Source of the DNA: Syntrophomonadaceae bacterium
Lineage (GTDB): Bacteria > Bacillota > Syntrophomonadia > Syntrophomonadales > Syntrophomonadaceae
Direction of reading: 5' to 3'
NCBI GenBank assembly: GCA_012520725.1
Contig: JAAYNQ010000093.1
Coordinates: forward strand, 1-64,000
Length of the DNA stretch: 64,000 nucleotides
Shown: positions 1 to 64,000 of the stretch, one piece after another
Numbering within the stretch: the stretch's first letter is position 1
Layout of the letters: each line of letters opens with the position of its first letter
Notes under the pieces: generated by a model
What the model was told of the DNA's origin: nothing
Database searches by the model: none
Seen by the model: only the letters and a program-made list of their open reading frames with translations
Made by a program: the position numbers and the translations under genes

Positions 1-1197
1 ATTATCCCGGGTGGAGGATATCCACATTTCATCATTAGCTATATTGCCTGGATCAACTGGATCGGGGGGATCCGGCGGGTTTTCGGGCTCATGGGGCTGT
101 TCCTCTTCCCAGGCTACATTTACCACCCAGCTGGCTACCCAGGCCGTAGTTCCGGAGCGGCTCACCTGAAACCAGCCATCCTTCTCAGCTAATACTGCCA
201 GGCGTTCACCCTGCAGAGCATTGGCTATTATATTATGCTGGGTGGAAGGGCCGTTCCGCAGGTTGACCTGGGATTCATTTACTACCACACTATGTATATC
301 TTTAATAGCTTTACTGCTGATGCTTACGGTCCGGGCAACAGCATCCCAGCCCACGCTGCTACCGAAGGCTTCTCCTACAAAGCGTACCGGAGCCAGGGTC
401 CGGTTCTGGGAGATCTTGGCCGGCACATCCAAAGGCCATTCCTTACCATTTACCGTAGGCTTGGTAGAGCCGATGGGCAGGACTACGGTAGTATCGCCTT
501 TTATAGCAGTTACCGTACGGGTATCATTATCCCAATCCACCTGGGCTCCCAAAGCCTCAAAGATGGCCCGCAGGGGAACCATAGTCCGGCCGTTTTCTAT
601 GATTGGTTCCACATCAAAATTCAATTTTTTCCCGTCCAAGTATACCACTGGATTTTGATTGCTGCCCACCGGAGTCTGTACATCAGAATTTCCACTCTGT
701 TCACTTGATCCCTTTGGCTTATCTGTATCAACTTTCTGGGTTAAAAAGGCGGCTATGTAACAATCTGATCCATCGGCATTCCGGACCTGATACCATTCCC
801 CACTGCTTCCTAATAGAGTCAGTACATCCCCCTCTTTTACCTGACCAACTATATCATAAGTAGTACCAGGGCCGGAGCGCAGGTTTACCGGGTTGCCTAT
901 GACCTTTACCTGTTCCAGCTGTTTTACTTCCAGGAAGGATTTGCTTACCCAACCAGTCAAACTCCCTTTGCTGATTTTATACCACTCATCCTGACTTTGC
1001 AGGATTTGCACTTCGGTGTCCTTAAGCAAATTGCCGTCAACGGTATAATTTATGCCCGGCCCTGATCTAACATTAACTACACTACCACTTATAATCCCTG
1101 TGGCGGCCAGGGCTGAGCTGTAAAGTGCCAGAACCATGGTAATACTCAAAGCAAATATTACCATTAAAATCCTTAAGCGGCCTAGTCCTTGTGACAT
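1..1197 (-). CDS. SH3-domain / copper-amine-oxidase-like N-terminal-domain cell wall protein, C-terminus beyond window (probable amidase)
   Basis: This minus-strand frame is open from ATG at 1197 to base 1 (399 codons, no stop), so the C-terminus lies outside the window. GGAGGG sits just upstream of the start. The N-terminus is a basic, hydrophobic signal peptide. Two bacterial SH3 repeats follow, each with the 'VNVRSGPG' or 'VNLRSGPG' signature (about residues 38-100 and 107-165). Next comes a copper-amine-oxidase-like N-terminal domain with 'GRTMVPLRAIFEALGA' (about 205-300), then a third SH3 repeat with 'VNLRNGPS', and a Pro/Asp-rich linker. In Clostridia this architecture usually ends in an N-acetylmuramoyl-L-alanine amidase domain; that part is inference because it is not in the window. 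It is probably secreted and bound to peptidoglycan. Confidence 0.85.
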   Translation of the reverse strand, partial: MSQGLGRLRILMVIFALSITMVLALYSSALAATGIISGSVVNVRSGPGINYTVDGNLLKDTEVQILQSQDEWYKISKGSLTGWVSKSFLEVKQLEQVKVIGNPVNLRSGPGTTYDIVGQVKEGDVLTLLGSSGEWYQVRNADGSDCYIAAFLTQKVDTDKPKGSSEQSGNSDVQTPVGSNQNPVVYLDGKKLNFDVEPIIENGRTMVPLRAIFEALGAQVDWDNDTRTVTAIKGDTTVVLPIGSTKPTVNGKEWPLDVPAKISQNRTLAPVRFVGEAFGSSVGWDAVARTVSISSKAIKDIHSVVVNESQVNLRNGPSTQHNIIANALQGERLAVLAEKDGWFQVSRSGTTAWVASWVVNVAWEEEQPHEPENPPDPPDPVDPGNIANDEMWISSTRDN

Positions 1198-1530
1198 TTT
1201 GGGATCCCTCCATATTTTTTTAGATTAAGTAAGTTTTATACGCCCCTACCCGGCCTGTCCAGCAGGGTTCGATTGATCTTTCTTGACAAAACCGGCTCAA
1301 AGGGGAGACTAACTCAGCTGGGCCTTCCCGCTACCTTAAAGTGTACGCAGATAAGTGTTCTCCAGTGACACACTATTAACCGTGCTTTACCAGGAGGCAG
1401 CTTCCCTGCTTACAGCATTTTTCTAATATTTATACTATTATCTTAAGACAAATCTTGCACTTATCAACAAATCTTTCTAAAAAAATAAAGGCCCTGGCCT
1501 TTATCTTATTGCTTTAGCTATAATTCGACT
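1198..1530 (-). other. 333-base intergenic leader upstream of the SH3 protein
   Basis: No gene was seen here. The LCP-gene terminator lies at 1485-1504. The remainder is a long leader for the SH3 protein, with GC-rich blocks between about 1240 and 1420. A TTGATA-like and an AAGATA/TATAAA-rich segment on the minus strand near 1410-1465 could hold a promoter, but no hexamer pair is convincing. Confidence 0.4.
1478..1504 (-). terminator. Rho-independent terminator of the LCP gene
   Basis: A near-perfect palindrome ATAAAGGCC/GGCCTTTAT (1485-1504) lies 27 bases past the LCP stop codon. Read on the minus strand it is followed by a run of T residues (plus-strand A7 at 1479-1485). Confidence 0.8.
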
Positions 1531-2850
1531 TTAGTTTTCTGGCTCTAAGTGATTATTTTCTGATTCCAAGCGCTGCTTCCACTCCTCGTCTTCCCAGTGA
1601 CCTTCCCTGATATACTCCTCTTCGTTTATTGCATTCCCTGGCTCTTCATAAGCATTTTCAAGGTCTGGATCGGGGTCAGTAGGAACATCCGATCCCTCTT
1701 CAGATGTATCCTCACTATAGCCTGATCCTGGATCAGCCAGCTCTTCAGGTGTATTATCATAGTCTGATCCGGAACCAGGCAGGCCTGATCCTTGCTCATA
1801 CCAGTCCCTTTCTTCTTCATTTAAATCGAGATCCTGGTCACTTGTGGATAAATCCTGCTCCTGCCCGGTATCGCTGTTTTCATCCGTTTCAGCTTTAGCC
1901 GGCATATAGCTAGTGGAAGCAGAAGACATAACCGCTACAATTTTCCCGGCAAACAATTGGTCCAAGAAATCAGTCATATCTACCCTATCAGCAATCCAAT
2001 AACTCTGTTCCATTAGCCCTTGTTCGTTATAAACCTCATAGAAGTGTCCCGGCAAGGTTTGAGTGCTTATGGAGGAAGAGCTGAACCCTGGAGCCCAACT
2101 GGCTATTCTTATAATATCTTTTAAACCCATATTGGTATTGACAAAACTCCGGGCTTCTTTAACCAAACCGGGTAGTTTGGGTATAGTCTTGGGTTGTAGA
2201 AGTTCATCCGCCAGTGCCACTAAAAATTCCTGTTGATGAGCAGTTCGATCGATATCCCCAAACAGATAGTCCCGAAAGCGGACAAAAGCCAGGGCATCAT
2301 AACCGTTTAGCTTTTGGGGTCCTGGATATAGATTTATGCCTTCACTGGGCTTGTACATGCGCTGGGGAACATTGATGCTTACTCCTCCGATCAGGTCTAT
2401 TATTTTTTCAAAGCCTTTGAAATCCGCTTCCACATAATAATCAATGTCCACACCCAAAAAGTCTTCTACTATATCTACTGCGTATTCCGGTCCCCCCACA
2501 AAATTTGCAGTACATATCTTATCCAGAGGGCTGCCTGGTACATTTACCCTGGTATCACGGGGGATGGATATAATTACAGCTTGATCTAATTTGGGATCTA
2601 TAGAAGCCAGCAGCATGGTATCAGAACGAGAATTATCTTCTCCGGGGCGGGCATCCACTCCCAAAATCAGGATATTGGTTCTCTCCCCATCCTGTTCGAC
2701 CATTTGCTTTTCCGGCTCCTCTTTTTCGGGCTTATTCCCATCGTTGTTGCCGGTGACATAAGCACTTATAGCTGATCCCATTACAAAAAACAGGCTAAAT
2801 ACCACCACAGCAATGGCAGTATATTTAAAATATAAAACCAATTTCTTCAT
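1531..2850 (-). CDS. LytR-CpsA-Psr (LCP) family glycopolymer transferase
   Basis: 439 aa. LCP proteins attach lipid-linked glycopolymers such as teichoic acids or secondary wall polysaccharides to peptidoglycan at the outer membrane face. A short cytoplasmic N-terminus is followed by one membrane anchor (about residues 9-31) and the LCP domain (about 57-225), with 'TNILILGVDAR', 'SRSDTMLLASID' and 'VRFRDYLFGDIDR' carrying the acidic and Arg residues used for pyrophosphate binding. The last ~120 residues are an Asp/Glu/Ser/Gly/Pro-rich tail, unusual for the family. The gene lies 35 bases downstream of the TagO-type gene on the same strand, and the two fit as polymer initiator and attachment enzyme. 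Family assignment is firm; the polymer substrate is inferred. Confidence 0.92.
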   Translation of the reverse strand: MKKLVLYFKYTAIAVVVFSLFFVMGSAISAYVTGNNDGNKPEKEEPEKQMVEQDGERTNILILGVDARPGEDNSRSDTMLLASIDPKLDQAVIISIPRDTRVNVPGSPLDKICTANFVGGPEYAVDIVEDFLGVDIDYYVEADFKGFEKIIDLIGGVSINVPQRMYKPSEGINLYPGPQKLNGYDALAFVRFRDYLFGDIDRTAHQQEFLVALADELLQPKTIPKLPGLVKEARSFVNTNMGLKDIIRIASWAPGFSSSSISTQTLPGHFYEVYNEQGLMEQSYWIADRVDMTDFLDQLFAGKIVAVMSSASTSYMPAKAETDENSDTGQEQDLSTSDQDLDLNEEERDWYEQGSGLPGSGSDYDNTPEELADPGSGYSEDTSEEGSDVPTDPDPDLENAYEEPGNAINEEEYIREGHWEDEEWKQRLESENNHLEPEN

Positions 2851-2885
2851 TATATAACAACCCCTGACCCAATCAAGCTTACACT

Positions 2886-3956
2886 CTACAATTCCACCTT
2901 GCCGGGTTTTCCCCGGCTTAATAGTTTAGCTCCTTCCTTGCTCTCTCCGGTTAATAGTCCCACCTTGTCGGCTCCTAAAACGATGATCAACAGCAATAGG
3001 CCTAATACCAACATGGCTTTGGGATTGGTAATAAAGCTTAAGGTAATTGCTACCCCACTAAAAAAGGCGCTGATGAGATAAATGGTAAAAACACTGCGAC
3101 GGTGACTCATCCCCATAGCCATCAGACGGTGATGAAGGTGATCCTTGTCCGGTTTGAAAATAGGAGCCTGTTTGTGAATCCGGCGCAATATGGCAAAAAA
3201 GGTATCAAAAATGGGAATGCCTAGAATCACAATAGGTATAAAAAGGGATATTAAAGCAGCGCTTTTAGCCGTTCCCAGGATAGCGATACCGGCCAGGACA
3301 AAGCCCAGAAAATTCGAGCCCCCATCCCCCATAAAGGTTTTGGCCGGATAAAAATTATAGGGTAAAAATCCCCCTATCCCTGCTGCCAGGATAAAAGCGC
3401 ATATTGCTACCGCTGCCTGTCCTTCCACCAGGGCTACGACCCCCATGGTGATGGCTGCAATAGCTGATACCCCTCCTGCCAATCCATCCAATCCATCAAT
3501 CAAGTTTATGGCATTGCTTACTCCCACTATCCATAAAAAAGTCAACGGCAGACTAAAATAACCCAGGTTCAACATTCCATCGAAAGGGTTGGTCAAAAAT
3601 TCCACCACTACCCCAAAATACATGGCTACTACTGCGGCGGCACATTGTCCCAGCAGTTTTACCCATGGTGAAAGCTGAAATATGTCATCCAGCATACCAA
3701 CAGAAAATACTATGCTGGCCCCCAGCAGCAAACCGGTAAAGGGACCCTGGGCCCCGACAAACAAGATAATACATATCATAAATGATAAATACATAGCCAG
3801 CCCGCCCAGCCTGGGCATGGTGTGTTGATGCACTTTTCTGGCTTCGGGCTTATCTACCGCTCCCAATTTGTAAGCAATTTTTATGACCAATGGCATGGAT
3901 ATAAAGGAAATAACTCCGGCTGCCAATATAATCAAAAATGTTGGAATCTCCAACAT
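2886..3956 (-). CDS. tagO: Undecaprenyl-phosphate GlcNAc-1-phosphate transferase (TagO/WecA/MraY family)
   Basis: 356 aa from ATG 3956. It transfers GlcNAc-1-P (or a related sugar phosphate) from UDP-sugar to undecaprenyl phosphate, the first step of wall-polymer synthesis. There are about ten membrane segments and the family motifs are intact: 'KVHQHTMPRLGG', 'GMLDDIFQLSP', 'NLIDGLDGLAGG', 'FMGDGGSNFLG' and the 'DKDHLHHRLMAMG' loop. An in-frame extension to 4010 exists, but GGGGGAGG directly precedes the 3956 ATG and family members begin at this point. It leads a two-gene unit with the LCP protein and is divergent from the DUF4330/polymerase genes. The exact sugar substrate cannot be told from sequence. 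Confidence 0.92.
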   Translation of the reverse strand: MLEIPTFLIILAAGVISFISMPLVIKIAYKLGAVDKPEARKVHQHTMPRLGGLAMYLSFMICIILFVGAQGPFTGLLLGASIVFSVGMLDDIFQLSPWVKLLGQCAAAVVAMYFGVVVEFLTNPFDGMLNLGYFSLPLTFLWIVGVSNAINLIDGLDGLAGGVSAIAAITMGVVALVEGQAAVAICAFILAAGIGGFLPYNFYPAKTFMGDGGSNFLGFVLAGIAILGTAKSAALISLFIPIVILGIPIFDTFFAILRRIHKQAPIFKPDKDHLHHRLMAMGMSHRRSVFTIYLISAFFSGVAITLSFITNPKAMLVLGLLLLIIVLGADKVGLLTGESKEGAKLLSRGKPGKVEL

Positions 3957-4167
3957 GGAATAACATCCTCCCCCATTATAGGCTAAAAATATTCTAACAC
4001 CGGCTACCAAGCTTGTCTATAAGACAGTTGAAGCCTAGCCCTTCTATCTCCCCTGAATGAAGCCTTTTCTACAATTATTACTAATTATATACAAAAAACT
4101 TTCACTTAGGCTAAAGGATAAAAATGTATGGAATCGGTAAGCTGTAATAGAATTTGCGGTCTATCTT

Positions 4168-4176
4168 TGCTATACT
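4168..4176 (+). promoter_or_regulatory. Possible extended -10 promoter for the DUF4330 operon
   Basis: TGCTATACT (an extended -10, TGnTATACT) lies 38 bases upstream of the ATG at 4214. The -35 position is poor, as expected when an extended -10 compensates. Confidence 0.4.
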
Positions 4177-4213
4177 GTGAAAAGTATGAAAATACAAAAG
4201 GGGGATGGCCCGC

Positions 4214-4696
4214 ATGATAGACGAAAAAGGGCGAATCTTGGGAAAAGTGAGTATAGTAGACCTGATTATTCTGCTGGTAATCGTAGCTCTGGCCTTTGCC
4301 TATCTGTACCGGGACCGGGCAGCAGATATCAGTCCGCAAGCTAAAACAGTAGTGGTTAAAGCAGTGTGTCCCAATGTGTATCCGGGGATAGAAAATAACC
4401 TGCAGGTAGGCGACACTCTGGTAGCCAGCGGTGCCCTTACCAATGCGAAGATTACCGAAATGAGAGTAGAGGAGGCTAACTGGTGTGTAGCCAATGCTGA
4501 GGGCCAAATGGTTTTATCCAAGAACCCATTCCGAAAGGATATTTTTCTTACTCTCGAAGGCCAAACAGCTCAGATTACACCAGCAGAAATAACTTTTGCC
4601 GGCCAAACCTTGCAGGCGGGCAAAGAAGATTTTTATATAAAAACCCAGAAAGTCTCCTTGCTGTCTACCATTATCTCCATAAGTATTGAGCCGTAG
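4214..4696 (+). CDS. DUF4330 domain membrane-anchored protein
   Basis: 160 aa. One N-terminal transmembrane helix (about residues 15-33, 'IVDLIILLVIVALAFAYL') follows the characteristic 'DEKGRILGKVSIVDL' start of DUF4330. The remainder is a predicted extracytoplasmic beta-rich domain. Its function is unknown; in Clostridia such genes often sit at the head of envelope-polysaccharide clusters, as here. ATG 4214 is preferred over ATG 4205 because AAAGGGGG lies about nine bases upstream of the former but abuts the latter. It is followed closely by the O-antigen-ligase-like gene, suggesting co-transcription. Confidence 0.8.
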   Translation: MIDEKGRILGKVSIVDLIILLVIVALAFAYLYRDRAADISPQAKTVVVKAVCPNVYPGIENNLQVGDTLVASGALTNAKITEMRVEEANWCVANAEGQMVLSKNPFRKDIFLTLEGQTAQITPAEITFAGQTLQAGKEDFYIKTQKVSLLSTIISISIEP

Positions 4697-4730
4697 TGCT
4701 GAGGATGATTTTTTGCTGGAGGCGAATAAT

Positions 4731-5981
4731 TTGGAAGCTATAAAAGCCAAAAGCTGGGGACTTGAACTGTATTTCATAGTATTATATGTTATCCTGGATT
4801 GGTTTTTTCGTCAGGTGGCATTTACCTCCCTGCAAGGTATATGGGATGAACTGTTATTTATTACTATAGTAGGAATTTGGATATACCGAAGCGCGGTAGA
4901 AGGATTACGCCCCCGTGGCAGCAGCATATTACTCCCCATACTTCTTTATGGGGCTTTGATGCTTTTCCTGTTTTTAATTAATTCTCCCAATGACGTGGTA
5001 GCTCTGGAAGGAATCCGGGTTATGCTGCAATATGTTTTCTGGTTTTTCCTGGGCTATAATCTCTTGTTTACCCGTATGCAGGCTAAATCCCTGGTGGATG
5101 TTTTCCTTCTGGCTTGCACCCTGGTGGCTTTATACGGTATTTATCAATATCTAAGCGGAGTTGAGATGCCCGCAGGGTGGGTGGATAGTACAGAAACTTC
5201 GATAACCACCAGAGTTTTTTCCATTATCGGTAGTCCCAATATACTGGGGAGTCTTATGGTGCTGGCTATGCCGGCAGCTTTTGCCATGTATTTTGGCAGC
5301 AATCAGGCCTTTAAGAAACTGGTTTATGCAGGCCTGCTTCTGGTCATGGCTGCTTGTCTGGTTCTAACCTTTTCCCGGGGAGCCTGGCTGGCTTTTATAT
5401 TGGAAGCTATATTGCTGGGTCTGTGGGTGGACAAGCGCATCCTGGTAGCTATGGTATTACTGGCGGTATTAACCCCGGCCCTGATGCCTACTGTTTATGA
5501 TCGCCTGGCCTATATGACCAGTCCTGAATACCTGGCTTCATCTGAACGGGGGGGGCGCTTGGGCCGCTGGGATAAAGCCCTGGATTACTGGCAGACTTCC
5601 CCGGCAGTAGGAGTGGGCCTGGGTGAATTTGGAGGAGCAGTAGCAGCCCGCTACTACCCGGAAGACAGTTTCTACGTAGACAACTGGTATTTAAAAGTAG
5701 GAACCGAAACGGGTTGGTTAGGATTAAGCGCTACTCTCTTGCTCTTTGTGATTGCTTTGAGAAAGGCCCGGCGTTCTCTGGATAGAACCCGGGATGATTA
5801 TATCCGCTGTATGGGGTTGGGGCTCTTCATCGGTATGATTGGAGTCCTGGCTCATAACGGGGTGGAAAATGTATTTGAGGTGCCCATGATGGCCTCTTAT
5901 TTCTGGTTTTTCCTGGGCTTTTTGCTGGCTCTGCCCTATTTGCCTGCTTCTGCTCCCCCATTAGAAACAGCGGAACCCTAG
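4731..5981 (+). CDS. O-antigen ligase / Wzy-type polymerase family membrane protein
   Basis: 416 aa from TTG 4731, preceded by GGAGG at 4718-4722 (8-base spacing). An upstream in-frame TTG at 4686 would overlap the DUF4330 stop codon but has no good ribosome site. About ten to twelve transmembrane helices are visible. The family's long extracytoplasmic loop carries 'SERGGRLGRWDKALDYW' and 'GVGLGEFGGAVAARYY' (about residues 265-315), as in Wzy_C proteins. Members polymerise or ligate lipid-linked oligosaccharides on the outer membrane face. Its position between DUF4330 and glycosyltransferase genes fits a wall-polymer polymerase; the polymer is not identifiable. Confidence 0.85.
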   Translation: MEAIKAKSWGLELYFIVLYVILDWFFRQVAFTSLQGIWDELLFITIVGIWIYRSAVEGLRPRGSSILLPILLYGALMLFLFLINSPNDVVALEGIRVMLQYVFWFFLGYNLLFTRMQAKSLVDVFLLACTLVALYGIYQYLSGVEMPAGWVDSTETSITTRVFSIIGSPNILGSLMVLAMPAAFAMYFGSNQAFKKLVYAGLLLVMAACLVLTFSRGAWLAFILEAILLGLWVDKRILVAMVLLAVLTPALMPTVYDRLAYMTSPEYLASSERGGRLGRWDKALDYWQTSPAVGVGLGEFGGAVAARYYPEDSFYVDNWYLKVGTETGWLGLSATLLLFVIALRKARRSLDRTRDDYIRCMGLGLFIGMIGVLAHNGVENVFEVPMMASYFWFFLGFLLALPYLPASAPPLETAEP

Positions 5982-6053
5982 GGCCTGAAAACTTAAACAG
6001 AAGCCTGAGTATTTCCAATAATCCTCCATCCATTTAGGGGATTAAAGCAAGGC

Positions 6054-6090
6054 CCACTACCTGCTCCGTCTGAATAGAAGCAGGTAGTGG
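6054..6090 (+). terminator. Hairpin between polymerase and glycosyltransferase genes
   Basis: A 12-base perfect inverted repeat CCACTACCTGCT/AGCAGGTAGTGG (6054-6065 and 6079-6090) with a 13-base loop, followed by a moderately T-rich stretch. It is either a terminator or an attenuating/processing hairpin within the operon. Confidence 0.5.
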
Positions 6091-6196
6091 ATCTTGTTCA
6101 TATAAAAAAGTGCTTTTCTTGCCAATAATTATATTTCGCGGGTTGGGACAGCTTATTCCTAAAGGAATAAAAAGTATAAAGACGGAGGAATACTTT

Positions 6197-7348
6197 TTGG
6201 ACATCGTATGTATATCTTCGGTAGACTGGGAACCGCTGTGGACCAGGAAACAGCAAATTATGTCTCGTCTGCCCCAAAATCATAGAATACTCTATGTGGA
6301 ACCTCCCATTTCCTTTTTGTCCCCTTTCAAGGATCCAGGGGTGGCTTTTAAGAAAGAAATGGCCAGGACCGGAATCAGGCCTTTAAACGAGAATATCTGG
6401 CTGCTTTCTCCGCCGGTAGTGCTTCCTTTTGCTAGCCGCTGGCCAGGGATTAATAGGCTCAATCAACGCCAGATAGCCCGAAGTATTAGAGCCGCTATGC
6501 AGCAATTGGGTTTTAAGCGCTGTGTCCTGTGGACTTACCTGCATACCAGTTGTCATTTATTAGGTCAGTTGGATGAGGTAATGCGGGTATATGACTGTGT
6601 TGATGAGCACTCCGCTTATGAGGGCTTTAACCCCAGTCTGGTAAAAGCTATGGAACGTCAATTGCTCAAGAGCTGTGATCTGGTTTTCTGCACCGCTCGG
6701 GGCCTCTATGAAAGTAAAAAGCCCTATTGTGAACGAATCTTTCTTTCCCCCAATGCAGCTGATATTGAGCATTTCCGCTTGGCTGACGATGCCAAGACTC
6801 CTATAGCAAGTGAACTCGAGAATCTACCCCGTCCTATTTTGGGATTCGTGGGAGCTATCAAGGAATGGATTGACCTGGACTTAATCCTTTACGCAGCTAG
6901 AAGCATGGAAACGGGATCGGTAGTAATGGTGGGGCCGGTAGGGGCTAATATCGATATTTCTCATCTGCAGCAAGAAGACAATATCCACTTTTTGGGACAT
7001 CGAGATCGCCAGTTATTACCCCGTTATCTAAAGGGCTTTGATGTATGCTTAAATCCCTTTCGGGAGAATGAACTTACCGCTACCGTAAGCCCCTTGAAAT
7101 TTTACGAATACCTGGCTTCCGGACGTCCTATCGCATCAGTGCCTATGCCGGAGATTATGGAATTTCAAAACCTGGTGGAATTCGGACAGGGTCCAAAAGG
7201 TTTCACCGCTGCCATAAACCGGGCTTTACAAGATAATCCGGAAAAGAAGGCCGCCCGCCTGCAGAAGGCCCGGGAAAATTCCTGGGAGAGCAGGGCCCAG
7301 TTCATGATTGAAATTATAGAAGGGTATTATAAAGCGAAAATAGGCTAG
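6197..7348 (+). CDS. Glycosyltransferase, GT4-like (TuaH-type)
   Basis: 383 aa from TTG 6197, which has GGAGG eight bases upstream (6184-6188). The longer in-frame version from 6110 adds residues that are not family-like. The opening 'SSVDWEPLWTRKQQIMSRL' is typical of a GT-B group that includes TuaH-like enzymes. The C-terminal half holds 'GFVGAIKEWIDLDLI', 'VMVGPVG', 'GFDVCLNPFRENELT' and 'SPLKFYEYLASGRPIASV', the nucleotide-sugar binding region with its Glu. It probably adds a sugar to a lipid-linked polymer intermediate at the inner membrane face. A related protein is encoded at 57313-58722, but that one appears to belong to a sporulation cluster. Confidence 0.85.
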   Translation: MDIVCISSVDWEPLWTRKQQIMSRLPQNHRILYVEPPISFLSPFKDPGVAFKKEMARTGIRPLNENIWLLSPPVVLPFASRWPGINRLNQRQIARSIRAAMQQLGFKRCVLWTYLHTSCHLLGQLDEVMRVYDCVDEHSAYEGFNPSLVKAMERQLLKSCDLVFCTARGLYESKKPYCERIFLSPNAADIEHFRLADDAKTPIASELENLPRPILGFVGAIKEWIDLDLILYAARSMETGSVVMVGPVGANIDISHLQQEDNIHFLGHRDRQLLPRYLKGFDVCLNPFRENELTATVSPLKFYEYLASGRPIASVPMPEIMEFQNLVEFGQGPKGFTAAINRALQDNPEKKAARLQKARENSWESRAQFMIEIIEGYYKAKIG

Positions 7349-7374
7349 TTTTTAATAATGGAGGAAGTTTGGCT

Positions 7375-8667
7375 ATGAAGAAGATTTGTATGTTTGGATT
7401 GGGTTTTGTAGGTTTGCCCCTGGCTTTGAGTTTTGCCATGCGAGGTTGTCAGGTAACCGGGGTAGATATTGATGAGCAACTGATAGATGATCTTAATAAA
7501 GGAATAACCCATCACCTGGAGTTTTACGAAGGAAAGAGTATACAGGAAATACTCCAGGAGCAGATGGCCCAGGGCCGTTTTCGGGCTATAAACGATGGCC
7601 CGGCCGCAATGCGTGACTCTGACCATATAATAGTAACTATCGGCATCCCGGTGGATGGACATAAACATGATATAAGCCCTCTTTTGGAGGTTTGCCGCAC
7701 GGTAGGGGCCGGGCTGAAAAAAGGTGATCTGGTATTAATCAGGAGTACAGTGATACCAGGCACCACTCGGGATCTTGTTCTCCCCCTCTTGGAAAAACAG
7801 AGCGGCCTTAGAGCAGGGCAGGATTTTTACCTGGCTTACTCCTCAGAAAGGATAGCCGAAGGCAGAGCTTTTCATGAGTTTGAACACATGCCGGCAGCTC
7901 TGGCTGGAATAGATGAGCCGAGTACCGAAAAAGCTCTGGAGTTAATGTCAATTGTTACCCGGGCTACTATCACCCAAGCCAGCTCTATGGAAGTGGTAGA
8001 AACCTCCAAGGTAATCGAAAACATCTCCCGGGATGTAGACATTGCCATGGTCAACGAATTTGCACGCTTCTGTAAGGCTATGGGGATAGATATCTTCGAG
8101 GTGGTAAGAGTAGCCAATACTCACCAGCGGGTACAACTATTAAATCCCGGACCGGGGGTGGGCGGGTATTGTCTGCCCAATGCCCTATTTTACCTCTTGC
8201 CTAAGGCGGAAGAGCTAGGGGTGGATCTTAATTTACTCACTACTGCCCGCCAGGTCAATGAGGCCATGCCTCGCTTTGTGGCGGACCTGGTTTTGCGCAA
8301 CTTACAGGTGCCTCCCAGCCAGTCCCGGATAGCCGTATTGGGCTTAGCCATGAAGGATTATTCCAATGATGACCGCATGAGTCCAGCTCTGGCGGTAATA
8401 GAATGCCTGCAAAAATCAGGCTGTACGGTAAAGGCTTTTGATCCGGCGGTGCCAAGCCGCTATGACTTCAAGGTAAATAGCCTGAAGGAGGCCTTGGCCG
8501 GTGCCCATGGCCTGGTATTGCTATCCCTGCAAAATGGAATTGAGCTTATGAATCTGGATCTGTTCCGGGAGCTTATGACTCCAGATCTGCCATTCATTGT
8601 GGATACCAAGAATTTTTATGATCCAGCTCTAATTAAAGAAAAGGGGTTCCGGCTGGAGCGTCTATAA
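7375..8667 (+). CDS. UDP-sugar dehydrogenase (UDP-glucose/GDP-mannose/UDP-ManNAc dehydrogenase family)
   Basis: 430 aa. It oxidises a UDP-hexose at C6 in two NAD-dependent steps to a uronic acid. The N-terminal Rossmann motif is 'GLGFVGLPLALSFAMRG' with 'GVDID'. The central dimer domain includes 'SSMEVVETSKVIENISRDVDIAMVNEFA' and the catalytic cysteine in 'GPGVGGYCLPNA' (about residue 266). The C-terminal binding domain has 'VLGLAMKDYSNDDRMSPA'. ATG 7375 has GGAGG at 7360-7364; TTG 7369 is too close to it. It is followed by murJ and csaB, so a uronic-acid-containing, pyruvylated wall polymer is plausible. Whether the substrate is UDP-glucose or UDP-ManNAc cannot be settled here. Confidence 0.87.
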   Translation: MKKICMFGLGFVGLPLALSFAMRGCQVTGVDIDEQLIDDLNKGITHHLEFYEGKSIQEILQEQMAQGRFRAINDGPAAMRDSDHIIVTIGIPVDGHKHDISPLLEVCRTVGAGLKKGDLVLIRSTVIPGTTRDLVLPLLEKQSGLRAGQDFYLAYSSERIAEGRAFHEFEHMPAALAGIDEPSTEKALELMSIVTRATITQASSMEVVETSKVIENISRDVDIAMVNEFARFCKAMGIDIFEVVRVANTHQRVQLLNPGPGVGGYCLPNALFYLLPKAEELGVDLNLLTTARQVNEAMPRFVADLVLRNLQVPPSQSRIAVLGLAMKDYSNDDRMSPALAVIECLQKSGCTVKAFDPAVPSRYDFKVNSLKEALAGAHGLVLLSLQNGIELMNLDLFRELMTPDLPFIVDTKNFYDPALIKEKGFRLERL

Positions 8668-8711
8668 GATCCTTCCGGTATTCTACTTGGATGGACCGGG
8701 GTTTATTAAAG

Positions 8712-8734
8712 GACTGCTCCCCATGGGAGCAGTC
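8712..8734 (+). terminator. Perfect 10-bp hairpin upstream of murJ
   Basis: GACTGCTCCC/GGGAGCAGTC with a three-base CAT loop ends eight bases before the murJ GTG codon. There is no T-run after it, so it may act as an RNA stem affecting murJ translation rather than as a classical terminator. Confidence 0.5.
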
Positions 8735-8742
8735 TGGTTAGG

Positions 8743-10314
8743 GTGAGAAATATTTCCAATCAAACTGTTGCCCGAGCGGCAGGAGTAATACTGGCTATTA
8801 GTATAATTGGACGCTTGCTTGGTTTTGTACGGGAACAGGTAATAGCTGCTCGTTTTGGAACCAGCATGTATACTGATGCTTATATTATGGCCTTTACTCT
8901 GCCTAATCTAATATATGTAATTATCGGGGGAGCCCTGGCCACGGCTTTAATCCCTGTTTTTACTGAAATAATGGCCAAATCTGGTAAAGAAACAGCTTCC
9001 CGCATGTCCAGTAGCATAATTAATTCCAGCCTGCTGGGCCTTTTGCTGCTCTGTACCCTGGGGATATGGATGGCTCCCCTTTTGGTAGCTATAATTGCTC
9101 CTGGTTTCTCCGGGGAAATCAGCCAATTAACCATTAAGCTCAGCCGTATTATGTTTCCCTGTATCCTTTTTATGGCTCTTTCCTTGCTCCTGGGGGGAAT
9201 CCTCAATTCCCTCAAAAGCTTTGCCGTGCCGGCCTCCACTTCAGTGGCTTTCTCCGCGGTTATCATTCTTGCGGTATATCTGCTGGTCCCCGTCTGGGGG
9301 ATTTATGGACTGGCGGTGGGAACTCTGGCGGCTACTTTGGCCCAGGTTTTAATCCAGCTTCCCGCCCTCAAAAAGATGGGAGTAAAGTATTACCCTGAAA
9401 TTAAATTTTCCCATCCCGGAGTATTTCGAGTATGGGAATTGATGGCCCCGGCCATGGTAGGTATATCTATCAATCAGCTATACATAACCATTGATAGAAT
9501 TCTGGCTTCTGGTTTAGTTATAGGAAGTATTTCCGCCTTAAACTTTGCCAGCCGTTTGATGTTCCTACCCTATAATCTCTTTGTGGCGGCTATTAATACT
9601 GCGGTATTTCCAACTCTTTCAGAACAAGCAGCCCAGCAGGACTATTCCGCTATGGGAAAGACTACTGTGTTTGGCTTGAACCTGATTGCCTTTTTTACTA
9701 TCCCTGCTGCAGTAGGCCTTTTTGTGCTGGCAGAACCCCTGGTGAGACTCTTGTTTGAACATGGTGCCTTTGACAGTCGCTCTACCCAGATGACCGTTTT
9801 TGCTTTAAACTTTTATGTGATTGGGCTTTATGCCCAGGGAGCTTATAATATAATGAACCGGACCTTTTTTGCCCTGCAGGATACCAAAACTCCGGTAAAA
9901 ATTGGCCTGTTAACGGTATTTATCAACTTGATCTGCTCCCTGCTTTTGATAAAGCCATTGGCTCATGGGGGCCTGGCCCTGGGTACTTCCATAGCAGCTA
10001 GCTGCAACATGGTGGTAGTTTATTTTCTCTTACGCCGTCGCCTCACTTCCCTGCCGGAAAAGCAGCTCTTTTCCACTTTGGGAAAAATTATATCGGCCTC
10101 CCTGCTGATGGGAATAGTAGTCCATCTGGCAGATAGGTATTTAATTGAGCTCTGGGATCAAAGCTATATCAGAAATCAGATTTTACATGTAGGAAGTTGT
10201 GTAGGATTGGGCGTCTTGTCTTATCTACTTTTTGTTATACAGACGCGTATTGAGGAAGTTGATTATATTAAGAATAGAATTAAACAGTTTAGGAAATCCA
10301 AACGGTCTGCTTAG
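8743..10314 (+). CDS. murJ: Lipid II flippase MurJ (MviN)
   Basis: 523 aa. It is a polytopic inner-membrane protein of the MOP superfamily with about 14 transmembrane helices that flips lipid II, or a related lipid-linked precursor, across the membrane. Hallmarks are 'GRLLGFVREQVIAARFGTSMYTDAYIMAFTLPNL' near the N-terminus (residues about 22-60) and 'EPLVRLLFEHGAFDSRST' about two thirds along. The start is GTG 8743 with only a weak GGTTAGG upstream, and the hairpin at 8712-8734 is next to it. Because it sits in a polymer cluster with csaB rather than with mur genes, it could export the cluster's own lipid-linked intermediate; that is inference. Confidence 0.93.
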   Translation: MRNISNQTVARAAGVILAISIIGRLLGFVREQVIAARFGTSMYTDAYIMAFTLPNLIYVIIGGALATALIPVFTEIMAKSGKETASRMSSSIINSSLLGLLLLCTLGIWMAPLLVAIIAPGFSGEISQLTIKLSRIMFPCILFMALSLLLGGILNSLKSFAVPASTSVAFSAVIILAVYLLVPVWGIYGLAVGTLAATLAQVLIQLPALKKMGVKYYPEIKFSHPGVFRVWELMAPAMVGISINQLYITIDRILASGLVIGSISALNFASRLMFLPYNLFVAAINTAVFPTLSEQAAQQDYSAMGKTTVFGLNLIAFFTIPAAVGLFVLAEPLVRLLFEHGAFDSRSTQMTVFALNFYVIGLYAQGAYNIMNRTFFALQDTKTPVKIGLLTVFINLICSLLLIKPLAHGGLALGTSIAASCNMVVVYFLLRRRLTSLPEKQLFSTLGKIISASLLMGIVVHLADRYLIELWDQSYIRNQILHVGSCVGLGVLSYLLFVIQTRIEEVDYIKNRIKQFRKSKRSA

Positions 10315-10442
10315 ATACCGTGGACAGCGGATCAAGGATAATGCCACAACTCCAAGTGCTAAGGCCTTGAAATAATTTTACCCTCTGGCTGGCTTGGAGT
10401 CCAGGAGAGTAAGGTTAATATCACTAGAAAGGAGTCTGCCTG

Positions 10443-11513
10443 ATGAAAATCGCGCTTTCGGGTTATTATGGATTCGATAATGCGGGGGATGAAGCATTGT
10501 TATCCGCCATTTGCCGTACCATTCAACAGCTTGAACCTCAGGCTGAATTTGTGGTCTTCTCCGGCTCTCCCGGGAAAACTACCCAAATGCATGGTTTGCG
10601 GGCGGTAAACCGGATGAATCCCTGGCAGCTGATCCGGGAATTGTTAACATCGGATCTATTGATAAGCGGTGGCGGCAGTCTCCTGCAAGATGTTACCGGC
10701 CCCCGTTCCCTTCCTTATTATATAAGTATAGTAGCCCTGGCCAAGGCTTTAGGCCGGCCGGTAATTTTTTATGCTCAAGGCATAGGTCCTATAAACAGAA
10801 ATTTCAGCAAATGGTTGATGCGCAAGGTGGCCAATAAGGTGGATTTTATCACTCTGCGAGATGAAGACTCCCTGCTCTTGCTACGAGAATTAGGGATAAA
10901 CAGGCCTCCGATAAAAGTCACCGCAGATCCGGTTTTTGCTCTGGAACCATCCCCTTTCGACTTTCAAAAGGCCCAGTCTATAATAGATAAACTGGGAATA
11001 GCAGGGCCCAGACTGCTTGGGGTATCGGTGCGGCCCTGGCCGGCTTTGGAGGGCTATCAGCCCATATTGGCTAAAGTATTGGATGAGCTGGTGCAAAAAG
11101 ACTGCCGGGTGGTTTTTATTCCTATGGACTACTCCCGGGATTGGCCTGAATCCAAGCGGGTCTTGGATCTGATGAATGAGAAGGGCTATATTATCCAGGA
11201 GCACCTCAGCAGTTTGGAACATATCGCTTTATTATCCCATTTTGATTTGCTGGTGGGAATGAGGCTGCATTCCTTAATCTTTGCCGCCAACCGGGGGGTT
11301 CCCTTTGCCGGTATTGCTTATGACCCCAAGATCGTAGCTTTTCTGAAATCTTTTGGATTGAAGCCCTTGCCTGATAAGAGTGATGAGATCTTGGTGGAGT
11401 TGGAAAAACTCTTGGCCAATCCGGACTTAAGTGAAGATATATCCTCCAGAGTGCGGGCTATGCGCTCCCGGGCGGTAGAAAACGCTTCCCTGGCTCTCTC
11501 CTTGATTCAATAA
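10443..11513 (+). CDS. csaB: Polysaccharide pyruvyl transferase CsaB
   Basis: 356 aa. CsaB adds a pyruvyl ketal from phosphoenolpyruvate to a sugar of the secondary cell wall polymer, creating the ligand for SLH domains of S-layer proteins. The protein opens with the family signature 'SGYYGFDNAGDEALL' and has 'LLISGGGSLLQDVTGPRSLPYY', 'FYAQGIGPI', 'TLRDEDSLLLLRELG' and 'VGMRLHSLIFAANRGVPF'. AAAGGAG lies nine bases before ATG 10443. It is the last gene of the rightward envelope cluster and converges on the GT4 gene. Its presence predicts SLH-domain surface proteins elsewhere in the genome. Confidence 0.92.
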   Translation: MKIALSGYYGFDNAGDEALLSAICRTIQQLEPQAEFVVFSGSPGKTTQMHGLRAVNRMNPWQLIRELLTSDLLISGGGSLLQDVTGPRSLPYYISIVALAKALGRPVIFYAQGIGPINRNFSKWLMRKVANKVDFITLRDEDSLLLLRELGINRPPIKVTADPVFALEPSPFDFQKAQSIIDKLGIAGPRLLGVSVRPWPALEGYQPILAKVLDELVQKDCRVVFIPMDYSRDWPESKRVLDLMNEKGYIIQEHLSSLEHIALLSHFDLLVGMRLHSLIFAANRGVPFAGIAYDPKIVAFLKSFGLKPLPDKSDEILVELEKLLANPDLSEDISSRVRAMRSRAVENASLALSLIQ

Positions 11514-11606
11514 GCTAATTGGCTACCATTCCCTAGATCCATTGCCTTCATTCGGATCCTGCTCCGACCATCAATAATCATTTCACCTGGCTCGGTATTT
11601 TTATCT

Positions 11607-12737
11607 TTATCCTCCCAAGAGGCTGTGATAGATTTCTTCTACCTGGCGGGCCATTCTTTGCGGGGAAAAGTACTGCAGGGTTTCTTGCCCCGCTTTAGTT
11701 AAGCGAAGGGCCAGTTCCCGATCCTGAATCAAGGTGCTGATGGCATCCGCCAATGCTGGGACATCCTTGGGTTCAACCAATAAACCATTTTCCCCATGCC
11801 TTATTATTTCCTGAATTCCTCCAATATTGCTGGCCACCACCGGTACTTTAAAATACATGGCTTCCAGCACCACCAAGCCCAGGCCCTCCATCAGGGAAGG
11901 AACCGCCAGCAGATCGCTGACCCGGTAGATATTTTCAATGGGAGTGTAATAGCCGGGAATGAAAACCTTATCCTGCAGAGATAATTCCTTTATCCATTTC
12001 TCTATCTGGCTCCGATAATTTCCTTCTCCAATGATTAGAAATTGCGCCTTTATTCCTCTATCCAATATCTTACGGGCGGCCTGTAGAAAATACTGATGCC
12101 CTTTTACCGGATGGAGCCGGGCAATCATGCTTACCGTCGGCAGCTCAGGATCCAGTCCCAGCTGGGATTTTATCACTTCCGGATTAAGAGTCAAGAGATA
12201 TCTGCTGGTATCCAGTCCATTATGAATCACTGTTATCAGCTCCTCAGGAACCCCTAAAGCCTTAATCTCCTCTTTGATGGCTCCAGATATAGCAATATAC
12301 CTATCCGTATATTTATTGGTGGCCTTGGTAAGATATTTGGCTATTAAGGCCTTATAAATAGAATCATAATCATAACGCAGTACACTGTGGAAGGTAGTAA
12401 CTACCGGCAATCCTGCCTGCTTGGCAGCAGTCCGGGCTACCAGATTGGCTCTAACTCCATGGGTATGAACCAGGTCAATGTTGTGTTTTATCAGGTATTC
12501 CCGAATAGGTTTAATGGTCCCCAGATCAAATTTGTGACGCATGGGGACTACAGCCACTTTAAATCCCTGCCTGGCTACCAGCTGGGCAAATGGCCCCTCA
12601 CACAGGCATATAAGCCAGGCTTCGTACTTTTCCTTATCCAGGAGTTTCATGAGGCTTAGCAGAAGTTCTTCCGCTCCTCCTATCTCCCCTCCCCCAATAA
12701 AGTGGAGTATTCGCTTTTTATCCCCAACTTTTTTCAT
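11607..12737 (-). CDS. GT4-family glycosyltransferase
   Basis: 376 aa from ATG 12737; an in-frame ATG at 12815 would add 26 unusual residues and would lie only about five bases from the likely transcription start of the promoter at 12827-12855. GT-B fold: N-terminal 'ILHFIGGGEIGGAEELLLSL' (donor/acceptor loop), 'VHTHGVRANLVARTAAK', 'VIHNGLDTSRY', 'MIARLHPVKGHQYFLQAA', and the C-terminal 'SLMEGLGLVVLEAMYFKVPVVAS' with the conserved EX7E glutamates. It is likely a cytoplasmic or membrane-associated enzyme of surface polysaccharide synthesis. It is convergent with csaB and has its own promoter and a terminator just upstream. Confidence 0.88.
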   Translation of the reverse strand: MKKVGDKKRILHFIGGGEIGGAEELLLSLMKLLDKEKYEAWLICLCEGPFAQLVARQGFKVAVVPMRHKFDLGTIKPIREYLIKHNIDLVHTHGVRANLVARTAAKQAGLPVVTTFHSVLRYDYDSIYKALIAKYLTKATNKYTDRYIAISGAIKEEIKALGVPEELITVIHNGLDTSRYLLTLNPEVIKSQLGLDPELPTVSMIARLHPVKGHQYFLQAARKILDRGIKAQFLIIGEGNYRSQIEKWIKELSLQDKVFIPGYYTPIENIYRVSDLLAVPSLMEGLGLVVLEAMYFKVPVVASNIGGIQEIIRHGENGLLVEPKDVPALADAISTLIQDRELALRLTKAGQETLQYFSPQRMARQVEEIYHSLLGG

Positions 12738-12826
12738 CCAGCCTCTGGTCCTTTCATACTTATTATCAGAACCCAACTTACGCCATCCCAGGGATTTGGC
12801 CGATGCTATAAGCATTTTCCAAAATA

Positions 12827-12855
12827 CTTATATAATAGCCCAAGGACCGTGTAAA
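12827..12855 (-). promoter_or_regulatory. Sigma-A promoter of the GT4 gene
   Basis: On the minus strand, TTTACA (12855-12850), a 17-base spacer and TATAAG (12832-12827). Each hexamer differs from consensus at one position. The -35 overlaps the T-tail of the upstream terminator. Confidence 0.55.
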
Positions 12856-12872
12856 AAACCGTTTTGCCGGTT
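12853..12872 (-). terminator. Small terminator upstream of the GT4 gene
   Basis: AACCG/CGGTT stem with a six-base loop (12857-12872), followed on the minus strand by T6. It would end transcripts of the 13126-13539 gene. Confidence 0.55.
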
Positions 12873-13125
12873 TCCTCTTTTTTCTTCTTTCATGCCACTT
12901 GGTTTTAATGTCTAATATCTAGTATTTTTAGGTATTGGCCTTACGATAACCCTGCTTATTCATAGATTGCCTCCACTTTAGCCAATTGATTTGCTTTTTT
13001 CTAGACATTTCACCTCGTCTGCCCCATCCTCCTGGCATAGGATTTTTTCTAAGATAAGAAGCTCATCTCCCCAAAATACTTTTGTTAAAGCTCAAGTCTT
13101 AAAGGAGCAACTGGTATTCTCCCCC

Positions 13126-13539
13126 TTAATCGCTTTTGCCCCACCAGCTCAAGAAGGATATTATCAAACTGCCCTGACCGAGTCCTGGAAAATTCTTTAA
13201 GAGGGCTATGGCCAAGGCCGTTATGCCTAAAATTAACTCCACCAGGCTTCGCCGCCAGCCATAATCATTTATAGCGATATCCCCACAAAAATAAAGGAAA
13301 ATCAGGATACCCACCATTAGAAACAGATGCTGCCCCACCAGGCTTCCGGCTGTTATATTGCGCAGAAACCCTCCCACTTTGTATAAGAGGTTTAATATGG
13401 CTTCTAACACCCGGTGGCTAAGGCGGTAGGTATAGGAGGAAGTGATATAGTCGTTCTCATTTTCTCCCGGGTTGGAAAACAACCAGCCCAGAAAAAAACT
13501 ATTGCGCAGTAGTCTATGAAAAAGGCTGTGTTTAAACAA
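13126..13539 (-). CDS. Small membrane protein resembling the N-terminal part of O-antigen-ligase/IctB-like proteins
   Basis: 137 aa from TTG 13539, supported by AGGAGG with eight-base spacing. The protein starts with 'LFHRLLRNSFFLGWLF' and has a second amphipathic helix near 'SHRVLEAILNLLYKVGGFL'. Two hydrophobic helices follow (about residues 73-90 and 98-115). This pattern of short basic amphipathic helices before membrane helices resembles the start of clostridial O-antigen-ligase-like proteins, but the polymerase body is absent: the frame stops after 'LSWWGKSD'. It may be a truncated remnant or an independent small membrane protein. No function can be assigned. Confidence 0.55.
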   Translation of the reverse strand: MFKHSLFHRLLRNSFFLGWLFSNPGENENDYITSSYTYRLSHRVLEAILNLLYKVGGFLRNITAGSLVGQHLFLMVGILIFLYFCGDIAINDYGWRRSLVELILGITALAIALLKNFPGLGQGSLIISFLSWWGKSD

Positions 13540-13691
13540 TTTAAAAGCCTCCTGATCATTGTAATTCGAACAGGAAATAAGCAGTCCTGAGTCTTTATCC
13601 CTGCTCTAATATACTATAGCAAATACTTTATCCCGATACCAGTATCAGCCTGAATACTTAATCAGCCCTGAACTTTACCGGCTAAAATTAA

Positions 13692-13726
13692 GGGCTGTGC
13701 CAAACCTTCAGGTTCGGGCACAGCCC
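13692..13726. repeat. Long imperfect hairpin
   Basis: Outer arms GGGCTGTGCC/GGCACAGCCC (13692-13701, 13717-13726) enclose inner arms AACCT/AGGTT, giving a stem of about 15 pairs with a two-base loop. It is part of the repeat block beyond lysS. Confidence 0.6.
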
Positions 13727-13802
13727 CGGCGATGTCCCTCAGTATTTTAATACCAGAAAAAACCGTAGGAGCAACCTGCAACCCAAACCCCATTGTAAGC
13801 CT

Positions 13803-13827
13803 GTAGGGGCTACCTGCGGTCGCCCGC
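13803..13827. repeat. GTAGGGGC-type palindromic repeat, copy 1
   Basis: It starts GTAGGGGCTACC and ends GGTCGCCCGC, matching the layout of copies near 36.1 kb (GTAGGGGCG at the left, CGCCCGC at the right). Confidence 0.55.
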
Positions 13828-13927
13828 TTGTTCGTCCGCTGGAATATCATAGCAAACCCGGGTGGGTAACTAATACGCATATTGGGCATTATACCGCGGG
13901 TATCCCGCCAAATACCCGTTAAAAACA

Positions 13928-13953
13928 GTAGGGGCGACACGTGTGCCGCCCCT
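13928..13953 (-). repeat. GTAGGGGCG palindromic repeat, copy 2, doubling as lysS terminator
   Basis: GGGGCG...CGCCCC palindrome 15 bases past the lysS stop. On the minus strand the arms are followed by TACTGTTTTT, so this copy can serve as the lysS transcription terminator. Confidence 0.6.
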
Positions 13954-13967
13954 GTATCGCTTTATCT

Positions 13968-15440
13968 TTAATCTCTGGGCCTTAAAGTGGGAAACATTAT
14001 AACATCACGAATAGAAGGCATCCCAGTCATAATCATGATCAAGCGATCGATCCCTATGCCCAGGCCTCCAGCTGGAGGCATACCGTATTCCAGAGCGTTT
14101 ATGTAATCTTCATCCATCATATGGGCTTCACTGTCTCCCCCAGCTCTTTTTTCCACCTGCTTCAAAAAACGCTGTTTTTGATCCAGGGGATCATTTAATT
14201 CCGAAAAAGCATTGGCAATCTCCCGCTGCATGATAAAGACCTCGAACCTATCAGTTAATTCCGGGTTCTCGGCATTACGTTTGGCCAGGGGAGATATTTC
14301 TACCGGGTGCCCATAAATAAAGGTAGGCTGAATCAGCTTTTCTTCTACATACTCTTCAAAGATTTCGTTAATTATCTCTCCCCGGGTACTGTTTTCAGAG
14401 ATTTCCATTCCCAACTGCCGGGCAGCAGCCAAAGCAGCTTCATCATCCTGGAGCTGATTGAAGTCCACCCCGGTATATTCTTTTATGGCTTCCAACATAG
14501 TCATACGTTTCCAGGGCGGCATAAAATTAATCTTATGCCCTTCATAATCAACCGACATACTGTTGTTGACCTTAAGCATAACCGAAGAGATTAAATCTTC
14601 GGTCAGCTGCATCATTACATGGTAATCGGCATAGGCCTGGTATATTTCAAGCATGGTAAATTCAGGATTATGCTTGGTGGATATGCCCTCATTCCTAAAG
14701 TTGCGGTTTATCTCATAGACCTTTTCCAGGCCCCCTACAATCAAGCGCTTTAAGTACAGCTCGGGAGCAATACGCAAATATAGATCCATGTTCAGGGCAT
14801 TATGATGGGTAATAAAAGGACGAGCTGCCGCTCCCCCCGCAATGGGCTGCATCATGGGGGTCTCTACCTCCAGGAATCCCCGGTTATCCAAATAGTTCCT
14901 GATTTCCTTAATGATACGGCTGCGCTTAACAAAGACTTCTTTAACCTCCGGATTTACTATTAAATCCACATAACGCTGCCGGTATCTCAATTCCACATCC
15001 TTTAATCCATGCCACTTTTCCGGCAGCGGGTTGAGGGACTTGGATAAATAAGTCAGACTTCTAACATGTATGCTGATCTCACCTTTCTGGGTGCGGAACA
15101 CTTCCCCTTCTATACCCAGGATATCCCCGATATCCATCTTTTTAAACAGCTCATACTGTTCTTCGCCCAAATCATCTTTTCTGAAATAGAGCTGCACCCT
15201 TCCCGATAAATCTTGAAGGTTGGCAAAACCAGCCTTACCATGCCGGCGCTTGGACATTATACGCCCGGCTATCTTAACCGATTTACCTTCCAGAGCATTA
15301 AAATCATCAATAATTTGCTGAGCCATAGCGCTGCGTTCGTATTTGCCCCCAAAAGGGTCTATCCCCATATCTCGAAGCTCCTGCAGCTTCTCTAAACGGA
15401 CCTTCTTTAATTCATTAATATTCTGTTCCTGACCGGACAT
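13968..15440 (-). CDS. lysS: Lysyl-tRNA synthetase, class II
   Basis: 490 aa, the usual class II LysRS length. It charges tRNA-Lys with lysine in the cytoplasm. An N-terminal OB-fold anticodon-binding domain (about residues 55-165, '[20 protein letters not shown]') precedes the catalytic core with motif 1 '[21 protein letters not shown]', motif 2 '[21 protein letters not shown]' and motif 3 '[15 protein letters not shown]'. Lysine-contacting Glu and Arg residues sit in these motifs. It is the last gene of the long minus-strand unit, 106 bases beyond greA, matching the greA-lysS and dusB-lysS linkage common in Firmicutes. Confidence 0.97.
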
Positions 15441-15546
15441 CCAAACACTTCCTTAATATGATCTCAAAATTATTATTAAGACAGGTCAACAGCACCGCTG
15501 TACCTGCCAGCGGCATCCTCATTTCCGGACTCCAGCTTTATCTCCA

Positions 15547-16026
15547 TTATCTTTCCACTTTCACTATCTTATATTGTATGGTTCCAGCAGGAGCTTCTAC
15601 ACTAACTACCGTATTCACCGACTGACCCAGTATGGCTGCTCCAACCGGTGACTCATCCGATATTTTTCCATCCTTTAGTTTGGACTCTACTGAGGAAACC
15701 AGGGTTACTACTACTTCCCGACCCGATTTCATTTCCTGCAGGGTAACCTTGGATCCCAGAGATACAATATCGGTTCTGATATCCCCTTCCTCCATCAAAC
15801 GGGCATTTTTTAAGGTGTTTTCCAGACTTATGATTTTCCCTTCAATAAAAGCCTGTTCGGTTTTAGCGTCTTCGTACTCGGCATTTTCCGATATATCTCC
15901 AAAGGCTATAGCCTGCTTGATCCTCTCTGCCACTTGCTCTCTTCTAACCGATTTTAAATACTCCAATTCAGCTTCCAGCTTGGCTAAACCCTCTTTGGTC
16001 AATAAAATATCCTTTATTTCAGCCAT
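15547..16026 (-). CDS. greA: Transcription elongation factor GreA
   Basis: 159 aa, normal GreA length. It binds RNA polymerase through its secondary channel and stimulates cleavage of backtracked transcripts. The N-terminal coiled coil (residues about 10-75) contains 'LTKEGLAKLEAELEYLKSVRREQVAERI' and the acidic loop 'FGDISENAEYEDAKTEQAF' whose Asp/Glu residues assist Mg2+. The C-terminal FKBP-like domain ends in 'GTIQYKIVKVER'. TTAGGAG precedes ATG 16026. A weak hairpin (16055-16074) separates it from the preceding unknown gene. Confidence 0.97.
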   Translation of the reverse strand: MAEIKDILLTKEGLAKLEAELEYLKSVRREQVAERIKQAIAFGDISENAEYEDAKTEQAFIEGKIISLENTLKNARLMEEGDIRTDIVSLGSKVTLQEMKSGREVVVTLVSSVESKLKDGKISDESPVGAAILGQSVNTVVSVEAPAGTIQYKIVKVER

Positions 16027-16054
16027 CTAATCGCTCCTAACCTATAAAGTTAAT

Positions 16055-16074
16055 AAGCGAGTCCCTCCTCGCTT
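16055..16074 (-). terminator. Weak hairpin between the unknown gene and greA
   Basis: AAGCGAG/CTCGCTT, six-base loop, followed on the minus strand by an AT-rich but not T-run sequence. It could attenuate read-through into greA. Confidence 0.35.
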
Positions 16075-16136
16075 GGAAATCCGTTATTAAGGTATCCATT
16101 CAACCGCTATTAACCTATTAAGGTATTTTAAAAAAC

Positions 16137-17042
16137 TCATGCCACCTTGTCAAGGAATAGATCCCATATCCCATTTCTCTGACCCCATTCCGCCAAGCTT
16201 TGGAAAGTAGCTTTTTCACCTTTGAAAGTATCTTGTTCTCTATCCGTACTCCAAAACCCTGCTTGTTGCAGTAAACAACTTTCTAATATGGGGGCTAAAT
16301 TACATAATAAGGGCTCTATCTGGCTGTTTTGCAGCCTTGACTCCAGGTCAGAAGCCAACCCCCGGCTTTCATTAGTAAGCTTAAACAGTATCAGGTCAGG
16401 TATACCAATGGAAAGTTGATGATATCGACTATCGAATATTATTACCAAATTACCCCTTTCCCATTTATGCGGGTTTATCTGACTGTTGCTCACCACATTC
16501 CCCTTTTCATACATAAGCCGGTAGATCATTATCTCATAGCGGGAAGGACATGTACTTTGGATAGAAACAGGTACCTGCAGATTGCTGACTTCTTCTATAA
16601 AACCGGCCCAACCCGGTATCTCCCCTACCAGTACTACTTTACTGATCTGCCGGTGAGAAAGGAAATGTTTAATGAGAGTATAGGCCAGAGCCTTGATAAA
16701 CTCATCGCCAAATATAAGGGGCAAATCATCCCCGGCGTTAAGACATAAATCTTTAATACTACGATTCACTGCTATGGCTGGAAGATTGAAATCCTGAGCT
16801 ACCTGATAGGAACGTTGAAACATTATATGTTGCTTGGAAGGTTCCAGCAAGCTCATATTCCCGGCTCCTAAAGGCACCACAATATGACACCCCCGGCAAT
16901 CAATAGAGGGTAGTTGAATCAGATTTTTAATCCGGGGATGAAAAATAAAAGGGGTTAGTCTGTCCAAAAGCCCCTTTTTATAAAATAATCCCTTTTTATC
17001 TTGTTTTATTAAATTAAAAAAAGCGAAATCCAACTCACCCAT
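16137..17042 (-). CDS. Unknown protein translationally coupled to the quinate-dehydrogenase-like gene
   Basis: 301 aa from ATG 17042, which overlaps the preceding stop codon (ATGGGTGA). I do not recognise a family. Visible features are 'CRGCHIVVPLGAGNMSLLEPSK' near residue 55, which has a CxxC pair and a Gly-rich turn; 'KVVLVGEIPGWAGFIEEV' (about 140-157), which looks like the first strand and helix of a Rossmann-type unit; 'LVIIFDSRYHQLSIGIPD'; and 'NLAPILESCLLQQAGFW'. No signal peptide or membrane segments. Coupling to the gene before it and location before greA suggest a cytoplasmic partner of that protein. Function unknown. Confidence 0.7.
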   Translation of the reverse strand: MGELDFAFFNLIKQDKKGLFYKKGLLDRLTPFIFHPRIKNLIQLPSIDCRGCHIVVPLGAGNMSLLEPSKQHIMFQRSYQVAQDFNLPAIAVNRSIKDLCLNAGDDLPLIFGDEFIKALAYTLIKHFLSHRQISKVVLVGEIPGWAGFIEEVSNLQVPVSIQSTCPSRYEIMIYRLMYEKGNVVSNSQINPHKWERGNLVIIFDSRYHQLSIGIPDLILFKLTNESRGLASDLESRLQNSQIEPLLCNLAPILESCLLQQAGFWSTDREQDTFKGEKATFQSLAEWGQRNGIWDLFLDKVA

Positions 17043-17946
17043 TATAAGTCTCCAAATCCACCACACCGGGCTTCATATTAAGATTACTCAACATCTGATA
17101 ATAATCCTCAGGAGAAATTTCCTCCAGCGGTCGCCCTATCAAAGCTACCATCAAGGCCTCTATAACATTGGTTCCAAAAGAACGTCCGCCCATATTGGGG
17201 GTAGTAGTAATTACCCGACTGATTCCCCTTTGTTTAAGAATTTTCATATCTTCAGCAGTAGTGGTATTGGTAATTACCACCTGTCCATTGAGCTTTTCGG
17301 GCAGATAGCGTTTAATATACAGGAAATCACCAGCCAGAACCTCTGCTTCATAATAATATTTTGAATGCTTGGGAATTATGACTTCCTGTTTATCCCCGGT
17401 GGGATATAACTTATCAAAAGGTAACCTGACTGCGAAGGGAGCCAGGGTTCTTCCCACCAATTTCAGCATAGTTAAGGTATGTAAAGGAATAGGAATGTTT
17501 AAGGTATATATCAAGTCCCCCAGAGTAAGCCTGGCCCCCACTTCAGCAAAGGCTTCCGCCATGCCGAAACGGTCTACTGCACATACCATCAGGACCTTTT
17601 TGCCTTTAAGATCCATAATTCCATCCCGTTGCACGTCCAATATGCACTTTCTTTCCAAGGTGTTCTTTAAGCCACTGCCGTCTACCATGGGAGTCTTCTT
17701 GGCCACCAGGAGCCTTTTGGCATCGTTGATGGTATACCTTTTCCCGGCCACATAAATATATAAGTCAATGCCCCCCATACCGAAAGCATCCACTTTACCA
17801 TCCAGTTTTCTGATGAGTTCTATAGCTTTATCCCAATCCCCGTCGGTGCCTATCCTTTCTATGAGAAACTTTTCCCCCATGAACTCGGTTTCAAAAGCAT
17901 GATTGCGTTTGGAAGAACCTAAGCTAACACTGACTATACGTCGCAA
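17035..17946 (-). CDS. 'Quinate 5-dehydrogenase'-type conserved protein
   Basis: 303 aa from TTG 17946, with GGAGG seven bases upstream; the longer frame to 18003 has no ribosome site. Clostridial homologues carry the database name quinate 5-dehydrogenase. Conserved-looking segments are 'RIVSVSLGSSKRNHAFETEF', 'FGMGGIDLYIYVAGKRYTI', 'TPMVDGSGLKNTLER', 'KKVLMVCAVDRFGMAEAFAEVGARLTLGDL' (a nucleotide-binding type strand-turn-helix) and 'TTTPNMGGRSFGTNVIEAL'. No quinate or shikimate gene is nearby, so the enzymatic name is doubtful. It sits between a helix-turn-helix gene and the unknown 301-aa gene, overlapping the latter. Confidence 0.75.
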   Translation of the reverse strand: MRRIVSVSLGSSKRNHAFETEFMGEKFLIERIGTDGDWDKAIELIRKLDGKVDAFGMGGIDLYIYVAGKRYTINDAKRLLVAKKTPMVDGSGLKNTLERKCILDVQRDGIMDLKGKKVLMVCAVDRFGMAEAFAEVGARLTLGDLIYTLNIPIPLHTLTMLKLVGRTLAPFAVRLPFDKLYPTGDKQEVIIPKHSKYYYEAEVLAGDFLYIKRYLPEKLNGQVVITNTTTAEDMKILKQRGISRVITTTPNMGGRSFGTNVIEALMVALIGRPLEEISPEDYYQMLSNLNMKPGVVDLETYNG

Positions 17947-18017
17947 AAATAAACCTCCCTGACTATGTATTACGGCGGCTGTAATATAATGCGTTACTTT
18001 CACTATATTTTAAAGCC

Positions 18018-18548
18018 TTAACGAGCATCTTTTAGCATGCGTAAAATTTTCCGCAATTCCTCCGGATCTACCCATTTGTCTTCAGTAATGGGTGAGCTGC
18101 CGATAACTATGGATATAACCTGGCTGTCCATCATACCTTCCATCAGCCTAAGTCTCTTATCAGAGCCTATTAATATAACCACTTCATAGTTACGAATCTG
18201 GCTGATCAAGGCCATCAGTTCGTTTAACATCTCATTTCCGTTACGGCTATTGGCATAATCCCGGCGTTCCTTCTCGGTCATCAATAAAATGAAGTCTACC
18301 CCTTGTTTTTCCAGTATATGGGATATCTCTTCCTTGTTTAATATGGGAAAACCAATACAGGCAATAGACTGTCCTTTGCGCAATTCCCCAATACTTTCCA
18401 GGCGGGAAATAAATGTTCTATCCATCTTTAATCGATCAGCCACTTCCTGTTGGGAAAACCCCCTGGACCTCAAGGTCAGGGCTTTCTTCAGGTTTCTCTC
18501 CACTTTTTCCCAGCTAATAATTTTATCCTGTATGCGATAAAAATCCAT
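18018..18548 (-). CDS. Helix-turn-helix protein with C-terminal sensor-like domain
   Basis: 176 aa. The N-terminal segment contains a helix-turn-helix ('RSRGFSQQEVADRLKMDRTFISRLES', about residues 27-52) like Xre/sigma-region-4 proteins. The remainder alternates strands and helices: 'SIACIGFPILNKEEI', 'GVDFILLMTEKERRDY', 'YEVVILIGSDKRLRLMEG' and 'VISIVIGSSP', suggesting a small alpha/beta ligand-binding domain. GAGGTAGGAT precedes ATG 18548. It lies directly upstream of the quinate-dehydrogenase-like gene and probably regulates or senses with it; no ligand can be inferred. Confidence 0.75.
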   Translation of the reverse strand: MDFYRIQDKIISWEKVERNLKKALTLRSRGFSQQEVADRLKMDRTFISRLESIGELRKGQSIACIGFPILNKEEISHILEKQGVDFILLMTEKERRDYANSRNGNEMLNELMALISQIRNYEVVILIGSDKRLRLMEGMMDSQVISIVIGSSPITEDKWVDPEELRKILRMLKDAR

Positions 18549-18661
18549 ATCCTACCTCTTGAGCACAATCTTGTACACATCCAGCGTTTTTATTCTAGCA
18601 CCATATAATAGGCAAATCAATAGCAGCCCATCAGTTCAGCCAGTGGCCTGGTCTCCCTAAG

Positions 18662-19609
18662 TTAACTTATGGCCTGGATTAATTGGCTGGGGGTTTGAGC
18701 TCTGTTGATCTGTACCCTGATTTTAGCGGCTCCGGGCCAGCCTTTAATATACCAGGAGAAATGCTTGCGCATCTCTCTAACCGCTACCTGTTCCCCTTTA
18801 AAGTGACAGGCCAATTCCAGGTGCCTGATTGCGGTTTGGATCCGTTCTTCCATCGTGGGAGACGGTATTCTCTTTCCATTTTCCACCAACTCCACTGCTT
18901 CCCGGAATATAAAGGGATTGCCCATAGCGGCCCGTCCAATCATAACCGCATCACAAGCGGTAGTCTCCAGCATTCTTACTGCATCCTCAGCACTCCAGAT
19001 ATCTCCATTGCCAATAATGGGTAGTCCGGATCTCTCTTTTAATTCTTTGATTAAGCCCCAATCCGCCAGTCCGGAATAAAACTGCATGCGGCTGCGGGCA
19101 TGCAGGGTAATGGCCTTAACTCCTTCCTGTTCAGCAATGCCGGCCAGCTCCAGGAAAGTTTTACTGCCATCTTCCCAGCCCCGGCGCATTTTGACAGTTA
19201 CCGGAACCCTTACCGCATTCACCACTGCTCTAATAAGGGCCCGGCTGCGCTCCAGGTCCAACATCAGAGCACAGCCTTCGCCATTTTTTACTATTTTGGG
19301 AGTCGGGCAGCCCATATTGATATCTATAATATCAGCTCCCAAATTCTCCACTATCTGAGCTGCCTGGGCCATCCTCTCCGGATGGGAGCCAAATATCTGC
19401 AAGCTTACCGGCCTTTCTTCCCCCTGGGTATCGGCTATGGCCTGAGTTTTATCCTGCCCGTAAATAAGTCCCATATCACTTATCATTTCACTGCAAGTCA
19501 TAGCACAGGCAAAGGATTTGGCCATGATACGATTGGCCTTATCCGTAACCCCAGCCATGGGGGCTGCTATAATACGGTTTTTTAAACTTACTTCTCCTAT
19601 TTTGAGCAT
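18662..19609 (-). CDS. dusB: tRNA-dihydrouridine synthase
   Basis: 315 aa. This FMN- and NADPH-dependent enzyme reduces specific uridines in tRNA D-loops. The TIM-barrel N-terminus has 'IAAPMAGVTDKANRIMAK'. The catalytic cysteine is in 'IDINMGCPTPKIVKNGEGCALM' (about residue 100), with 'VTVKMRRGW', 'TLHARSRMQFYSG' and 'IGNGDIWS', and phosphate binding by 'CDAVMIGRAAMGNPF'. A helical tRNA-binding domain ends the protein. Its ATG abuts the coaX stop codon with a GGAG site inside coaX, so translation is coupled. dusB near greA/lysS is a common Firmicutes arrangement. Confidence 0.95.
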   Translation of the reverse strand: MLKIGEVSLKNRIIAAPMAGVTDKANRIMAKSFACAMTCSEMISDMGLIYGQDKTQAIADTQGEERPVSLQIFGSHPERMAQAAQIVENLGADIIDINMGCPTPKIVKNGEGCALMLDLERSRALIRAVVNAVRVPVTVKMRRGWEDGSKTFLELAGIAEQEGVKAITLHARSRMQFYSGLADWGLIKELKERSGLPIIGNGDIWSAEDAVRMLETTACDAVMIGRAAMGNPFIFREAVELVENGKRIPSPTMEERIQTAIRHLELACHFKGEQVAVREMRKHFSWYIKGWPGAAKIRVQINRAQTPSQLIQAIS

Positions 19610-19610
19610 T

Positions 19611-20378
19611 TCAACTCCGATTGAGTTCGTAAATAATTCTTAATCCATCTAGAGTCAGCAAATCATCAACTTTATCTATAACCTGGGTTTCCCTGGCTAT
19701 GGCGGAAGCCAATCCTCCAGTAGCAATGACCTTGGCTGAAGTCCGCAATTCTTTTTGTATGCGATTTATGATACCTTCCACCTGTCCTACAAATCCATAG
19801 ATTATGCCTGACTGCATACTGCTGATAGTATTTTTCCCAATTATATTTCGGGGTTTTATCAATTCCACCCGGGGTAGTTTGGCAGCTCTAGCCACCAGAG
19901 CTTCGGTGGATATTTTTATTCCCGGAGCAATAGCTCCTCCCAGGTATTCCCCTTTTTCATTTACCACGCAAAAAGTAGTAGCAGTACCGAAGTCAACTAT
20001 TATCAAGGGACCCTTATACTTATGATAGGCGGCTACGGCATTTACTACCCGATCAGCTCCCACTTCCCGGGGATTTTCATATTTTATCGCCAGCCCGGTT
20101 TTTATTCCGGGACCAACCACCAGAGGTTTACAGGAATAATAATCCCTGCTCACCCTTTCCAATTCCATCATGAGACTGGGGACTACCGATGAAATAACCA
20201 CCGCAGTAATGGAGGACATGGACAGTCCGTTAAAGTCAAACAGGTTCTTCAACAGCATGCCATACTCGTCGCTGGTTCTCCCCTCATCAGTCTTTATTCT
20301 CCAGTGGGTCAGCAGTTCTTTTCCCTGGTAAACACCAATCACCATATTAGTATTACCCACATCAAATACTAAAATCAT
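19611..20378 (-). CDS. coaX: Type III pantothenate kinase
   Basis: 255 aa. It phosphorylates pantothenate in the first step of coenzyme A synthesis, using ATP and a monovalent cation. The ASKHA-fold motifs are present: '[14 protein letters not shown]' at the N-terminus, '[15 protein letters not shown]', '[14 protein letters not shown]' with the catalytic Asp, '[15 protein letters not shown]' and 'VIATGGLAS'. GGAGGTATAGG precedes ATG 20378. It follows the nad and pan genes, so vitamin B5 synthesis and its first use for CoA are encoded together. Confidence 0.96.
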
Positions 20379-20419
20379 CCTATACCTCCGATACCAGCTG
20401 GATGGCCCGGCTGATTAAA

Positions 20420-21265
20420 TTATGCTCTCTCCACTTGAATAATATCAAAACTGATATCCAAACTAGATACGGAGTGAGTTATGGCACCAATAGAAATAAA
20501 ATCCACCCCGGTGCGAGCTACCTCTAGCAGATTGCTTTCATTGATGCCTCCTGATGCTTCCAGCAAGGCCTTTCCTGCTGTAATCTCTACCGCACTTTTC
20601 ATGTCTTCAATACTCATATTATCCAGCATAATAATATCAACCCCGGCATCTAAAGCTTCCCGCAATTGGAGCAGGTTTTCTACCTCTACCTCAATTTTTA
20701 GGGTATGGGGTACCTTTTTCCTCAAGGTAATAACGGCTTTAGTTATTCCTCCAGCGGCTTTAATATGATTGTCTTTTATCATAACCCCATCATAAAGTCC
20801 GAAACGATGGTTCCTGCCTCCCCCTACCCTTACCGCATATTTCTCCAGGGCTCGTAAACCAGGGGTGGTTTTTCTGGTATCTACAATTTCTGCCTTGTAA
20901 TACTTAATGGCCTCTACCATTTGATTGGTTTTAGTGGCTATGCCGGATAATCTCTGCAGGAAATTTAAAGCCAGCCTTTCACCGGTGAGCAGGGTAGAGA
21001 TTTTACCCCGCACCAGGGCTATGGTATCTCCGGCCTCAATTGCTTCCCCATCTCTTTTCAGGATCTCAAAACTTATGGAGCTATCCAGGGTGCTAAAAAC
21101 CGCTTGGCTTATTTCAATGCCTGCTAGTATTCCAGATGCTTTGGCTAACAACTTGGCTGTACCCAGTTGTTCTTGGGCTATTAAGTTGGCGGTAGTCATA
21201 TCCTGATGTCCCACATCTTCCTTTAGAGCCCTAAAAATCAGTTCTTGTACTTCCCATTTGTTCAT
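20420..21265 (-). CDS. nadC: Nicotinate-nucleotide pyrophosphorylase (quinolinate phosphoribosyltransferase)
   Basis: 281 aa. It converts quinolinate and PRPP to nicotinate mononucleotide with loss of CO2, the third step of de novo NAD synthesis. The N-terminal domain has 'DVGHQDMTTANLI'. The alpha/beta barrel has 'RLALNFLQRLSGIAT', 'DTRKTTPGLRALEKYAVRVGGGRNHRFGLYDGVMIKDNHI' in order, 'IEVEVENLLQLREAL', 'DIIMLDNMS' and 'LEASGGINESNL'. Substrate-contacting Arg, His and Lys residues lie in these segments. It follows nadB and nadA in one unit. Confidence 0.97.
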   Translation of the reverse strand: MNKWEVQELIFRALKEDVGHQDMTTANLIAQEQLGTAKLLAKASGILAGIEISQAVFSTLDSSISFEILKRDGEAIEAGDTIALVRGKISTLLTGERLALNFLQRLSGIATKTNQMVEAIKYYKAEIVDTRKTTPGLRALEKYAVRVGGGRNHRFGLYDGVMIKDNHIKAAGGITKAVITLRKKVPHTLKIEVEVENLLQLREALDAGVDIIMLDNMSIEDMKSAVEITAGKALLEASGGINESNLLEVARTGVDFISIGAITHSVSSLDISFDIIQVERA

Positions 21266-21299
21266 TACATCCTCCAGTTTTCATTAATAGAGCTTATGA

Positions 21300-22913
21300 C
21301 TAGCAGTTGACAAAGGTTAAATGCTTGATCCAGCGCCGGTCATCCCGCTTGGGATAATCTGCCCGCCAATGGGCCCCTCTGCTCTCCTTACGCCATAACG
21401 CAGCTTGGATAATAACCCGGGCTACCGTCAGCATATTCACCACTTCATAATAATCCAGAGGAGAACTGCCTACTGCCAGTCCATTATAAATCTCTTCTAC
21501 CATGGTATTGGCCTCTTTTAAACCTGCTTCATCCCTGATAATACCTACCCGCTGCCACATAATATCCTGCAATTCCTTTCTGGCCTGCTGGGGTTCGATT
21601 GTTCCCCCGGAGGGTTGGTAGACCAGACCTGGATCATATTGCTTAAATATTTCTTCAATTGTTATACTCCGTCGGTACAGAATCTCTTCTACTTTATCCA
21701 CTATACGCTGGCCAAATACAATCCCTTCCAGCAAAGAATTGCTGGCCAGACGATTGGCTCCGTGAACTCCAGTGCAGGCCGCCTCACCACAGGCATATAA
21801 GCCATATAAAGAAGTCTGACCATAGGTGTCAGTAGCTATACCGCCCATGGTGTAATGGGCGGCTGGAGATACGGGCACCAAATCATGACTTATGTCGATG
21901 GATTTTTGCAAGAGGGTATGATATATGTTGGGAAAGCGGCGGGTAACTTCTTTTATATTCCTCATATCCAGATAAACACAAGGACTACCGTCCTGCTTCA
22001 TTTCATTTAGTATGGCCCTGGATACTATATCCCGGGGAGCCAGTTCCTCTAAGGGATGATATTTGCCCATAAATCTGCTCCCCCGGCTATTATAGAGCAA
22101 GCCCCCTTCACCCCTTACCGCTTCTGATATCAGGAAACGCTGGGGATCCTGGCTCCATAAGACGGTGGGATGAAATTGAATAAACTCCATATCACATAGG
22201 GAACAGTCAGCTCGAAAAGAAGCAGCCAAACCATCGGCTGTGGCTACATCAGGATTGGTGGTATGCCGGTATAATTGTCCAGCTCCACCGGTAGCGATAA
22301 TAACCGCCCGGGCCTGGTAGATCACATTAATCTGCGAATTTCCGTCATATACCAGCACTCCATAGCACTCACGCTGTCGATCATTGGAAATAATATCGAT
22401 TAAAAACTGCCCTTCTACAATCTTTATATCTGAACCCTCTTGGCATTTTTTTATCAGAGCCTCCCGGATGGTGGCACCGGTGGTATCGGCCGCATGGAGA
22501 ATACGGGCTTTGCTGTGGGCACCTTCCCGGGCCAAGGAAATGTTGCCGTCTTTCATATCAAAGGTAGCTCCGGCCTTTATCAGTTCCCGTACCCGCTCCG
22601 GTCCCTCCCGGACCAATACATCTACTGCTTCTATGTCGCAAAGGCCAGCTCCTGCTTCCAGAGTGTCCTCCAGATGCAGAAAGGGGGAATCCTCCTCATG
22701 AACTGCAGCAGCAATCCCTCCTTGAGCTAAACCGGTATTGGAGTCCTCCATGCTTTTTTTGGTTAAAACCAGCACTGAACCAAATTCAGAAGCCTTAAGG
22801 GCGGTAAACAGTCCGGCAATCCCACTGCCTATAATGACAAAATCGCTGCTTTCTACCGGTGTATTTCGATTCATATGACCAATATACCTGGATACAATCA
22901 TTTTACACTTCAC
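21300..22913 (-). CDS. nadB: L-aspartate oxidase
   Basis: 537 aa. This FAD enzyme oxidises L-aspartate to iminoaspartate, feeding NadA. The N-terminal FAD-binding motif is 'FVIIGSGIAGLFTALKA', followed by 'SNTGLAQGGIAAAV'. Other family segments are 'TGGAGQLYRHTTNPDVATADGLA', 'EFIQFHPT', 'SEAVRGEGGLLYN', 'HYTMGGIATD' and 'ACGEAACTGVHGANRLASNSLLEG'. A helical C-terminal domain ends in 'SRGAHWRADYPKRDDRRWIKH'. Translation may start at 22913 or at ATG 22874; the longer form has no clear ribosome site. With oxygen scarce in Clostridia the acceptor may be fumarate rather than O2 (family knowledge). Confidence 0.96.
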   Translation of the reverse strand: MKCKMIVSRYIGHMNRNTPVESSDFVIIGSGIAGLFTALKASEFGSVLVLTKKSMEDSNTGLAQGGIAAAVHEEDSPFLHLEDTLEAGAGLCDIEAVDVLVREGPERVRELIKAGATFDMKDGNISLAREGAHSKARILHAADTTGATIREALIKKCQEGSDIKIVEGQFLIDIISNDRQRECYGVLVYDGNSQINVIYQARAVIIATGGAGQLYRHTTNPDVATADGLAASFRADCSLCDMEFIQFHPTVLWSQDPQRFLISEAVRGEGGLLYNSRGSRFMGKYHPLEELAPRDIVSRAILNEMKQDGSPCVYLDMRNIKEVTRRFPNIYHTLLQKSIDISHDLVPVSPAAHYTMGGIATDTYGQTSLYGLYACGEAACTGVHGANRLASNSLLEGIVFGQRIVDKVEEILYRRSITIEEIFKQYDPGLVYQPSGGTIEPQQARKELQDIMWQRVGIIRDEAGLKEANTMVEEIYNGLAVGSSPLDYYEVVNMLTVARVIIQAALWRKESRGAHWRADYPKRDDRRWIKHLTFVNC

Positions 22914-22940
22914 TATCTTCTTAATTTATTTTTTTGCCCC

Positions 22941-23861
22941 TCAGGAAATCTGCAGCATCCTGTCCAGGGCCTGTCTGGCCCGGCTGCTGATTTCAGGGTC
23001 TACCTCGATCCGGCTCTGCATGGTCTCCATGGCAAATGCTAATTGTTCCAGGTCTATGAGCTTCATATCCTTACAGATAAATTGCTCATAGGCCAGGTAG
23101 ATCTTTTTATCCGGGCAATGTTTCTTTAAGGTATGGATGAAGCCGGCTTCGGTGCCCAAAATAAACTCCTGGGCCGGACTATTTTTTATATATTCCAATA
23201 ATCCTGCGGTAGATCTTACTGCATCTGCCATGGCACTTACCTCTGGTCTACATTCAGGGTGAACTACCAGTAAGGCTGAAGGATGCCGGTCCCGGACTTC
23301 TTGTATATCTTCCAGGCTCAGTTTATCGTGTATGGGACAATATCCCCCCCATAATATCATGTCTCGACCGGTTTGGCTTTGTACAAATCGGCCCAGGTTT
23401 CTATCAGGCACAAAGAGTATCAGTTTATCTTCAGGTATGGACCTTATCACCTGCACCGCATTGGAGGAAGTACAACAGATGTCGCTTTCAGCCTTTACCT
23501 CAGCCGAAGTATTGACATAGGATACCACTACCGCTCCTGGATACTCGGCTTTTTTTTGGCGCAGTGCCTCCGCCGTGGCCATATCAGCCATGGGGCAACC
23601 AGCTTCAGGGCTGGGTAATATAACGCTTTTATCCGGGCTCAATATTTTAGCACTTTCCGCCATAAACTTTACTCCACAGCAGACTATCACCTGAGCAGGA
23701 TTCTCTGCAGCCTGTCGGGCCAGCTGCAGAGAATCCCCAACAAAATCAGCTATATCCTGTATTTCTGCCGGTTGATAATAGTGAGCCATGATTACTGCAT
23801 TTAATTCTATTTTTCGGGCTGTAATATAGTCCCGGAGATTATCTTTTATCAAGATAAACAT
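22941..23861 (-). CDS. nadA: Quinolinate synthase
   Basis: 306 aa. It condenses iminoaspartate with dihydroxyacetone phosphate to quinolinate using a [4Fe-4S] cluster. The three cluster cysteines expected of the family are in 'VIVCCGVKFMAES', 'DICCTSSNAV' and near the C-terminus in 'KKHCPDKKIYL'. Also visible are 'MAHYYQPAEIQDIADFVGDSLQLA', 'WGGYCPIHDKL' and 'LLVVHPECRPEV'. GGGGG directly abuts ATG 23861 and lies nine bases from an in-frame TTG at 23852, which may be the real start. It is first of the nadABC trio and closely follows panD. Confidence 0.97.
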   Translation of the reverse strand: MFILIKDNLRDYITARKIELNAVIMAHYYQPAEIQDIADFVGDSLQLARQAAENPAQVIVCCGVKFMAESAKILSPDKSVILPSPEAGCPMADMATAEALRQKKAEYPGAVVVSYVNTSAEVKAESDICCTSSNAVQVIRSIPEDKLILFVPDRNLGRFVQSQTGRDMILWGGYCPIHDKLSLEDIQEVRDRHPSALLVVHPECRPEVSAMADAVRSTAGLLEYIKNSPAQEFILGTEAGFIHTLKKHCPDKKIYLAYEQFICKDMKLIDLEQLAFAMETMQSRIEVDPEISSRARQALDRMLQIS

Positions 23862-23875
23862 CCCCCTGCCGTATC

Positions 23876-24235
23876 TTAATTGCTGATTTGTTCAATCTGG
23901 TTCTTTTCATTTACAAAAACCAGCCGGGGTTTGTAGTTTTTACATTCCTCTGTTTCCAATAGGGTATAAGTCAAAATAATGACCAAATCCCCCACTTCCA
24001 CCAAACGGGCAGCGGCTCCATTTAAACACATCAAACCTGAACCGGCTTCGCCTTCGATTACATAGGTATCAAAGCGCTGCCCGTTATTGATATTGACTAT
24101 AGTTACCTTTTCATTTTCCATAATATCAGCAGCTTCCATCAGCTCTTTATCAATAGTAATACTGCCTACATAGTTCAAATTAGCTTCAGTAACTACTGCC
24201 CTATGGATTTTGGATTTCAACATGTAACGCAACAT
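23876..24235 (-). CDS. panD: Aspartate 1-decarboxylase
   Basis: 119 aa proenzyme. It decarboxylates aspartate to beta-alanine for pantothenate synthesis. It self-cleaves at the Gly-Ser bond visible in '[10 protein letters not shown]' (about residues 24-25) to make the pyruvoyl group. The start '[18 protein letters not shown]' is the standard family N-terminus, and '[20 protein letters not shown]' is the conserved C-terminal part. A GGAGG site inside the end of panC serves it, four bases separating the two genes. Confidence 0.97.
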
Positions 24236-24238
24236 AGC

Positions 24239-25087
24239 TTACACCTCCACCAACCGGTTATCAATTAATCTAGTTTTTCCGAACTTAACCGCTAAAGCCA
24301 TCAATACTTTTCTGTCTATCTGCTGTATATCCGCCAGATCATAAGCATCATATATTTCAGCATAATCTATTTCGGCCCTGGGACTGGATCCAATTATTTC
24401 CTGTAAAAGCTGCTTTATCCTGCCTGCATCTCGTTCACCATCCCGGATAGCCTTTTCTGCTTGCTCTAAAGCCTGATTCAACACCAGGGCTTGTTTTCTA
24501 TCCTCTGCATCAAGATATACATTTCTGGAACTCATGGCTAATCCATCAGCTTCTCTTACTATCGGTACCCGAATGATTTGCAAGGGGAAATTTAAATCCC
24601 TGACCATTTTTTCCAGTACCATAGCCTGTTGTGCATCTTTTTGCCCAAAGAAAGCCAAATCAGGTAGACAGATATTGAATAGCTTGGTACAAACGGTAGT
24701 TACCCCCCGGAAATGACCAGGACGGGAAGCACCGCAAAGTTTGGCTGTTATCTCACCAGTAACCTCTACCCAGCTGCTGAAGTCCGGAAGATACATCTCC
24801 CCGGCTGTTGGTGCAAATATGGCATCAACCTGTTCTCTTTCCAGCAATGAGCTATCCCTCTGAAAATCCCGGGGATACACTTCAAAATCTTCTCCTACTC
24901 CAAACTGAGTTGGGTTGACGAAAATGCTTACTACCACTATATCACAATGCTTCCTGGCCTCCCGTACCAATTCCAGGTGCCCTTCATGCAGGTAACCCAT
25001 AGTTGGTACCAATCCTATCTTCCGGCCTTGCACTTTTTGCTCTTTACACCAGTTTTGTATAGACTGAATCTCTTTAAATATCCTCAT
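24239..25087 (-). CDS. panC: Pantothenate synthetase (pantoate-beta-alanine ligase)
   Basis: 282 aa from ATG 25087 with AAAGGAAAG upstream; the in-frame extension to 25153 overlaps panB and is unlikely. It joins pantoate and beta-alanine using ATP. The HIGH-type motif is in 'GLVPTMGYLHEGHLELVREA', followed by 'VSIFVNPTQFGVGEDFEVYPRD', 'LCGASRPGHFRGVTTVCTKLFNI', 'PDLAFFGQKDAQQAMVLEKM' and the KMSKS-like 'ADGLAMSSRNVYL'. It lies between panB and panD in the order panB-panC-panD. Confidence 0.97.
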   Translation of the reverse strand: MRIFKEIQSIQNWCKEQKVQGRKIGLVPTMGYLHEGHLELVREARKHCDIVVVSIFVNPTQFGVGEDFEVYPRDFQRDSSLLEREQVDAIFAPTAGEMYLPDFSSWVEVTGEITAKLCGASRPGHFRGVTTVCTKLFNICLPDLAFFGQKDAQQAMVLEKMVRDLNFPLQIIRVPIVREADGLAMSSRNVYLDAEDRKQALVLNQALEQAEKAIRDGERDAGRIKQLLQEIIGSSPRAEIDYAEIYDAYDLADIQQIDRKVLMALAVKFGKTRLIDNRLVEV

Positions 25088-25109
25088 AACATCTTTCCTT
25101 TTACTTTGC

Positions 25110-25940
25110 CTAATACAGGCGTTCCAATACTTCGTCCTGTATGCTGAAACCATGTTCTTGAGCAGGAAAAGTCCCTGCTTCTACCTCTTCTTTATATTGT
25201 TGTAAAGCCTCTATAATTAGAGGTTGTAAATTGGCAAATTTTTTCACAAATTTGGGGATATGCCCGGCAAACATGCCCAGCATATCATTAATAACCAAAA
25301 CTTGTCCATCGCAATACTGTCCAGCCCCAATCCCGATGGTAGGAACACTAAGATCTTCGGTAATCCTTTGGGCCAGCTTGGTAGGAACCCCTTCCAGTAC
25401 AATAGAAAACACCCCCACCCTTTCCAGGGCTTTAGCGTCCTCTATTATTTTTTTAGCTGATTCCAGGTCCTTGCCCTGTATCTTAAAACCGCCGAATTGG
25501 TTAACTGATTGAGGAGTTAGACCAATGTGCCCCATAACCGGGATTTGGGCATCAAGTATAGCTTTAATAGTATCTACTCTTTCTACCCCCCCCTCCAGTT
25601 TAACGGCTTGGGCTCCTCCCTCCTGAATCAACCTTCCTGCATTACGAACTGATTCTTCAATGGAGATATGGTAGGACAGAAAAGGCATATCAGCTACTAC
25701 CATAGCATTTTTACTACCCCGAACTACCGCTTTGGTATGGTGAACCATATCATCCATGGTAACTGCCAGGGTGTTATCATAGCCTAATATAACATTTCCC
25801 AGTGAATCCCCTACCAGTATCATGTCAATCCCGGCAGCATCCACCATGCTGGCCAGAGAATAGTCGTAGGAAGTTAACATGGTGATCTTTTCTTTTCTTT
25901 GCTTTTTATCCCTTAAGGTACTGGTTGTTATTTTTGCCAT
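25110..25940 (-). CDS. panB: 3-methyl-2-oxobutanoate hydroxymethyltransferase
   Basis: 276 aa. It makes ketopantoate from alpha-ketoisovalerate and methylene-tetrahydrofolate, linking the folate genes upstream to pantothenate synthesis. TIM-barrel motifs: '[30 protein letters not shown]', '[12 protein letters not shown]', 'AVKLEGG', '[24 protein letters not shown]', 'IVLEGVP' and '[24 protein letters not shown]'. The metal-binding Asp residues (in GDS and ADMPF) and catalytic Glu (in LEGV) are present. A GGAG site precedes ATG 25940. Confidence 0.97.
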
Positions 25941-26007
25941 ATTACCACGCTCCTTTAAATGACGAACTACTACTTCTGTAGCTCTTTATTAAGAAACGGC
26001 AATCAGT

Positions 26008-26904
26008 CTATTTGATCATATCCTGTTTAAGCATAGCCCGGCCTAATATCTGCTGAAAATCCTGCCTTTGTTCATCATCTATGGTCCCTTTTTCTCGGGC
26101 TATTTCTGCAGTGTAATAACCCAGACAGCTATACAAGGGGAGTAAATCAGCTCCCTTTACTTCCATGCGGTCCAGGTGCTTGAGAACAGTACTTATATCT
26201 CCCCGGGCAATGGGTCCGGTTAAAGCATCAGGTATTCCTGCCCTCTCAATATTCTTAATGGTTCCTTTAATTAATGGCAATAATGACCTGCCTGCCAATT
26301 CTCGGGATACTCCACTTACCTGCAGTAGCTTAATGCCTAGGTTGACCAAGGTAACCAGGTAATTGGATACCACGCAAGCTCCTGCATGGTATAAAGGCTT
26401 CGCTTCCTGCTCAATGAAGAAATACTCTCCCTTCAATCGCTCCACTATATCAATTGCTATCTCATAAGCCTCCTGATCTCCTTCTATGCTAAAGATGGAA
26501 CCAGGTATGTTTTCTATTGCCATATCCGGGCTGGCAAAAGATTGAAGGGGATGTAAGGATAAACCCCAGGCTCCCAATGCCCTGGCTTTATCAAATATTG
26601 CCGATGTTTGCGCCCCGCTCATATGAATAAGAACCTGTCCGTAATCAAATGCCCTGCTTTGTGCAAGTTCATCCACTACGTCCGGTATGGCGCTGTCGTT
26701 GGTAGTTATAAATAATATGTCCGTTGAGCGAGAAACCTCTTGAGGCGATGCATAAGTGGTACACCCTATCCGGTCCACAAGTGTTTTTGTAGATTCGGAT
26801 TTTTTATCATGTACACCCGTAATCTCATACCCCTTGTCGTGGAGTACCACCCCAATAGCTGTTCCTACCACTCCCGCCCCAATAATGCCTACCTTTTTAC
26901 TCAC
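26008..26904 (-). CDS. Rossmann-like / DUF2520 NADP-dependent oxidoreductase
   Basis: 298 aa from GTG 26904, served by AAAGGAGGTTTGGATT; the frame extends to 26991 but without a ribosome site. The N-terminal dinucleotide-binding motif is 'VGIIGAGVVGTAIGVVLHDKGYEITGVHDKK', followed by 'DILFITTNDSAIPDVVDEL', 'LIHMSGAQTSAIF', 'GLSLHPLQSFA' and 'YHAGACVVSNYLVTLVNLG' in the helical DUF2520 domain, which resembles ketopantoate- and hydroxyisobutyrate-type reductases. Its place immediately before panB suggests it supplies the ketopantoate reductase step otherwise missing from this pan cluster (panE not seen); this is an inference worth testing. Confidence 0.8.
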   Translation of the reverse strand: MSKKVGIIGAGVVGTAIGVVLHDKGYEITGVHDKKSESTKTLVDRIGCTTYASPQEVSRSTDILFITTNDSAIPDVVDELAQSRAFDYGQVLIHMSGAQTSAIFDKARALGAWGLSLHPLQSFASPDMAIENIPGSIFSIEGDQEAYEIAIDIVERLKGEYFFIEQEAKPLYHAGACVVSNYLVTLVNLGIKLLQVSGVSRELAGRSLLPLIKGTIKNIERAGIPDALTGPIARGDISTVLKHLDRMEVKGADLLPLYSCLGYYTAEIAREKGTIDDEQRQDFQQILGRAMLKQDMIK

Positions 26905-27008
26905 AATCCAAACCTCCTTTGGGCTGAGGCAAAAACCTGGGCCTTTACTAAATTCTCGTCTTGTCCCGACTGGATACAAGCGAATCTCCATTATGGCGGG
27001 AGACTCTT

Positions 27009-27509
27009 TCAGTCTATCCTCTTTATACTTTTTTTTTCTTCTCGCCCTAAAGCTCTAATCAACACCTCCCTGATACCCATTCCACTATCTGGGAAAACAA
27101 TCTCGGGATTGATCTCCTGCAGCGGAATCAATACAAACAACCTTTGCTGTGCGTACGGATGAGGAATAATCAAATCCCTTTCTTGTACTATTTCCTGTCC
27201 GTACAATATGATGTCAAGATCTATAATCCGAGGGCCCCACTTCTCCGAGGGCTGGCGGCCCATTTTTATTTCAATTTCTTGCAATTTTTTCAAGAGCTCC
27301 CAGGGGCTTAAATCAGTTTCTATCCAGCAGACTTGATTAAAAAAATCAGCCTGATTAACCTTTCCCCAGGGTTCTGTCAAATAGCTGGATGATACTTTTT
27401 TCACTTCAATATGGGGGTTTCTTTCCATCAATTCCAGGGCCATGGATAAATTTCCGGCCCGGTTTCCCATATTGGAACCCAGAGCTATATATGCGTCTTT
27501 TTTCTCCAC
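27009..27509 (-). CDS. folK: 2-amino-4-hydroxy-6-hydroxymethyldihydropteridine diphosphokinase
   Basis: 166 aa from GTG 27509 (AAGGA seven bases upstream); an in-frame TTG at 27536 is the alternative. It transfers pyrophosphate from ATP to the hydroxymethylpterin before FolP acts. Family motifs are 'AYIALGSNMGNRAGNLSMALE', 'SSYLTEPWGKVNQADFFNQVC', 'LLKKLQEIEIKMGR', 'KWGPRIIDLDIILYG' with the Mg-binding Asp residues, and 'LIIPHPYAQQRLFVLIPLQEI'. It ends the folP-folB-folK set and precedes the DUF2520 gene. Confidence 0.96.
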   Translation of the reverse strand: MEKKDAYIALGSNMGNRAGNLSMALELMERNPHIEVKKVSSSYLTEPWGKVNQADFFNQVCWIETDLSPWELLKKLQEIEIKMGRQPSEKWGPRIIDLDIILYGQEIVQERDLIIPHPYAQQRLFVLIPLQEINPEIVFPDSGMGIREVLIRALGREEKKSIKRID

Positions 27510-27600
27510 CTTATTGTCCTTATAGCTTTTACTCAATCCGTAAAGATGAAAAAGTTTTGTTTAGTGTATCTTAATATCTACTATTAAACTTGTAAAGATT

Positions 27601-27960
27601 TTATTTTCGACGGCGTTCTATTTTAACCGCATAGTAATCGAATTCTCCCTTAACCGCAGCCTGGGGTTTATAAACAGTTACCTCAACCTTGGGCACCGGA
27701 TATTGGCTCAATATCATGTCCGCAATATGGGAGGCCAGGGTTTCTATTAAATTGAATGATTTCTTTTCCACTATCTCCCGCACCTGATCTGATACTTCGG
27801 AGTAATCCACCGTGTATCGCAGATCATCCCTGGCAGCGGCGGTACTAAGATCTTTATAAATGATTAAATCTATTTCAAATCTTTGCGCTTGGGTTTTCTC
27901 GCTTTCCAGCACTCCGTGTCTGCCATAGCAAGCTATTTTTCTCGCAATTATCTGATCCAT
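27601..27960 (-). CDS. folB: Dihydroneopterin aldolase
   Basis: 119 aa. It cleaves dihydroneopterin to 6-hydroxymethyl-dihydropterin and glycolaldehyde in folate synthesis. The start 'MDQIIARKIACYGRHGVLESEKTQAQRFEIDL' shows the 'GxHGV' region and the conserved Glu. 'YTVDYSEVSDQVREIVEKKSFNLIETLASHIAD' and a final Lys-containing strand ('PQAAVKGEFDYYAVKIERR') follow. The ATG lies one base past the folP stop, implying coupled translation. Confidence 0.96.
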   Translation of the reverse strand: MDQIIARKIACYGRHGVLESEKTQAQRFEIDLIIYKDLSTAAARDDLRYTVDYSEVSDQVREIVEKKSFNLIETLASHIADMILSQYPVPKVEVTVYKPQAAVKGEFDYYAVKIERRRK

Positions 27961-27961
27961 T

Positions 27962-29146
27962 TTAGCGTACCACCTGATCCACTATTTGAGCAAGTCTTTT
28001 ACTCTCTTTTACATCATGTACCCGGATGATATCGGCTCCCTGCATTATGCCGACAGCCATCAAACCCAGGCTGCCCTCCAGCCGTTCTTCCACCTTAAGA
28101 TTGAGGATTTGGCCGATGAATGATTTACGGGAAAGACCTATTACCACCGGATATCCTAAGCCTTTAAAGGCAGTGAGTTGCTTTATTATCAGGAGATTCT
28201 GCTGCACATTCTTACCAAATCCTATCCCAGGATCCACCATTATTTTGCTGGGATCGAAACCAGCCTCCTTTAAAAGGTCCGCTGATTCCCTCAGTTCAGC
28301 AAGTATGTCGGCAATCAGGTCATTATAAGGCTGTCCCTGATTAAGCTGCAGCCGGTTATGCATTAGGATTACCGGAGCCCCATAGCTGCATAAAAAGGGT
28401 AACATGGCCTCATCCAATTTTAGGGCTCCAATATCATTTATAATATGGGCTCCATGGTCCAAAGCAGCCTTGGCCACTCTGGAACGGAAAGTGTCTACCG
28501 ATATAATTACTCCTTGATTAGCCAGGCCCTTAAGTACCGGCAGTACCCGCCTTAATTCTTCTTCTTCATCTACCATTACAGAATTGGGCCGGGAGGAGGC
28601 TCCGCCAATATCTATTATATCTGCTCCCTCTTCCAGCATTTTAGCTGCTCGAGCCAGAGCCAGATCCCCTTCCATATATTTCCCGCCATCTGAAAAGGAA
28701 TCCGGGGTTACATTCAAGATGCCCATGATTAGGGTCTTGCTCCCTAGCTCCATTTCCTGGCCATTGGCCAGTTTCATTATACGGGTACCTCTATCCAGGT
28801 TCGTTATAATGGCTTCCAATTCGGCAGCAATATCTTTTAGTCCCAGGGGCTGTTTTTTAAGCTTGTCTATGAGCAGTCCATACTGGCGCAAAGTACCCAT
28901 TAATAAAACATCGGTATTACTCTGCCCATTTATAGCGGCCCGGGCTATAGCTGCTTCCCCACCCCGGGACAGCATCTCCTGCTTAATAATATTAGCTGCT
29001 ACCGGGCTGATATCTTTTAATTTAATACAGCGATGCACCGCTTTGGGAGCCATATAAGGGTAACTGCCCGGATCACAGCCGATGTCCTGCAGGAAAGATA
29101 TAGCTTGGTCCTGATCGGCAATATATACTGCATGATGCCTTGGCAT
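27962..29146 (-). CDS. folP: Dihydropteroate synthase with extra N-terminal domain
   Basis: 394 aa from ATG 29146 (GGAGG six bases upstream). It condenses p-aminobenzoate with the pterin pyrophosphate; it is the sulfonamide target. The catalytic domain begins near residue 130: 'LIMGILNVTPDSFSDGGKYMEG', 'GADIIDIGGASSRPNS', 'ISVDTFRSRVAKAALDHGAHIINDIGAL', 'VILMHNR', 'IMVDPGIGFGKNVQQNL' and 'GLSRKSFIG'. The first ~125 residues are an additional domain absent from the usual 270-aa enzyme but seen in some clostridial homologues. First gene of the long operon; a good sigma-A promoter lies 85-113 bases upstream. Confidence 0.95.
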   Translation of the reverse strand: MPRHHAVYIADQDQAISFLQDIGCDPGSYPYMAPKAVHRCIKLKDISPVAANIIKQEMLSRGGEAAIARAAINGQSNTDVLLMGTLRQYGLLIDKLKKQPLGLKDIAAELEAIITNLDRGTRIMKLANGQEMELGSKTLIMGILNVTPDSFSDGGKYMEGDLALARAAKMLEEGADIIDIGGASSRPNSVMVDEEEELRRVLPVLKGLANQGVIISVDTFRSRVAKAALDHGAHIINDIGALKLDEAMLPFLCSYGAPVILMHNRLQLNQGQPYNDLIADILAELRESADLLKEAGFDPSKIMVDPGIGFGKNVQQNLLIIKQLTAFKGLGYPVVIGLSRKSFIGQILNLKVEERLEGSLGLMAVGIMQGADIIRVHDVKESKRLAQIVDQVVR

Positions 29147-29230
29147 TAATATCCTCCGTTTATACAAACCACCTTAAAGGTATGATAATCCTCCTAATAC
29201 CTTATAGATCGGTTAATAATTGGTAAGGCT

Positions 29231-29259
29231 ATTATAGTCTAGTTCATTTGTTTATACAA
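29231..29259 (-). promoter_or_regulatory. Sigma-A promoter of the fol-pan-nad operon
   Basis: Minus strand TTGTAT (29259-29254), 17-base spacer, TATAAT (29236-29231). It is the only strong promoter seen before the chain of genes from folP to lysS. Confidence 0.7.
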
Positions 29260-29434
29260 CTATTGATATTCCTGCGAAAGCTAATATTTCCAGGCTGCAT
29301 AAATATTCATTGCTAGCTTTCCCGGGGAAATCAACTTAGGTTCTGCGGCTAATAACCCTAATGAATCCGGTCCTGCCTCGCCCTTTAAACTATCATTCCC
29401 ACCCTGCTCTACTTAGTATATTTTCCCATTAGAA

Positions 29435-29456
29435 AACCCGGGATTGCTCCCGGGTT
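29435..29456 (-). terminator. Terminator downstream of ndk
   Basis: AACCCGGGA/TCCCGGGTT with a four-base loop, eight bases past the ndk stop, followed on the minus strand by TTCTAATG. Confidence 0.75.
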
Positions 29457-29463
29457 CTTGGCT

Positions 29464-29910
29464 TTAAGATATCCAGTGATCTATGCTGCGTTGGTAGTCA
29501 AGTATTTCAGCTTTAGTAAAAAAGAGCTCGATTTCTCTTTGGGCTGCGGCTGGAGAATCTGAACCGTGAATGATATTTTGATCCACTTTTACCGCCAGGT
29601 CTCCTCGAATAGTTCCGGGAGCTGCCTGGGCGGGATTGGTTTGCCCCATGAGCAAACGCATGTTGGCAATTACTCCTTCTCCTTCCCAAATCATGGCTAC
29701 TACCGGCCCGGAGGTAATAAATTCAACTAAATCATTAAAAAACGCTTTGCCCTCATGTTCAGCATAATGTTTGCGTGCTAGTTCCGGAGTAATTCTCATC
29801 AACTTCATAGCCTTGAGTTTAAAACCCTTTTTCTCAATCCGACTGATTATTTCACCTACCAATGCCCTCTGTACTCCGTCGGGTTTAATCATTACGAAAG
29901 TCTGTTCCAT
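29464..29910 (-). CDS. ndk: Nucleoside diphosphate kinase
   Basis: 148 aa. It exchanges gamma-phosphates between NTPs and NDPs through a phosphohistidine. Family landmarks: '[30 protein letters not shown]', '[31 protein letters not shown]', '[19 protein letters not shown]' and the active site '[20 protein letters not shown]' (His about residue 115). GAGGAGTAGCAA precedes the ATG. It lies 56 bases after ftsH on the same strand, so it is probably co-transcribed, and ends at the terminator 29435-29456. Confidence 0.97.
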
Positions 29911-29966
29911 TTGCTACTCCTCCTGCTCTTGCTAGGCTGTTTTTATACTGCTTTAATAATCAGCAA

Positions 29967-31805
29967 TTAAGCTTCCTGCTCGGTGTTGGATGGGGTCTCC
30001 CTTTCAGGATCTCCTTCCATGATGGAAATAAAATCCTGGGCTTCCATGGTTTCGTGTTCCAATAGAAATCCAGCCACCTGGTGAAGCTTTTCCATTTGCT
30101 CAGTTAATATTCTCTCCGCTTTTTGATAAGATTCATGTATATACTTACTGGCTTCCTTATCGATGGCATAAGCTATGGCATCTGAATAATCACGATCCCG
30201 GGCAAAATCCCGCCCCAGGAATACCTCTTCGCTTTTATGACCAAAGGTAAGCGGTCCCAGTTCCTCTGACATACCAAATTCCATAATCATTTTACGTACA
30301 ATACCGCTGGCCCGCTCCAGGTCATTCTGGGCTCCGGTACTGATATCATTTAAGACCAGGGCTTCCGCAACCCTTCCTCCCAGGAGAGTGGTAACCTCAT
30401 CCAAAAGATGGGATTTGGTGATATAGTTGCGATCTTCTTCCGGCAATAGCAAGGTATATCCACCAGCCCGGCCACGGGGGATAATAGAAATTTTATGCAA
30501 TTTATCCGTGTTGGGCAGCATATAGCTTACCACCGCATGCCCTGCTTCATGATAAGCAACCAGCCGCTTTTCTTTATCTGAGATGACCCGGGTTTTCTTT
30601 TCCGGCCCAGCGATTACCCTTTCTATGGACTCTTCCATTTCCTCCATGAATATCCGGTTCTTGTTCCGGCGAGCAGCTAATAGAGCGGCCTCATTAACCA
30701 TGTTGGCCAAATCGGCTCCGGTAAAACCAGGAGTGCGCTTAGCCAAAATCTCCAAATCCACATCCTCGCCTATAGGCTTGTCTTTGATGTGAACCCTTAG
30801 AATTGCTTCTCTTCCCTTCACATCCGGTTTATCAATTAATATATGGCGGTCAAAACGTCCCGGCCGCAATAAGGCCGGGTCCAATATGTCGGGGCGGTTG
30901 GTAGAAGCCATAACTATAATGCCTTCATTGGTGCTGAAGCCATCCATCTCTACCAAGAGCTGGTTCAAGGTCTGTTCCCTTTCATCATGGCCGCCTCCCA
31001 AACCAGCTCCGCGCTGGCGGCCTACCGCATCTATTTCATCAATAAACACTATACAGGGGGCATTTTTTTTGGCTTGTTCAAACAAATCCCGGACTCGGGC
31101 TGCACCCACCCCTACGAACATTTCCACAAAATCTGAACCACTGATGGAAAAAAAGGGAACCGCTGCTTCTCCGGCTACTGCTTTGGCCATTAGTGTTTTT
31201 CCGGTACCTGGAGCTCCATACAGCAATACCCCTTTTGGTATCTTGGCTCCGATCTGTATGAATTTCCCCGGGTTCTTAAGGAATTCCACTACTTCCTGCA
31301 TCTCTTCTTTGGCTTCTTCGGCACCGGCCACATCAGCAAAGGTAATCTTAACCTCTTCTCCGCTCATAAGACGAGCCCTGCTCTTACCGAATTGCATAAC
31401 CTTATTTCCCCCTCCCTGGGTCTGGTTCATTATGAACATCAGGAAGGCAATAAGCAAAATGATAGGCAATAAGGTACTCAATAGGGTGGTCCAAATTGAA
31501 GGTGGGGGAACCGGCTGAGTGGTATAATCAACCTTTTTCTCCCTCAGCAACTTTATTATGTCGGTTTCCTTGGAAACCGTAGCCACATAGCTGGTGCCAT
31601 CAGCTAGTTTGCCGCTAATATTGTAGACCAGTTCATCCACTTCTACTACTGCTTGGGCAACCTGTCCCTGGGATACTTTAGTATAAAACTCCGGCTCAGA
31701 CAAGGTCTTGGCCTCTTCAACGGGAGTTGATGTTAACTTGAGCGCAAATACTGCTATCATTACGATAAGCACATATATGGCTATATTTTTAAGGGCCCTA
31801 TCCAA
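29967..31805 (-). CDS. ftsH: ATP-dependent zinc metalloprotease FtsH
   Basis: 612 aa, hexameric membrane AAA+ protease for quality control and regulated proteolysis. TTG 31805 start with GGGGAGG upstream. Two transmembrane helices (about residues 7-24 and 107-125) flank a small extracytoplasmic domain. The AAA domain has Walker A '[18 protein letters not shown]', Walker B '[17 protein letters not shown]' and the second region of homology '[20 protein letters not shown]'. The protease domain has the zinc motif 'HEAGHAV' (about residue 417). Preceded by its own strong promoter (31846-31874). In B. subtilis hprT lies between tilS and ftsH; here it does not. Confidence 0.98.
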
Positions 31806-31845
31806 ATTTTTTCCTCCCCTTTGGAATATTGCAAATATCCGTCAT

Positions 31846-31874
31846 ATTGTAGCATAAACGGGGCTCCTTTTCAA
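31846..31874 (-). promoter_or_regulatory. Sigma-A promoter of ftsH
   Basis: Minus strand TTGAAA (31874-31869), 17-base spacer, TACAAT (31851-31846), 41 bases upstream of the ftsH start. Two mismatches and one mismatch to consensus respectively. Confidence 0.7.
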
Positions 31875-31906
31875 TTAAGCACCATACTATAGGTTTTTTT
31901 ACTGCT

Positions 31907-33292
31907 TTAATTAGTGTGGTCATCCATCTCCCTTCTTATTACCAAAGTATTTATCGTATTATCATTAACTGCAACCTGATGGGAAACAGCATGCCCCCAT
32001 ACGGCATAGACTTCCTGTCCTTTAGCCAGCACCGGGATATAATTCCTCTGGCTATAGGGAATTTTTTGGTCGATAAAGTACTTTTTTATTTTTTTGCTGC
32101 CCACCCCGGGCCAAATCATTCTATCTCCTTCCCGCCGCGAGCGCCAATAAAGACCTTCCTCAGGCAAAAGATCATAATCCAAATACATTTCTGAGCCTGG
32201 ACTGCTATAATTTTCACCAGGCTTGGTCAATTCAAAGCTAAACTTGTCTCCGGTTTCCTCTATCAGGATCCTTCCCGGTATTGAAAGGGGATAAGAGAAA
32301 TGCAGCTCTTGGGGCAGCTCTTTGCCAATTATTAAGCGATCATAAACCTTTTGTACCCAGATGCCCTGCCCCAGTTTAATCCTTTTGGCTGAACCGGGCT
32401 TGCCTGCCAGGTCAACTATTAAAGAAAGATCCAAGGCGGTCCAGCCCTCTTCTCCTTGTAACCATCCCAATACTAAAAGTAACAGGCGCTTTTGGAAAGC
32501 GGGATGAATGGCTACAAAGCGGGGCTGGTCAAGAACCACCTCTTTATCCCCTCTACTTATCAGCAGTGAAGGAAGCAATTTTTCGGTTTCCATGCTCATA
32601 GCCTCATATTCCTCCCGGGCTATAGATCCCAGCCCATCCAAATGTTCCACAATACGGGGATTATATTTCTGTTCCAGGAGGGGTATCAGTTCCTGTCGGA
32701 CCCGGTTGCGCAAAAATCCAGTATCATAATTACTTAAATCGGTACAAAAGGGCAAATCTTCCGCTTGCAGGTAAGCCTCAATATCTTTCCGGTCCAAACA
32801 TAACAAAGGCCTGATTAAATACCCACTGAGGGGCAATATTCCTCTTAATCCCTTGATCCCGCTTCCCCTCATTATATGCATCAATATAGTCTCAGCCTGG
32901 TCATGACGATGATGAGCGGTAGCTACATAATCAGCACCCACTTCTTCTTTCAATTGCCGGAAAAACTCATAACGACATTCCCGGGCTGTTTCTTCAATTC
33001 CCTTTTTATTAACTAAGGCCCTTTTTTCCACCTCCACTCGATGGCAATAACAGGCCATACCCCAATCCCGGCATAAGCTCTCTACAAAGGCCTCTTCTTC
33101 ATCGGCCTCAGGTCTTAATTGATGATTTACATGGGCGGCAAGCAGTTTTAGACTAAACTCACTTGCCAGCCCTTGCAGAATATGCAGCAAGGCTACTGAA
33201 TCCGGCCCGCCTGAAACAGCTGCAATTACCGTGGACCCAGGACTGATAAGTCCATACTTGTTTATATAATCTTTTACCCTAAGCCGTACCAT
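31907..33292 (-). CDS. tilS: tRNA(Ile)-lysidine synthetase
   Basis: 461 aa. It converts C34 of the CAU-anticodon tRNA-Ile to lysidine with ATP and lysine, which changes both codon and amino-acid identity. The PP-loop 'VIAAVSGGPDSVALLHIL' (about residue 24) opens the N-terminal ATPase domain; 'HVNHQLRPEADEEEAFVESLC', 'TAHHRHDQAETILMHIMRGSGIKGLRGI', 'RPLLCLDRKDIEAYL' and 'FLRNRVRQELIPLLE' follow. The TilS-type C-terminal domain has 'RRREGDRMIWPGVGSKKIKKYFIDQKIPYSQR'. It lies between spoIIE and ftsH as in B. subtilis and has a promoter at 33330-33359. Confidence 0.96.
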   Translation of the reverse strand: MVRLRVKDYINKYGLISPGSTVIAAVSGGPDSVALLHILQGLASEFSLKLLAAHVNHQLRPEADEEEAFVESLCRDWGMACYCHRVEVEKRALVNKKGIEETARECRYEFFRQLKEEVGADYVATAHHRHDQAETILMHIMRGSGIKGLRGILPLSGYLIRPLLCLDRKDIEAYLQAEDLPFCTDLSNYDTGFLRNRVRQELIPLLEQKYNPRIVEHLDGLGSIAREEYEAMSMETEKLLPSLLISRGDKEVVLDQPRFVAIHPAFQKRLLLLVLGWLQGEEGWTALDLSLIVDLAGKPGSAKRIKLGQGIWVQKVYDRLIIGKELPQELHFSYPLSIPGRILIEETGDKFSFELTKPGENYSSPGSEMYLDYDLLPEEGLYWRSRREGDRMIWPGVGSKKIKKYFIDQKIPYSQRNYIPVLAKGQEVYAVWGHAVSHQVAVNDNTINTLVIRREMDDHTN

Positions 33293-33329
33293 GCCATATA
33301 TGCTCCAACTTTAATTTATGTTATCCTTA

Positions 33330-33359
33330 TATATACCTATTCCTGCTTCAATTTGTCAA
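33330..33359 (-). promoter_or_regulatory. Sigma-A promoter of tilS
   Basis: Minus strand perfect TTGACA (33359-33354), 18-base spacer, TATATA (33335-33330), 37 bases before the tilS start. Confidence 0.6.
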
Positions 33360-33379
33360 CCTGAGTGCTTTGCTGTAAC

Positions 33380-35866
33380 TTAATGATAATCCGGCAAGTT
33401 CAAATCCAGATAACAGCAAATTACGGTCATATCATCGTTGGGCTTACCCTGACACCTGCTCAAGGCTCGGTTGATGATCATTTCAGCAATAAGTTGGGGA
33501 TCTACACTGTCGGCCATTTTCAAAAGTTCCTGAATCCAAGCTGTATTGTCTTCATCTTTATTGCTGCTAAAATCCAACACCCCATCACTTATCATCACCA
33601 ATAGATCTCGGGCTGCCAGTCGGCGTTTATCGCTGTAGACATCTATGGTCTCAATTATTCCCACCGGCAAAGAGCTGGCACTAATAATCTCAACCTTTCC
33701 CCCTCTCTTCACAAAAGTAGGGACACTGCCGGTTTTTATAAAATCCACCTCTGCTGTGTAAAGATCGATCATGGCAATATCCAGGGTGGCAAAGTCTTCT
33801 CGGGTGGATTTTAGCAATAAGGTTGAGTTGATGGTATCCAATGCTACCGTTTTATCAAACCCGGCCTCCAATAAGCTTTCCAACATACGTATAGCCGAGC
33901 GGCTCTGATTACTAGCTTCCTCCCCTACCCCCATACCATCACTCAAGGCGATCAATTCCCGGCAGTCTTGGAGGGTGGCAATGGTATAACTATCTCCGGA
34001 CACCTTTTCTTTGCCTACCTGAGCAACCCCAGTACTTACCCGGTAGGTACAAGCCCGGTTCAGGGTAAATTCGCAATTGCCTTTACCCATGAGACAGGGG
34101 CAGTTGCGTTCTGTCACCTCGAACTTTTCTCCCAACACCGCAGAGACTGCAGGCGCTACTTGGTTGACACAGTATTCCCCGTCAGTACAAGAACCCATAA
34201 TCATTTTAATATATAATTGTTCATCTGCTTTTCGAATGGGTATTATTTCCCGGAATTTGAATTCCATTTTTTTCATGCTCTTTTTAATTTTTTCTTTTAA
34301 GGCATAGTCAATTACCGTCCTATCATCATAATCATCAGCCAGTTTTTCTATAACCCGGCTTAACCCCCGGACTTGGCGGGAAATCATACCACAGGACTCA
34401 TCCAGTCGATTTTTCCAGTAATTATTGAGACGCAGGCTGGCATACAAGTAGTTGATCAGAGTTACTATATCCCGGCTGTATAGACAGCCCCGGCGAAACT
34501 CGGAGGGACATTTCTCGTAAACAATACTGCCCATCCTCTCCGCCATGGTAAATAACTCCAGCAATTCTTTGGAAGTTTTATAAGCATATTTCTCCCAACA
34601 CTTTTGGTAATGCAGGCAATTATAACAGATGCTGCCGGCTATTTCTTGATAGAGGTAGTTGAGACAGGCTTCTTCTTTTTTTAAACAATTGGGCGGTTCA
34701 TAAGGATGCAGTGTACTGGCAATTTCATTGAATACCCGGGCTACCCCTCTAAGTCGTTCTCTAGCCTCATCCCGAATACATTCGGCCGCCTGTGGTATTT
34801 TGCCCTCAGCATTTGCCACCAGAGAAAGGGCGGGAATCTTCTTGATACTTTGGTTAAGATATTCCGGCAAGAGAAAGAAGATCAAACAAGCAATAGCTGT
34901 CTCCCATATCCCCAGGACGGTGGCCTGGGTCTCAGGAATAAAGAGGGAAAACCCCATAGTGCCAAGCATGAACCCGATCACTATCCCCAATCGGCCCAAG
35001 GTCCTGAACAAGCCGGCTAATAGCCCAGACACCGTATATAATCCCAACGTTAAACCAAATATACTGGAACTTATCGATGGTATCATTCCTACCATCACTC
35101 CAACCATGGTTGCCTGTCCAGCTCCCCAGAACCAGGCAGCAGTCAGAATGCCCAGGCGACACAGGATGGAACTTATACTTAATCCAGCCCATTGGAATCC
35201 GTCCAAACCTATAACCACACCAATTCCCAAGATCAAAAATGCGGCTATATCTTCAAAAGCAAAGGAATTAAGCTTTTTCTTCTTTTTTACCGTATCAGAG
35301 CTTACTATAAAAACAAAACTCAATATGCCTGCCATCAGCGACTCAAAAATTATGACCATTTCACCGTAAAAGGACATGCCCATCTTGAGTAGAAATAGGC
35401 TTTTGACCAGAAATACGGTGGCAGTACATACAAAGGGAATCCCCCACCAGTATTTGTCCGCCGGCAGTTTGCTATAGTTAATAATAGATATTAGCAAGAA
35501 GACGCTGGCTATATTGGCCGCCAAACCAATACTAACTGATTGGTTGATCAATCCTATGCAAGCAGCTAAACCCATAGCCATTCCTACTACCGGTTGCTTC
35601 CGGCTATAGGCAGCTAAAAAGGCAAACATAAAGGGCAAGAGTTCACCCAACAGGGCAGCTCGCGCCATAACAAAGGACATGAGGCAGAGAATTAAAACTT
35701 CCATCCGCAGCAGGCTCTTCCCTACCTGGCTCAAGTTGACCCCATGGGGCATCCACTTTAGCATAGCTCTTCTTAAAACCTTCAACAGCTGTCCTTTTTT
35801 GGCCAGCCATCTTTGTCCTGGAGTTTCTTTTATTCTCTGAAAAGGATAAACTTCAATTTGTTCCAT
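33380..35866 (-). CDS. spoIIE: Stage II sporulation protein E (PP2C phosphatase)
   Basis: 828 aa, the normal SpoIIE size. It localises to the asymmetric septum and dephosphorylates the anti-anti-sigma factor SpoIIAA, releasing sigma-F in the forespore. The N-terminal third has about ten transmembrane helices (residues about 45-335), then a central oligomerisation/FtsZ-interaction region with several Cys, and a C-terminal PP2C-type domain (about 595-820) with 'CRELIALSDGMGVGEEASNQS', 'TLDIAMIDLYTAEVDFIKTGSVPTFVKRG' and 'LLVMISDGVLDF', whose Asp residues bind Mn2+. Its presence implies that spoIIAA/AB/AC occur elsewhere. A possible Spo0A-type promoter lies upstream. Confidence 0.97.
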   Translation of the reverse strand: MEQIEVYPFQRIKETPGQRWLAKKGQLLKVLRRAMLKWMPHGVNLSQVGKSLLRMEVLILCLMSFVMARAALLGELLPFMFAFLAAYSRKQPVVGMAMGLAACIGLINQSVSIGLAANIASVFLLISIINYSKLPADKYWWGIPFVCTATVFLVKSLFLLKMGMSFYGEMVIIFESLMAGILSFVFIVSSDTVKKKKKLNSFAFEDIAAFLILGIGVVIGLDGFQWAGLSISSILCRLGILTAAWFWGAGQATMVGVMVGMIPSISSSIFGLTLGLYTVSGLLAGLFRTLGRLGIVIGFMLGTMGFSLFIPETQATVLGIWETAIACLIFFLLPEYLNQSIKKIPALSLVANAEGKIPQAAECIRDEARERLRGVARVFNEIASTLHPYEPPNCLKKEEACLNYLYQEIAGSICYNCLHYQKCWEKYAYKTSKELLELFTMAERMGSIVYEKCPSEFRRGCLYSRDIVTLINYLYASLRLNNYWKNRLDESCGMISRQVRGLSRVIEKLADDYDDRTVIDYALKEKIKKSMKKMEFKFREIIPIRKADEQLYIKMIMGSCTDGEYCVNQVAPAVSAVLGEKFEVTERNCPCLMGKGNCEFTLNRACTYRVSTGVAQVGKEKVSGDSYTIATLQDCRELIALSDGMGVGEEASNQSRSAIRMLESLLEAGFDKTVALDTINSTLLLKSTREDFATLDIAMIDLYTAEVDFIKTGSVPTFVKRGGKVEIISASSLPVGIIETIDVYSDKRRLAARDLLVMISDGVLDFSSNKDEDNTAWIQELLKMADSVDPQLIAEMIINRALSRCQGKPNDDMTVICCYLDLNLPDYH

Positions 35867-35903
35867 TTATTAATACCCCCCATCACCAATTACTTGTCCA
35901 TCA

Positions 35904-35936
35904 ATTATACCAGTGTCTTCTGGTAAAATTTGTCAT
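35904..35936 (-). promoter_or_regulatory. Candidate spoIIE promoter with long spacer
   Basis: Minus strand ATGACA (35936-35931), a 21-base spacer and a perfect TATAAT (35909-35904). Known B. subtilis Spo0A-activated sigma-A promoters of spoIIE and spoIIG have such over-long spacers. No clear Spo0A box was found. Confidence 0.45.
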
Positions 35937-36081
35937 TAATGGTGGGGAGCAGGATTAAGTTTCATACAAAATTCATTCAAAACGCATTTAAGCATACACT
36001 ATTTGGCTTGCTTCAACACAAAGCTGAAACCTTCAGTCAGAGTAGCTGTCGATCGATAATATAATGCCATATTCTCCTGCT

Positions 36082-36106
36082 GTAGGGGCGAGCTGTGCTC
36101 GCCCGC
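36082..36106. repeat. GTAGGGGCG palindromic repeat, copy 3
   Basis: Starts GTAGGGGCGAGC and ends GCTCGCCCGC; stem GGGCGAGC/GCTCGCCC with a short loop. Nearly identical to copy 4. Confidence 0.7.
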
Positions 36107-36144
36107 CGGGCTAGCGATAAATATCATATATCTGAGATTAATCT

Positions 36145-36184
36145 ACGGGCGGTTCGTAGGGGCGAGCTGCGCTCGCCCGCCCGT
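36145..36184. repeat. GTAGGGGCG palindromic repeat, copy 4, nested in a larger inverted repeat
   Basis: The core at 36156-36180 differs from copy 3 by a single base in the loop. Outer arms ACGGGC (36145-36150) and GCCCGT (36179-36184) extend the palindrome. Confidence 0.7.
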
Positions 36185-36241
36185 CGAATGAGCAATAGCC
36201 CCAGTTGTAGGCGGCGGGTCATTCCTTCAAATACCGCCTAA

Positions 36242-36272
36242 GCCCGAACGGGCGGTCGAAGACCGCCCCTAC
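36242..36272. repeat. GTAGGGGCG palindromic repeat, copy 5 (inverted), containing the ppx stop codon
   Basis: GGGCGGTC/GACCGCCC hairpin ending CCCCTAC (36250-36272), adjacent to a GCCCGAACGGGC palindrome (36242-36253). Read on the minus strand the conserved GTAGGGGCG provides the TAG that ends the ppx/gppA frame. Confidence 0.7.
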
Positions 36273-37153
36273 ATATTTCGGTAATATAAGCTCCAGATTA
36301 TCCCATCCAATAGATCGCTTTCACTTACTATCATCTCCTGGGCCGACAATAGCCACATTATCAATTCTATAATTCTGGATCCCTGGGGAATAATATCAGC
36401 CCTTTCCGGCTGTAATCCGGGAATCTTTTTTCTCTCTTCCAGGCTGATAGAAAATAAGCGCCGGGATAGGTCACTAACTTCTTCAAAGCTCAGAACCTGG
36501 CCATGAATTATTTCAGGCTTATACTCGATTAGAGCCATTTTCATAGCTGCCAAACTGGTAGCGGTTCCCCCTACCAGTACCAGAGGATGGCCGCGAAGTC
36601 TATCAATGTCTCCCAGACCATCTTCTAGCAGCTTCAGCATCGCTTCCCGGCTGAGCTGGCTTTCACTGGCCCGAACTGCCCCCAAAGGCAGTGATTTAAT
36701 AAATATACTATTATCCTGCTTAAAAATTATTTCCGTACTACCGCCACCAGGGTCAACTACTACCGGATATTGTTCAAGGCTTAGACCATGTTTGACTCCC
36801 TGGTAGGTTAAGCAAGCTTCTTCCTCTCCATCTATTATGTCTATGGCCCCTGGAAAATAAGGGGTCATGATTTCCAGAAAATAGTTCCGGTTACCGGCAT
36901 CTCTAACTGCACTGGTGGCTACCGCCCTCGAGGCCAGTACCTGGGATTTTTGGATAAGCTCTGTATATTCCGCTAAACACTTAAGGGTTCTTTTTATGGC
37001 TTCTTCACTAATCTTTCCACTCTTACTCAGGCCCTGCCCTAATCTGTTCTGATACAGGCCCCGGTACAGGGGGACCAAACCCTTCCCGGCAAGTATTTCT
37101 GCAATCAACAAGCGACAGGAATTAGTTCCAAAATCTACTGCAGCAAATTTCAA
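36269..37153 (-). CDS. Ppx/GppA family exopolyphosphatase / pppGpp phosphohydrolase
   Basis: 294 aa. ASKHA-fold phosphatase acting on polyphosphate or pppGpp. Phosphate-binding motifs are 'AAVDFGTNSCRLLIAEI' at the N-terminus and 'PVVVDPGGGSTEIIF' (about residues 123-137), with 'VASRAVATSAVRDAGN' containing the catalytic Glu neighbourhood and 'PLVLVGGTATSLAAM'. The length fits the short, two-domain Ppx group. Its final codons 'YYRNM' run straight into a palindromic repeat whose TAG ends the frame, so the natural C-terminus may have been replaced. GGAGGAAAAGG precedes ATG 37153. Which substrate is used cannot be told. Confidence 0.92.
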   Translation of the reverse strand: MKFAAVDFGTNSCRLLIAEILAGKGLVPLYRGLYQNRLGQGLSKSGKISEEAIKRTLKCLAEYTELIQKSQVLASRAVATSAVRDAGNRNYFLEIMTPYFPGAIDIIDGEEEACLTYQGVKHGLSLEQYPVVVDPGGGSTEIIFKQDNSIFIKSLPLGAVRASESQLSREAMLKLLEDGLGDIDRLRGHPLVLVGGTATSLAAMKMALIEYKPEIIHGQVLSFEEVSDLSRRLFSISLEERKKIPGLQPERADIIPQGSRIIELIMWLLSAQEMIVSESDLLDGIIWSLYYRNM

Positions 37154-37262
37154 TCCTTTTCCTCCTGCAATTACATAGTATTAAGCTTAGGCTACAAAAA
37201 TAATTGCCTGTCATTAATATCTACGGCATTATTTTTAGTTACTTAAACTCCCAGTATTAACA

Positions 37263-37289
37263 AAAGAGCACTCCCAAGAAGTGCTCTTT
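37263..37289 (-). terminator. Terminator of the divIC/S1 gene unit
   Basis: AAAGAGCACT/AGTGCTCTTT with a seven-base loop, 22 bases past the S1 gene stop, followed on the minus strand by TGTT. Confidence 0.8.
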
Positions 37290-37311
37290 TATAATTAAAC
37301 TAATCCTTCCC

Positions 37312-37770
37312 TTAAGAGGGATTGTTCCTTCTCTTTTTTTGTTCCAGGCGGTTTTTTATGGGTTGCATGCGTTCATCGCTCTCTTTTAAAAACTTGCTTA
37401 TCTTGTCATCCAGACTCATTGGTTCATTCTTAACCCGCTGATCCTGTCCAAAAGCAGTGCGCCGGTTGTAATTAGGATTAGGACGTTTGATCCGGTCGGG
37501 TTTAACTTCGACAGTTTTGGAGGACGGGGTCGCCTGCTTGATGGATAAACCAATTTTGTTTCCCGATACATTTAAAACCTTTACTTTGACCTGCTCTCCT
37601 ACCTGGATAAAGTCCCTTACGTCTTTCACATAAGTGTCGGCAATTTCTGAAATATGAACGAGTCCTACTATTCCTCCGGCCAACTCAATAAACGCTCCAA
37701 AATTAGTTATGCCCTGTACTTTCCCCTCAATGATTTCTCCCGGCACAATATTCGCTTGTTCTGTAGGCAT
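37312..37770 (-). CDS. S1-domain RNA-binding protein (YabR-like)
   Basis: 152 aa from ATG 37770; the frame continues to 37833, but family members begin at 'MPTEQANIVPGEIIEG'. AGGAGG lies twelve bases upstream, rather far, and in-frame ATT/ATC codons lie closer, so the exact start is uncertain. The N-terminal S1 domain (about residues 8-78) has 'GKVQGITNFGAFIELAGGIVGLVHISEIADTYVKDV' and 'VKVKVLNVSGNKIGLSIKQ'. The C-terminal half is basic and Pro/Asn-rich ('NRRTAFGQDQRVKNEP', 'LEQKKRRNNPS'), probably an extra RNA-binding tail. Position after divIC matches yabR of B. subtilis. Confidence 0.9.
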   Translation of the reverse strand: MPTEQANIVPGEIIEGKVQGITNFGAFIELAGGIVGLVHISEIADTYVKDVRDFIQVGEQVKVKVLNVSGNKIGLSIKQATPSSKTVEVKPDRIKRPNPNYNRRTAFGQDQRVKNEPMSLDDKISKFLKESDERMQPIKNRLEQKKRRNNPS

Positions 37771-37867
37771 GAAAATGATAGTCCTCCTCTTATCTGATAG
37801 GTTCATTGTATTAGATGAAGCGGCCTTAGTCAATATTTATCAGGAACATTATAAGGGGACCTGCCAA

Positions 37868-38155
37868 TTATTTAGATACCGGCATGATAACTAACTCACC
37901 CTGTTTAACCATTCCCAGTTGCTCCCGGGCTATCTTTTCTACGGTCCTAAGAGAATTGGCTTCTTGCATGGCTTTCTCCAGTTGGGCCTGCTGCTGGATC
38001 AAGCTATCTTTTTCAGCTTCCAGCCTGGCCTTGCGCTGGCTTAGATCATATACACACTTAGCCCTGGGCACAAAGGTTATCAATAAAAGGATGCCCAGAA
38101 CAGCCGTAATCACTATCCTTAGCAAAGGTCTCTTTTCCTGCTCTTTATTCATCAT
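37868..38155 (-). CDS. divIC: FtsB/DivIC-type septum formation initiator
   Basis: 95 aa from ATG 38155, overlapping the end of the helix-turn-helix gene. It is a bitopic division protein that forms a coiled coil with FtsL and DivIB. A basic N-terminus, one membrane helix ('IVITAVLGILLLITFV', about 14-29), then a long coiled coil ('LSQRKARLEAEKDSLIQQQAQLEKAMQEANSL') and the conserved 'VEKIAREQLGMVKQGE' near the C-terminus. GTG 38167 and ATG 38152 are alternative starts. Its place between yabQ and the S1 gene matches B. subtilis divIC. Confidence 0.92.
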   Translation of the reverse strand: MMNKEQEKRPLLRIVITAVLGILLLITFVPRAKCVYDLSQRKARLEAEKDSLIQQQAQLEKAMQEANSLRTVEKIAREQLGMVKQGELVIMPVSK

Positions 38156-38384
38156 CCTCGTCCTCACCTGCCGTTATACCTAGTACGCTTCCGGGTATTA
38201 TAATCACCACTTCATATCCTTTGGACCGAGCCCGGTTAAGCAAGGTGGCAACCGTACTGGGGCTTAAATTGAGCCGGACTGCAATTTCACTGCTGCTAAA
38301 CCCGGATTCTTTTAATACTACTGCTTGTTTTTCCCGAAAGCTTAATTTTTCAGCTCCGCGTATTTCTATTTTCATATTTCTCAT
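38145..38384 (-). CDS. Small sigma-region-4-like helix-turn-helix protein
   Basis: 79 aa. 'KLSFREKQAVVLKESGFSSSEIAVRLNLSPSTVATLLNRARSKGYEVV' (about residues 13-60) is a sigma-70 region 4 / LuxR-type helix-turn-helix. A hydrophobic strand 'VVIIIPGSVLGI' and an acidic tail 'GEDEDDE' follow. Start choice (ATG 38384 or 38375) is uncertain because no strong ribosome site is seen. It overlaps divIC by 11 bases. B. subtilis has no gene in this position between yabQ and divIC, so it may be a clostridial addition linking division and sporulation genes. Target unknown. Confidence 0.75.
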   Translation of the reverse strand: MRNMKIEIRGAEKLSFREKQAVVLKESGFSSSEIAVRLNLSPSTVATLLNRARSKGYEVVIIIPGSVLGITAGEDEDDE

Positions 38385-38486
38385 TCATGCTCAACATTTT
38401 ATCTACAAGCTATGGATAATTTGTGGATAAATTCAGTACATTATTGTTCTACACCGCTAAGTGAAAACCCTTTAAATGATCTAAAT

Positions 38487-38924
38487 TTATTTTTCTTTTT
38501 CTTCGTCTTCTTCCTCCTTTTTCAGACGCGGGATGATTACTATTCTTTTGATACGGTAGAGGATATCTCGAGGAAAACAGTATACACCCTTAAAAAGCAA
38601 CCTGGAAATAGCTAGAGTAATATCTGCCAATTTGGATACTAAAGCCGTACAACTCCGGGATAAGATTCGAAAGTAAATAATCCCTCCCACAATTAAAGCT
38701 ATTAACACATAACTTCGCATTTCACCCTGGTTAATATATAACATACCCAGGAATACCAGCATAACCATCATTACCCAGAACAAGAGGTCCAGTAAATATA
38801 AGAATAATTTGGCCGCTTTAGCCTTCTTGATCAGGGTTTGATAGTAATGCAAAATTAAAGCAGCGAACAAACCCAGAATCATGGTATAAAAGAAGGCTTC
38901 CAATTGAAACCATATGCCGGGCAA
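38487..38924 (-). CDS. yabQ: Spore cortex biosynthesis protein YabQ
   Basis: 145 aa from TTG 38924 with GGAGG six bases upstream. YabQ is a mother-cell membrane protein required for cortex formation in B. subtilis. It shows about four transmembrane segments ('LEAFFYTMILGLFAALILHYYQ', 'LLDLLFWVMMVMLVFLGMLYI', 'SYVLIALIVGGIIYF') and a charged C-terminal tail ending 'KKEEEDEEKEK'. 'GEMRSYVLI' is typical of the family. It follows yabP directly, as in other spore formers. Confidence 0.92.
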   Translation of the reverse strand: MPGIWFQLEAFFYTMILGLFAALILHYYQTLIKKAKAAKLFLYLLDLLFWVMMVMLVFLGMLYINQGEMRSYVLIALIVGGIIYFRILSRSCTALVSKLADITLAISRLLFKGVYCFPRDILYRIKRIVIIPRLKKEEEDEEKEK

Positions 38925-39011
38925 AATCTTCCTCCTTAAACTCTCCGTCAGAATGTCCTCTAATTAGATACTCTAATCAACGAAAATCAATTCTACTTGG
39001 CTTTTTTACTT

Positions 39012-39281
39012 CTACTTAAGCAGGCGGGAGAGAATATTTTTACCTCGGGTTTTTATGTCTTTACCTTCCTTTTTGTACTGGATATTAATAATGCTTCCCT
39101 CTACTACTACCTTACCCTGCTCCAGGTTCAACATACTCACATGAAGCTCTTCTCCCTGCACATATAGATAACCCATAACTGTTTCCAAGATTATTTCTTC
39201 TTCATCAAATGTGTTGACGTTTATTACTCCTGATATTTCCATGGTCCTACGGTCTAATAACAATAAAGAATGTTCGGACAT
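39012..39281 (-). CDS. yabP: Sporulation protein YabP
   Basis: 89 aa. YabP is a small mother-cell protein required for spore cortex or coat assembly in B. subtilis. The sequence shows the family's start 'EHSLLLLDRRTMEISGVINVNTFDEEEIILETVMGYLYVQGEELHVSMLNLEQGKV' in order, that is, a beta-rich fold. GGAGGAGATAAA precedes ATG 39281. Gene order rqcP-yabP-yabQ-divIC matches B. subtilis. Confidence 0.93.
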   Translation of the reverse strand: MSEHSLLLLDRRTMEISGVINVNTFDEEEIILETVMGYLYVQGEELHVSMLNLEQGKVVVEGSIINIQYKKEGKDIKTRGKNILSRLLK

Positions 39282-39404
39282 TTTATCTCCTCCACTCTGA
39301 CCTTTTTAAAGCTTATTATTAAGCAGCAGCTGCAAGACTTGCTAATTAAAAATATGCTTAACAGGACCATATTTATGCTAAAGAAATAGCTTATCATAAA
39401 TACA

Positions 39405-39440
39405 AACCCGCTTTTAGGCCTTGGGGTCTAAAAACGGGTT
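39405..39440 (-). terminator. Terminator of rqcP
   Basis: AACCCG/CGGGTT outer arms with TTTTAG/CTAAAA inner arms, 31 bases past the rqcP stop. The minus-strand continuation TGTATTTA is T-rich. Confidence 0.65.
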
Positions 39441-39470
39441 CTTTAAAATCTTAAGTTGGCTAAGGGCTTG

Positions 39471-39716
39471 CTATTGCTCCAGGACTCGATAGAGGTTTTT
39501 CGCTTCACTGGCTTTTATATTGTCTCTGATCTCAAGCACTTCAACAACGGTTTGACGTTGTCCTATATTTATAGATATGATATCTCCTTTTTTAATCAGC
39601 GTAGAAGGCTTGGCTATTCTATTATTTACCATAACTCTTTCATGCTCAGCGAAATCTTTAGCCACCGTTCTTCGTTTAATAATTCTTGATACCTTGAGGA
39701 ATTTGTCTAATCTCAT
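39471..39716 (-). CDS. rqcP: S4-domain ribosome quality-control protein RqcP (YabO)
   Basis: 81 aa, essentially a single S4 domain: 'MRLDKFLKVSRIIKRRTVAKDFAEHERVMVNNRIAKPSTLIKKGDIISI'. RqcP binds the 50S-peptidyl-tRNA complex and works with RqcH in adding C-terminal alanine tails to stalled chains (established for B. subtilis). The gene begins one base after the HU gene's stop, so the two are co-translated. A terminator follows. Confidence 0.92.
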   Translation of the reverse strand: MRLDKFLKVSRIIKRRTVAKDFAEHERVMVNNRIAKPSTLIKKGDIISINIGQRQTVVEVLEIRDNIKASEAKNLYRVLEQ

Positions 39717-39717
39717 A

Positions 39718-39990
39718 TTAATCTACTGCATCTTTTAAAGCTTTACCCGCTTTAAATGCTGGGACTCTGGCGGCAGGAATACTTATTTCTTCCCCGGTTT
39801 GAGGATTCCGGCCTTTTCTGGCCTGTCTATCTCTCACCTCAAAGGTTCCAAATCCAATTAATTGAACTTTATCCCCGGATTTGAGCGTGTTTTCTATGGT
39901 TGAAAAAAATGCGTTTACTACTTTTTCAACATCCTTTTTGGTCATGCCTGTCCTGTCCGCTACTTCACTAATCAGGTCGGTTTTGTTCAA
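39718..39990 (-). CDS. hup: HU-family DNA-binding protein
   Basis: 90 aa histone-like dimeric protein that bends DNA. The classical sequence is seen: '[71 protein letters not shown]', where the beta-arm '[13 protein letters not shown]' carries the Pro that intercalates. The start is TTG 39990 behind GGAGGGATAATTC, an unusual start codon for an abundant protein. It is co-transcribed with rqcP; mazG lies 105 bases upstream. Confidence 0.95.
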
Positions 39991-40095
39991 GAATTATCCC
40001 TCCTTCGCTTTTTTATAATAATATGGCTATTCGCTGCTATCCTAAATTTTCCTGCTTCATTCAGAAATAATTGCTGCATAATCCCTGGATTTTTC

Positions 40096-40863
40096 CTATA
40101 AACCTTTAGTTTTGGCTTCCTCCCATAGTCTATCCATAGCTTCCAAACTGCATTGCTCCGGCTTAGCTCCCTTTTTAGCCAGCTGCTCTTCTATATAATT
40201 AAAGCGCCGGATAAATTTCTGGTTGGAATCCTGCAGCACTGCCTCCGGATCTATATGATACAAGCGGGATAAATTAACCGCCGCAAATAGAATATCTCCC
40301 ATTTCTTCCTGTCGCTGCTGATGGGATGAGGCCTTGTTGAATTCTTCTATTTCCTCTTTAAGTTTGTCCATCGCACCTTCAGGAGAGGGCCAATCAAAAC
40401 CTACCCGGGCTGCCTTCTCTTGAATCTTTTCAGCTCTCATCAAGGCCGGCAACATGGACGGTATCCCTGACAACACTGTTTTTTTGCCCTCTTTCCGCTT
40501 AAAACTCTCCCAATGATTCATAACCTCCTCACTGGACTCCAGCTGCATAGTGGAAAATACATGGGGATGCCTCTGTATCATCTTATCCGCCACCCTCTTA
40601 ACTACCTGAGCAAAATCAAAATGCCCGGATCTCTTAGCCAGGGCCGCATGGAAAACCACCTGCAACAAAACATCTCCCAATTCATCCCTTAGTTCTTCCA
40701 TAGATTGCTGCTTTATGGCCTCTATAACTTCATAGCTCTCTTCGATCAAATACCTGGCCAGGGATTCATGGCTTTGTTCTCTATCCCAGGGACATCCCTG
40801 AGGACTGAGCAGTTGGTCCATAATATCAAGCAGACGCTCTATTTCTTTGCCATTGCTGTTCAT
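40096..40863 (-). CDS. mazG: Nucleoside triphosphate pyrophosphohydrolase MazG
   Basis: 255 aa with two MazG repeats. It hydrolyses (d)NTPs to monophosphates, removing non-canonical nucleotides. The N-terminal repeat has 'CPWDREQSHESLARYLIEESYEVIEAI' and 'ELRDELGDVLLQVVFHAALA', with the Glu/Asp metal ligands in EESYE and ELGD. The C-terminal repeat is around 'KLKEEIEEFNKA' and 'EEMGDILFAAVNLSRL'. The N-terminal methyltransferase-like domain of B. subtilis YabN is absent. Location after spoVB matches the B. subtilis order. Confidence 0.95.
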   Translation of the reverse strand: MNSNGKEIERLLDIMDQLLSPQGCPWDREQSHESLARYLIEESYEVIEAIKQQSMEELRDELGDVLLQVVFHAALAKRSGHFDFAQVVKRVADKMIQRHPHVFSTMQLESSEEVMNHWESFKRKEGKKTVLSGIPSMLPALMRAEKIQEKAARVGFDWPSPEGAMDKLKEEIEEFNKASSHQQRQEEMGDILFAAVNLSRLYHIDPEAVLQDSNQKFIRRFNYIEEQLAKKGAKPEQCSLEAMDRLWEEAKTKGL

Positions 40864-40907
40864 AGATTTAGCTAACTCCTTTCTTCATTCCCTTCTATGG
40901 TTTTTCT

Positions 40908-42455
40908 TTATACTTTACTCATTCTCTTAATCATATTTAAATCAAATTCTCTAAACAATAGAAGCAATATTCCATATATACCTACCCCGGCGCTTATAGC
41001 CAGGAGTGTAGAGATATGAGAATTTATATCAGCCCCTACTAGAGCAGCAAATATTATCTTAACTCCAATCCCCATTATCAAGGTAATAAAGGATAGCTTT
41101 GCCAGCCGCTTGAATTCATAGTTGATACCGGTAAGCCTCTGCAGGTAAATCAGGTTGAGCAATGATCCTACCATAAAGGCAGTTACCGTTCCTATAGCGG
41201 CACCTTGTATGTTCAAGTGTGGAATGCTAGTGAGGGTGTAATTCAAAATCACTTTTAGAATACCGGTAATTACTAAATTGCGCATGGCTATTTCCGGCCT
41301 TCCCATCCCCTGTAATCCGGCACTGGAAAGCTGAAAAGCAGCTAAAACAATACAGGAAAAGGCCAATGGCTCCAAGGGTATACCGGCTTCCGGTGTGGCA
41401 TAGAGCAGATCACAAATGGGAAAGGCCAGGGTAAATAAACCGGCTGCACAGGGCAAGGATATTATCATCCCAGCCCGGATTCCATAATTTATTCTGTCTT
41501 TTAACAGCTCTTGGTCTTGACGGGCTAAGGCTTCTGATACGGCCGGAACCAGGCTGGTAGCTATGGCTATGGTAAATATGGTGGGTAGGCTGATCAATAC
41601 CGCCGCCATACCCGATAATTGACCATATAAAGCAGTAGCCTGGGAGGTAGTATAATGTATGGCCATCAGCCTCCCCGGCACAATAACTGCATCCAGCATC
41701 TGTACCAGAGGCAAGACTACAGCCCCGAAAGACACCGGTATGGCCAGGGTTACCATTTCCCGGGCCAGTTGAGCTGAAGAGGTGCCGCTGTATATAAGCT
41801 TAGCAGATTTGTTTTGATGAGATGGAAAGCGCAGGTAGAAGACTATTAAAACCAGCAGTCCGGCTACTCCTCCTACCACCGCTCCAAAGGTGGCCCCTGC
41901 TGCCGAATAAGCTAATCCCCGGGGGAAAAGATAAAAGGCTAAAAGCAATACTGCGGTAACCCGAAACAGCTGTTCTAGTACCTGAGAAACAGCCGTCGGC
42001 ACCATGGATTGATGCCCTTGAAAATACCCCCTGAATACGGACATCAAGCCCGATAAGAGGATAGCTGGAGCTACCGCTATTATCGGGTAATAAGCCCGGG
42101 GATCCTTTAATATCTTTTCAGCAATAAATCCAGCCGATTGCATAACCAGCAAGGTTAATATGAGACCAAAAATGAACAATATTACCAATGATACTTTAAA
42201 TATTTTACGGCTGTCTCCAGTCAACCCGGCCGTTTCTTTTCTTGACACCAAAACCGAAATTGCTACTGGTACCCCTGCGGTAGCTAAGGCTAATATGGTA
42301 GTATAAATGGGATAAGCCATCTGGTATAATCCCATGCCCTCTCCTCCTAATAGCCTGGCTAGTGGTATGCGATATATTGCCCCTAAAACCTTACTAAGGG
42401 CTCCAGCGACACTCAAAACCACTGCTCCTCGGAGAAAGCTCTGCCTTTTATCCAT
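40908..42455 (-). CDS. spoVB: Stage V sporulation protein B / MOP-superfamily polysaccharide flippase
   Basis: 515 aa from ATG 42455, preceded by GGGGAGGAAAAGT; the frame extends to 42494 without a ribosome site. About 14 transmembrane helices. The beginning 'RQSFLRGAVVLSVAGALSKVLGAIYRIPLARLLGGEGMGLYQMAYPIY' is typical of SpoVB/YabM proteins of the Wzx/MurJ-related group. SpoVB is needed for spore cortex formation, probably as a lipid II flippase. It lies between spoVT and mazG, the yabM position in B. subtilis, where spoVB itself is elsewhere; assignment to SpoVB versus YabM is therefore by family only. Confidence 0.88.
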   Translation of the reverse strand: MDKRQSFLRGAVVLSVAGALSKVLGAIYRIPLARLLGGEGMGLYQMAYPIYTTILALATAGVPVAISVLVSRKETAGLTGDSRKIFKVSLVILFIFGLILTLLVMQSAGFIAEKILKDPRAYYPIIAVAPAILLSGLMSVFRGYFQGHQSMVPTAVSQVLEQLFRVTAVLLLAFYLFPRGLAYSAAGATFGAVVGGVAGLLVLIVFYLRFPSHQNKSAKLIYSGTSSAQLAREMVTLAIPVSFGAVVLPLVQMLDAVIVPGRLMAIHYTTSQATALYGQLSGMAAVLISLPTIFTIAIATSLVPAVSEALARQDQELLKDRINYGIRAGMIISLPCAAGLFTLAFPICDLLYATPEAGIPLEPLAFSCIVLAAFQLSSAGLQGMGRPEIAMRNLVITGILKVILNYTLTSIPHLNIQGAAIGTVTAFMVGSLLNLIYLQRLTGINYEFKRLAKLSFITLIMGIGVKIIFAALVGADINSHISTLLAISAGVGIYGILLLLFREFDLNMIKRMSKV

Positions 42456-42769
42456 ACTTTTCCTCCCCATAGTCAATATAATATCTCCCGCCATTAGGCC
42501 GGGGCTGGTCTCTATATCAAGATGGTATCAATATACATTGTATTACTTTTACCCTTCCTGTACTAACAAATTCTCATAATGGGATAGGAGGCTACCCATT
42601 ATTTGAGTAGCCGACCTTCCACCCCACCGTACCTATCGATAGGTGACGGCGGTTAAAAACTATAGCCTTGTTAAGCGTAACAGCATTCCAGTAGATAGAC
42701 TGCGCCCAGGCCGGGCGCACATAAAGAAGCGATCTTATTAAATAAGACCGCTTCCTCATTCAGTAACTA
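42456..42769. other. Intergenic region between spoVT and spoVB
   Basis: 314 bases without a gene. It holds three consecutive hairpins: ACCTATCGATAGGT with flanking pairing (42627-42649), TGCGCCC/GGGCGCA (42701-42719) and the spoVT terminator (42726-42754). AATACAAT on the minus strand (42544-42537) resembles a sigma-E -10 but lacks a -35. Confidence 0.5.
42726..42754 (-). terminator. Terminator of spoVT
   Basis: GAAGCG and TCTTATT arms pair with ATAAGA and CGCTTC around a small loop, 15 bases past the spoVT stop. The minus-strand continuation is TTTATG. Confidence 0.75.
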
Positions 42770-43333
42770 CTATTGTTCCATCTGTTTGGCTAGAAAGCCG
42801 GCCGCTGTTTCCGCCAGTTTTATCTCCATATCACCCAGTTTGACACCAGGCTCTTTGCTAACCAGAATTACTGCCCCAATGGGATCTCCCTGAGTTATAA
42901 TCGGGGCAATAACCTGGGCTTTTAAAGTATATTCCCGATCATCGTTTTGTATAACGTGCAGGTTCTCATCATCTGGAGAATCCAGGTCATTCATTACCAA
43001 GGTAGTCCGTTCTTCCAGAGCTCTTTCAACTGCTTTGCCGATGCTCTTGCCTAGGAACTCACGCTTATTGGCTCCCGATAGTGCTATAATCACGTCTCGG
43101 TCTGCAATCATGGAAATATGGCCTATCGTTTCATGCAAGGAATCGGCATATTCTTTAGCAAAATCCCCCAATTCTCCTATGGGAGAATATTTTTTTAATA
43201 TAACTTCACCTTCCCGGTCAACAAAAATTTCCAGCGGGTCTCCTTCGCGTATACGCAGTGTCCTTCTTATTTCCTTGGGGATAACAACCCTGCCTAAATC
43301 ATCAATCCGTCGAACAATCCCTGTTGCTTTCAA
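42770..43333 (-). CDS. spoVT: Stage V sporulation protein T (AbrB-family regulator)
   Basis: 187 aa from TTG 43333 with AAGGAGGG upstream. SpoVT is a forespore regulator that modulates sigma-G-dependent genes. The N-terminal AbrB swapped-hairpin DNA-binding domain has 'MKATGIVRRIDDLGRVVIPKEIRRTLRIREGDPLEIFVDREGEVILKKY' in order (residues 1-49). The C-terminal GAF-like domain (about 60-185) includes 'HISMIADRDVIIALSGANKREFLGKSIG' and 'YTLKAQVIAPIITQGDPIGAVILVS'. Upstream is a close match to a sigma-G promoter spanned by an inverted repeat. Order mfd-spoVT matches B. subtilis. Confidence 0.96.
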   Translation of the reverse strand: MKATGIVRRIDDLGRVVIPKEIRRTLRIREGDPLEIFVDREGEVILKKYSPIGELGDFAKEYADSLHETIGHISMIADRDVIIALSGANKREFLGKSIGKAVERALEERTTLVMNDLDSPDDENLHVIQNDDREYTLKAQVIAPIITQGDPIGAVILVSKEPGVKLGDMEIKLAETAAGFLAKQMEQ

Positions 43334-43380
43334 TTTACATTTATCCCTCCTTTTTTCATAATTTGAAAATGTAGTTTTCT

Positions 43381-43407
43381 TTCTCAGTGATAGTATATAA
43401 CTGAGAA
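43381..43407. promoter_or_regulatory. Operator-like dyad over the spoVT -10 region
   Basis: Perfect eight-base inverted repeat TTCTCAGT/ACTGAGAA (43381-43388, 43400-43407) with an 11-base centre that contains the putative -10 element. Confidence 0.5.
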
Positions 43408-43420
43408 TACCCTTTTATTC
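43391..43420 (-). promoter_or_regulatory. Sigma-G-like promoter of spoVT
   Basis: Minus strand TGAATA (GAATA at 43420-43416), 18-base spacer, TATACTA (43397-43391). The B. subtilis sigma-G consensus is gHATR, 18 bases, cATWMTA; only the leading C of the -10 differs. spoVT is sigma-G-dependent in B. subtilis. Confidence 0.6.
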
Positions 43421-43523
43421 ACTTTTTGCCATCGACGGATCAATTTTTATTTAAGCTTTAATCTTACCAGCTTAGAAATCGCAATTTTATGGCTTTTTAT
43501 ATACAAATTTCTGCAAAGGGATT

Positions 43524-46500
43524 TTATAATACATCCAGGACCTGTTGCAACTGTCTTAATGAAACCTGCCCTTCAAATTGCATTGATATGGTGTTTTCTC
43601 TATAACGACTGTTTTTCATCCCCTTGATTTGACCGCTGATATTTTTAGACAAAGGCCTTTCCAACTGTATCTCCAAGCGGTTGCCCTTTCTGCGTAAGGA
43701 TTTTATATCCTTGCTGCCGGCCGCAATTCTTAATTTGGATAGTTTTAAAAAATTTTCCACCGGTCCTGGCAAGGGACCGAAACGATCCCTCAATTCACTT
43801 TTTATTTCTTCTATTTCCTCTGCTTCCTGAGCCAGCATTAATTTGCGGTATATTCTGATTTTGGTCCCGGAATCTCTGATATAGCTATCTGGAATATAAT
43901 AATCCATGTCAATATCCAAGAGGGGAGTGCTTTTTTCCTCTTGCTGCAAGCCTTTTAAGCTCTGGGTTTCTCTTTCCAGCAGGCGACAATACATATCAAA
44001 ACCCACCGCCTGAATATAACCATGCTGCTCAGGACCTAATATATTTCCCGCCCCCCTTATTTCCAGGTCTCTTAAGGCTATTTTTATTCCGGCTCCCAGT
44101 TCATTGAACTCCCGGATGGCATTCAATCGTTTCTGGGCCATTTCATTAATGTTTTTTTCCGGTTTATAGGTAAGGTATGCATAGGCAATTCGATTAGATC
44201 TTCCTACTCGTCCCCGCAATTGGTAGAGCTGGGCTAGACCCATACGGTCCGCCTCGTCTACAATAATGGTGTTTACATTAGGCATATCCAAGCCGGATTC
44301 TATTATGGTGGTGCAAAGAAATATGTGATAAGATCCGGCCAAAAAATCTGTGATTACCCGGGATAGCTCTTCTTCCGGCATACGCCCGTGTCCCACCCCG
44401 ATGGAAACCCGGGGCAGCAGTTCCTGCAGCCTTTCCCGGACTGCGTATATATCCTGGATTCGATTGTGAACGAAAAAAACCTGACCTTTTCTCTCTATCT
44501 CGGTATGAATAGCCTCTGCTATGATGTCTTCGTTATATTCCAAAACATAGGTTTTAATGGGATACCTTTCCGGCGGCGGGGTATCAATAACGCTCAAATC
44601 TCGCAATCCGGTCATGGACATATGCAGGCTTCTGGGAATAGGAGTTGCCGAAAGGCTCAGTACATCCACCAGCTGTTTTAGCATTTTGATCTTTTCCTTT
44701 TGGGATACACCAAAACGATGTTCTTCATCAATTACCAAAAGACCAAGGTCACGAAATTTAACATCCCGGGACAGCAAACGATGAGTTCCGATGATAATAT
44801 CAATAGCGCCCGCTTCCAAATCGGCTACGATTTTTTTCTGCTGGGTGGGGGAACGAAAACGGCTTAATACTTCAATGGCCACCGGATACTGCTTAAACCG
44901 CTCCCGGAAAGTATGGTAGTGCTGTTCTGCCAGCACGGTGGTAGGAACCAGAATGGCCACCTGTTTTCCATCCATTACTGCTTTAAAAGCAGCCCTCATG
45001 GCTACTTCTGTCTTGCCATAGCCTACATCTCCGCAAATCAATCTATCCATGGGTTGGCTTCGTTCCATATCAGCCTTAATATCTCTAATGGCACTCAGTT
45101 GATCAGGAGTCTCCTGGTAGGGGAAGGCATCTTCAAACTGCTTCTGCCAGGGAGTATCAGGGGAAAAAGCATAGCCGGGCTGAGCTTGTCTGGCGGCATA
45201 AAGCTTCAGCAGTTTTTCCGCCATCTCCTGTATGGATTGGGTAACCTTGCTTTTAGTCCTTTCCCAATCGCTTCCTCCCAGTTTACTTAAACGAGGCCTT
45301 TTCTCTTCGGAAGCGTGATAAGGAAAAAGCAAGTCTAGTTTATCCAGTGAAAGATACAAGCGATCAGTACCCGCATATTGCAATAATATATATTCCCTGG
45401 TTATGCCATCGGTTTCAAGCTGGGTAACTCCCCGGAATATACCTATACCATAGTTTTCGTGAACCACGTAATCTCCTATTTTCATGTTCTCCAGGAGTAT
45501 CCGGTTTTCTTTTTTTTCCTTCTTTTTAACTCTTCGGTTTGTTTGTTTACCCCATATTTCATTTTCACTTATTAAGGCCACTCCCAGGGTCTGACTGATA
45601 AAACCACTGCTCAAAGGCTTGGAACTGATTTCTATTCCGCTAAGATGGTAGTCTACCAGGTCCTTTTTCAGCTGTTCCCGGCCGGCTCTGCTTTTTATGT
45701 GCAAAGAAATTCGGTAATTCTTGCTCTGCCATTCCTTCAACCTTTTAAAGAGCCGCTCATACTCATTGATAAAAAACTCCATCTCCTTCTGAGAAATATG
45801 CTCAATAATACCGGCCTTCACCGGTACAATACGGCCGGGGAAAAATGAATGATAGATAACAGACCTTTGTTCCAAAAGCTGCTGCAATTCTTGACTTTCC
45901 AGGAAAGACCAGCGTTTTAGGTCTTCAGCCTTTTCCGGAGCTTCCTTTATGGATTCCTGCCAGCGTCTGATATAGAGTTCCAAACCACTCTTTATGTCCT
46001 TGGGTTCATCCAGCATAATTCCAATGTCTGGATCAAGATAATCGAATATAGTATATTGGGTCAAGCGGTTCTCTTCCCGGGCCGGGCCGATATGAATCAT
46101 GGATACCGTTTCCAGCGATCTCTGGCTCTCTACATCAAAGGAGCGAATGGAATCAATCATATCTCCGTATAATTCAAGGCGATAAGGCCGGGGCTGGCCT
46201 AGTGGATAAATATCTATAATCCCGCCTCGCTGGGCAAACTCCCCCGGACTGCTTACCGTATCCACCCGGAAATAGCCACTGACCACCAGCTGCCTTAAGA
46301 CCTGCTCCAAAACCAGCTCTTGTCCCGGTTTAAGAGGCAGCAGCTGCTCTTTGATCCGTTGAGGTGATTCTAATTTATACACAATCCCACCGGGAGTAGC
46401 AATAATTATTCGACGCCTAAAAGGATGTAGAACGCATTCCTGCAGTGTGGCCATTCTCTCCTGCTCAGCCAGGGTATAGTTTTCTTTGCTGGGCACATAA

Positions 46501-46736
46501 TCCCGGGCCAAAAACCTAAAGATCTGTTGGTGATCTATAAATTGAGCCAGGTCCTGACTCAAATCAAAGGCTTTTTCTTCTGAGGATACCAGGCAGAGCA
46601 ACTTACCCTTCCGGCTGTTCAGCCACTCCTGGATGAAATAAGCCCGGGATATACCCGATAAACCGCTCAGGATTACATTTTGCTTTTGTTTCAGACACTT
46701 GTTAATTCTATCTATAATATCAGTACTGCCTATCAA
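43524..46736 (-). CDS. mfd: Transcription-repair coupling factor Mfd
   Basis: 1070 aa, slightly shorter than the ~1170 usual. Mfd removes RNA polymerase stalled at lesions and recruits UvrA. TTG 46736 start with GGGAGGATTATGA upstream. UvrB-like N-terminal domains come first ('RGGIIDIYPLGQPRPYRLELYGDMIDSIRSFD'), then the RNA polymerase interaction domain ('GDYVVHENYGIGIFRGVTQLETDGITREYILLQY'). The helicase motor has 'GDVGYGKTEVAMRAAFKAV', 'DEEHRFGV', 'LSATPIPRSLHMSMTGLRDLS' and 'QLRGRVGRSNRIAYAYLTY'. A TRCF C-terminal domain ends the protein. Order pth-mfd-spoVT is as in B. subtilis. Confidence 0.97.
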   Translation of the reverse strand: MIGSTDIIDRINKCLKQKQNVILSGLSGISRAYFIQEWLNSRKGKLLCLVSSEEKAFDLSQDLAQFIDHQQIFRFLARDYVPSKENYTLAEQERMATLQECVLHPFRRRIIIATPGGIVYKLESPQRIKEQLLPLKPGQELVLEQVLRQLVVSGYFRVDTVSSPGEFAQRGGIIDIYPLGQPRPYRLELYGDMIDSIRSFDVESQRSLETVSMIHIGPAREENRLTQYTIFDYLDPDIGIMLDEPKDIKSGLELYIRRWQESIKEAPEKAEDLKRWSFLESQELQQLLEQRSVIYHSFFPGRIVPVKAGIIEHISQKEMEFFINEYERLFKRLKEWQSKNYRISLHIKSRAGREQLKKDLVDYHLSGIEISSKPLSSGFISQTLGVALISENEIWGKQTNRRVKKKEKKENRILLENMKIGDYVVHENYGIGIFRGVTQLETDGITREYILLQYAGTDRLYLSLDKLDLLFPYHASEEKRPRLSKLGGSDWERTKSKVTQSIQEMAEKLLKLYAARQAQPGYAFSPDTPWQKQFEDAFPYQETPDQLSAIRDIKADMERSQPMDRLICGDVGYGKTEVAMRAAFKAVMDGKQVAILVPTTVLAEQHYHTFRERFKQYPVAIEVLSRFRSPTQQKKIVADLEAGAIDIIIGTHRLLSRDVKFRDLGLLVIDEEHRFGVSQKEKIKMLKQLVDVLSLSATPIPRSLHMSMTGLRDLSVIDTPPPERYPIKTYVLEYNEDIIAEAIHTEIERKGQVFFVHNRIQDIYAVRERLQELLPRVSIGVGHGRMPEEELSRVITDFLAGSYHIFLCTTIIESGLDMPNVNTIIVDEADRMGLAQLYQLRGRVGRSNRIAYAYLTYKPEKNINEMAQKRLNAIREFNELGAGIKIALRDLEIRGAGNILGPEQHGYIQAVGFDMYCRLLERETQSLKGLQQEEKSTPLLDIDMDYYIPDSYIRDSGTKIRIYRKLMLAQEAEEIEEIKSELRDRFGPLPGPVENFLKLSKLRIAAGSKDIKSLRRKGNRLEIQLERPLSKNISGQIKGMKNSRYRENTISMQFEGQVSLRQLQQVLDVL

Positions 46737-46821
46737 TCATAATCCTCCCAGCATGGTAGCAAGGCATATTCCCCGCCGACTACCATATGTCTTTCGTAAG
46801 ATAAAGTATGCACAGCAAATG

Positions 46822-46843
46822 GTCGGGTAAGGAATCACCCGAC
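46822..46843 (-). terminator. Hairpin between pth and mfd
   Basis: GTCGGGT/ACCCGAC with an eight-base loop, 71 bases past the pth stop codon. It may terminate pth transcripts; the T-tail is weak. Confidence 0.45.
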
Positions 46844-46913
46844 ATTTTAAGCTCTTATTCCACTTTTTGGCTTTAGCTCAGCCCTGCGGTGATAAATACT
46901 GCTCTTATATCCC

Positions 46914-47474
46914 TTATCTATTATACTTATTCATAGCCTGTACTATGCCTGATTTTACCCATTCAATCAAAGCATCCGCCCCTATTTGAATGGCCTCATC
47001 TATAAGGCTTTGTTCATCACTTCTAAGCTTGCTCAATACCCAGGATTCAACTGTCCACTGCTGGGGCGGTCGACCGATTCCGATACGAAGTCGGGGAAAT
47101 TCCTCACTGCCTAATCGTTCAATAATGGAGGCCATTCCTTTATGTCCCCCGCTTCCACCTGCAGGCCGGAGCCGAATTCGGCCCGGCTCTAGATCCATAT
47201 CATCATAGGCCACTATTAACTGGGACAGCTCTTGCTTGTAAAAGCGCACTAAAGGCTGTATTGCCCTGCCGCTCAGATTCATATAGGTGAGGGGCTTGAC
47301 TATCAGTATCCGTTCTCCATTTATTCTAAGATGCCCGATTATTGAATCAAATTTGCATTCTTCTCTATCAATGGAGTATCTTCGGGCCAGTTCTTCAATC
47401 ACCCTATATCCCATATTGTGCCTGGTGTCCCGGTACTTTTGACCCGGGTTGCCTAATCCAACTATAATTTTCAT
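46914..47474 (-). CDS. pth: Peptidyl-tRNA hydrolase
   Basis: 186 aa. It releases tRNA from prematurely dropped peptidyl-tRNA (spoVC in B. subtilis). Conserved segments: 'IIVGLGNPGQKYRDTRHNMGYRVIEELA' with the catalytic His about residue 19, 'VKPLTYMNLSGRA', 'VAYDDMDLEPGRIRLRPAGGSGGHKGMASII' and 'PRLRIGIGRP'. The rplY gene lies 117 bases upstream; an extended -10 promoter and the rplY terminator lie in that gap. Confidence 0.97.
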   Translation of the reverse strand: MKIIVGLGNPGQKYRDTRHNMGYRVIEELARRYSIDREECKFDSIIGHLRINGERILIVKPLTYMNLSGRAIQPLVRFYKQELSQLIVAYDDMDLEPGRIRLRPAGGSGGHKGMASIIERLGSEEFPRLRIGIGRPPQQWTVESWVLSKLRSDEQSLIDEAIQIGADALIEWVKSGIVQAMNKYNR

Positions 47475-47512
47475 TTTTTTACTACCTCTTGTTGCTCTGC
47501 TTCTTATAGATT

Positions 47513-47521
47513 ATTATACCA
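47513..47521 (-). promoter_or_regulatory. Extended -10 promoter of pth
   Basis: Minus strand TGGTATAAT (extended TGnTATAAT with a perfect -10), 39 bases upstream of the pth ATG, with a poor -35 region. Confidence 0.5.
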
Positions 47522-47548
47522 ATGCTGGCAAAACTATCCCAGGAATAA

Positions 47549-47577
47549 ATAAAAACCCCGACCAGCGGGGTTTTTAT
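47549..47577 (-). terminator. Terminator of rplY
   Basis: AAAAACCCCG/CGGGGTTTTT with a five-base loop, 14 bases past the rplY stop. It has T-runs on both strands but only the minus strand carries a gene reading into it. Confidence 0.9.
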
Positions 47578-47590
47578 TAAAGGGTTTAGC

Positions 47591-48208
47591 CTATTCCTGA
47601 ACTGCTTCCCCCTCGGATCCAGCTCCTTCGGTTTCCGGCTCCACCTCTGCTTTAGTTGGAGCTAAAACCGAACAAATTAAGCTTTCTTGGTCTTCATTTA
47701 CTTCCACTCCCGGCGGGAGGACTAAGTCACCCACCATTACCCGATCACCTATTTCCATCAGGCTTACATCTACACTGAATACTTCCGGTAAATCTTGAGG
47801 CAGGCACAACACTTCTACTTCTTTAAGCTCAGTCTGTAATACCAGGCCTTTCTGAATAAGCTCTTCTTCTCCTGCTATGGAGATTCCCACCTTACTGCTT
47901 ATCTTTTCTGACCTACTGACAGTGAAAAAATCTATGTGAATAATATCTCCACTTAGAGCTTGTTTTTGAACCTCCCTGATCAAGGCCATTAAAGGCGGCT
48001 TTTTCCCATCTATCTCCAGATTAAATATGCCTCTGGTTCCATGGCGGCCCATTTTTTTGTAGAGTTCCCGTCGATTTACAAATATCAAGGTGGGCTCTTC
48101 CTGCCCGTATACTATAGCAGGTATCAATTCTTTTTTCATCATTTCCCTGAGGTATCCTTTGGTCTTCTTTTCCCTGGTTCTGCATACCAAAGCACTTTCT
48201 GAAGTCAC
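47591..48208 (-). CDS. rplY: 50S ribosomal protein L25/general stress protein Ctc
   Basis: 205 aa two-domain L25 (TL5/Ctc type) that binds 5S rRNA. The N-terminal L25 domain has 'REKKTKGYLREMMKKELIPAIVYG' and 'REVQKQALSGDIIHIDFFTVSRSEKI'. The C-terminal beta domain has 'LKEVEVLCLPQDLPEVFSVDVSLMEIGDRVMVGDL' and an acidic tail 'EVEPETEGAGSEGEAVQE'. GTG 48208 start with GGGGTGATATC upstream. It has its own strong promoter (48265-48293). In B. subtilis ctc lies between prs and pth, as here. Confidence 0.95.
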   Translation of the reverse strand: MTSESALVCRTREKKTKGYLREMMKKELIPAIVYGQEEPTLIFVNRRELYKKMGRHGTRGIFNLEIDGKKPPLMALIREVQKQALSGDIIHIDFFTVSRSEKISSKVGISIAGEEELIQKGLVLQTELKEVEVLCLPQDLPEVFSVDVSLMEIGDRVMVGDLVLPPGVEVNEDQESLICSVLAPTKAEVEPETEGAGSEGEAVQE

Positions 48209-48264
48209 GATATCACCCCTATTCTATAAGTTATGTTTATATTAACAAATCTGCCATGTTCTTT

Positions 48265-48293
48265 ATTATAACATTAACTTATATAGCTGTCCA
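48265..48293 (-). promoter_or_regulatory. Sigma-A promoter of rplY
   Basis: Minus strand TGGACA (48293-48288), 17-base spacer, perfect TATAAT (48270-48265). Known B. subtilis ctc uses sigma-B; no sigma-B-like element was seen here. Confidence 0.65.
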
Positions 48294-48299
48294 AAAGGC

Positions 48300-49253
48300 C
48301 TAAGCTTCAAATAGTTTACTAACCGATAGATCCTCATGAATTCTTAATATGGCTTCCCCTACCAGGGGAGCTATGGATAGAATGGTCATATTATCCAAGA
48401 TCTTGCCTTTTTCCAAAGGGATGGTATTGGTTATGACTATTTCTTTAAAAGGAGCTTTCTCCAAGCGCTCCAGGGCCGGTCCGGAAAATACCGGATGGGT
48501 GCAACAGCCAAAAACCTCCCGGGCACCTTTTTCCATCATTACTTCGGCCGCTTTGCAAATGGTACCGGCGGTATCAATAATGTCATCAATAATGATTACT
48601 GACTTGTCCCTCACATCTCCAATAACATTCATGATTTCTGAAACATTGGGCTCCGGTCTTCTCTTATCTACAATGGCTAGGGGAGCCCCTAATTTAGCCC
48701 CTAAATCCCTGGCCCTGGTAACTCCCCCCACATCGGGGGATAAAATTACCGGATCCGCATTCAAGGTTTTGCTTTTAAAGTATTCTCCAATAGTGGGTAC
48801 TCCCGGTAAGTGATCAACCGGAATATCGAAAAAACCTTGGATTTGATAAGCATGCAGGTCCACGGCTACTACTCTCTGGGCTCCGGCCTCTACAATCAGG
48901 TTGGATACCAGCTTGGCCGTGATGGGATCCCTGGCTCTGGTTTTACGATCCTGGCGTCCATACCCGTAATAAGGAATTACCGCATTGATTCTTGAAGCAG
49001 ATGCCCTTCTAAAGGCATCAATCATGATTAAGAGTTCCATTAAGTTTTCATTAACCGGGGTACAAGTGGGTTGGACTACAAATACGTCAACTCCTCGCAC
49101 ACTCTCATCAATAGCACAGCTAATTTCCCCATCTGAAAATCTGGATACCTTGGCATTGCCTACTGGGATACCAAGATATCTTGCTATTTCAGCAGCTAAA
49201 AGCGGGTTGGCATTGCCAGAAAATAGCTTCATCCTCCACCTGGATGCTTTCAT
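48300..49253 (-). CDS. prs: Ribose-phosphate pyrophosphokinase
   Basis: 317 aa. It makes PRPP from ribose 5-phosphate and ATP for nucleotide, His, Trp and NAD synthesis (NadC here uses PRPP). Motifs: 'SRFSDGEISCAIDESVRGVDVFVVQ', 'IPYYGYGRQDRKTRARDPITAKLV', 'RVVAVDLHAYQIQGFFDIPVDHL' and the PRPP loop 'KSVIIIDDIIDTAGTI'. AGGAGG lies eleven bases from ATG 49253; an internal ATG at 49232 is nearer the usual family start. Directly downstream of glmU, 22 bases apart. Confidence 0.97.
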   Translation of the reverse strand: MKASRWRMKLFSGNANPLLAAEIARYLGIPVGNAKVSRFSDGEISCAIDESVRGVDVFVVQPTCTPVNENLMELLIMIDAFRRASASRINAVIPYYGYGRQDRKTRARDPITAKLVSNLIVEAGAQRVVAVDLHAYQIQGFFDIPVDHLPGVPTIGEYFKSKTLNADPVILSPDVGGVTRARDLGAKLGAPLAIVDKRRPEPNVSEIMNVIGDVRDKSVIIIDDIIDTAGTICKAAEVMMEKGAREVFGCCTHPVFSGPALERLEKAPFKEIVITNTIPLEKGKILDNMTILSIAPLVGEAILRIHEDLSVSKLFEA

Positions 49254-49275
49254 TTCGTAAACTACCTCCTAATAT

Positions 49276-50640
49276 TTACTTGTCGTCCTTATTAGCACGT
49301 TTTTTTAAATTCTTTTGCTGAGCGCGTTCCACGGCCAGAGTATCGGGGGGAACATCATGAGCAATAGTAGACCCGGCACCTATGGTAGCGTTTTGGCCTA
49401 CTCTTACTGGAGCCACTAAATTGGTGTTGCTGCCGATAAAGGCTTTATCCTCAATAATAGTCATATGTTTCTTTTTTCCATCGTAATTACAGGTTATGGT
49501 TCCGGCTCCTATGTTAACTCCTTGCCCTATTATCGCATCACCCACATAGGCAAGATGCGGAACTTTACTGTTAGCACCGATAATGGATTTCTTTATTTCT
49601 GCAAAATCTCCCACTTTAACATTATCATGGAGTTCGGACTCCGGTCTTAAATAAGCATAGGGTCCAATGTTGCACCCATTTCCTATTTTTGCTTCATTTA
49701 TCCGGGAACTTTCTATGCTAACCCCATCTCCAATGGAAGAATTACTAATTCGACTAAAAGGACCTATCTTACAATCAGAACCTATACGAGTAGCTCCCTC
49801 AATGATGGTAAAGGGCAGTATAATAGTGTCAGCTTCTATTATTACGTCCTGATCTATAAAGGTCGATGAAGGATCAATTATACTTACTCCTTGCCGCATG
49901 AGTTCTTGATTTTTCCTCTTTCTCAATATCTTCTCCACATAGGCTAATTGAACTCTATCATTTACTCCATAAATTTCCTGGGCATCATCCAATTTAAGTA
50001 TTTCCACCCTTTGTCCTTGATTTTTTATCATTTCCAACACATCGGTTAAATAATACTCTCCCTGGGCATTGGAGGTATTGGTCTGATGCAGCAGTTGGAA
50101 AACTCCCGGGGCTTGAAAACAGTAAATGCCGGTATTGATTTCTTGAATGGCTTTTTCTTTTTCACTTGCATCCTTTTCTTCCACTATTCTAGCAAATGCA
50201 CCTTTATCCTGCCTGATTATTCTGCCATATCCGCTGGGATGGGCTAAATCAGCTGATAATACCGTGGCCTGGGCTTTTCTTTGCAGGTGATAATCAATTA
50301 ATCCGCGCAAGGTACCAGGCCTCAACAAGGGGGTGTCTCCAGCTAATACCAAAACCGCCGAATCGGAATCAATATATTTCTCAGCCTGCAAGAGGGCATG
50401 CCCGGTTCCCAATTGCTGTTCTTGAATCACGAATTCCACTTTTTTGGAAGATAACAAGGATTGTACCACTTCCCGGCCATGACCAACCACTACCTTAATC
50501 TCATCTATTCCAGCTTTCTCAACTGCTTCCACAATATGCACTATCATGGCCTTCCCTGCTGCCTGATGAGCCACCTTGGGCAAGCTGGAACACATTCTCA
50601 CACCTTTGCCGGCAGCTAAAATAACTGCAGCTACTTTCAT
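49276..50640 (-). CDS. glmU: Bifunctional GlmU (GlcN-1-P acetyltransferase / GlcNAc-1-P uridyltransferase)
   Basis: 454 aa from ATG 50640. It makes UDP-GlcNAc, the precursor for peptidoglycan and for the TagO product in region 1. The N-terminal nucleotidyltransferase has 'AAVILAAGKGVRMCSSLPKVAHQAAGKAMIVHIVEAV' and 'EQQLGTGHALLQAE'. The C-terminal left-handed beta-helix (about residues 250-440) has repeated hexapeptides and 'VGDFAEIKKSIIGANSKVPHLAYVGDAIIGQGVNIGAGTITCNYDG' with the acetyltransferase His. A 220-base structured leader precedes it. Followed by prs as in B. subtilis; spoVG, normally upstream, is absent. Confidence 0.97.
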   Translation of the reverse strand: MKVAAVILAAGKGVRMCSSLPKVAHQAAGKAMIVHIVEAVEKAGIDEIKVVVGHGREVVQSLLSSKKVEFVIQEQQLGTGHALLQAEKYIDSDSAVLVLAGDTPLLRPGTLRGLIDYHLQRKAQATVLSADLAHPSGYGRIIRQDKGAFARIVEEKDASEKEKAIQEINTGIYCFQAPGVFQLLHQTNTSNAQGEYYLTDVLEMIKNQGQRVEILKLDDAQEIYGVNDRVQLAYVEKILRKRKNQELMRQGVSIIDPSSTFIDQDVIIEADTIILPFTIIEGATRIGSDCKIGPFSRISNSSIGDGVSIESSRINEAKIGNGCNIGPYAYLRPESELHDNVKVGDFAEIKKSIIGANSKVPHLAYVGDAIIGQGVNIGAGTITCNYDGKKKHMTIIEDKAFIGSNTNLVAPVRVGQNATIGAGSTIAHDVPPDTLAVERAQQKNLKKRANKDDK

Positions 50641-50858
50641 TACCCTCACCTTCTTCTATAGACTCGTTATTAAATTTAGCTCTTTCCTCAATGAAGCTAA
50701 GCTTAACCCACGTAACAGGAGGACGACTATCTCACCAGGGGATACCCTAAGCCCCCAGGGACGCTTATTTAGCTAATTCCGTGAGGCTTCGGTGGGGACC
50801 CATCCGGGGTGAGCTTGGGCGCCTGGCTCCAAATCTTATGCTGCTTAAAAGGGAGCAA
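50641..50858 (-). ncRNA. Candidate structured 5' leader RNA of glmU
   Basis: About 220 bases between the predicted start site and the glmU ATG. The 50725-50830 section is GC-rich and self-complementary on the minus strand. A CTCACC/GGTGAG closing stem (50808-50813 with 50731-50736) is extended by GGAT/ATCC. Inside it a TAAGC/GCTTA hairpin with CCC/GGG and a CCG/CGG hairpin are visible. A GAGC/GCTC stem lies before it. A TTAGCT/AGCTAA hairpin lies nearer the gene. No coding frame of note was seen. It does not match a riboswitch or ribozyme that I recognise. Confidence 0.45.
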
Positions 50859-50887
50859 ACTATAGGAATTTGACCTCTTTAGTTGAA
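50859..50887 (-). promoter_or_regulatory. Candidate promoter of the glmU leader
   Basis: Minus strand TTCAAC (50887-50882), 17-base spacer, TATAGT (50864-50859). The -10 is good and the -35 poor. Confidence 0.4.
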
Positions 50888-50949
50888 TTACATTAATATA
50901 TTACCATACCTGCCATCGGCATTCGAGGAAAAGCTATGCTGCTCATATT

Positions 50950-51723
50950 CTATCCGGACCCTAGATATTTCTCGGCTAATTCCAAATCGCTTAATTTATC
51001 CACGTCCACTCCTACTTCAGCATAATTGGAAATTATACCCCGTCCCTTTATTTTCATTATTTCGTAAAATCTTTTTTCTACCATTGGAATACTGAGCCTT
51101 TTTAATAAATAATTTAAAACCAGGCGAAAGCCAAAAAGCCTTCCCATGGCCACAGGATTCTTTCTTCTCATGGTTAATTGCAGGGCCATATCTAAGGCCG
51201 GCTCAATCATCCGGCTACGCATTAAAAACAGGTTGCCCCCGGTAAACACACCCTCCTTTAATTGTACATAGGTACGTAAAACCCCAGGGAACTTTTTTTC
51301 GTTTATTTCTTTGCTGGTCAGGGCATAAAAAAAATCCCCTTCCCTGCTTTCCGCTTGCATAATAAAATCTTCAATAGCTTCACTGCTGATAAAGGGAATA
51401 TCAGTAGGCATAACTAAAATACTTTCGCTAATCCCCTTCTCCTGCAATAATTGTATGGCATAGGATAAGCTCTCAATGGCATTGTCTCCGCTGGGGACAA
51501 AAAAAAGCATTTCATCTTCGGGGATTATTTTTTGTAGTTCTTCCATGGGACCACTTATAACTATCTTTCGTATTGATGGGCATTGCCGTAAAGCCTTATA
51601 AACATACAAAATCATAGGCTGGCCGGCAATCATAATAAAAGCTTCATTGTCATATGCTGCAGCAGCTCTCAGCTCCTCACAGATTCTACCTCCGGCCAGT
51701 ATCACTGCATCGTAAACCATCAC
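50950..51723 (-). CDS. Nucleotidyltransferase-fold protein (MobA/NTP_transf_3-like)
   Basis: 257 aa. The start 'MVYDAVILAGGRICEELRAAAAYDNEAFIMIAGQPMILYVYKALRQCPSIRKIVISGP' follows the pattern of sugar-1-phosphate or molybdopterin nucleotidyltransferases. However, the expected signature 'GGxGxRM...dK' is replaced, with no Lys before the 'IAGQPM' turn. 'ESILVMPTDIPFISSEAIEDFI' supplies the Asp of the second motif, and 'FTGGNLFLMRS' is family-like. The C-terminal ~70 residues are helical. It lies downstream of the GntR regulator and ispE and before glmU. Substrate unknown; it may be a non-classical member conserved in Clostridia. Confidence 0.75.
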   Translation of the reverse strand: MMVYDAVILAGGRICEELRAAAAYDNEAFIMIAGQPMILYVYKALRQCPSIRKIVISGPMEELQKIIPEDEMLFFVPSGDNAIESLSYAIQLLQEKGISESILVMPTDIPFISSEAIEDFIMQAESREGDFFYALTSKEINEKKFPGVLRTYVQLKEGVFTGGNLFLMRSRMIEPALDMALQLTMRRKNPVAMGRLFGFRLVLNYLLKRLSIPMVEKRFYEIMKIKGRGIISNYAEVGVDVDKLSDLELAEKYLGSG

Positions 51724-51731
51724 TTTTCTCC

Positions 51732-52427
51732 TTATCTGGGCAGGCCTTCTCTTTTTAACGACTCCATCAAGATGTTCTCAGCATTTTCTATATGGTCCTG
51801 GGCCATTTGCCTGGCTAATTGGGTATCTCGGGCTTGGATAGCCTCCACAATCGCGCGGTGTTCCTGCATGGACTGCTGCATTCGGCCTGGCACCGACAAG
51901 GAAGTGGTTCGACAGCGTTGAATCTGTTCCCGCAGATTGCTAATGATTGCGGATAGTCTCTCATTGCGGCTAGCCTGATAAATAAGTTCATGGAAGCGGG
52001 TATCTACATCCACCAATTTTTCCATGTCATTATTGGCAATAGCCTCCGCTTTTCCGGCTAGATGTCTTTCCATTTCATCCAACTCATCGTCGGTAATCCT
52101 TTCCGCTGCTAAAGCTGCCGCCAATCCTTCCAAAGCCGCCCGTATCTCAAAGACATCAGCTATATCTTTAAAGGAGATATCGGCTACATAGGCTCCTTTC
52201 CTGGGTATCATGACAATAAAGCCCTCTAATTCAAGTTTGCGCAAGGCTTCCCGGATAGGGGTACGGGAAACCCCCAGTTCTTCTGCCAATTGGATTTCCA
52301 TTAGTCTTTCCCTGGGTTTTAGATTTCCGTTAATAATAGCTTCCCGGATGGCATCCAATACCAACTCCCGCAAAGGTTTGTAGGAGTCAAGGTTAACCGG
52401 CACCAGTCGCTTAGATTCCATTAGCAT
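51732..52427 (-). CDS. GntR-family (FadR subfamily) transcriptional regulator
   Basis: 231 aa from ATG 52427, with GGAGGTGATT immediately upstream; it overlaps the end of ispE. The N-terminal winged helix-turn-helix (about residues 15-80) has 'LVLDAIREAIINGNLKPRERLMEIQLAEELGVSRTPIREALRKLELEGFIVMIPRKGAYV'. The all-helical FCD ligand domain (about 90-215) has 'DVFEIRAALEGLAAALAAERI', 'DTRFHELIYQASRNERL' and 'HRAIVEAIQARDTQLARQMAQDHIENA', with the Asp/His residues that usually bind a metal-carboxylate effector. It occupies the place held by purR in B. subtilis. The effector is unknown. Confidence 0.9.
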   Translation of the reverse strand: MLMESKRLVPVNLDSYKPLRELVLDAIREAIINGNLKPRERLMEIQLAEELGVSRTPIREALRKLELEGFIVMIPRKGAYVADISFKDIADVFEIRAALEGLAAALAAERITDDELDEMERHLAGKAEAIANNDMEKLVDVDTRFHELIYQASRNERLSAIISNLREQIQRCRTTSLSVPGRMQQSMQEHRAIVEAIQARDTQLARQMAQDHIENAENILMESLKREGLPR

Positions 52428-53346
52428 AATCACCTCCGCCATAAGATGAAACCAAATAGCTTTCTGAATAATTCTGTTTCATTGCTTGTCGGGCTCGCTG
52501 GGCGGCCTGGAAAGATTCAAAAATGCCGATTACGGCAGGACCGCTACCTGACATAAGCGCTTTTAAAGCCCCCATAGCCTCCAATTCCTCTTTTATTGGT
52601 ATGATTTCCGGTTTTAGAACACAACTCACCGTCTCCAATACATTTTCACAGCTCTTGGATATTGCTCTAATATCATATAGCTTCCAGGCCTTGATAAAAG
52701 CTTGTAGATCCGGAGAGCTCTTAAGCAATTCCAGCTTAAAGTTCTTATATACTTCAGCGGTAGACAGCTGGAATTCAGGTTTAACCAAGACCATATAAGG
52801 GATTATCCGGTGGGGCAACGGGCTTAATATCTCCCCCCGCCCTTTGGCTAAACAACTTGCTCCCATTACCGTTTGCTCTTGCTGAGAACTACCCCCATCA
52901 TTGATGCTTATCAGCGGATGACCTTGCAAACAAAAGGGGACATCTGAACCGATCTGAGCAGCCAGCTGAACCAGTTCTTCCCCGGCTACATTATAATTAT
53001 ATAGAATATTAAGACCTTTTAATACTGCGGCAGCATCAGTACTCCCCCCGGCCAGGCCTGCTCCTACCGGAATATTTTTCTCAATAAAAATGGCTGCACC
53101 TTCACCCTGGCCATATTTCTCCAATATCAATCGGGCTGCCTGATAGGCTAAATTGCCGGCATCGTCAGGTATATAAGGGCTGCTGCTCTTTACTGTAATC
53201 CCATCATCAACCTGGATATTGATTCGATCCACCAGGTTGATCTGATGCATAATACTTTCCAACTCATGATAACCATCATTGCGTTTACCCTTTACATCCA
53301 AGAAGAGGTTAATCTTGGCCGGAGCTTCAATAACTAAAGTCTTCAT
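52411..53346 (-). CDS. ispE: 4-diphosphocytidyl-2-C-methyl-D-erythritol kinase
   Basis: 311 aa GHMP kinase of the non-mevalonate isoprenoid pathway, phosphorylating CDP-methylerythritol. Motifs: 'APAKINLFLDVKGKRNDGYHELESIMHQI', the ATP loop 'NIPVGAGLAGGSTDAAAVLKGL', 'GSDVPFCLQG' and near the C-terminus 'LKALMSGSGPAVIGIF'. It ends overlapping the GntR start. In B. subtilis ispE (ipk) lies at the same position, after veg and before purR; here veg is about 7 kb away because spoIIR and the glycosylation cluster lie between. Confidence 0.96.
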   Translation of the reverse strand: MKTLVIEAPAKINLFLDVKGKRNDGYHELESIMHQINLVDRINIQVDDGITVKSSSPYIPDDAGNLAYQAARLILEKYGQGEGAAIFIEKNIPVGAGLAGGSTDAAAVLKGLNILYNYNVAGEELVQLAAQIGSDVPFCLQGHPLISINDGGSSQQEQTVMGASCLAKGRGEILSPLPHRIIPYMVLVKPEFQLSTAEVYKNFKLELLKSSPDLQAFIKAWKLYDIRAISKSCENVLETVSCVLKPEIIPIKEELEAMGALKALMSGSGPAVIGIFESFQAAQRARQAMKQNYSESYLVSSYGGGDYANGI

Positions 53347-53503
53347 TGCTTTCTCCTGTTTTCTAAAATTATATATTTAATCCGGCTCAAAAACTACCCG
53401 CTCTCAAAATTCCTGGGATGCCATTTTTTAATAGAATCTGGACTACCGCTACTCCTTCCCCAGCTTAGCTGATGCTTATTTAAGCACCCTACCCCACCAA
53501 TAA

Positions 53504-53535
53504 GAAAAGGAATAGCAACGGGGCTATTCCTTTTC
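53504..53535 (-). terminator. Terminator of spoIIR
   Basis: GAAAAGGAATAGC/GCTATTCCTTTTC with a six-base loop, 20 bases past the spoIIR stop; minus-strand continuation is TTATTGG. Confidence 0.85.
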
Positions 53536-53554
53536 TTTAAGCGACTTAGTTTTT

Positions 53555-54121
53555 TTATTGGCTGGAGAGCTTAACTTTTACTCCTTTTGGCAATAATTCC
53601 AGACATTTTATGCTGACCTGGGCTTCCTCCCGGCGGTCAAAGCTTAAGCCCTGATCTGAATCCGACACCATACACAAGGGAGGAAATAATACACACCACC
53701 AATTCTTGCCCTGACCTTCACCTATGGTAATCCTCAAGGCCTGGTATTCACCTGCGGGAAAGACCAAATTGCCATAGCTCTTGGTAGGAAAAGGGTATTC
53801 TCCCACTTTTACTTCTACCGGGTAGTTATAGCCTTGTCTGGCAATTACCTCCTGGGCGGTCTCCTTTATCAGCGGGATATGGTTTTGGGCTAATTCTATG
53901 GCCTGCTCAATATCCTGTTGCTGGGAAAATTCTTTCGTTAATAGCTTTACTATTTCATTTTTAACCGCTATTTTTAGAGCTTGGTCTTCTATACTATCAC
54001 TGTTGGCTATAACATGAAGCCTGAATACACTATCCTGCAGCCCTTTATTTTCCGCGTGATAGTAGCTGCCGCCTAAAAAGACCAGTAATAGGGCTATTAT
54101 GGATACGATAATCTTCTTCAA
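53555..54121 (-). CDS. spoIIR: Stage II sporulation protein R
   Basis: 188 aa from TTG 54121 with GGGGGAAG upstream; the frame runs to 54163, but a sigma-F-like promoter lies within that extension. SpoIIR is made in the forespore, secreted into the intermembrane space, and triggers SpoIIGA to process pro-sigma-E. A signal peptide/anchor ('KKIIVSIIALLLVFLGGSYY') is followed by the family signature 'VFRLHVIANSDSIEDQALKIAVKNEIVKLL' and 'WWCVLFPPLCMV'. It is followed by a strong terminator. Confidence 0.95.
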   Translation of the reverse strand: MKKIIVSIIALLLVFLGGSYYHAENKGLQDSVFRLHVIANSDSIEDQALKIAVKNEIVKLLTKEFSQQQDIEQAIELAQNHIPLIKETAQEVIARQGYNYPVEVKVGEYPFPTKSYGNLVFPAGEYQALRITIGEGQGKNWWCVLFPPLCMVSDSDQGLSFDRREEAQVSIKCLELLPKGVKVKLSSQ

Positions 54122-54144
54122 AGCACTTCCCCCTTCCCTGCTAT

Positions 54145-54173
54145 AATTATTCCCTTCCGCCATTTATCTAAAC
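54145..54173 (-). promoter_or_regulatory. Sigma-F-like promoter of spoIIR
   Basis: Minus strand GTTTA (54173-54169), a 14-base spacer and GGGAATAATT (54154-54145), fitting GYWTA and GGNRANANTW. The spacer is one or two bases shorter than usual. It would give a leader of about 17 bases before TTG 54121. spoIIR is sigma-F-dependent in B. subtilis. Confidence 0.4.
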
Positions 54174-54317
54174 CACTCATAAGTTAAAATCCTTTTCTCC
54201 CAATGGCGGTCAAATCCAATCAGCAAGTTCTGCTTCTCATTCTTTCCCGGGCTTCATAATTTATACCCAACAATATATGCTAAAATACAAGATCATAATT
54301 TATCTAAATTAAATCAC

Positions 54318-54351
54318 AAAAGGACTCGAGGTGAAGAGGGAACGGTCCTTT
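54318..54351 (-). terminator. Terminator of the ribbon-helix-helix gene
   Basis: AAAGGAC/GTCCTTT arms (54319-54325, 54345-54351) around a 19-base loop, 36 bases past the stop codon; minus-strand continuation TGTGATTT. Confidence 0.45.
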
Positions 54352-54386
54352 CTATCACCTCCAGTCCCTTGTTGACCAAGTCATCC

Positions 54387-54548
54387 TTATTTTTCCTGTT
54401 TGCCCTCCTGTCTGGCCAGATATTCACGGATTATCATTCTGACCAGAGCACTTCTGGAAATCTGGTTATCCAGGGCTAAACGTTTTATTTCATTTACCTG
54501 ACTCTTGGTAAGGTAAAAAGTTGCATGTTCAAACTTATCCGTAGCCAT
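54387..54548 (-). CDS. Small ribbon-helix-helix (CopG/Arc-type) protein
   Basis: 53 aa, too short for common gene-calling cut-offs. ATG 54548 has a strong GGGAGGGGGTTAAA site. The sequence 'HATFYLTKSQVNEIKRLAL' followed by 'ISRSALVRMIIREYLARQE' is a single ribbon-helix-helix unit: a beta strand for base contacts and two helices with the 'SRSALVRMIIREYL' dimer core. Such proteins are dimeric repressors or antitoxins. No toxin-like partner lies next to it; it sits between the patatin-like gene and spoIIR. Its target is unknown, perhaps its own or a neighbouring promoter. Confidence 0.8.
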   Translation of the reverse strand: MATDKFEHATFYLTKSQVNEIKRLALDNQISRSALVRMIIREYLARQEGKQEK

Positions 54549-54646
54549 TTTAACCCCCTCCCTGCCGTATATACTGCTACTTCGGCTGATAGTGCTTCCT
54601 AATGGATATTATATGTAGTTTTCTAAGGGTCGGTTACTTAATTGTT

Positions 54647-55507
54647 CTATTTTAATCCTCTTTTTAACTCTGGGATAAGCTTTTGCATGGCCAGTCTACC
54701 TTGTTTAATAATAGCCCGGGCTTGATCAATACCATCCAGGGGAACTTCTTCCACCCCGGGGAAAAGCAAGATATCGGCAAAGATCTTTTCTTCCGTGTCA
54801 GAGGTTTCATAGGTTAAAATATTGATGGTTCGGGATATAATTTGAGGTAATCCTGCCACCGGCTTATTATACTCTCTTTGGCCTAAATTAACCGCTAGAA
54901 TATATTCGGCTCCCATTAATTTCTGAATCCAAACCGGAACCATGGTTTTTACCCCTCCGTCAACCATCTGCCGGCCATGGAAAAAGCGGGGTACAAAGGT
55001 AGCTGGAATAGAACTGCTGCAACGTACCGCTTCGCTGAGCAGGGCATTGTATATTATTATGCACCGGTGACTGCCGACTATATTGACGCTGTTGGTAAAA
55101 ACCACCTCCAAGCCGCTATTAATATCACAGGCTATTATACTTAAAGGAATCTTTATCTGACTCAGGCTCCTGCCGTCACTTAACTGGTATATCAGCCTTT
55201 CCAATTTGCATCCTTTAATAATACCGTTTAGCTGAGCTTCTACTCCTGGAACCAAAAGAGAAAGCAAATATTTAATAAATCCACTGATATTATAGTCCAA
55301 GTAATCCGATGGTTTTAATCGCAAGGCTATGGCTTCCAATTCATAAGCTGATATGCCGCAGGCATACAAACCTCCAACAATACTTCCTATACTGGTACCC
55401 GAAATCATGCTGACTTTAATATGATGATCTTCCAAGACCTGCAGAACCCCAATATGGGCTAAACCACGTAGTCCTCCGCCCCCCAAAGCTAGGCCCAGGC
55501 TTTTCAT
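54647..55507 (-). CDS. Patatin-like phospholipase (RssA family)
   Basis: 286 aa from ATG 55507 (GGAGGG six bases upstream; ATG 55513 abuts the site). Ser-Asp dyad lipid acyl hydrolase. The oxyanion loop is 'LALGGGGLRGLAHIGVLQVLED', the nucleophile elbow 'ISGTSIGSIVGGLYA' (Ser about residue 40) and the catalytic Asp in 'MVDGGVKTMVPVW'. 'SEAVRCSSSIPATFVP' is a conserved family segment. It is cytoplasmic or peripheral to the membrane. The gene lies upstream of the ribbon-helix-helix gene; its physiological lipid is unknown. Confidence 0.92.
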   Translation of the reverse strand: MKSLGLALGGGGLRGLAHIGVLQVLEDHHIKVSMISGTSIGSIVGGLYACGISAYELEAIALRLKPSDYLDYNISGFIKYLLSLLVPGVEAQLNGIIKGCKLERLIYQLSDGRSLSQIKIPLSIIACDINSGLEVVFTNSVNIVGSHRCIIIYNALLSEAVRCSSSIPATFVPRFFHGRQMVDGGVKTMVPVWIQKLMGAEYILAVNLGQREYNKPVAGLPQIISRTINILTYETSDTEEKIFADILLFPGVEEVPLDGIDQARAIIKQGRLAMQKLIPELKRGLK

Positions 55508-55526
55508 TCCCATCCCTCCACTGAGC

Positions 55527-55585
55527 TAAAAACAGGCGGATCCTTTGGATATGCCTTTATATATCCTTTAGAAAATCCGCCTGTT
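55527..55585 (-). terminator. Terminator downstream of the 73-aa gene
   Basis: AACAGGCGGAT/ATCCGCCTGTT arms (55531-55541, 55575-55585), with an inner GGATAT/ATATCC pairing, followed on the minus strand by TTTAGC. A second hairpin TTGGAGCA/TGCTCCAA lies at 55596-55614. Confidence 0.7.
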
Positions 55586-55626
55586 AACTAATTTTTTGGA
55601 GCATCCTGCTCCAACCCTGCTTATAT

Positions 55627-55848
55627 TCAACGATTACACTTCAGCACCATAAATCTGGAAATATTCTTGATATTCTCACTATTCTGCTGCTTCAACTCAT
55701 TCCAAAAGCGGCTGTATTCACTATGAGTACTTTCTTTCCGGTAGCTGTCTATCTTTTGGTCCAGGCTGCGATGAATAGCCAAAATCTCTTCCAAGTGGTT
55801 TCGCATGGTATTCTTTTCTTGTCTGTTTATTCGTATTTTGCCGGTCAT
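55627..55848 (-). CDS. Small helical protein of unknown function
   Basis: 73 aa (or 59 from the ATG at 55806). It is predicted to be almost all helix and highly charged: 'NHLEEILAIHRSLDQKIDSYRKES' then 'EYSRFWNELKQQNSENIKNISRFMVLKCNR'. No recognised domain. A GGAG and a GAGG lie 10-20 bases before ATG 55848. It follows the cysteine-containing unknown gene after a weak hairpin (55881-55908) and ends in a good terminator, which supports it as a real gene, perhaps in the same late-sporulation unit. Confidence 0.5.
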   Translation of the reverse strand: MTGKIRINRQEKNTMRNHLEEILAIHRSLDQKIDSYRKESTHSEYSRFWNELKQQNSENIKNISRFMVLKCNR

Positions 55849-55880
55849 AATGTACTTGGCCTCAACTCCTTCAATAGGTC

Positions 55881-55908
55881 AATGCCCGGTCGAGTGATGC
55901 CGGGCATT
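55881..55908 (-). terminator. Hairpin between the cysteine-containing unknown gene and the 73-aa gene
   Basis: AATGCCCGG/CCGGGCATT with a ten-base loop, 14 bases past the preceding stop; no T-run follows, so termination may be partial. Confidence 0.45.
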
Positions 55909-55921
55909 TGCCAGCTCTGGC

Positions 55922-56491
55922 CTACTTGACCTGAAATCCTTCCGGTTCCAGCTCTCCATATACTATTACGTCGTGCATCTTACCTAATTTATCTATAATG
56001 TCTACAAAAACCCTAAGTCCGATACAGGTTCCGCGTACTGGAGAAGTTAAATGGCATGGGTTATGATGATCTTCGCAATTGCCCTTGATATCGAAGTCAA
56101 AGGTCCAATTTCTCAACACAATTTCAGAATCCTCAATTTCTTCTCTGAATTCCTCCACGGTTAAAGGTGGATCAAATTCATCCAGCTCTATAGCTTGATC
56201 ATATTTATCTGTTACCGTTATCAACTGATATTCATTGTTCACTATGACTAAGAGTATCACTTCGAATTCTATAAAGATTCTAACTTTGTTCATACCCAGT
56301 TCTTCATACGCTTGAATAACCTTTACTTTAATATCGTCTACAGTAGATATTTTGCCTCCAACTTGTTCATCAGGTACGCAAAACATGGTATCCAACACTT
56401 TTACTTGTCTCTCAACATATTTGGCCTTTATTACTTTGGCCCATAAGTCTAACATACAACCTTCCGGAAATTCGCATTTAAGTTCAGCCAT
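55922..56491 (-). CDS. Unknown beta-rich protein, possible spore-layer protein
   Basis: 189 aa, acidic, no signal peptide. I cannot assign a family with confidence. Alternating hydrophobic strands ('VKVIQAYEELGMNKVRIFIEFEVILLVIVNNEYQLITVTDKY', 'VLRNWTFDFDIKG', 'IGLRVFVDIIDKLGKMHDVIVYGELEP') recall the SPOCS/DUF3794 domain of spore coat-associated proteins. Cysteines cluster at the N-terminus ('CEFPEGC') and in 'GNCEDHHNPCHL'. A close match to a sigma-K promoter lies upstream (56563-56591), suggesting expression in the late mother cell. GGAGGGGAGAGCAGC precedes ATG 56491. Confidence 0.7.
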   Translation of the reverse strand: MAELKCEFPEGCMLDLWAKVIKAKYVERQVKVLDTMFCVPDEQVGGKISTVDDIKVKVIQAYEELGMNKVRIFIEFEVILLVIVNNEYQLITVTDKYDQAIELDEFDPPLTVEEFREEIEDSEIVLRNWTFDFDIKGNCEDHHNPCHLTSPVRGTCIGLRVFVDIIDKLGKMHDVIVYGELEPEGFQVK

Positions 56492-56562
56492 GCTGCTCTC
56501 CCCTCCTTTTATCTAATCTATATTTTTATTTAGTAGAAATTTGTAAGTTCAAATTCCTAGGA

Positions 56563-56591
56563 TATACTATGAAGCTAGGGTCCATAATGTG
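56563..56591 (-). promoter_or_regulatory. Sigma-K-like promoter of the 189-aa unknown gene
   Basis: Minus strand CACA (56591-56588), 16-base spacer, CATAGTATA (56571-56563), matching mACm-N16-CATANNNTA exactly. The gene starts 71 bases further on. Confidence 0.55.
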
Positions 56592-56641
56592 ATTACTCTA
56601 CTGTTTTTATTCATATAATTTATACTGCTGTCCATCATAAA

Positions 56642-57328
56642 CTATAGCTGCTTCATTACATGAGTACATTCCAAACGTCCATCACAGTATATATGGACCC
56701 CCTTTTGCCGGGCTGATTCACAAAATCCGATGTCTTCTGCTCCGTTTCTTGCCCCATAGCGAACCCCCAGTTCGCTTATTACTTGCCGTTTAATTAAATA
56801 AGCAGCCCCGGTGCAATCAACTCTAAATAATCTGTCCCGGGGAAAATTGCGAATATGCAGGTAATGCCCCCTATCATCTCGATGGAGGACATTATAGCAA
56901 GACTCATCTCCAATCACTGCACCATTACAGACCAGACAGGAGACAATATCGCATTGGTTGTTTATTAAAGCCCTTAAGCTATGAGGAGGTACTAAAATAT
57001 CACTATCCACTGAAAATAGATACTCACAATCACTACGCAGAAACTCCATCAGCAGGAGGTTGCGAAGATAGGCCAGACGCTTAAAACTGTACTGACCCCT
57101 TTGATGAGGCGTATTGCCGCCATTATTTTCTACTAAGTAGACCTGCCCCGGGTACTTATGAGCAAAGTTCCCGAGAATATCCGGAGTACTATCCTCACAA
57201 TCATTAACTATAAAACAGTAGATTATCCTTTCCCGTGGATAATCAAGGGCCTCCAAACTCTGCAAATATGCAGGCAAGATCCAGGCCCGGTTACGAACCG
57301 GACAGCCGATCATTACTTTGCGCTCCAT
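56642..57328 (-). CDS. GT2-like glycosyltransferase
   Basis: 228 aa. A GT-A fold enzyme: 'VMIGCPVRNRAWILPAYLQSLEAL' at the start, the metal-binding DxD as 'YLFSVDSDILVPPHSLRAL' (about residues 100-115), and 'GAAYLIKRQVISELGVRYGARNGAEDIGFCESARQKG' with the acceptor-side Glu/Asp. It resembles the Anp1/GT2-type group. Its ATG lies inside the last codons of the upstream glycosyltransferase (16-base overlap), so the two are translationally coupled. A role in spore-surface glycosylation is inferred from the promoter and the CgeB-like neighbour. Confidence 0.85.
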   Translation of the reverse strand: MERKVMIGCPVRNRAWILPAYLQSLEALDYPRERIIYCFIVNDCEDSTPDILGNFAHKYPGQVYLVENNGGNTPHQRGQYSFKRLAYLRNLLLMEFLRSDCEYLFSVDSDILVPPHSLRALINNQCDIVSCLVCNGAVIGDESCYNVLHRDDRGHYLHIRNFPRDRLFRVDCTGAAYLIKRQVISELGVRYGARNGAEDIGFCESARQKGVHIYCDGRLECTHVMKQL

Positions 57329-58722
57329 CCCAATCCCTTTCTATAATTAACCGCTTTCTTAACCACTAGTCTTTTTAACTGCCCTGAGCCCCGCTTATAT
57401 CCCCAGTTCCCCCAGGATGATTGGTACTTGCTGCCTCGACGCTTGATGGGAAGGCCATATACCGGCCTATTAGGAATTCTCGGCAGATAATCCCAATGAC
57501 TGTATTTATCTTCAGGTATTCCCCGTAGCGGTGAAGCAGCGGCAAGACTTAATCGGCTGGCTACTTTAACCCGGCTACCAGACAGCGCATGGTGGTATAC
57601 AAAACCATTATCAGGCCTACTCAGTCCCTCCCAGTTGCTGTTGGATATGATCTCATCTTCAATCCATACCGGGGTAGGATCTGCTGCCAGTTCCCGGCGC
57701 TCCAATTCCTCTTTAATTATTTCTATCACCGTTTGGGCTCTTTGCATCCAGGAATTCTCCTGGGCTACCTGTTGTCGCTGCTGTTTTTTCTCTGGAGTAT
57801 CCTGATATAAAGCTCGCTCTATATTGCGCAAAAAATCTTCCCGGGTTTCCGAGTATAAAACCAAATCTCCGTGTTTCCTGGCTTCCGGCAAAGCGGTGGC
57901 TACAACCGGCAAACCTACTGCCATGTATTCCCACATTTTGATAGGGTTGACGGATTCCGTCATGCTGGTATTTTTGAAAGGAATGATTCCTACATCAAAG
58001 TTTCTGGCATAAGCGGCCAGTTTTTCATAGGGTTTGAATCCCAGCCAGTGAATATTGGGCCGCTGGGGCACCTGGGAGATGTTATACAGGGGGCCGATTA
58101 CAATCAGATTACAGTGGGGAAAGCTATCGGCTACCGCTGTAATCAAATCCAAATCGCACCAGCTGGCCACTACACCGATATAGCCTATTATAGGTTTTTC
58201 AATACCTGCTATATCACTGTCTGCTTCCTGATAATCCCGATTGTTCTTACCCGAAAAATAATCATAATCGCAGGCATTGGGCAAGAGATATACTCGGGGA
58301 TTTAAGGCTTTTGCCATCTGATACAATTTATCAGATGCAGTAAGTACCAAATCCGCACTGCTAACTGCCCGGTAATAATTGGGCCTCCAGGATTCGAATT
58401 CTTCACTGGGTTCGTCTACACTGTCAAATATCACCAGCTCTGGATTGTATTGTCTCACCATATCGACATGGGCGGCAGAAGTATAATATACTATGGGCTT
58501 GGAGTTGCCCAGAAAAGGAGTGGGATCCACCTGATTAAACAGGTAAAAAAATTCATTTAGTTTTCTGATACCGGGTTTGTCTTTAGAGTAAATGCTGCTG
58601 TTATTAAGAAAAAAGGCTGGTATCCCTAATTCAGAAAAACTCCGCATAAGGTGCTGTGGCCGCTGAATTAGATAATGGTATTCAAGGGTGGGTGGATATA
58701 GAATACAATTGATATGAGCCAA
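57313..58722 (-). CDS. GT4-like glycosyltransferase with basic C-terminal extension
   Basis: 469 aa from TTG 58722, with GGGGG eight bases upstream. The N-terminus 'YHYLIQRPQHLMRSFSELG' and 'VIFDSVDEPSEEF', 'LLPNACDYDYF', 'IGYIGVVASWCDLDLI', 'FDVGIIPFKNTSMTESVNPIKMWEYMAVGLPVVATAL' match the GT-B/TuaH-like group also seen at 6197-7348. The catalytic part ends near residue 345. A further ~120 residues, ending in a Lys/Arg/Gly-rich tail ('IKRRGSKYQSSWGNWGYKRG'), are unusual. A sigma-K-like promoter lies 173 bases upstream. Confidence 0.87.
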   Translation of the reverse strand: MAHINCILYPPTLEYHYLIQRPQHLMRSFSELGIPAFFLNNSSIYSKDKPGIRKLNEFFYLFNQVDPTPFLGNSKPIVYYTSAAHVDMVRQYNPELVIFDSVDEPSEEFESWRPNYYRAVSSADLVLTASDKLYQMAKALNPRVYLLPNACDYDYFSGKNNRDYQEADSDIAGIEKPIIGYIGVVASWCDLDLITAVADSFPHCNLIVIGPLYNISQVPQRPNIHWLGFKPYEKLAAYARNFDVGIIPFKNTSMTESVNPIKMWEYMAVGLPVVATALPEARKHGDLVLYSETREDFLRNIERALYQDTPEKKQQRQQVAQENSWMQRAQTVIEIIKEELERRELAADPTPVWIEDEIISNSNWEGLSRPDNGFVYHHALSGSRVKVASRLSLAAASPLRGIPEDKYSHWDYLPRIPNRPVYGLPIKRRGSKYQSSWGNWGYKRGSGQLKRLVVKKAVNYRKGLGWSAK

Positions 58723-58796
58723 ATTTTTACCCCCTGACTGTGGTTTACTGCTGGGGTGATAAGCTACATAATAGACCAGCTGACAAGCTGCTATAG

Positions 58797-58827
58797 TCCT
58801 GTATCAATCGAAAAAGCCCATACAGGA
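58797..58827 (-). other. Hairpin in the leader of the glycosyltransferase pair
   Basis: TCCTGTAT/ATACAGGA (58797-58804, 58820-58827) with a 15-base loop inside the predicted 165-base leader. It could serve as the end of cgeB-like transcripts or as a leader stem. Confidence 0.4.
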
Positions 58828-58894
58828 CCTGCAGTGAGACTGGAAAGGTTTAAGCTCAGCCCCGCAGTCAAGTTGTCAAACTGCGCATTTTATA

Positions 58895-58923
58895 TATGCT
58901 ATGCAGCTACTGACCCGGAGGTG
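58895..58923 (-). promoter_or_regulatory. Sigma-K-like promoter of the glycosyltransferase pair
   Basis: Minus strand CACC (58923-58920), 16-base spacer, CATAGCATA (58903-58895), an exact match to mACm-N16-CATANNNTA. Confidence 0.55.
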
Positions 58924-58962
58924 CATGGAGCTGACTACTTATGGATGCTGAACCAGATAGTG

Positions 58963-59994
58963 CTAGTTATGGACACTTAAGCCCTTCTGGAGTTTTATAA
59001 TCGTGTTGCTCCTGGAGTTGCTGAGTATCACCCGGGGAGAAACCTGATTTCTACGCATAATCTGAGTTAGGCTCTCTTGGATAGCCCGGATACGGACATG
59101 ATAAGTATGTTTACTATATACCTCCTGCTGCCCTTGTTGTGCTATCTTTTTTCTCAATTCAGGATGGGTCAGATAATATTTTATCAAATCCCGGGTTTCT
59201 TCCGGGCTTCGTGACCAAACCAGATGGTAATGGTTCTTAAACAAGCGTTCTATAGACCGGGTCCATTGAGTTAAATAGAAACCTGCACAACCCAGAATCT
59301 CAAAGGTCCTCATGCTCATCATAGTATCTGAATCAGCAATAGAATGTACCCCCAAGACAATAGCTGAGGAAGTACATACTACCGGAAGCAGGTGATTAGG
59401 CAGGTAACCTCCATACTGCTCCGGCGCCAGCTTTAACTCCACCTCTGGCTCCAACCACCATTGGTTGCCATAAACCTTCAGCTTAAAGCCTTCCCCAGCA
59501 GGTTTTAATATATTATTCAGGCCTTGCCGGCGATCTTCATGATAATCATAATAATTACCCACGAAAACCAATTCATGGGCATACCTGGAGTCAGCCGGAG
59601 CGGCATAATGAAATCGAGGGTGACAGGCAAACAGCATCTCTTGAGCTTCTATTCCCCACCTGGCATATTCTGCTATGGACTCTTTGCAGGGAGTTAATAC
59701 CAGAGATGATTTTAAGGCATAGGGGATGGACAGATGATAAGAACTGGGATCTTCGATAGCCCAGTAAACATGGGGAATTTTCCTATCACTCAATAAAGGA
59801 AAAAGTTTCTCCATGCGATTAATTCCGCCGTCATTAAATACCAGATCTGGCTGGAAGGTATCTATAGTCAGACCCAGGGGTTCATCCAGGTCTATATTGA
59901 TGTACTTGACCTGGTACCCCAAATCGGCAAAAGCTGGTCCTATACCACGGGTTATTATGGGAGCGGAGTTAACAAAGAGTATTTTTATCTTCAC
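58963..59994 (-). CDS. CgeB-family spore-surface glycosyltransferase-like protein
   Basis: 343 aa. 'ILFVNSAPIITRGIGPAFADLGYQVKYINID' and 'QPDLVFNDGGINRMEKLFPLL' open the protein. 'PHVYWAIEDPSSYHLSIPYALKSSLVLTPCKESIAEYARWG', 'LVFVGNYYDYHEDRR' and 'SMRTFEILGCAGFYLTQWTRSIERLF' are the segments that define the CgeB group, with a GT-B-like second domain. In B. subtilis the sigma-K-dependent cgeAB genes act in assembly and glycosylation of the outermost spore layer. AAAGGAGCTGGTGAAG precedes ATG 59994, and a near-consensus sigma-K promoter lies just upstream. Glycosyl donor unknown. Confidence 0.82.
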   Translation of the reverse strand: MKIKILFVNSAPIITRGIGPAFADLGYQVKYINIDLDEPLGLTIDTFQPDLVFNDGGINRMEKLFPLLSDRKIPHVYWAIEDPSSYHLSIPYALKSSLVLTPCKESIAEYARWGIEAQEMLFACHPRFHYAAPADSRYAHELVFVGNYYDYHEDRRQGLNNILKPAGEGFKLKVYGNQWWLEPEVELKLAPEQYGGYLPNHLLPVVCTSSAIVLGVHSIADSDTMMSMRTFEILGCAGFYLTQWTRSIERLFKNHYHLVWSRSPEETRDLIKYYLTHPELRKKIAQQGQQEVYSKHTYHVRIRAIQESLTQIMRRNQVSPRVILSNSRSNTIIKLQKGLSVHN

Positions 59995-60023
59995 CAGCTC
60001 CTTTTTAAGCGCTTTTGTTAAAT

Positions 60024-60052
60024 TACCTTATTCAAAATATCACCGGGGTGTT
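60024..60052 (-). promoter_or_regulatory. Sigma-K-like promoter of the CgeB-like gene
   Basis: Minus strand AACA (60052-60049), 16-base spacer, AATAAGGTA (60032-60024). One mismatch (A for C) to mACm-N16-CATANNNTA. It gives a short leader of roughly 20 bases. Confidence 0.45.
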
Positions 60053-60251
60053 ACTAGCCGGGAAAGAGCGCGGGGGACTCCATGAGGATAGGTGTTTCAG
60101 CTAACCTAAAAAGTCAGAAAGGGGGGTGCGGACATTATGGGTTAGCAGTAACAGATAGGCCACAATAATTAACATCTCTAGATCCAATTCTGGGTTTAAA
60201 GACGGTCTGCTGCTAAGCAAAGGTAAAATAATAAGTACATGAAAATAATAA

Positions 60252-60273
60252 TATCCCGCCTTAAAGCGGGATA
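60252..60273 (-). terminator. Second terminator downstream of veg
   Basis: TATCCCGC/GCGGGATA with a six-base loop; on the minus strand TTATTATTTTC follows. It lies beyond the primary veg terminator. Confidence 0.6.
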
Positions 60274-60324
60274 AATTAAAGGCCAAAGATTAACAGGACT
60301 ATGATCAGCAAATGACTAAAAACA

Positions 60325-60354
60325 ATAAACCGCATGACCCCCCATGCGGTTTAT
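60325..60354 (-). terminator. Terminator of veg
   Basis: ATAAACCGCATG/CATGCGGTTTAT, six-base loop, 24 bases past the veg stop; minus-strand continuation TGTTTTTAG. Confidence 0.85.
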
Positions 60355-60377
60355 AAGTATCACTTCTTTGAGTTATA

Positions 60378-60656
60378 TTACATACTGGCTGAAGGTATAC
60401 GTATTTCCAAGTTTTGCTGGTCATATACAAATAGCTCTACCGTCTCGGTCAAGACATCGGCATAACTGTAAGAAACTCGACGCTCGACTTTTCTCTCATC
60501 TATTTTGATAACAAAAATATTGGGGTATATCGATTCGAGTACCCCCTCTTTTTCAATAATACGGTTTCTACCCCGATTAGCTTTCAGCCTTATCTTGCTA
60601 CCAACAAATGATTCTAAATCTTTCTTTATATCTGATATGGCTCTTGGAGAACTCAC
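60378..60656 (-). CDS. veg: Veg family protein
   Basis: 92 aa from GTG 60656 with AGAAGGTGG upstream. Veg is a small conserved Firmicutes protein linked to biofilm matrix expression in B. subtilis. The characteristic sequence is 'ISDIKKDLESFVGSKIRLKANRGRNRIIEKEGVLESIYPNIFVIKID' followed by 'RRVSYSYADVLTETVEL'. Two near-perfect tandem sigma-A promoters precede it, in keeping with the strong expression known for veg. It is next to rsmA as in B. subtilis, without yabG between. Confidence 0.95.
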   Translation of the reverse strand: MSSPRAISDIKKDLESFVGSKIRLKANRGRNRIIEKEGVLESIYPNIFVIKIDERKVERRVSYSYADVLTETVELFVYDQQNLEIRIPSASM

Positions 60657-60685
60657 TTTACCACCTTCTTTCTTTTATCCCGTTA

Positions 60686-60714
60686 ATTTTATAACAAAAA
60701 CATAAACTTGTCAA
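60686..60714 (-). promoter_or_regulatory. veg promoter, proximal
   Basis: Minus strand perfect TTGACA (60714-60709), 17-base spacer, TAAAAT (60691-60686), 30 bases upstream of the GTG. Confidence 0.7.
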
Positions 60715-60727
60715 GTTTAAATATAAT

Positions 60728-60756
60728 AGTATATAAAAAAATACTGTCATTGTCAA
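60728..60756 (-). promoter_or_regulatory. veg promoter, distal
   Basis: Minus strand perfect TTGACA (60756-60751), 17-base spacer with a T7 run, TATACT (60733-60728). Exactly 42 bases upstream of the proximal copy. Confidence 0.7.
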
Positions 60757-60779
60757 CCAATAAATATGCTCACCCATTA

Positions 60780-61649
60780 TTATCTTTCTAAGCTTGCAGG
60801 CCAGTTTTCAGCAATTCGAATAAAGTCTTCCAGAAGAAGGGATTCGGGCCTGCTGTTAATATCTAAGCCCAGACTTTCCAGATAGCTGCGGATTATCTCC
60901 TTATCTGCCCTGAACTCTGCCCAACACACATTCAATATGGTTTTTCTACGCATCTGGAAAGCTCTTCTAAGCAAAGACTTAAACCCTAATTCATTCTTAA
61001 GCTGCCGTGCTGGTCTATGAAGTTGGATTTTTATCAGGGCGGAATCAACTTCAGGGGCTGGGTAAAAGCAGTTACGGGAAATGTCCATCAGATATTCTAC
61101 CCGGGCATAATACTGCAGCATAAGGGTCAAGAGTCCATAATCTTTGGAATTAGGCTGAGCTTTGATCCTTTGTGCCAACTCCTTTTGTACCATGAGCAAA
61201 GCATATTCCAGATGGGAACCCTTCTCCAGGAGTTGGAAGATTATGGGGGTGGTAATATTATAAGGTATATTGGCACAAACTTTATATCCCCTCTGCTTAT
61301 CCCATTCAAAGCTCCGGCTCAATTCCTGCTCCAAGTCCAACTTTAGTACATCAGATATTATAATATGGCAATTCTTATGGCCGGCCAGGGTTTCGCTTAA
61401 GATCTCCTGCATGGCTGAATCAATTTCTACGGCCAAAACTCCCCGGCTGCGAGTCGCTATTTCCCGGGTTAGAACCCCTATCCCAGGACCTATTTCGATT
61501 ACTAAATCCTGGGGCGTTAATTCAGCAAATTGGATAATTTTATGTAAAACGTTCTTGTCCACCAAAAAATTTTGTCCCCACTTTTTGTGGGGATGTTTTC
61601 CATAACGATTTAGTATCTTCTTGATTTCTGTTCTAGACCATAGTTTCAA
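60780..61649 (-). CDS. rsmA: 16S rRNA (adenine1518-N6/adenine1519-N6)-dimethyltransferase
   Basis: 289 aa from TTG 61649, served by GAGG seven bases upstream. The frame runs 46 codons further to 61787 but that part includes a terminator arm and is not family-like. RsmA (KsgA) dimethylates two adjacent adenines near the 3' end of 16S rRNA. Motifs: 'HKKWGQNFLVDKNVLHKI', 'VIEIGPGIGVLTREI' (SAM binding), 'AVEIDSAM' and the catalytic 'VCANIPYNITTPIIF'. In B. subtilis rnmV precedes it; here two lipoprotein genes do. Confidence 0.96.
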   Translation of the reverse strand: MKLWSRTEIKKILNRYGKHPHKKWGQNFLVDKNVLHKIIQFAELTPQDLVIEIGPGIGVLTREIATRSRGVLAVEIDSAMQEILSETLAGHKNCHIIISDVLKLDLEQELSRSFEWDKQRGYKVCANIPYNITTPIIFQLLEKGSHLEYALLMVQKELAQRIKAQPNSKDYGLLTLMLQYYARVEYLMDISRNCFYPAPEVDSALIKIQLHRPARQLKNELGFKSLLRRAFQMRRKTILNVCWAEFRADKEIIRSYLESLGLDINSRPESLLLEDFIRIAENWPASLER

Positions 61650-61782
61650 AGGCTTTACCTCATTTTTATATAAGTTAATCATTGCGGGCGACTGCAGGCC
61701 GCCCTGAGCATGAATATGGATATCGAGCCTGTCCTTCGCACCATTAAACAACAATATTATTATACTAAAAAACCAAAACAAG

Positions 61783-61820
61783 GACACGATTCACTGGTAA
61801 TCCAGATAAAACCGTGTCCC
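61783..61820 (-). terminator. Terminator downstream of the second YhcN-type gene
   Basis: GGACACG/CGTGTCC arms (61783-61789, 61814-61820) with an internal CTGG/CCAG hairpin, 14 bases past the stop; minus-strand continuation TTGTTTTGG. Confidence 0.6.
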
Positions 61821-61833
61821 TATTCAGTCATTC

Positions 61834-62541
61834 TTATCTAGGATTGGTGCTTAAGCTGCGAGTGAGCCGATCTAAATCTCTCTGGATATTATCGGCCGAG
61901 GTTCCTTTTCTCATGGCATCATTAACACTATTGATTTCTTTTATTATTCCGCCATCAGTAGTGAACAAAACCTGGCTTACTCTGCTATCTGCATTTTTAA
62001 TTTTCTCTTCCACCATCCGTAGGATTTCTCTTTGATCGCTGGCGGCAGTTTTGCTGTCAAATACCAAGCCTACCATGACCACGAAATTATTGCTGATGCT
62101 AGTACCGGTTCTACCGGCAGAACCAGGAACTTCTTGATCAACGGGCATTCTCTCATTACCCATCCGCTGATCCTGACTGATCCCGGTTCTATCATTGGTG
62201 GTTCCCGGAGAGGTCATGTTGTCACCGTCTAATTTCTGATTGATTCTATTATTAGTGCTTCCCGGAGTGGGTCTATTATCGGCATCGTTATTAATAACAC
62301 CTAATTCCGCGTTGTTTTGATTAGCGGCTGAAACCGCCACCGTAGCGTCTCTTACCCCCGGAACCTGTTCAGCTAATCTTTCAAAGCGATCCGCCATATT
62401 ATTGGTATCCTGGAATTGCATATTGTTAGTCTGATTCTGCTGCTGAGGAGTTGCAGGCTTTCTCTCAGCTACAGGCTGGCAACCCATAATCATAATACTA
62501 ATACCTAGTATCAATGCCACTGAAATTACTGCTCTTCTCAT
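61834..62541 (-). CDS. YhcN/YlaJ-family sporulation lipoprotein (copy 2)
   Basis: 235 aa. The N-terminal lipoprotein signal peptide ends with the lipobox 'MIMGCQ' (Cys about residue 21). A low-complexity Asn/Gln/Thr-rich linker (about 30-150) follows, with the family segment 'ADRFERLAEQVPGVRDATVAVSAANQNNAELGV' at about 50-85 and 'SNNFVVMVGLVFDSKTAASDQREILRMVEEKIKNADSRVSQVLFTTDGGI' in the C-terminal half. In spore formers these are forespore membrane lipoproteins, some affecting germination or outgrowth. It is 40 bases downstream of a paralogue and ends in a terminator. Confidence 0.88.
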   Translation of the reverse strand: MRRAVISVALILGISIMIMGCQPVAERKPATPQQQNQTNNMQFQDTNNMADRFERLAEQVPGVRDATVAVSAANQNNAELGVINNDADNRPTPGSTNNRINQKLDGDNMTSPGTTNDRTGISQDQRMGNERMPVDQEVPGSAGRTGTSISNNFVVMVGLVFDSKTAASDQREILRMVEEKIKNADSRVSQVLFTTDGGIIKEINSVNDAMRKGTSADNIQRDLDRLTRSLSTNPR

Positions 62542-62581
62542 ATTATCCCTCCTATGATAGATAATTATGGTTAACTACCCT

Positions 62582-63130
62582 TTAATAGGCCGGATTATTA
62601 GAACCAAATTGCCGCCCCAATTCTTTTATGGTCATCTGGTGCTTGGCTATAGGCTCTCCTTTTATAATTCCCGCCGCCACATCATTTATCTTCTTAACTA
62701 ACTCAGGATCAGATGTTACCAGCACTTGTGAGATGCGTTTATCCGAAGCCTTTAATTTTTTTTGCACCTCAGCTTTAGTCTGTGCTTCATCAACCTGATT
62801 GTTGATACTTATACCCAACATAACTATCATTCCGCTAATATCAGCATCAGATGTATCTGGGTTTGCTTTCCCGCCGGTTTCCCTATTGCTGGAACTTCGG
62901 GTGCTATCAGCTAGAGTTACCTCAGATATTACAACGGTAGCCTTTTGTACTCCTTTCACTTCCGTAGCTAATCTGGATAAACGATCAGCCAATACCCGGC
63001 GTTCGCTGGCGCTAATACTGTCCCTGTCCCTGTCCTGGGATTCCAGCGGCTTTCTCTCGGCTGACTGGCATCCTATTAATAATACCCCCAATAAAAAGAT
63101 AAGCAGGAAAAAACCAGCCCTTCTATACAT
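62582..63130 (-). CDS. YhcN/YlaJ-family sporulation lipoprotein (copy 1)
   Basis: 182 aa. Signal peptide with lipobox 'VLLIGCQ' (Cys about residue 21). The conserved domain is 'ADRLSRLATEVKGVQKATVVISEVTLADSTR' and 'MIVMLGISINNQVDEAQTKAEVQKKLKASDKRISQVLVTSDPELVKKINDVAAGI'. It lacks the long Asn-rich linker of its neighbour, pointing to duplication followed by linker expansion in copy 2. AAAGGAGGTGATGTTGA precedes ATG 63130. It is separated from the upstream 3D-domain gene by a terminator, so the pair forms its own unit. Confidence 0.88.
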   Translation of the reverse strand: MYRRAGFFLLIFLLGVLLIGCQSAERKPLESQDRDRDSISASERRVLADRLSRLATEVKGVQKATVVISEVTLADSTRSSSNRETGGKANPDTSDADISGMIVMLGISINNQVDEAQTKAEVQKKLKASDKRISQVLVTSDPELVKKINDVAAGIIKGEPIAKHQMTIKELGRQFGSNNPAY

Positions 63131-63203
63131 TCAACATCACCTCCTTTGCTATAATTTTTGTTATTTGCTCATATTAAAAACGAGGGAATGAATGGCAAAA
63201 AAA

Positions 63204-63227
63204 AAGCTCGGCCGGAAAGCCGAGCTT
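63204..63227 (-). terminator. Terminator of the G5/3D-domain gene
   Basis: AAGCTCGGC/GCCGAGCTT with a six-base loop, 14 bases past the stop, followed on the minus strand by a run of T residues (plus-strand A9). Confidence 0.95.
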
Positions 63228-63241
63228 ACTTGTCTAAGCTG

Positions 63242-64000
63242 CTAATTCAAGACATATACTTTTACCATTCGTTTGCCCCAGGAAAGACATTGAGATTTAT
63301 CTTCCATAAAAAGGTCAATGCGGTTTCCTTTTATGGCTCCGCCAGTATCAGCCGCAGTGGCATAACCATAACCTTCAATATATAGCTTGGTACCTAAGGG
63401 AATCACGCTGGGATCAACTGCCACCAAACCCACTGCCGGCTTCATGCCGCAGGAGGTATTGCGCCCAGTATAGGTATAAGCTGAAGCAGTCATATAACAA
63501 GCGCGGTCAAAGTTTAAGTTTAATCCCCCTCTGGAAATAGAGGTGATAGTTCCCATAGCTACCACCGCTTTTATTGGAGGCACTTTAGTTTCGCTATCCA
63601 CAACTTTACGATTAACTTCTTTTCCATTGTGGTAAGTGATGTTTACAGTATTAACAGCAACCCCTGCCTGGCCTGTTTTTAGGGTTCGGCTCAATCCCTT
63701 TTCCAGGGTATTATCGCTTATTCTCTCAGTCTCATAAGGAATTTTCTCTTCTATTTGCACTTGCTGCTCTGTTACCTGGATAACCTCTATCACTTGATCA
63801 GGCACGGTCTTTTCTACTGCCTGGGTTTTAATAATGTCTTGAGGTCCCAGTTTGAAACCAGCCAAGGCAATGGCTTCTTTAACCGGTATAGGAGTAGTAA
63901 TAATTTCTTTTTCTTCTCCGGCATATATAACAGTAAGCTTATGGGCCCTGATAATTTCTATACTTCCATTTCTGCTGATTATTGAGTCCAGGGAAGGGGT
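63242..64000 (-). CDS. DUF348-G5-3D domain cell wall protein (YabE-like), N-terminus beyond window
   Basis: The minus-strand frame is open from the window edge (64000) to the stop at 63242: 252 codons without an N-terminus. A DUF348 repeat comes first ('IEIIRAHKLTVIYAGEEKEIITTPIPVKEAIALAGFKLGPQD'), then a G5 domain ('EEKIPYETERISDNTLEKGLSRTLKTGQAGVAVNTVNITYHNGKEVNRKVV'). The C-terminal 3D domain ('MTASAYTYTGRNTSCGMKPAVGLVAVDPSVIPLGTKLYIEGYG' to 'AADTGGAIKGNRIDLFM') has the three Asp residues of lytic transglycosylase-like folds. It matches yabE, which lies near rsmA in B. subtilis, and is probably a peptidoglycan-remodelling secreted enzyme. Confidence 0.93.
   Translation of the reverse strand, partial: TPSLDSIISRNGSIEIIRAHKLTVIYAGEEKEIITTPIPVKEAIALAGFKLGPQDIIKTQAVEKTVPDQVIEVIQVTEQQVQIEEKIPYETERISDNTLEKGLSRTLKTGQAGVAVNTVNITYHNGKEVNRKVVDSETKVPPIKAVVAMGTITSISRGGLNLNFDRACYMTASAYTYTGRNTSCGMKPAVGLVAVDPSVIPLGTKLYIEGYGYATAADTGGAIKGNRIDLFMEDKSQCLSWGKRMVKVYVLN

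Follow-up and report, generated by a model that had tools for sequence, protein, structure and literature searches.

Our analysis suggests that a small gene neighborhood of a syntrophic anaerobe from the order Syntrophomonadales probably belongs to this bacterium's sigma-K (late mother-cell) regulon, with promoters that would be read by SigK in front of four transcription units whose products may act at the spore surface. The bacterium is assigned to the order from its named relatives, Syntrophomonas, Thermosyntropha and Syntrophothermus. The analyzed window is a 64-kb stretch of contig C207 from a 2.64-Mb genome in 212 contigs; all features below are given by their positions in this window and lie on its minus strand. 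The gene order on this strand is ksgA, veg, a CgeB-like gene, two glycosyltransferase genes (GT1 and GT2), a gene for a 189-aa protein, a 73-aa ORF, a patatin gene, a gene for a 53-aa ribbon-helix-helix (RHH) protein, spoIIR and ispE, where we take two of the genes to be ksgA and ispE from their sequences. The four putative transcription units are the CgeB-like gene, GT1–GT2, the RHH gene, and a unit that combines the 189-aa gene and the 73-aa ORF.

A scan of the window for the pattern mACm-N16-CATAnnnTA recovered exactly three exact sites, all on the minus strand and within 4.3 kb. They form the sigma-K-type promoters of the 189-aa gene (56563..56591; CACATTATGGACCCTAGCTTCATAGTATA), of GT1–GT2 (58895..58923; CACCTCCGGGTCAGTAGCTGCATAGCATA) and of the RHH gene (54607..54635), and a fourth promoter of this type, ahead of the CgeB-like gene (60024..60052; AACACCCCGGTGATATTTTGAATAAGGTA), has a single mismatch in its −10 box (AATA for CATA). 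The number of exact matches expected by chance in the window is 0.61, and three were reached in only one of 100 shuffles. The two exact sites and the one-mismatch CgeB-like site that the initial annotation had placed at N16 were borne out, and the case for them is stronger than it was put there; however, the island had been drawn too small, overlooking the exact site of the RHH gene, which belongs to the cluster too. One-mismatch matching proved uninformative on its own, with 25 matches found against 17 expected. None of the sigma-70 promoters among those listed overlaps a motif site.

The exact N16 motif was sought up to 350 bp upstream of each gene in loci from about 40 Syntrophomonadales relatives, with shuffled upstream regions and seven neighboring genes as controls. 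This comparison of upstream regions, proposed earlier as a check, showed a striking contrast. First, the motif is specifically conserved before the units in question, being found in 37 of 38 loci for the 189-aa gene, 28 of 33 for the RHH gene, 13 of 31 for GT1 and 10 of 23 for the CgeB-like gene. Second, the control genes are nearly devoid of it, with none for KsgA (0/24), Veg (0/30), GT2 (0/35), the 73-aa ORF (0/27), the patatin (0/32) and IspE (0/15), and one for SpoIIR (1/18), and the shuffled upstream regions gave mean counts of 0.01–0.07. Third, enrichment is confined to a spacing of 16 bp, since every other value between 11 and 21 gave three matches or fewer. Across the relatives' promoters the boxes are strongly kept, with clade-specific bases adjoining them, and most of the spacer is variable. 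As the genomes are related, the locus counts are not independent; nevertheless, their difference from the control counts and the variation of the spacer argue for selection on the boxes.

The strength of this conservation differs between the units. Before GT1 and the CgeB-like gene, under half of the loci carry an exact promoter. The AATA-for-CATA change at the CgeB-like −10 box is shared throughout the window's genus (five members), and exact sites are found at this position in other genera. The GT1 site is mixed within the genus: it is exact in the window and in one relative (L091) and altered to varying extents in three others (L092–L094). The RHH promoter is kept across the order's three families in the form GTAAC...ACATATA(A/C)T, with some sites departing from it at single positions.

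Across the whole genome, patterns with spacers of N15–17 gave 82 matches compared to 55 for a reversed control pattern. Since this excess is only modest, raw density alone would not convince, and we set it aside as a decisive test. The genome-wide scan for background frequency, which had been put forward as a check on the motif, goes partly against it in raw counts but leaves both the conservation and the identity of the downstream genes unaffected. The gene context was inspected for all 31 N16 sites and for about half of the N15 and N17 sites. Sites outside ORFs of at least 150 aa and followed within 200 bp by the start of one of 100 aa or more made up 11 of the 31 N16 sites, compared to 0 of 15 N15 and 2 of 11 N17 sites examined. 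Elsewhere in the genome, intergenic N16 sites precede spoVK, yunB, ytaF, a gene encoding a BclA C-terminal domain and a PG-binding/LysM gene whose product is partly SleB-like, and the products downstream of N16 sites also include YmaF, a beta-helix protein and MurC; this set of products fits a mother-cell regulon. The BclA C-terminal domain gene (PF18573; L145:1560-2132) lies below an exact N16 motif and is a candidate for an exosporium protein and possible carrier of glycan. That the motif matches are due to chance, and their conservation to the mere shared ancestry of the whole region, can be practically discounted, for against the modest raw excess and the relatedness of the genomes stand the neighboring genes without the motif in the very same loci, the boxes that stay where spacers vary and the restriction of the enrichment to a single spacing.

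With respect to the sigma factor that would read these sites, the promoters combine an AC −35 box, a CATAnnnTA −10 box and fixed spacing, as expected of sigma-K, with the CgeB-like site off by one base; the conserved sites have AC rather than the ATA-type −35 of sigma-E promoters. Upstream of spoIVA, a reference gene for sigma-E, the clade instead conserves AATATT-N13-TATACTGT, unlike the motif of the cluster. Upstream of dpaA, which is sigma-K-dependent in both C. difficile and B. subtilis (PMC3789822), CACC-N16-CATATAATG-type sites were found in 19 of 28 genomes, that of the window included. The genome also encodes a SigK with an Arg at the position that reads the AC of the −35 box: the region reading this box is GISRSYVSR in SigK and GISQSYISR in SigE. 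The sigK gene itself is split across two contig ends (L132, the end of G000:C165, and L133, the start of G000:C59), with 127 identical bases common to both; this is probably an assembly break, but some of the population might instead carry an intervening element.

The sites might also be read mainly by sigma-E, or by both mother-cell sigma factors, in which case the cluster would be mother-cell-specific without being specifically late. Sigma-E could share the sites because the motif also stands here before yunB, ytaF and spoVK, all of them under sigma-E control in B. subtilis; however, the AC of the conserved −35 box, together with a clade spoIVA promoter that differs from the motif and a clade dpaA promoter that agrees with it, makes this quite improbable. 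A late mother-cell (sigma-K) cluster at the locus is thus well supported by the promoter sequences: the conservation, the likeness to dpaA, the difference from spoIVA and the Arg of SigK all favor this part of the initial annotation. The other part, a role for the cluster in a spore-surface glycan, is something that we infer from three proteins with glycosyltransferase domains and from the examples that B. subtilis and C. difficile provide.

Of the three putative enzymes of the cluster, the CgeB-like glycosyltransferase (343 aa; 58963..59994) matches PF13524 (E 4.4e-27), a domain also carried by CgeB of B. subtilis; no further CgeB-specific domain was matched, and the CgeB label refers to this one common domain. 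GT1 (469 aa, with a TTG start; 57313..58722) is a family-4-like glycosyltransferase (PF13692 and PF00534), and GT2 (228 aa; 56642..57328) is a GT-A-like one (PF03452 and PF00535). As their genes overlap and only GT1 is preceded by a motif, we consider the two to form one unit. A second copy of the array GT1–GT2–189-aa gene, 52–58% identical, is present in another genome (G035; L125:10885-13422), where no motif precedes the 189-aa gene.

Going by their domain type and by precedent, these glycosyltransferases may decorate the spore surface. They could instead serve cortex or wall-precursor metabolism, or polymers of the mother cell, from promoters that would still be of the sigma-K type. The presence of murC, and also of murA (with the motif inside an ORF), below the motif in this genome places wall-precursor enzymes in the same candidate regulon, and the best likeness of GT1, partial and far below the cut-off, is to the teichuronic-acid enzyme TuaH. 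Against this, the CgeB-like protein, GT1 and GT2 match none of the peptidoglycan-synthesis families, and the known late enzymes act at the surface, those of B. subtilis on the crust (PMC10502511) and SgtA of C. difficile on the exosporium protein BclA3 (PMC7157674). We regard such a non-surface function as rather unlikely, and retain decoration of the spore surface as the preferred role.

The 189-aa protein (55922..56491), with invariant Cys6 and Cys12, is a candidate structural protein of the spore surface. Its family was found in 52 of 101 relatives. The protein has no match in Pfam or among PDB sequences; its predicted structure is all-beta and of good confidence except at the ends (pLDDT 85.8), and nothing significant was recovered with the model among PDB folds. 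We considered and rejected an identity with SPOCS (PF12673)/SipL, for which there was no Pfam match and an hhalign probability against a SipL alignment of 0.2%. The idea of an endospore-appendage subunit, prompted by an N-terminal Cys segment together with a beta domain (cf. PMC11952670), was set aside, as no match to a family or fold came up for it. The family is probably a lineage-specific spore-surface protein. At several loci of other genera (L107, L110, L111, L113, L118, L123 and L124), a coiled-coil protein with an IWSPVI-type start is encoded directly after veg, and profile comparison relates it distantly to the 189-aa family; this ORF is absent from that position in the window's genus. 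In a genome from the third family (L325:1906-2562), the place of the 189-aa gene between veg and the patatin is taken by an unrelated Cys-rich protein of 219 aa, which has no Pfam match and a sigma-K-type motif ahead of its gene.

A stem-loop (56534..56559) lies directly below the −10 box of the 189-aa gene, where its mRNA is predicted to begin, and about two thirds of the leaders in relatives have one as well; it may be an operator, or may stabilize a late-sporulation mRNA that is long-lived. Downstream, the 73-aa ORF (55627..55848), conserved in position and with no motif of its own, is probably co-transcribed with the 189-aa gene. An inverted repeat followed by a T run (55531..55585), a likely terminator, comes next, ahead of the gene for the patatin-like phospholipase (54647..55513; PF01734), which is part of the conserved neighborhood.

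The RHH protein (54387..54548; PF01402, 27.9 bits against a cut-off of 20.5) is encoded in 53 of the 63 genomes of the order. Outside the order, only three genomes match in a sample of 299 from the phylum, one of them strongly, and no such motif stands upstream of this strongly matching gene. The promoter, family and conservation of the RHH protein make it a candidate regulator for the late mother cell. A bolder version, which we hold only tentatively and consider doubtful, is that it is induced by sigma-K, plays the part of the Bacillus GerE and acts on the neighboring spore-surface genes, with the 189-aa family as a new building block of that surface.

These observations can be drawn together in a single proposal. 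RNA polymerase with SigK would read the AC −35 and CATAnnnTA −10 boxes exactly 16 bp apart, and the four units would be transcribed at a late stage in the mother cell. Of their products, the 189-aa protein would supply the outer coat or exosporium with a structural element bearing cysteines, the glycosyltransferases, all three, would make or attach a spore-surface glycan and the RHH protein might regulate late mother-cell genes. Because the start signals are kept at exact spacing in dozens of relatives, the genes of the cluster are probably on late in sporulation, building or decorating the spore surface. We found little on the sporulation of syntrophic fatty-acid oxidizers in the open literature searched. 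Besides a footprint-supported set of sigma-K promoters for the order, the analysis yields candidates for spore-glycan enzymes and for a lineage-specific family of spore-surface proteins, and a protein that might regulate the late mother cell; each of these could be tested in cultured Syntrophomonas, Thermosyntropha or Syntrophothermus species.

GerE has a LuxR-type fold, unlike the RHH (CopG-type) fold of the protein described here. The likeness between the two is that GerE of B. subtilis, which is small and binds DNA, acts in the mother cell at a late stage (PMC517825), as proposed for the RHH protein. The sigma-K promoters of C. difficile and B. subtilis likewise have an AC −35 and a CATA-type −10 box (PMC3789822; PMC517825), whereas those of the cluster add a fixed 16-bp spacing and clade-specific bases beside the boxes. 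Among the crust genes of B. subtilis (those for CgeB, CgeD, SpsA, SpsB, YfnD-F, YtcC and CotSA), late-sporulation glycosyltransferases are tied to the outermost spore layer (PMC10502511), as may be the case here. The PF13524 domain of CgeB is present in one protein of the cluster; unlike that set, the present locus lies between veg and spoIIR and would also involve an RHH gene and a 189-aa protein specific to the lineage. Finally, the sgtA–bclA3 pair of C. difficile places a glycosyltransferase beside the gene for a spore-surface protein in the sigma-K regulon (CD3350, bclA3; PMC3789822; PMC7157674), as proposed for this cluster, but the neighbor here is a beta-rich 189-aa protein rather than a collagen-like BclA, and the enzyme families differ.
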